In this document: positions 1 to 10,445 of the stretch, piece by piece | Layout: each line of letters starts with the position of its first letter | Position numbering within the stretch: position 1 is the first letter of the stretch | Assembly: GCA_017632095.1 (NCBI GenBank) | Contig: JAGBSA010000237.1 | Coordinates: 1-10,445 of the forward strand | DNA from: Bacteroidales bacterium | GTDB lineage: Bacteria; Bacteroidota; Bacteroidia; Bacteroidales; P3 | DNA: 10,445 nucleotides | Reading direction: 5' to 3' | Notes under the pieces: generated by a model | What the model saw: only the letters and a program-made list of their open reading frames with translations | The model's database searches: none | What the model was told of the DNA's origin: nothing | Made by a program: the position numbers and the translations under genes

Positions 1-9
1 AATAGAACG

Positions 10-528
10 ATGAAAGAATTGACAGAATTCAAAAAAGAAGTTGTGCTCAACAACGCAAAACAAATGTGTTTGGCAGCTTTGACAGCACCAAAGGCAAGAG
101 GAACGGACAATCTGCTGATAAAAGTTGCTGAAGGTGAAGATATAGAGAAATTATCAGCCAAGTTGGAAGAGTTATATCAAACCACAGGACAAGAGTTCTT
201 GCATAGAGATTCTCAAAATATACTTCAATCGCAAGCAATCGTCTTAATTGGGAGCAGGATTCAACCTTTGGGATTGAATTGTGGCTATTGCGGTTATCCA
301 AATTGTGGAACAAAACCACAAGACGTGCCTTGCTTTTTCAATTCCAACGATTTGGGAATAGCAGTTGGCAGTGCGTGCAGTACAGCCGCAGATTTGAAAA
401 CTGATAACAGGGTTATGTTTTCTGTAGGTTTGGCTGCAAAGGAATCAGGCTTGATGCCGGATTGCCCAATCGTGCTTGCAATAGTATTGTCTGCAAGTGG
501 TAAAAGCGTCTTTTTTGACAGAAAATAA
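10..528 (+). CDS. DUF2148 ferredoxin-domain protein
   Basis: This is a 172-residue soluble protein with no signal peptide or membrane segment. Its hallmark is the cysteine cluster CGYCGYPNC at residues 91-99 (Cys91, Cys94, Cys99), followed by Cys108, Cys123 and Cys152, with Cys20 near the N-terminus. The spacing suggests an iron-sulfur cluster and matches what I know of the DUF2148 family, annotated as containing a ferredoxin domain; its biochemical role is unknown. The length is normal for that family and the protein appears complete. The start is the ATG at 10; only nine bases precede it, so its promoter lies outside the window. It is followed 44 nt later by serS on the same strand, with no terminator or promoter motif between them, so co-transcription is likely. 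The family call is good; a cluster type or redox partner cannot be inferred. Confidence 0.85.
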   Translation: MKELTEFKKEVVLNNAKQMCLAALTAPKARGTDNLLIKVAEGEDIEKLSAKLEELYQTTGQEFLHRDSQNILQSQAIVLIGSRIQPLGLNCGYCGYPNCGTKPQDVPCFFNSNDLGIAVGSACSTAADLKTDNRVMFSVGLAAKESGLMPDCPIVLAIVLSASGKSVFFDRK

Positions 529-572
529 ATATTTATAAGAAATAGATAAACAGAATAAAAACACAACAAGAT

Positions 573-1847
573 ATGTTACAACTTAATTTTATCAGAGAGA
601 AGAGAGATTATGTTATAGAGCGATTGGGAGTGAAGCATTTCAAAGATGCCGAACAAGTAATTGACGAAATAATTGCATCAGACAACAAAAGAAGAAACAC
701 ACAAACAGAACTTGATAAAATAAAATCAGAATCTAATTCTTTGGCTAAGCAAATCGGTATAATGTACAAGCAAGGTGAAGCTGCTAAAGCTGAGGAATTG
801 AAAAAGCAAACTGCTGTTTGCAAAGAGCGAGAAAAGGAATTGTCAGAGCAACTTGCAGAATGCGAAGCTCATGTTCGTGAGTTGTTATTGACAGTGCCTA
901 ATTTGCCAAACGAAAACGTACCTTTGGGAAAATCTTCTGAAGATAATGTTGTTGAGGTTCAAAAAGGAGAAATTCCACAACTTCAAGAAGGAGCAAAACC
1001 TCACTGGGATATTTGTGCAGAATATGATATTGTCGATTTCGAACTTGGAAACAAGATTACAGGAGCAGGATTCCCGGTTTACAAAAGAAAAGGTGCCAAA
1101 TTGCAAAGAGCATTAATCAATTTCTTTTTAGATGAGGCTGAAGCGAATGGCTTTACTGAAGTGCAACCTCCTTTGATGGTAAATGAGAATTCAGCAATGG
1201 CTACAGGACAACTTCCGGACAAAGAAGGACAAATGTATTCTATTCCGTTAGATGGCTATTATATGATTCCTACTGCGGAGGTTCCGGTAACCAATATCTT
1301 TAGAGACACTATCCAAAAGGAGAAAGATTTGCCGCTTCAATACTGTGCGTATTCTCAATGCTTCCGTCGTGAGGCTGGCTCTTACGGTAAAGATGTCAGA
1401 GGCTTGAATCGTTTGCACCAATTCGACAAAGTGGAAATCGTTTGCATAGATACGCCTGAGCATTCTTACGAACAACTTGAAAAAATGAAGAATCACGTTG
1501 CAGGATTGCTGGAAAAGTTGGAATTACCTTACAGAATATTGCGTTTATGTGGCGGAGACATGAGCTTTACTTCTGCAATAACATACGATTTTGAAGTTTG
1601 GTCGGCTGCACAACAACGTTGGTTGGAGGTAAGTAGCGTTTCAAACTTCGAAACTTATCAATCGAATCGAATGAAGTTGAGATACAAAAACTCCGAAGGA
1701 AAGACTGTTTTGGCTCATACTTTGAATGGTAGTGCTTTGGCTTTACCTCGAATTGTTGCAGCTTTGTTGGAAAATCACCAAACACCAACAGGAGTGAATA
1801 TTCCAAAGGCTTTGCAAAAGTACACAGGATTTGATAAAATCGACTAA
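573..1847 (+). CDS. serS: Seryl-tRNA synthetase
   Basis: This cytoplasmic class II aminoacyl-tRNA synthetase charges tRNA-Ser (and tRNA-Sec where present) with serine, using ATP and releasing AMP and PPi. At 424 residues it has the usual bacterial length. Residues 1 to about 110 form the charged N-terminal helical arm, a long antiparallel coiled coil (K/E-rich 36-105) that contacts the tRNA variable arm. The catalytic domain follows. TAE at 234-236 is the conserved serine-binding signature. Motif 2 starts with FRREAGS at 264-270, and GLNRLHQFDKVE lies at 277-288. Motif 3 is NGSALALPRIVAALLE at 385-400, holding the ATP-binding arginine. All key motifs are intact. The start at 573 gives the canonical N-terminus (MLQLNFIRE), and the leader is A-rich without a Shine-Dalgarno sequence, as is usual in Bacteroidetes. 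A strong hairpin terminator follows about 30 nt after the stop. Confidence 0.98.
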   Translation: MLQLNFIREKRDYVIERLGVKHFKDAEQVIDEIIASDNKRRNTQTELDKIKSESNSLAKQIGIMYKQGEAAKAEELKKQTAVCKEREKELSEQLAECEAHVRELLLTVPNLPNENVPLGKSSEDNVVEVQKGEIPQLQEGAKPHWDICAEYDIVDFELGNKITGAGFPVYKRKGAKLQRALINFFLDEAEANGFTEVQPPLMVNENSAMATGQLPDKEGQMYSIPLDGYYMIPTAEVPVTNIFRDTIQKEKDLPLQYCAYSQCFRREAGSYGKDVRGLNRLHQFDKVEIVCIDTPEHSYEQLEKMKNHVAGLLEKLELPYRILRLCGGDMSFTSAITYDFEVWSAAQQRWLEVSSVSNFETYQSNRMKLRYKNSEGKTVLAHTLNGSALALPRIVAALLENHQTPTGVNIPKALQKYTGFDKID

Positions 1848-1877
1848 TCGATTGACTAAAACAAATTTTATATAGGT

Positions 1878-1917
1878 AAAAATAAGCGGAAAGATGATTT
1901 CCGCTTATTTTTTATTT
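1878..1917 (+). terminator. Intrinsic terminator of serS
   Basis: There is a perfect 15-bp stem, with arms at 1878-1892 and 1898-1912 (core AAGCGGAAA / TTTCCGCTT), a 5-nt loop GATGA, and a T-rich tail running to 1917. It begins about 30 nt after the serS stop codon and is a standard Rho-independent terminator for the DUF2148-serS transcript. Confidence 0.9.
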
Positions 1918-1930
1918 ACCCCAAATGAAA

Positions 1931-2014
1931 CTTCGTTTCAGAAAATTGTTTCTTCGTTTTGCTAAACCAAAACTTCGTTTTGGAAAATTAAAACGCCGTT
2001 TTAGTTTTCTTGTT
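1931..2014 (+). repeat. Array of four 21-nt units, copy 1
   Basis: The octamer CTTCGTTT begins at 1931, 1952 and 1973, and its variant CGCCGTTT at 1994, so the period is exactly 21 nt. The units are degenerate but related: the first contains TTTCAG, the second and third end in AAAA, and the last continues into TTTTAGTTTTCT. At several unit junctions the sequence is a short palindrome of the type AAAAC-nnC-GTTTT (1926-1940, 1967-1983, 1989-2003). A related four-unit array in the same order lies on the minus strand at 7213-7296, and a 22-nt stretch (1989-2010) is identical there. The array starts 83 nt after the serS stop, beyond its terminator. The function is unknown; candidates are a protein-binding array or a dispersed intergenic repeat family. 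Confidence 0.8.
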
Positions 2015-2173
2015 TTTAAGTAGTAATCAAGTGTTTATTTATTTTAGTAAAACCTTATTTGCTGATGAGGTGTTGGAGTATTGTGTGGTGAAATCTGTTT
2101 TTGATTTTACTTTTGAATTACTATATCTTGGAGCGGCTTTTGTTGAATTTGAGAAAATAAGATAAACAGCTAA

Positions 2174-2217
2174 TTTGCCACTTTTTTAATTCGTGGATTT
2201 TTTGTATCTTTGCCAAT
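2174..2217 (+). promoter_or_regulatory. Bacteroidetes-type promoter of the PEPCK-like gene
   Basis: TATCTTTG at 2205-2212 matches the Bacteroidetes sigma-ABfr -7 consensus TAnnTTTG. A TTTG is present at 2174-2177, but its 27-nt spacing to the -7 box is longer than the usual 19-21; the T-run at 2182-2187 may serve instead as a weak -33 box. Transcription would start near 2217-2220, leaving a leader of about 20 nt before the ATG at 2238. This position excludes the in-frame GTG at 2193 as a start. Confidence 0.75.
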
Positions 2218-2237
2218 TGGTAATAAAAAGTAATAAA

Positions 2238-5200
2238 ATGGAAACACTAAACGAAAGATTGGGAGTTATTCCACAAGATAAATTGAATCAAAACGCTGAA
2301 TATATACATCAATATATTGGTTTGCGTTTAGCTGCGTTGGGGGTTGAGATGGAGACTGAAGGAATGAGTGAAGAGCAAATAAACTTCATGGAATGCTTGA
2401 AAGGTCTATTATCAAACTACAAAGAACGAGAAGTACTCTATGATAACAATCTCAGTCCCATGGATGCGAGAATCCAAAACTTCTTTGACAGCTATTTTGC
2501 TACTGTTAGAGGAGTTGAGGATATTAAAGTGCCAATGAGAACCTTTACTTTGGACTCTTATGGTATCGCAAGAGAATTGTCTTTGCCTAAAGGAAAAGAT
2601 GAATATGTTTCTGAATATGTAACCTCTTATAGAGTTAAACAAGGAGTTCTTCATAATCCTAAAAACGATAGAAGAACTACAAAAGGCGTATTCCATGTTG
2701 CAGAAGGTGGTTTGCCTATTCCAGATGATAAGAAAGCAGTTCCTATTCATACTGCAAAGTATATCTTCCACAGAGCTTTCGCTGAAACCGGTGAAATAAT
2801 GGAACTACCATTTACTTCGCAATCTGAAAAGAATGTACGCTTGTTTGTGTCATTGCTATTAAAGCCTGTGATATGCCCGGAAGTTAAGGGAGTTACAGAA
2901 GAAAAGAATATGGAAATTCGTTTCTTCGCTCCGGGTTCATTGGTTTGCAACCTTGACTTTGTTGAAAGTATATTTGGAAATGGCGGAAGCCCATATAACA
3001 TTGCTAATGACTCAGCTTTAGATGTTGAACATTGGACAGGACATACAGGTTGTATAATATTGGCACCACAATTGACCAAATTAACTAAAAAAGAATGTGG
3101 ATTGCCACACATAAGCGAAGCAACAGAGCGTCAAAAGCGTGATGGAATGTGTTGGGAGAAGGAAGACGAACTATATAACGACGGTCAATCGTTCAAACTT
3201 TGCGTAAGAACACAAGATGGTGTGATTGCAACAGTCATAGCTGACAATTACTTCGGCTATTCCAAGAAAGAAGTAAAGACAATGATTGGTTATTCTGCCA
3301 ATATCTATGGGTCTGTTGAAGAAGAACACGCAGGAGGAGCATTAGTTTTTCCAGGATATAACCAAGGCGATAATTACTTTGCGAATCCTATGAAGGTGAA
3401 AAACACTTTCGCAGATGTGAAAGCGAATTGTCAAGATTTCATTGACTTCAATGAAGAAGGCTATGGAGTGGATAAAAACTTTTCTAATATATTCTACCTT
3501 CCGGAAAATACAACATTTAATGTGCCAACACAGGAAATAAAATGGAAGAATGCAACAGGAGAACATTACTTAAAGCTTTTACCACAACGTATTTACATAT
3601 TGCCAAATGGTAGTAAGTTTAGAATGGAAGGCTATTCCGGAGCGTTGAATTATCGTCTTGTTGAGATAGTTGGAGAAGGTCTTTTCTGCCATAAGCCATG
3701 CACTGTGAGTGGTGGAGGAAAGAGTGAGATATCTAAGTCTATTGCAGATGCGATTTTAGGAGGTCCGTTCTTTATTAAAGACTTTGAAAAAGACTTTGCA
3801 AAGGTTGAAGAGATTATTAACTACGATTATTCTAAGCGTTACATATCTTTGAATAACGATCCGATACCTTATAGCCGCAGTTTCTTGAATTCAAGACGCT
3901 CAATGGGCTCTGTAATCAAACTATTGACACCTTCAAGCGAATATACCTCAGAATACAATGAGTGGTTGAGTGGTTTGTCTCAATATGTTAAAGGTATAGC
4001 CTTCATTATAAAAAGATTCTACAAAGAAGAGTGGGGAGGGGAATGGAAAAAGTTTTTTGGTGTTGATATTCTAAACGGCACACCAGGCAATGAATTGAAG
4101 TTTGGCGACAAAAAGATTTTTGCACGCTACCTAAGAGTCGGCTTTGCAGAAGATGACACATGGCGAACTTTCAAATTGCGTCAAGACTTTGTGCATTCAG
4201 ACAAAGTACAGATGGAAGACGATATAAGCGTTTCAGCAGTTATTCCAACAAGACTGTTAAGCAACTTAGGAAAAGCAGCAGACAAAGAGAGCGTTAAAAT
4301 AGTTGAGAACTGCGAATACCGATTCTTCCAACGCCCTGACGATGCTGTTATACGTGGATATGATAAGAAGGCAGAGGCTGATTTGTCTTCACCAAACACA
4401 TTTATATCAAACTACGAGCCGCTAACAGTTGACGATGCTCAAGAGATAGTTGAAGATGTTATCAACTTTGACCAATTTACTGCCCCAATGAGAAACCTTA
4501 TTCAAGAGGTTGCTGACAAAAAAGACAGCAAATACGTTGTTTCTTCAGCACATCCTCGTTTGGTTAACGGTAAACCGTCAAAGAATGTTCGTTATTTACA
4601 AACTCGTAATGACTTGATTAACCCAATTGAACGCTATATTGCAGAGGTGGGAATGAGACTTGCACGCAAGTTAAAGCCAACAGACCCACTTTATATCCCG
4701 GTTAATTCAGTTCTACCAGGCAGACGTAACAATAGAAAAGAAGAAGGAATACGTCCATTGGCGGTTTACAATCCTATTCACTACCAAGAATTGCCGGAAT
4801 TGTTTATGGACTTCATTTGTTCATTGACAGGAAAGAGCCCATCTACAACAGGAGCAGGTTCAGAAGGCGCTTTAACAAAGGGACCGTTCAATGCGCTTTG
4901 TGCAGTAACCGATTTGAACAACGCCTTAGTTTCATTCATATTGACAGGTTACGATGGCTTTACTACACCTGCAGGATACATAGGAAGCAAATACAGAATT
5001 GACCACGACTTAAGCCTTTTGACTCCGGAATTATGGGCAAGACTTACACCAGAAGAAAAAGATCCTAAATACATGATTGCAAACGGTTATTTGGAAAAGC
5101 TAAATGACTTCACATATGGAGGAAAGGAAATAAAGGCTTCTGTATTGGGTTATAGAATTACTGAAAAGTTCGTAGTAGATTTCTATGGTAGAGTGTTCGA

Positions 5201-5696
5201 AAACCCTAATGTTGTCTTCACAGACGAAATGCTTAAACCAGAACTTCAAAGTATGGACGAATATGTTGATGGTGTAAACAACATTGTAGAAAACCAAAAA
5301 CGTGTTGCACAAATGTACTTTAACGATGGCAGTGTTGAAGCAGCTGTTGAGCCATTGAAAGCTTTGTTACACATAATGGTACATGGAGAATACAAAGGAA
5401 TGACTTTGTTAAGCAAAGAATTCAGAGAACTATTCACCAGAGAAAATATGATGGAAAGCGATTGGTACAAAGAACGTTTGAGAAACAAACACGTAAACGA
5501 TATTGCATTGTGGCAAGGTCACCAAAAATATTTGTTAGAGTTCTTGAAAAAGGCAGGAAACCTTGATGAAGAAAAACAAGAGGAAATAACAGAAAAATTA
5601 CATCTTGTTTCAGAAAGATTAGCTTTCGTACAAAGCCAAGAATACTATGATATGTTGATTGGAACCATAGGAAAAGACAATCTGTATTTGGGATAA
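2238..5696 (+). CDS. Probable PPi-type phosphoenolpyruvate carboxykinase
   Basis: This is a large soluble protein of 1152 residues without signal peptide or membrane helices. I read it as the PPi-dependent PEP carboxykinase (EC 4.1.1.38), which interconverts oxaloacetate + PPi and PEP + Pi + CO2. That family, described from Entamoeba and Propionibacterium, has very long chains of about this size, against 500-620 residues for ATP/GTP enzymes. The motif order is PEPCK-like: an arginine-rich substrate region (YRVKQ 131-135, NDRRTTKG 143-150, HVAEGGLPIPDDKKAVP 153-169), a Tyr-Gly/His segment (YGSVEEEHAGG 357-367), then a P-loop-like SGGGKSEISKS (491-501) and an acidic stretch KDFEKDF (514-520) in the place of kinase-1 and kinase-2. 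A Gly-rich conserved-looking block lies at 870-887. The ATG at 2238 is chosen because the promoter -7 box lies just upstream. The gene stands alone, with its own promoter and terminator. The name rests on recalled family features, not on an alignment. Confidence 0.68.
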   Translation: METLNERLGVIPQDKLNQNAEYIHQYIGLRLAALGVEMETEGMSEEQINFMECLKGLLSNYKEREVLYDNNLSPMDARIQNFFDSYFATVRGVEDIKVPMRTFTLDSYGIARELSLPKGKDEYVSEYVTSYRVKQGVLHNPKNDRRTTKGVFHVAEGGLPIPDDKKAVPIHTAKYIFHRAFAETGEIMELPFTSQSEKNVRLFVSLLLKPVICPEVKGVTEEKNMEIRFFAPGSLVCNLDFVESIFGNGGSPYNIANDSALDVEHWTGHTGCIILAPQLTKLTKKECGLPHISEATERQKRDGMCWEKEDELYNDGQSFKLCVRTQDGVIATVIADNYFGYSKKEVKTMIGYSANIYGSVEEEHAGGALVFPGYNQGDNYFANPMKVKNTFADVKANCQDFIDFNEEGYGVDKNFSNIFYLPENTTFNVPTQEIKWKNATGEHYLKLLPQRIYILPNGSKFRMEGYSGALNYRLVEIVGEGLFCHKPCTVSGGGKSEISKSIADAILGGPFFIKDFEKDFAKVEEIINYDYSKRYISLNNDPIPYSRSFLNSRRSMGSVIKLLTPSSEYTSEYNEWLSGLSQYVKGIAFIIKRFYKEEWGGEWKKFFGVDILNGTPGNELKFGDKKIFARYLRVGFAEDDTWRTFKLRQDFVHSDKVQMEDDISVSAVIPTRLLSNLGKAADKESVKIVENCEYRFFQRPDDAVIRGYDKKAEADLSSPNTFISNYEPLTVDDAQEIVEDVINFDQFTAPMRNLIQEVADKKDSKYVVSSAHPRLVNGKPSKNVRYLQTRNDLINPIERYIAEVGMRLARKLKPTDPLYIPVNSVLPGRRNNRKEEGIRPLAVYNPIHYQELPELFMDFICSLTGKSPSTTGAGSEGALTKGPFNALCAVTDLNNALVSFILTGYDGFTTPAGYIGSKYRIDHDLSLLTPELWARLTPEEKDPKYMIANGYLEKLNDFTYGGKEIKASVLGYRITEKFVVDFYGRVFENPNVVFTDEMLKPELQSMDEYVDGVNNIVENQKRVAQMYFNDGSVEAAVEPLKALLHIMVHGEYKGMTLLSKEFRELFTRENMMESDWYKERLRNKHVNDIALWQGHQKYLLEFLKKAGNLDEEKQEEITEKLHLVSERLAFVQSQEYYDMLIGTIGKDNLYLG

Positions 5697-5769
5697 GATT
5701 AGAGTGATTACGGAAAATAGAATACAGAAAGTAAGAAATGTATCACTGATTAGATAAAAGACAAAAATC

Positions 5770-5818
5770 AAACGGACGTTTGAACTTGTGAATTCAAGTC
5801 GAACGTCCGTTTTTCTTT
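5770..5818. terminator. Bidirectional terminator between convergent genes
   Basis: AAACGGACGTT at 5770-5780 pairs with AACGTCCGTTT at 5802-5812. Additional pairing (GAACTTG with CAAGTC, one bulge) extends the stem towards a small loop near 5790. A T-rich tail (5810-5818) serves the plus strand, and the A-rich left flank (5761-5770) gives a T-rich tail on the minus strand. It lies 74 nt after the PEPCK-like gene and abuts the stop codon of the WD40 lipoprotein gene, so it can end both transcripts. Confidence 0.88.
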
Positions 5819-6938
5819 ATTGCATTCCCCATATTTTCAGAGTTTGGTCTCCTGCAGTCGAGATTATGTATCTTCCGTTTGGACTCCAATTTGCTGAAGT
5901 AAACCTCATGCCGACTGTACCTAAGGTTTTGACAACCGAATATGTGTTTGCGTCCCATATTTTAATGAATCTGCTGTCTGCAAAACTGAGAAAATAATCC
6001 CCATTCGGGCTATAACTAACGCCGGATACACGATAGCTGTCATGCTCATCAAGAATCTGAAGACATTGTCCTGTGTTTGCGTCCCATATTCTTATGATTC
6101 CGTCATATCCTCCTGAGATTACCTTGCTTCCATCTTTACTCCAGTTGCAACTTTGTTCACCCCAATTGCATCCGACAAGGGTATGAAGACATTGTCCGGT
6201 GTTCGCATCCCATATTCTTAGACTTCCGTCATTCGAGGCAGAGACAAGACGATTTCCATCCGGACTCCAAAATACCTGACAAACGTTTGATGTGTGTCCG
6301 ATAAGAATTTTGATGCATTGATAATTGTTTGCGTTCCATATTCTGATGTTATGTTCGAGCGAAGATGAGGCTATGTAATTTCCATCGGGACTCCAATCTG
6401 CCCAAAGCACTCTTTTCTCAGTTCCTTCCAAAACTCTCTCGCAGGAAGCATCTTTTGTGGTCCATATTCTCAAAGTGCTGTCGACTGCAACCGAGACTAA
6501 TCTGTCTCCTTTGTGATTAAACTTTGCCATAGTAACGCAATTGGTATGTCCGTTATAGGTTTGAACAATCGAACCATTGTTTGCATCCCATGAATGGAAG
6601 ACTTCTTCTGCCGCAACGCTGATTATACGACTTCCATCGGGGCTGTAATCGGCATGAAGCATCCATTGACTCGGGTGATTAAAGGTTTGAATACATGTAA
6701 ATGCAGTATAATCCAAACTATCGGTGATAGGGTCGTTACCGTCCTCGTTATCGCCAATTCCACCTGTAGTATCGGTTTCTGTTTCGGTCGTTTCGCTTTC
6801 CGTACTTCCGCCACCGCCGCCGCCGATTCCTGGTTGATGGTTTTGGTTGTTGTTTAGTTCTTCTTCAGTCGGCTCTTCGCATGAGGCAAACAGCATCATA
6901 CCAACAGCAAACAAACATAGTAAATTTCTAATCTTCAT
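5817..6938 (-). CDS. Lipoprotein with a seven-bladed WD40 propeller
   Basis: This is a 373-residue lipoprotein. Residues 1-19 form a signal peptide ending in the lipobox LFASC, with Cys20 as the lipidated residue, followed by acidic EEPTEEE, which in Bacteroidetes can act as an export signal to the cell surface. Residues 28-76 are a low-complexity linker (Asn/Gln, a Gly run, then Thr/Glu/Asp). Residues 82-373 contain seven WD40 repeats of about 42 residues, each with an SPDG-like turn and a strand ending in W (W117, W159, W201, W243, W285, W328, W370). Seven repeats make exactly one closed beta-propeller and no catalytic domain is present, so a binding or scaffold role at the envelope is likely; the partner is unknown. 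The ATG at 6938 is preferred over an in-frame GTG at 6974 because it gives a normal signal peptide. A -7 promoter box lies about 60 nt upstream. The gene is monocistronic and convergent with the PEPCK-like gene. Confidence 0.9.
   Translation of the reverse strand: MKIRNLLCLFAVGMMLFASCEEPTEEELNNNQNHQPGIGGGGGGSTESETTETETDTTGGIGDNEDGNDPITDSLDYTAFTCIQTFNHPSQWMLHADYSPDGSRIISVAAEEVFHSWDANNGSIVQTYNGHTNCVTMAKFNHKGDRLVSVAVDSTLRIWTTKDASCERVLEGTEKRVLWADWSPDGNYIASSSLEHNIRIWNANNYQCIKILIGHTSNVCQVFWSPDGNRLVSASNDGSLRIWDANTGQCLHTLVGCNWGEQSCNWSKDGSKVISGGYDGIIRIWDANTGQCLQILDEHDSYRVSGVSYSPNGDYFLSFADSRFIKIWDANTYSVVKTLGTVGMRFTSANWSPNGRYIISTAGDQTLKIWGMQ
6059..6220 (-). repeat. Near-identical 36-nt direct repeats inside the WD40 gene
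   Basis: The segments 6059-6094 and 6185-6220 differ at only 3 of 36 positions and lie 126 nt apart, which is exactly one 42-residue WD40 repeat. They encode the RIWDANTGQCL ends of blades 4 and 5. The third-position differences are few compared with the other blades, which suggests a recent duplication or gene conversion between neighbouring blades. Confidence 0.8.
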
Positions 6939-6996
6939 ATCCGTGTTTTTGTATCTTGTTTTCTTTATAGACACTTCAAATTGTAAATTCGTTGGG

Positions 6997-7004
6997 CAAA
7001 AGTA
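6997..7004 (-). promoter_or_regulatory. Bacteroidetes-type -7 box of the WD40 lipoprotein gene
   Basis: Read on the minus strand this is TACTTTTG followed by CCC, matching the TAnnTTTG consensus. No clear -33 TTTG is present at the expected distance. Transcription would start near 6990, giving a leader of about 50 nt that is A-rich just before the ATG at 6938. Confidence 0.6.
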
Positions 7005-7117
7005 TAGTTTTTTTTATAAAGAATTAGTTTTTGGTTCTCGGTTTTTGAGAAAAATCAAACTGCGTCAGCCGAAAGCTAATAGCCAATTGTTTATTGCTAA
7101 GGTTTTGTTATGAAATA

Positions 7118-7149
7118 TTAACATTTAATTTAACATTTCTTTAACAAGG
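7118..7149. repeat. Three phased TTAACA motifs
   Basis: TTAACATTT occurs at 7118-7126 and 7130-7138, and TTAACAAGG at 7141-7149, so starts are 12 and 11 nt apart, close to one helical turn. They lie about 115 nt upstream of the lipoprotein gene's -7 box. This could be a regulator binding site, but an AT-rich background makes chance similarity possible. Confidence 0.35.
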
Positions 7150-7155
7150 TGTTTT

Positions 7156-7190
7156 TTGATTGAATCCCTGTTTCGAAACACTGAAATCAA
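7156..7190. repeat. Palindrome TGTTTCGAAACA within an imperfect inverted repeat
   Basis: TGTTTCGAAACA (7169-7180) is a perfect 12-bp palindrome. It is flanked by TTGATT (7156-7161) and AATCAA (7185-7190), which pair in the same symmetry with unequal spacers. No T-tract follows the outer arms on either strand, so it does not look like an intrinsic terminator. It could be an operator for the lipoprotein gene. Confidence 0.45.
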
Positions 7191-7212
7191 GCTTTAACAG
7201 AGTAAAATAAAG

Positions 7213-7296
7213 AATCAGAAAACTAAAACGGCGTTTTATAATCCTAAAACGAAGAAAGAAAAAATTAAAACGAAGATTCAGTTTGCTGAAATAAAG
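7213..7296 (-). repeat. Array of four 21-nt units, copy 2
   Basis: Read on the minus strand, units start at 7296 (CTTTATTTCAG), 7275 (CTTCGTTTTAA), 7254 (CTTCGTTTTAG) and 7233 (CGCCGTTTTAG), each exactly 21 nt apart. A fifth degenerate unit may start at 7212 (CTTTATTTT). The order of unit types matches the array at 1931-2014: a first unit with TTTCAG, two CTTCGTTTT units, and a last CGCCGTTTTAG unit. The segment 7217-7238 is a 22-nt exact inverted match to 1989-2010. The array starts 24 nt after the MATE-M23 stop codon, in the sense orientation of that gene. A small hairpin TTCAG-TTTG-CTGAA (7277-7290) lies within the first unit and is followed on the minus strand by a T-rich run, so it may also help to terminate transcription. 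Confidence 0.8.
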
Positions 7297-7320
7297 AGAT
7301 GTAAAACTCTAAGCAAAATC

Positions 7321-10300
7321 CTATTTAATTACAACATACTTTTCCGAAGACCGATTAGCTTTTGAGTCGGATAATTTAATCTCTAAATCATTCTTACCTT
7401 TGTTTAGCTTCTTTGCATCTATAATCAGTCGTCCGCTTTTGCCGTCATATTCTGCCAAAACCCAAGCTCCATTCAAGTAAGCGTTGTAAGAGTGTATTCC
7501 CGACAAGTTATCGCTTATCTTTACTTGAATTGTCTTTTGTTGAGCTTTGATTTGTTTGCCAGAAGTGAAATTATGTGGTTTGCATTTAGGAGCTATAGTG
7601 TCTATTGCAACGCTATAAGTCCCAAATTTATTGATAGAGCAAACTATATTCTTACCTTCGATTTTTCCACCCTCACTTGACTGCCTTCCTTTGCCATCTA
7701 TTGAAACTATAACCGCCTTATCCTTATATGTATTGAGGTTGTGATTGTAGCGAATCTTCAAAGTAAAAGCCTTATGTATTGGAGTGCTTCTGCTATGTAA
7801 AGTATGAATATTCGAATACTTACCTTTGCTTGAACTATATGACATATCCAAATCCTCATACAAACTTCCGGCTTTTGTAATCAAAGAACTTGAATCCGGA
7901 AAAGTCAAACTGTTGGCTTTATTCCAAGCAATATAGTAGGAAGAGGAGCTTTGCTTTTGAGTGTTTAGCTTATTAACCAAACCGATATTTGGATTAGAAA
8001 CACTACCTGTTAGATAGAATTTGAAATTAGTTTGATTGCCCCTCTCATCAGTAAGAGATATTACAATCTCCTTCGTTTCTCCCTGTGCCACTTCTATGAT
8101 TCCTTTGTTCTTATAGCTGACACAATTTATCGAACAATTATCGTACTTCTTTGTCCAAAGCATTCTTCTTCCCGAACTTTGCAAATAGCCATAGTCAATT
8201 ATCGCATTAGCATATCTTGAATCAGTAAAGAAAAAACCGGAATTGTTATATCGGAAAATCATTTCTTGATTCACAATCACCTTTGTGTCAAACACACCAT
8301 TCTTTTGAGTAGAGCCGTTAGAGCGATCATAAGCCTCTAAAGCAAGATAAAACTTTCCGTTGGCAATTATTGTATCCCCATCTTTGAAATCAGGACTCTT
8401 CATAAGGTCTATAAACTTTGAACTGCTACCTTCCTCAATTGAAGAATAGTCATCAACAGCCAATAGACGCAAAGCATAAAGCGTCGGAGCAAGTTCGTCT
8501 TTTAATTTCAAACCATTCAAAACAGGATTCAACGTCTTTTGACTTGCAGTGTTTCTTATCTCATAGTGCAAGTGTGGACCGCCCGAAGAACCTGTATTAC
8601 CGCTCAAAGCAATAGTATCACCTTTCTTTAATTTCAATCGACCTTTAGGAACATTGAGGTCAAAGCTGTAACAATGATTCTTATATTGGTAATCTTTAAC
8701 GTATTTTCCAATTTTGCCATAGTATTCGTTTAAGTGCATATACACAGTTGTGTATCCGTTTGTATGACTTATGTAAAGATTCTTACCGCCTCCATAAACC
8801 TGTATCTTGATTCTTGAAACCTCTCCGTCAAAAGGACAAATCACATATTGATTTTCCTTGCCTTGGGTTCTTAAATCAATACCTGAGTGGAAGTGATTGC
8901 TGCGTAATTCACCGAAATGCCCGGAACTGCCCAATGGAATAGTCAATGGTGGTAAGAAATTATCACAAGAGTTTTGAGCAAAAGCCTTTTGTGGATTTAT
9001 TACGTTTGTACACAATATTAAAAACACGATACAAGCTAAACTTTTAGGCTTTGCCCAATGTGATTTCTTGTAATAGAAAAGAAAAATCACCATACCGATA
9101 AACCAAGACAAAGGAGCGCCAAGCCAAATTCCCGTTGTGTCAAATTCAAATGACAAAACATAAGATAGAGGCAGCCTTATAAGCAACAGCGACACCAAAC
9201 TGATAATCATAGGTACGAAAGTGTAACCCACAGCCCTGAAAAAAGAAGTGTAAATGTTCATAACAGCAAATAAAAACCAAAATATCCCTGCAATCTTCAA
9301 GTAATCCACACCAATATTTACAACGCTTACAGTGTCAGAAAACAACCCCATAAGTCCATTTGCAAAAAAGAAGAAGACAGAAAAAGTAATCACAGAAATA
9401 TATAACATTAAACGCATAGAGAAATAAAGACCTTTTTTCACGCGAGCAATATTCCCCGCACCATAATTTTGTCCTGCAAAACTAGTTAGAGCAGAAGCAA
9501 AGTTCAAAACAAACAACATAGCAACAGACTCGATTCTGCTTGCAGCCGAATAAGCAGCCAAAGCATCGGTTCCAAATTTTGCCACAAGCCCAAGAATAAG
9601 TATTTGCGACAAAGCAACAATCGATTGTTGTATCCCTGTTGGTAAACCAATCCTTACAATCTCTTTGAACACTGAAACATCAAAATACTTTGACAATTTT
9701 TTGATTCGCATATATTCATTGGCACTTTGCAAACGTATAAACAACAAAGCAAATGCCAAAAATTGACTTATAACACTCGCCCAAGCTGTTGAAACGAGCG
9801 AAAGTTTGAGATGAGCTACGAAAACATACGATAGAACAGCGTTTACAATGTTTGAGCCAACTAAGTAATAGAGTTGAGTTTTGCTATCGCCCAATCCTCT
9901 CAATATACTCACAGCAGAATTGAACAAAAAGGCGAAAAACATTCCTATCATATAGACACGCATATACCTAACTGCCGAATCCATAACCTCTTTCTCCAAT
10001 CCCAAATTAGAAAATAAAGAAGAAGCAAACAAAATCCCACACCCACAAATCACAACGCCAATTATGATAAAGAAAATGTAGAATGTACTTATCACAGTCG
10101 GGATTCTGTCAAACTTTTTCCCACCAAAGAAATGAGAAACTACCACACTGCCGCCCGAACCTATGCCAATAACCAAGGAAACTAAAAAGAAAACAATCGG
10201 ATACACCGAACCGACAGCCGCCAAAGCCACATCACCCAAATAGCACCCAACAATAGCACTATTGACAAGCATATATAGTTGTTGGAAAAGGTTACCTAAG

Positions 10301-10362
10301 ATAATGGGAAGCCCAAACAGAAAAATACTTCTGCCAATACCGCCTTTGGTAAAGTCTTTCAT
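7321..10362 (-). CDS. MATE-family exporter fused to an M23 metallopeptidase
   Basis: This is one open frame of 1013 residues. Residues 1-430 are a complete MATE-type exporter (cation-coupled drug or metabolite antiport) with twelve hydrophobic helices in two six-helix halves (about 11-211 and 231-430), the full family length. Residues 431-440 (YKKSHWAKPK) are a basic cytoplasmic tail. A hydrophobic segment (441-455) ending in KAFA-Q (459-463) follows and looks like a signal peptide with an AxA cleavage site. Residues 480-600 form an M23/LytM zinc endopeptidase that cuts peptidoglycan cross-links: HSGID (His492, Asp496), YMHL (His543) and GPHLHYE (His597, His599), so all ligands are present. 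Residues 620-1013 are beta-rich Ig-like domains, the last one with DNLSGIHSY (951-959). Twelve helices put the C-terminus in the cytoplasm, and the thirteenth places the peptidase in the periplasm. Cleavage after Ala462 could release it. The ATG at 10362 lies 15 nt after the preceding gene, with AAGGTGG upstream. Confidence 0.88.
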   Translation of the reverse strand: MKDFTKGGIGRSIFLFGLPIILGNLFQQLYMLVNSAIVGCYLGDVALAAVGSVYPIVFFLVSLVIGIGSGGSVVVSHFFGGKKFDRIPTVISTFYIFFIIIGVVICGCGILFASSLFSNLGLEKEVMDSAVRYMRVYMIGMFFAFLFNSAVSILRGLGDSKTQLYYLVGSNIVNAVLSYVFVAHLKLSLVSTAWASVISQFLAFALLFIRLQSANEYMRIKKLSKYFDVSVFKEIVRIGLPTGIQQSIVALSQILILGLVAKFGTDALAAYSAASRIESVAMLFVLNFASALTSFAGQNYGAGNIARVKKGLYFSMRLMLYISVITFSVFFFFANGLMGLFSDTVSVVNIGVDYLKIAGIFWFLFAVMNIYTSFFRAVGYTFVPMIISLVSLLLIRLPLSYVLSFEFDTTGIWLGAPLSWFIGMVIFLFYYKKSHWAKPKSLACIVFLILCTNVINPQKAFAQNSCDNFLPPLTIPLGSSGHFGELRSNHFHSGIDLRTQGKENQYVICPFDGEVSRIKIQVYGGGKNLYISHTNGYTTVYMHLNEYYGKIGKYVKDYQYKNHCYSFDLNVPKGRLKLKKGDTIALSGNTGSSGGPHLHYEIRNTASQKTLNPVLNGLKLKDELAPTLYALRLLAVDDYSSIEEGSSSKFIDLMKSPDFKDGDTIIANGKFYLALEAYDRSNGSTQKNGVFDTKVIVNQEMIFRYNNSGFFFTDSRYANAIIDYGYLQSSGRRMLWTKKYDNCSINCVSYKNKGIIEVAQGETKEIVISLTDERGNQTNFKFYLTGSVSNPNIGLVNKLNTQKQSSSSYYIAWNKANSLTFPDSSSLITKAGSLYEDLDMSYSSSKGKYSNIHTLHSRSTPIHKAFTLKIRYNHNLNTYKDKAVIVSIDGKGRQSSEGGKIEGKNIVCSINKFGTYSVAIDTIAPKCKPHNFTSGKQIKAQQKTIQVKISDNLSGIHSYNAYLNGAWVLAEYDGKSGRLIIDAKKLNKGKNDLEIKLSDSKANRSSEKYVVIK
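8977..9069 (-). other. Internal signal-peptide-like junction between MATE and M23 parts
   Basis: This encodes residues 432-462 of the fusion protein: the basic KKSHWAKPK, a hydrophobic stretch (441-455), then NPQKAFA. The basic end resembles the usual C-terminal tail of a stand-alone MATE protein, and the rest resembles the signal peptide of a stand-alone secreted M23 peptidase. There is no stop codon here. The nearest in-frame ATG is Met424 (9093), inside helix 12, and a GTG lies at Val446 (9027). Separate internal initiation of the peptidase from either codon is possible but not shown. Confidence 0.6.
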
Positions 10363-10377
10363 CGAAGCACCACCTTG

Positions 10378-10445
10378 TTATAGAGCAAAACAACTGTGAA
10401 CGAAAGCAAGCAAACGCATCTTCAACAAATCCTTTGCCTCAATGT
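10378..10445 (-). CDS. 3' end of an unidentified gene (partial)
   Basis: An open frame enters from the right edge and ends at a TAA (10378-10380), giving the last 21 residues, IEAKDLLKMRLLAFVHSCFA then L. It lies 15 nt upstream of the MATE-M23 start in the same direction, which suggests a shared transcript. The fragment is too short to identify, and an open frame of 22 codons could occur by chance. Confidence 0.45.
   Translation of the reverse strand, partial: IEAKDLLKMRLLAFVHSCFAL

Follow-up and report, generated by a model that had tools for sequence, protein, structure and literature searches.

Short repeats dispersed between bacterial genes are known in several forms. REP/BIME elements, which are associated with RAYT transposases, are dispersed short palindromic intergenic units that occur in clusters, and Rickettsia palindromic elements are repeats found both between genes and in frame within genes. 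The closest described element is BrickBuilt of Porphyromonas gingivalis, a member of the Bacteroidales. BrickBuilt is a minisatellite/MITE of 23-nt imperfect units present at 19 places in one strain, with a leader and a tail, IS-like inverted-repeat ends, one word, and up to 22.8 units, and it was found in a single species by its authors' searches (PMC4596501). TAACTGA heptamer repeats are described as many intergenic direct-repeat sets with a fixed 7-nt word, some of them in a few Bacteroidetes; in Beggiatoaceae, they lie mostly just 5' of start codons in forward orientation (PMC4679880).

The window analyzed here is the whole stretch of 10,445 nt of contig C260 from a 1.51-Mb Bacteroidales draft genome (G000; 73% complete, 288 contigs), and it contains two arrays of 21-nt units. 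An earlier note on this DNA held that the arrays fit no feature class that it recognized, but BrickBuilt is a near class. BrickBuilt and the present arrays are alike in occurring in Bacteroidales, in being intergenic, tandem, and dispersed, in having imperfect units of about two helical turns, and in giving rise to assembly breaks. They differ in that the present family forms 21- to 22-nt arrays without ends, occupies far more places, uses words that differ among lineages, and lies in some cases within genes. The 23-nt BrickBuilt word was not matched, the present unit having 21 to 22 nt and other words, and the lack of inverted ends and common flanks (below) argues against a MITE. Bidirectional promoter activity is a trait of the BrickBuilt/MITE class. 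Unlike the TAACTGA repeats, the arrays have 21-nt units and several words and are not tied to start codons or to one orientation. Unlike REP/BIME elements, they keep a strict 21-bp lattice, occupy divergent gaps, and occur in genomes without Y1_Tnp (PF01797, RAYT), which was detected in none of G000 (73% complete), G005, G008, and G014 and, among 21 genomes, only in G007, G009, and weakly G033. Unlike Rickettsia palindromic elements, the 21-nt-unit arrays lack defined ends, and only 3 of 86 lie inside open reading frames (ORFs). In the open-licence literature, at the level of titles and abstracts, we recognized no description of such arrays, BrickBuilt being the nearest.

Table 1. Positions of the two arrays and neighboring features in the 10,445-nt window
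Feature	Position	Strand	Remarks
Seryl-tRNA synthetase gene (serS)	573..1847	+	Upstream of array 1
Perfect 15-nt inverted repeat with T run	1878..1912	+	Distinct from array 1, which comes after; from its sequence, probable terminator of serS
Array 1	1926..2010	+	Unit starts 1931, 1952, 1973, 1994, in 21-nt steps; gap 3' of serS
1152-aa ORF	2238..5696	+	Downstream of array 1
WD40-type protein gene	5817..6935	-	Downstream of array 2
Array 2	7170..7308	-	Unit starts 7296, 7275, 7254, 7233, 7212, 7191; gap 3' of MatE/M23 ORF
1013-aa ORF with MatE and Peptidase_M23 domains	7321..10362	-	Upstream of array 2

The four plus-strand units described earlier, 21 nt apart, were confirmed (Table 1). The first three units of array 1 (1931, 1952, and 1973) read CTTCGTTT and the last (1994) reads CGCCGTTT; Tandem Repeats Finder placed the array at 1928-2002 with a period of 21 and a score of 66, the top of 8 rows for the window. 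For the minus-strand array, the four positions given in the earlier note stand, but the count does not. A cyclic profile model of 21 states, fitted to the source draft genome and also the basis for the bounds of both arrays, added in-phase units at 7212 and 7191 to make six, and the first unit (7296) is CTTTATTT, with 2 differences. The model scored array 1 at 52.4 nats and array 2 at 70.6 nats, and the same 61 contigs reversed without complementing gave no segment of at least 25 nats. Unit order, said to be common to both arrays, is shared between arrays to the degree that units drawn at random from the genome's pool also give. The 1152-aa ORF had no match in Pfam or NCBIfam. The ORF at 7321-10362 fuses a MATE transporter with a Peptidase_M23 domain in a single frame, and the open frames matching it span 1001 to 1032 aa in the same-genus genomes G002 to G005 and 555 to 579 aa in G008, G014, and G033.

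Array 1 is not conserved behind serS: the next 300 nt in seven relatives (G001, G002, G004, G005, G008, G010, and G011, with G003 unusable since its contig ends 15 nt on) contain no 21-nt signal. The earlier note had taken such a loss of phase in orthologous spacers, or a lack of further copies, as a sign of local coincidence or a single duplication; the phase is indeed absent there, yet further copies are plentiful genome-wide. Pairs of the core CKYCGTTT exactly 21 nt apart number 75 in G000 (29 forward, 46 reverse) versus 0 for the reversed-pattern control, and a wider core, CTTBRTTT, gives 228 versus 5. These counts rule out local coincidence and, together with arrays in contigs not picked for them, bear out a dispersed intergenic repeat family, one of the possibilities raised at first. 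The examined 452.5 kb of G000 were mostly picked for arrays. Among 12 contigs (63.1 kb) without matches to the first pattern, the profile model found 8 arrays; of the 20 gaps there that measure 100 bp or more, 8 carry one. By extrapolation from these 12 unpicked contigs, the genome probably holds about 190 arrays, likely an underestimate, a number at which the partition protein site previously suggested is unlikely.

The lattice is tight. Across 41 contigs, 123 of the 124 same-strand CKYCGTTT pairs within 130 nt lie at 21, 22, 42, 43, 63, 64, or 85 nt. When eight core words were taken together, ignoring strand, in the G000 gaps of 61 contigs, the 238 nearest-neighbor distances of up to 70 nt comprised 145 of 21 nt, 28 of 22 nt, 22 of 42 or 43 nt, 12 of 7 or 14 nt, 1 of 20 nt, and none of 23 nt, whereas reversed words yielded 15 distances in total. 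A step of exactly 21 nt, as first claimed, is dominant in G000 but not exclusive, since 22- and 43-nt steps occur too.

The five-base core of 256 full units is CTTCG in 110, CTTGA in 34, CTTTG in 26, CGAAG in 20, CGCCG in 10, CAAAG in 8, and TCAAG in 8, with others making up the rest. TTT follows the core directly in 214 of the 256. Next is a pyrimidine-purine step, then a tract of A or T, and the following core is mostly preceded by AAA or TTT. None of 500 column permutations of the G000 profile fits its own reverse complement as well as the profile itself does; the dyads, at positions 3 and 13.5, are separated by one turn of the helix. The observed symmetry was reached by 10 of 500 permutations in G005, 59 in G033, and 287 in G014. 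Being clear in G000, suggestive in G005, weak in G033, and absent in G014, the dyad appears to be a lineage trait. A general palindromic operator, suggested by G000 and by single arrays in G075 and G076, was rejected because only 19 of 165 arrays, from 13 further and own genome sets, have palindromic consensus units (p<0.05; about 8 expected) and G014 is not palindromic.

The period can be recovered independently of the word. For every lag, we tallied pairs of identical 7-mers in stretches without called ORFs; the ORF caller is crude, and some of these stretches (L460 and L423) contain coding DNA. Lag 21 came out on top in G000, G014, G033, and G005, and also in stretches chosen at round coordinates in G002 (4.6 per thousand, median 0.0), G004 (20.2), and G029 (14.4), leading in G002 and G004 without any CKYCG pairs. 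Lags 43 and 22 were on top in G008, and in G010 lag 14 was first and 21 second. In coding stretches the values were far lower, and the highest belonged to lag 21 or to another multiple of three. In further stretches, the top lags were 21 and 42 in G075 (a stretch with known matches), 22 and 44 in G076, and 23 and 46 in G054; Bacteroides finegoldii gave 21 and 22, the count at 21 being due mainly to a simple repeat of 7 nt and that at 22 to an array, and stretches of G038, G042, and G044 had no comparable lag on top. A per-gap test over 16 genomes (lags 12 to 60, 30 dinucleotide shuffles) found 156 of 583 gaps significant, the best lag being 21 in 92, 42 in 19, and 22 in 16. In 11 genomes whose examined stretches had not been picked for arrays (G002, G004, G008, G029, G010, G061, G076, G038, G042, G044, and G054), 36 of 172 gaps were significant, and 30 of these fell at lags 20 to 23 or 42 to 46, against about 7 if evenly spread, a lag window chosen after the data were seen and a set in which 2 of the 4 G008 stretches contain pattern matches and G061 and G076 had known arrays elsewhere. 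None of the five significant gaps of G010 (L487 to L490) matches the period; three of them have their best lag at 14.

The common trait is the two-turn spacing, and the words are lineage-specific and often different; the period, read at first as two helical turns, is what other genomes repeat with words of their own. G076 has palindromes, TAAGGTGCCACCTTA-like and GAGATGTACATCTC, in 22-nt steps, G075 has TCTATCAGTGATAGA at 21 nt, and the B. finegoldii array consists of AAACGCAAGTTGCGTTT-like units. In the "Candidatus Scybalousia" genome G075, positions 2963-3025 of locus L503 hold three TCTATCAGTGATAGA-like palindromes in 21-nt steps, which we take to resemble tet operator words.

The original word itself has a narrower range. 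Across 61 genomes, the CKYCG pair pattern (reversed controls ≤3) numbers 209 in G014, 75 in G000, 22 in G033, 19 in G005, 16 in G008, 7 in G029, and at most 3 in the others. The CTTBR pattern adds, relative to its control, G003 (67/4), G004 (74/8), G024 (27/3), G026 (35/5), G016 (39/16), and G035 (21/8), with 6 each in G001 and G002; it reaches at most 13 (G052, control 7) in 24 genomes from the order's other families and at most 6 in 197 other genomes of the phylum. Among named genomes, "Candidatus Scybalousia scybalohippi" has 134 pairs, two Bacteroidales MAGs have 87 and 209 (the latter, Hm464_bin38, with counts identical to those of G014), B. finegoldii has 4 of a related word, and ten others have just 0 to 3 each. 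The register of the profiles, unseeded columns included, agrees between G000 and G033 (reached by 0 of 1,000 permutations), G000 and G014 (6), and G014 and G033 (11); for pairs with G005, where 62, 280, and 808 of 1,000 permutations reached the observed value, agreement is unclear.

The arrays are real and more extensive than first noted, and a set of lineage-specific sites at two-turn spacing is the most economical reading. That they form a genome-wide family of site arrays on double-stranded DNA, for a sequence-specific, probably architectural, putative DNA-binding protein, has by our estimate from the sequences a little under an even chance. Each unit would be one site of such a protein, the spacing of 21 (sometimes 22) bp would place bound molecules on one face of the DNA, and the rows of sites would occupy the gaps between transcription units. 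Selection would keep the spacing while each lineage exchanges the recognized word for its own, as though the protein and its sites changed in step, and the chromosome may be affected in turn. The units do hold a constant helical phase, as expected of site arrays for an architectural protein. Among the earlier suggestions, a protein site is the best fit, with a binder that is putative, and the dyad of the G000 unit is in its favor. Several points count against site arrays: several core words coexist in one genome, which is unusual for one protein; arrays inside genes are odd for regulatory sites; the dyad is absent in G014 and weak in G033, and few consensus units are palindromic; neighboring units resemble each other in G033; the significant G010 gaps depart from the period; and 12 of the 238 nearest distances are 7 or 14 nt.

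That the arrays are instead a 3' RNA element, a terminator, or a small RNA seems a very slim prospect. Both window arrays come after a stop codon in sense and fold better there than shuffles (z of -2.70 and -3.37), and arrays in tandem gaps are closer to the upstream stop in 32 of 38 cases in G000, 8 of 14 in G014, 10 of 14 in G033, and 5 of 6 in G005, as would be expected if promoters take the other end. A position downstream of a gene in its sense orientation, which the earlier note had seen in both arrays, nevertheless fails as a rule. The 86 G000 arrays split into 38 in tandem, 15 in divergent, and 14 in convergent gaps, 16 at contig edges, and 3 within ORFs (gaps of at least 100 bp comprise 60 tandem, 33 divergent, and 23 convergent), and in tandem gaps the array runs in the same versus the opposite direction as the genes in ratios of 19:19 in G000, 10:4 in G014, 9:5 in G033, and 0:6 in G005 (p 0.03). 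Folding exceeds that of control gap pieces on both strands in G000 (mean z of -1.97/-1.65 versus -0.72) and G005 (-3.67/-4.40 versus -0.71) and is no better than controls in G014 and G033; the window has no Rfam match at gathering score, and serS has its own hairpin with a T run. Because there is no general orientation bias, divergent gaps are used, and the folding gain is missing in G014 and G033, the arrays likely act at the level of DNA rather than RNA, and the 3' RNA element proposed earlier is unsupported. Scarcely credible is a coding origin, in which 21 nt would be seven codons of translated heptad repeats. Stops per unit in the 256 units are low in frame 0 (0.027 versus 0.214 ± 0.020 with columns shuffled) and reverse frame 1 (0.078 versus 0.324 ± 0.024), a depletion overestimated by a flawed null, since column shuffling breaks A/T tracts and so creates TAA. 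The 22- and 43-nt steps are not whole codons and break the frame. An ORF scan of G000 (at least 120 aa) gave eight rows, the strongest genes being L078, L074, and L075; these have in-frame copies well inside, as Rickettsia palindromic elements do, but in three different frames and amounting to just 3 of the 86 arrays.

The main rival to site arrays is a selfish repeat of the REP or Rickettsia palindromic element type, in which units or short runs would be copied around the genome by an enzyme or by gene conversion, with gaps and a few protein loops tolerating them, and 21 nt would be a copying ruler; we regard it as possible, if on balance doubtful. Arrays occupy all gap types roughly in proportion, and a few genes too. 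The same loop of a glycosyltransferase carries 21-nt arrays in G000 (L074) and G002 (L460), each in its own words, and is shorter, plain, and without an array in G004 and G005. The G002 loop uses the words of that species' gaps: among 35 G002 gaps, L460 excluded, 11 contain TTCAGAAA (18 copies) and 8 contain GATTCAGA (10 copies). This loop may have received two insertions as a permissive site, or one old array may have been rewritten twice. The nucleotidyltransferase L075 exceeds its G003, G004, and G005 counterparts by seven residues, or one 21-nt unit, but the orthologues of G001 and G002 are as long as that of G000 and contain no array words, so the extra residues need not reflect an insertion. 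Sharing from array to array is mostly at the level of the unit: 7 of 84 arrays have 56 to 88 nt in common with another array, but the median longest exact match is 28 nt, versus 28.5 for random unit draws. Common ends and flanks are lacking, as inverted matches of at least 9 nt between an array's own 60-nt flanks occur in 2 of 84 arrays (mean of 3.0 under shuffled pairing) and no 9-mer is common to more than 4 of the 84 flanks on either side. A RAYT/REP origin is weakened by the missing Y1_Tnp in the array-bearing G000, G005, G008, and G014. Ordinary minisatellites, arising by replication slippage in each gap, would account for the tandem structure and for G033, where word sets are mixed and neighboring units are more alike than shuffled ones (6.07 versus 7.75 ± 0.31 differences; 0 of 300 shuffles as low). 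Neighbors are not more alike in G000 (8.41 of 21 versus 8.74 ± 0.22; 20 of 300 shuffles as low), G014 (5.52 versus 5.08 ± 0.23), or G005 (6.38 versus 5.27 ± 0.58), and slippage, which we judge highly unlikely, leaves unexplained one period across many gaps and genomes and one consensus per genome. Given that similar neighbors are absent in three of four genomes and that flanks and ends are not shared, sites drawn toward a genome-wide consensus fit better than local slippage or the spread of whole elements.

If the units are protein-binding sites, a candidate binder is HU-HIG (PF18291), an HU-like family of Bacteroidota. All 26 genomes searched match PF18291, because ordinary HU scores too, and so do 9 of 14 controls, Escherichia coli included. 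Best E-values are below 1e-18 in 15 genomes and between 2.4e-7 and 3.0e-11 in the other 11. A clear excess of CTTBR arrays is found in 11 of the 15 genomes with strong HU-HIG matches versus 0 of the 11 others (Fisher p 0.0002 by genome and 0.048 by genus), with cutoffs set post hoc and ancestry as a confounder. G006 and G017 have many matches (39 and 42) and no CTTBR arrays, and G007, without a strong match, has one 22-nt and one 44-nt gap in its loci. This weak co-occurrence makes HU-HIG a lead only. Several of the HU-HIG matches in G006 and G017 lie in adjacent clusters. A bolder, rather unlikely proposal is that Bacteroidales carry "phase arrays," perhaps two hundred per genome, whose conserved feature would be the two-turn spacing alone. 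Their lineage words would be replaced in step with a rapidly evolving architectural protein, perhaps HU-HIG-like, as happens with eukaryotic centromere satellites and their binders, and the pull would suffice to rewrite coding loops in the local words.

Should a protein maintain the spacing, a considerable fraction of the DNA between genes in a group of gut Bacteroidales would be organized chromosomal structure missed by annotation, and nucleoid organization in Bacteroidota would gain a sequence-defined target. If the arrays are selfish, they would represent a repeat copied unit by unit, with neither ends nor a known enzyme. On either reading, a period is conserved while the sequence is replaced, a pattern invisible to sequence-similarity searches.

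Similar repeats were seen beyond the genomes used for counting. Among at least 120 loci matching CGTTT x4, L244, L248, L259, and L265 belong by eye to the array family, L190 and L214 (Bacteroides) are similar, and the remainder of those listed are other tandem repeats. Gaps in Bacteroides (L190 at approximately 500-600, L214 at 3207-3489, L492, and L497) contain palindromic 21-nt units that are AAACGCAAGTTGCGTTT-like, with mirror-image AAACTTC/GAAGTTT runs on their flanks. Hymenobacter loci (L147, L154, L177, L204, and L210) hold near-perfect 21-nt tandem units of a different word, several of them near contig ends. G014 has a second intergenic repeat of GTCGGCAACCGAC and CCTAACGGAAG-type words beside or inside its 21-nt arrays (L391 at 11223-11700, also L383, L387, and L396). 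At the contig ends L382, L383, L387, L392, and L393 of the same genome, nearby arrays have by eye a longer stretch in common, as though they belonged to a more extended repeat at which the assembly broke.
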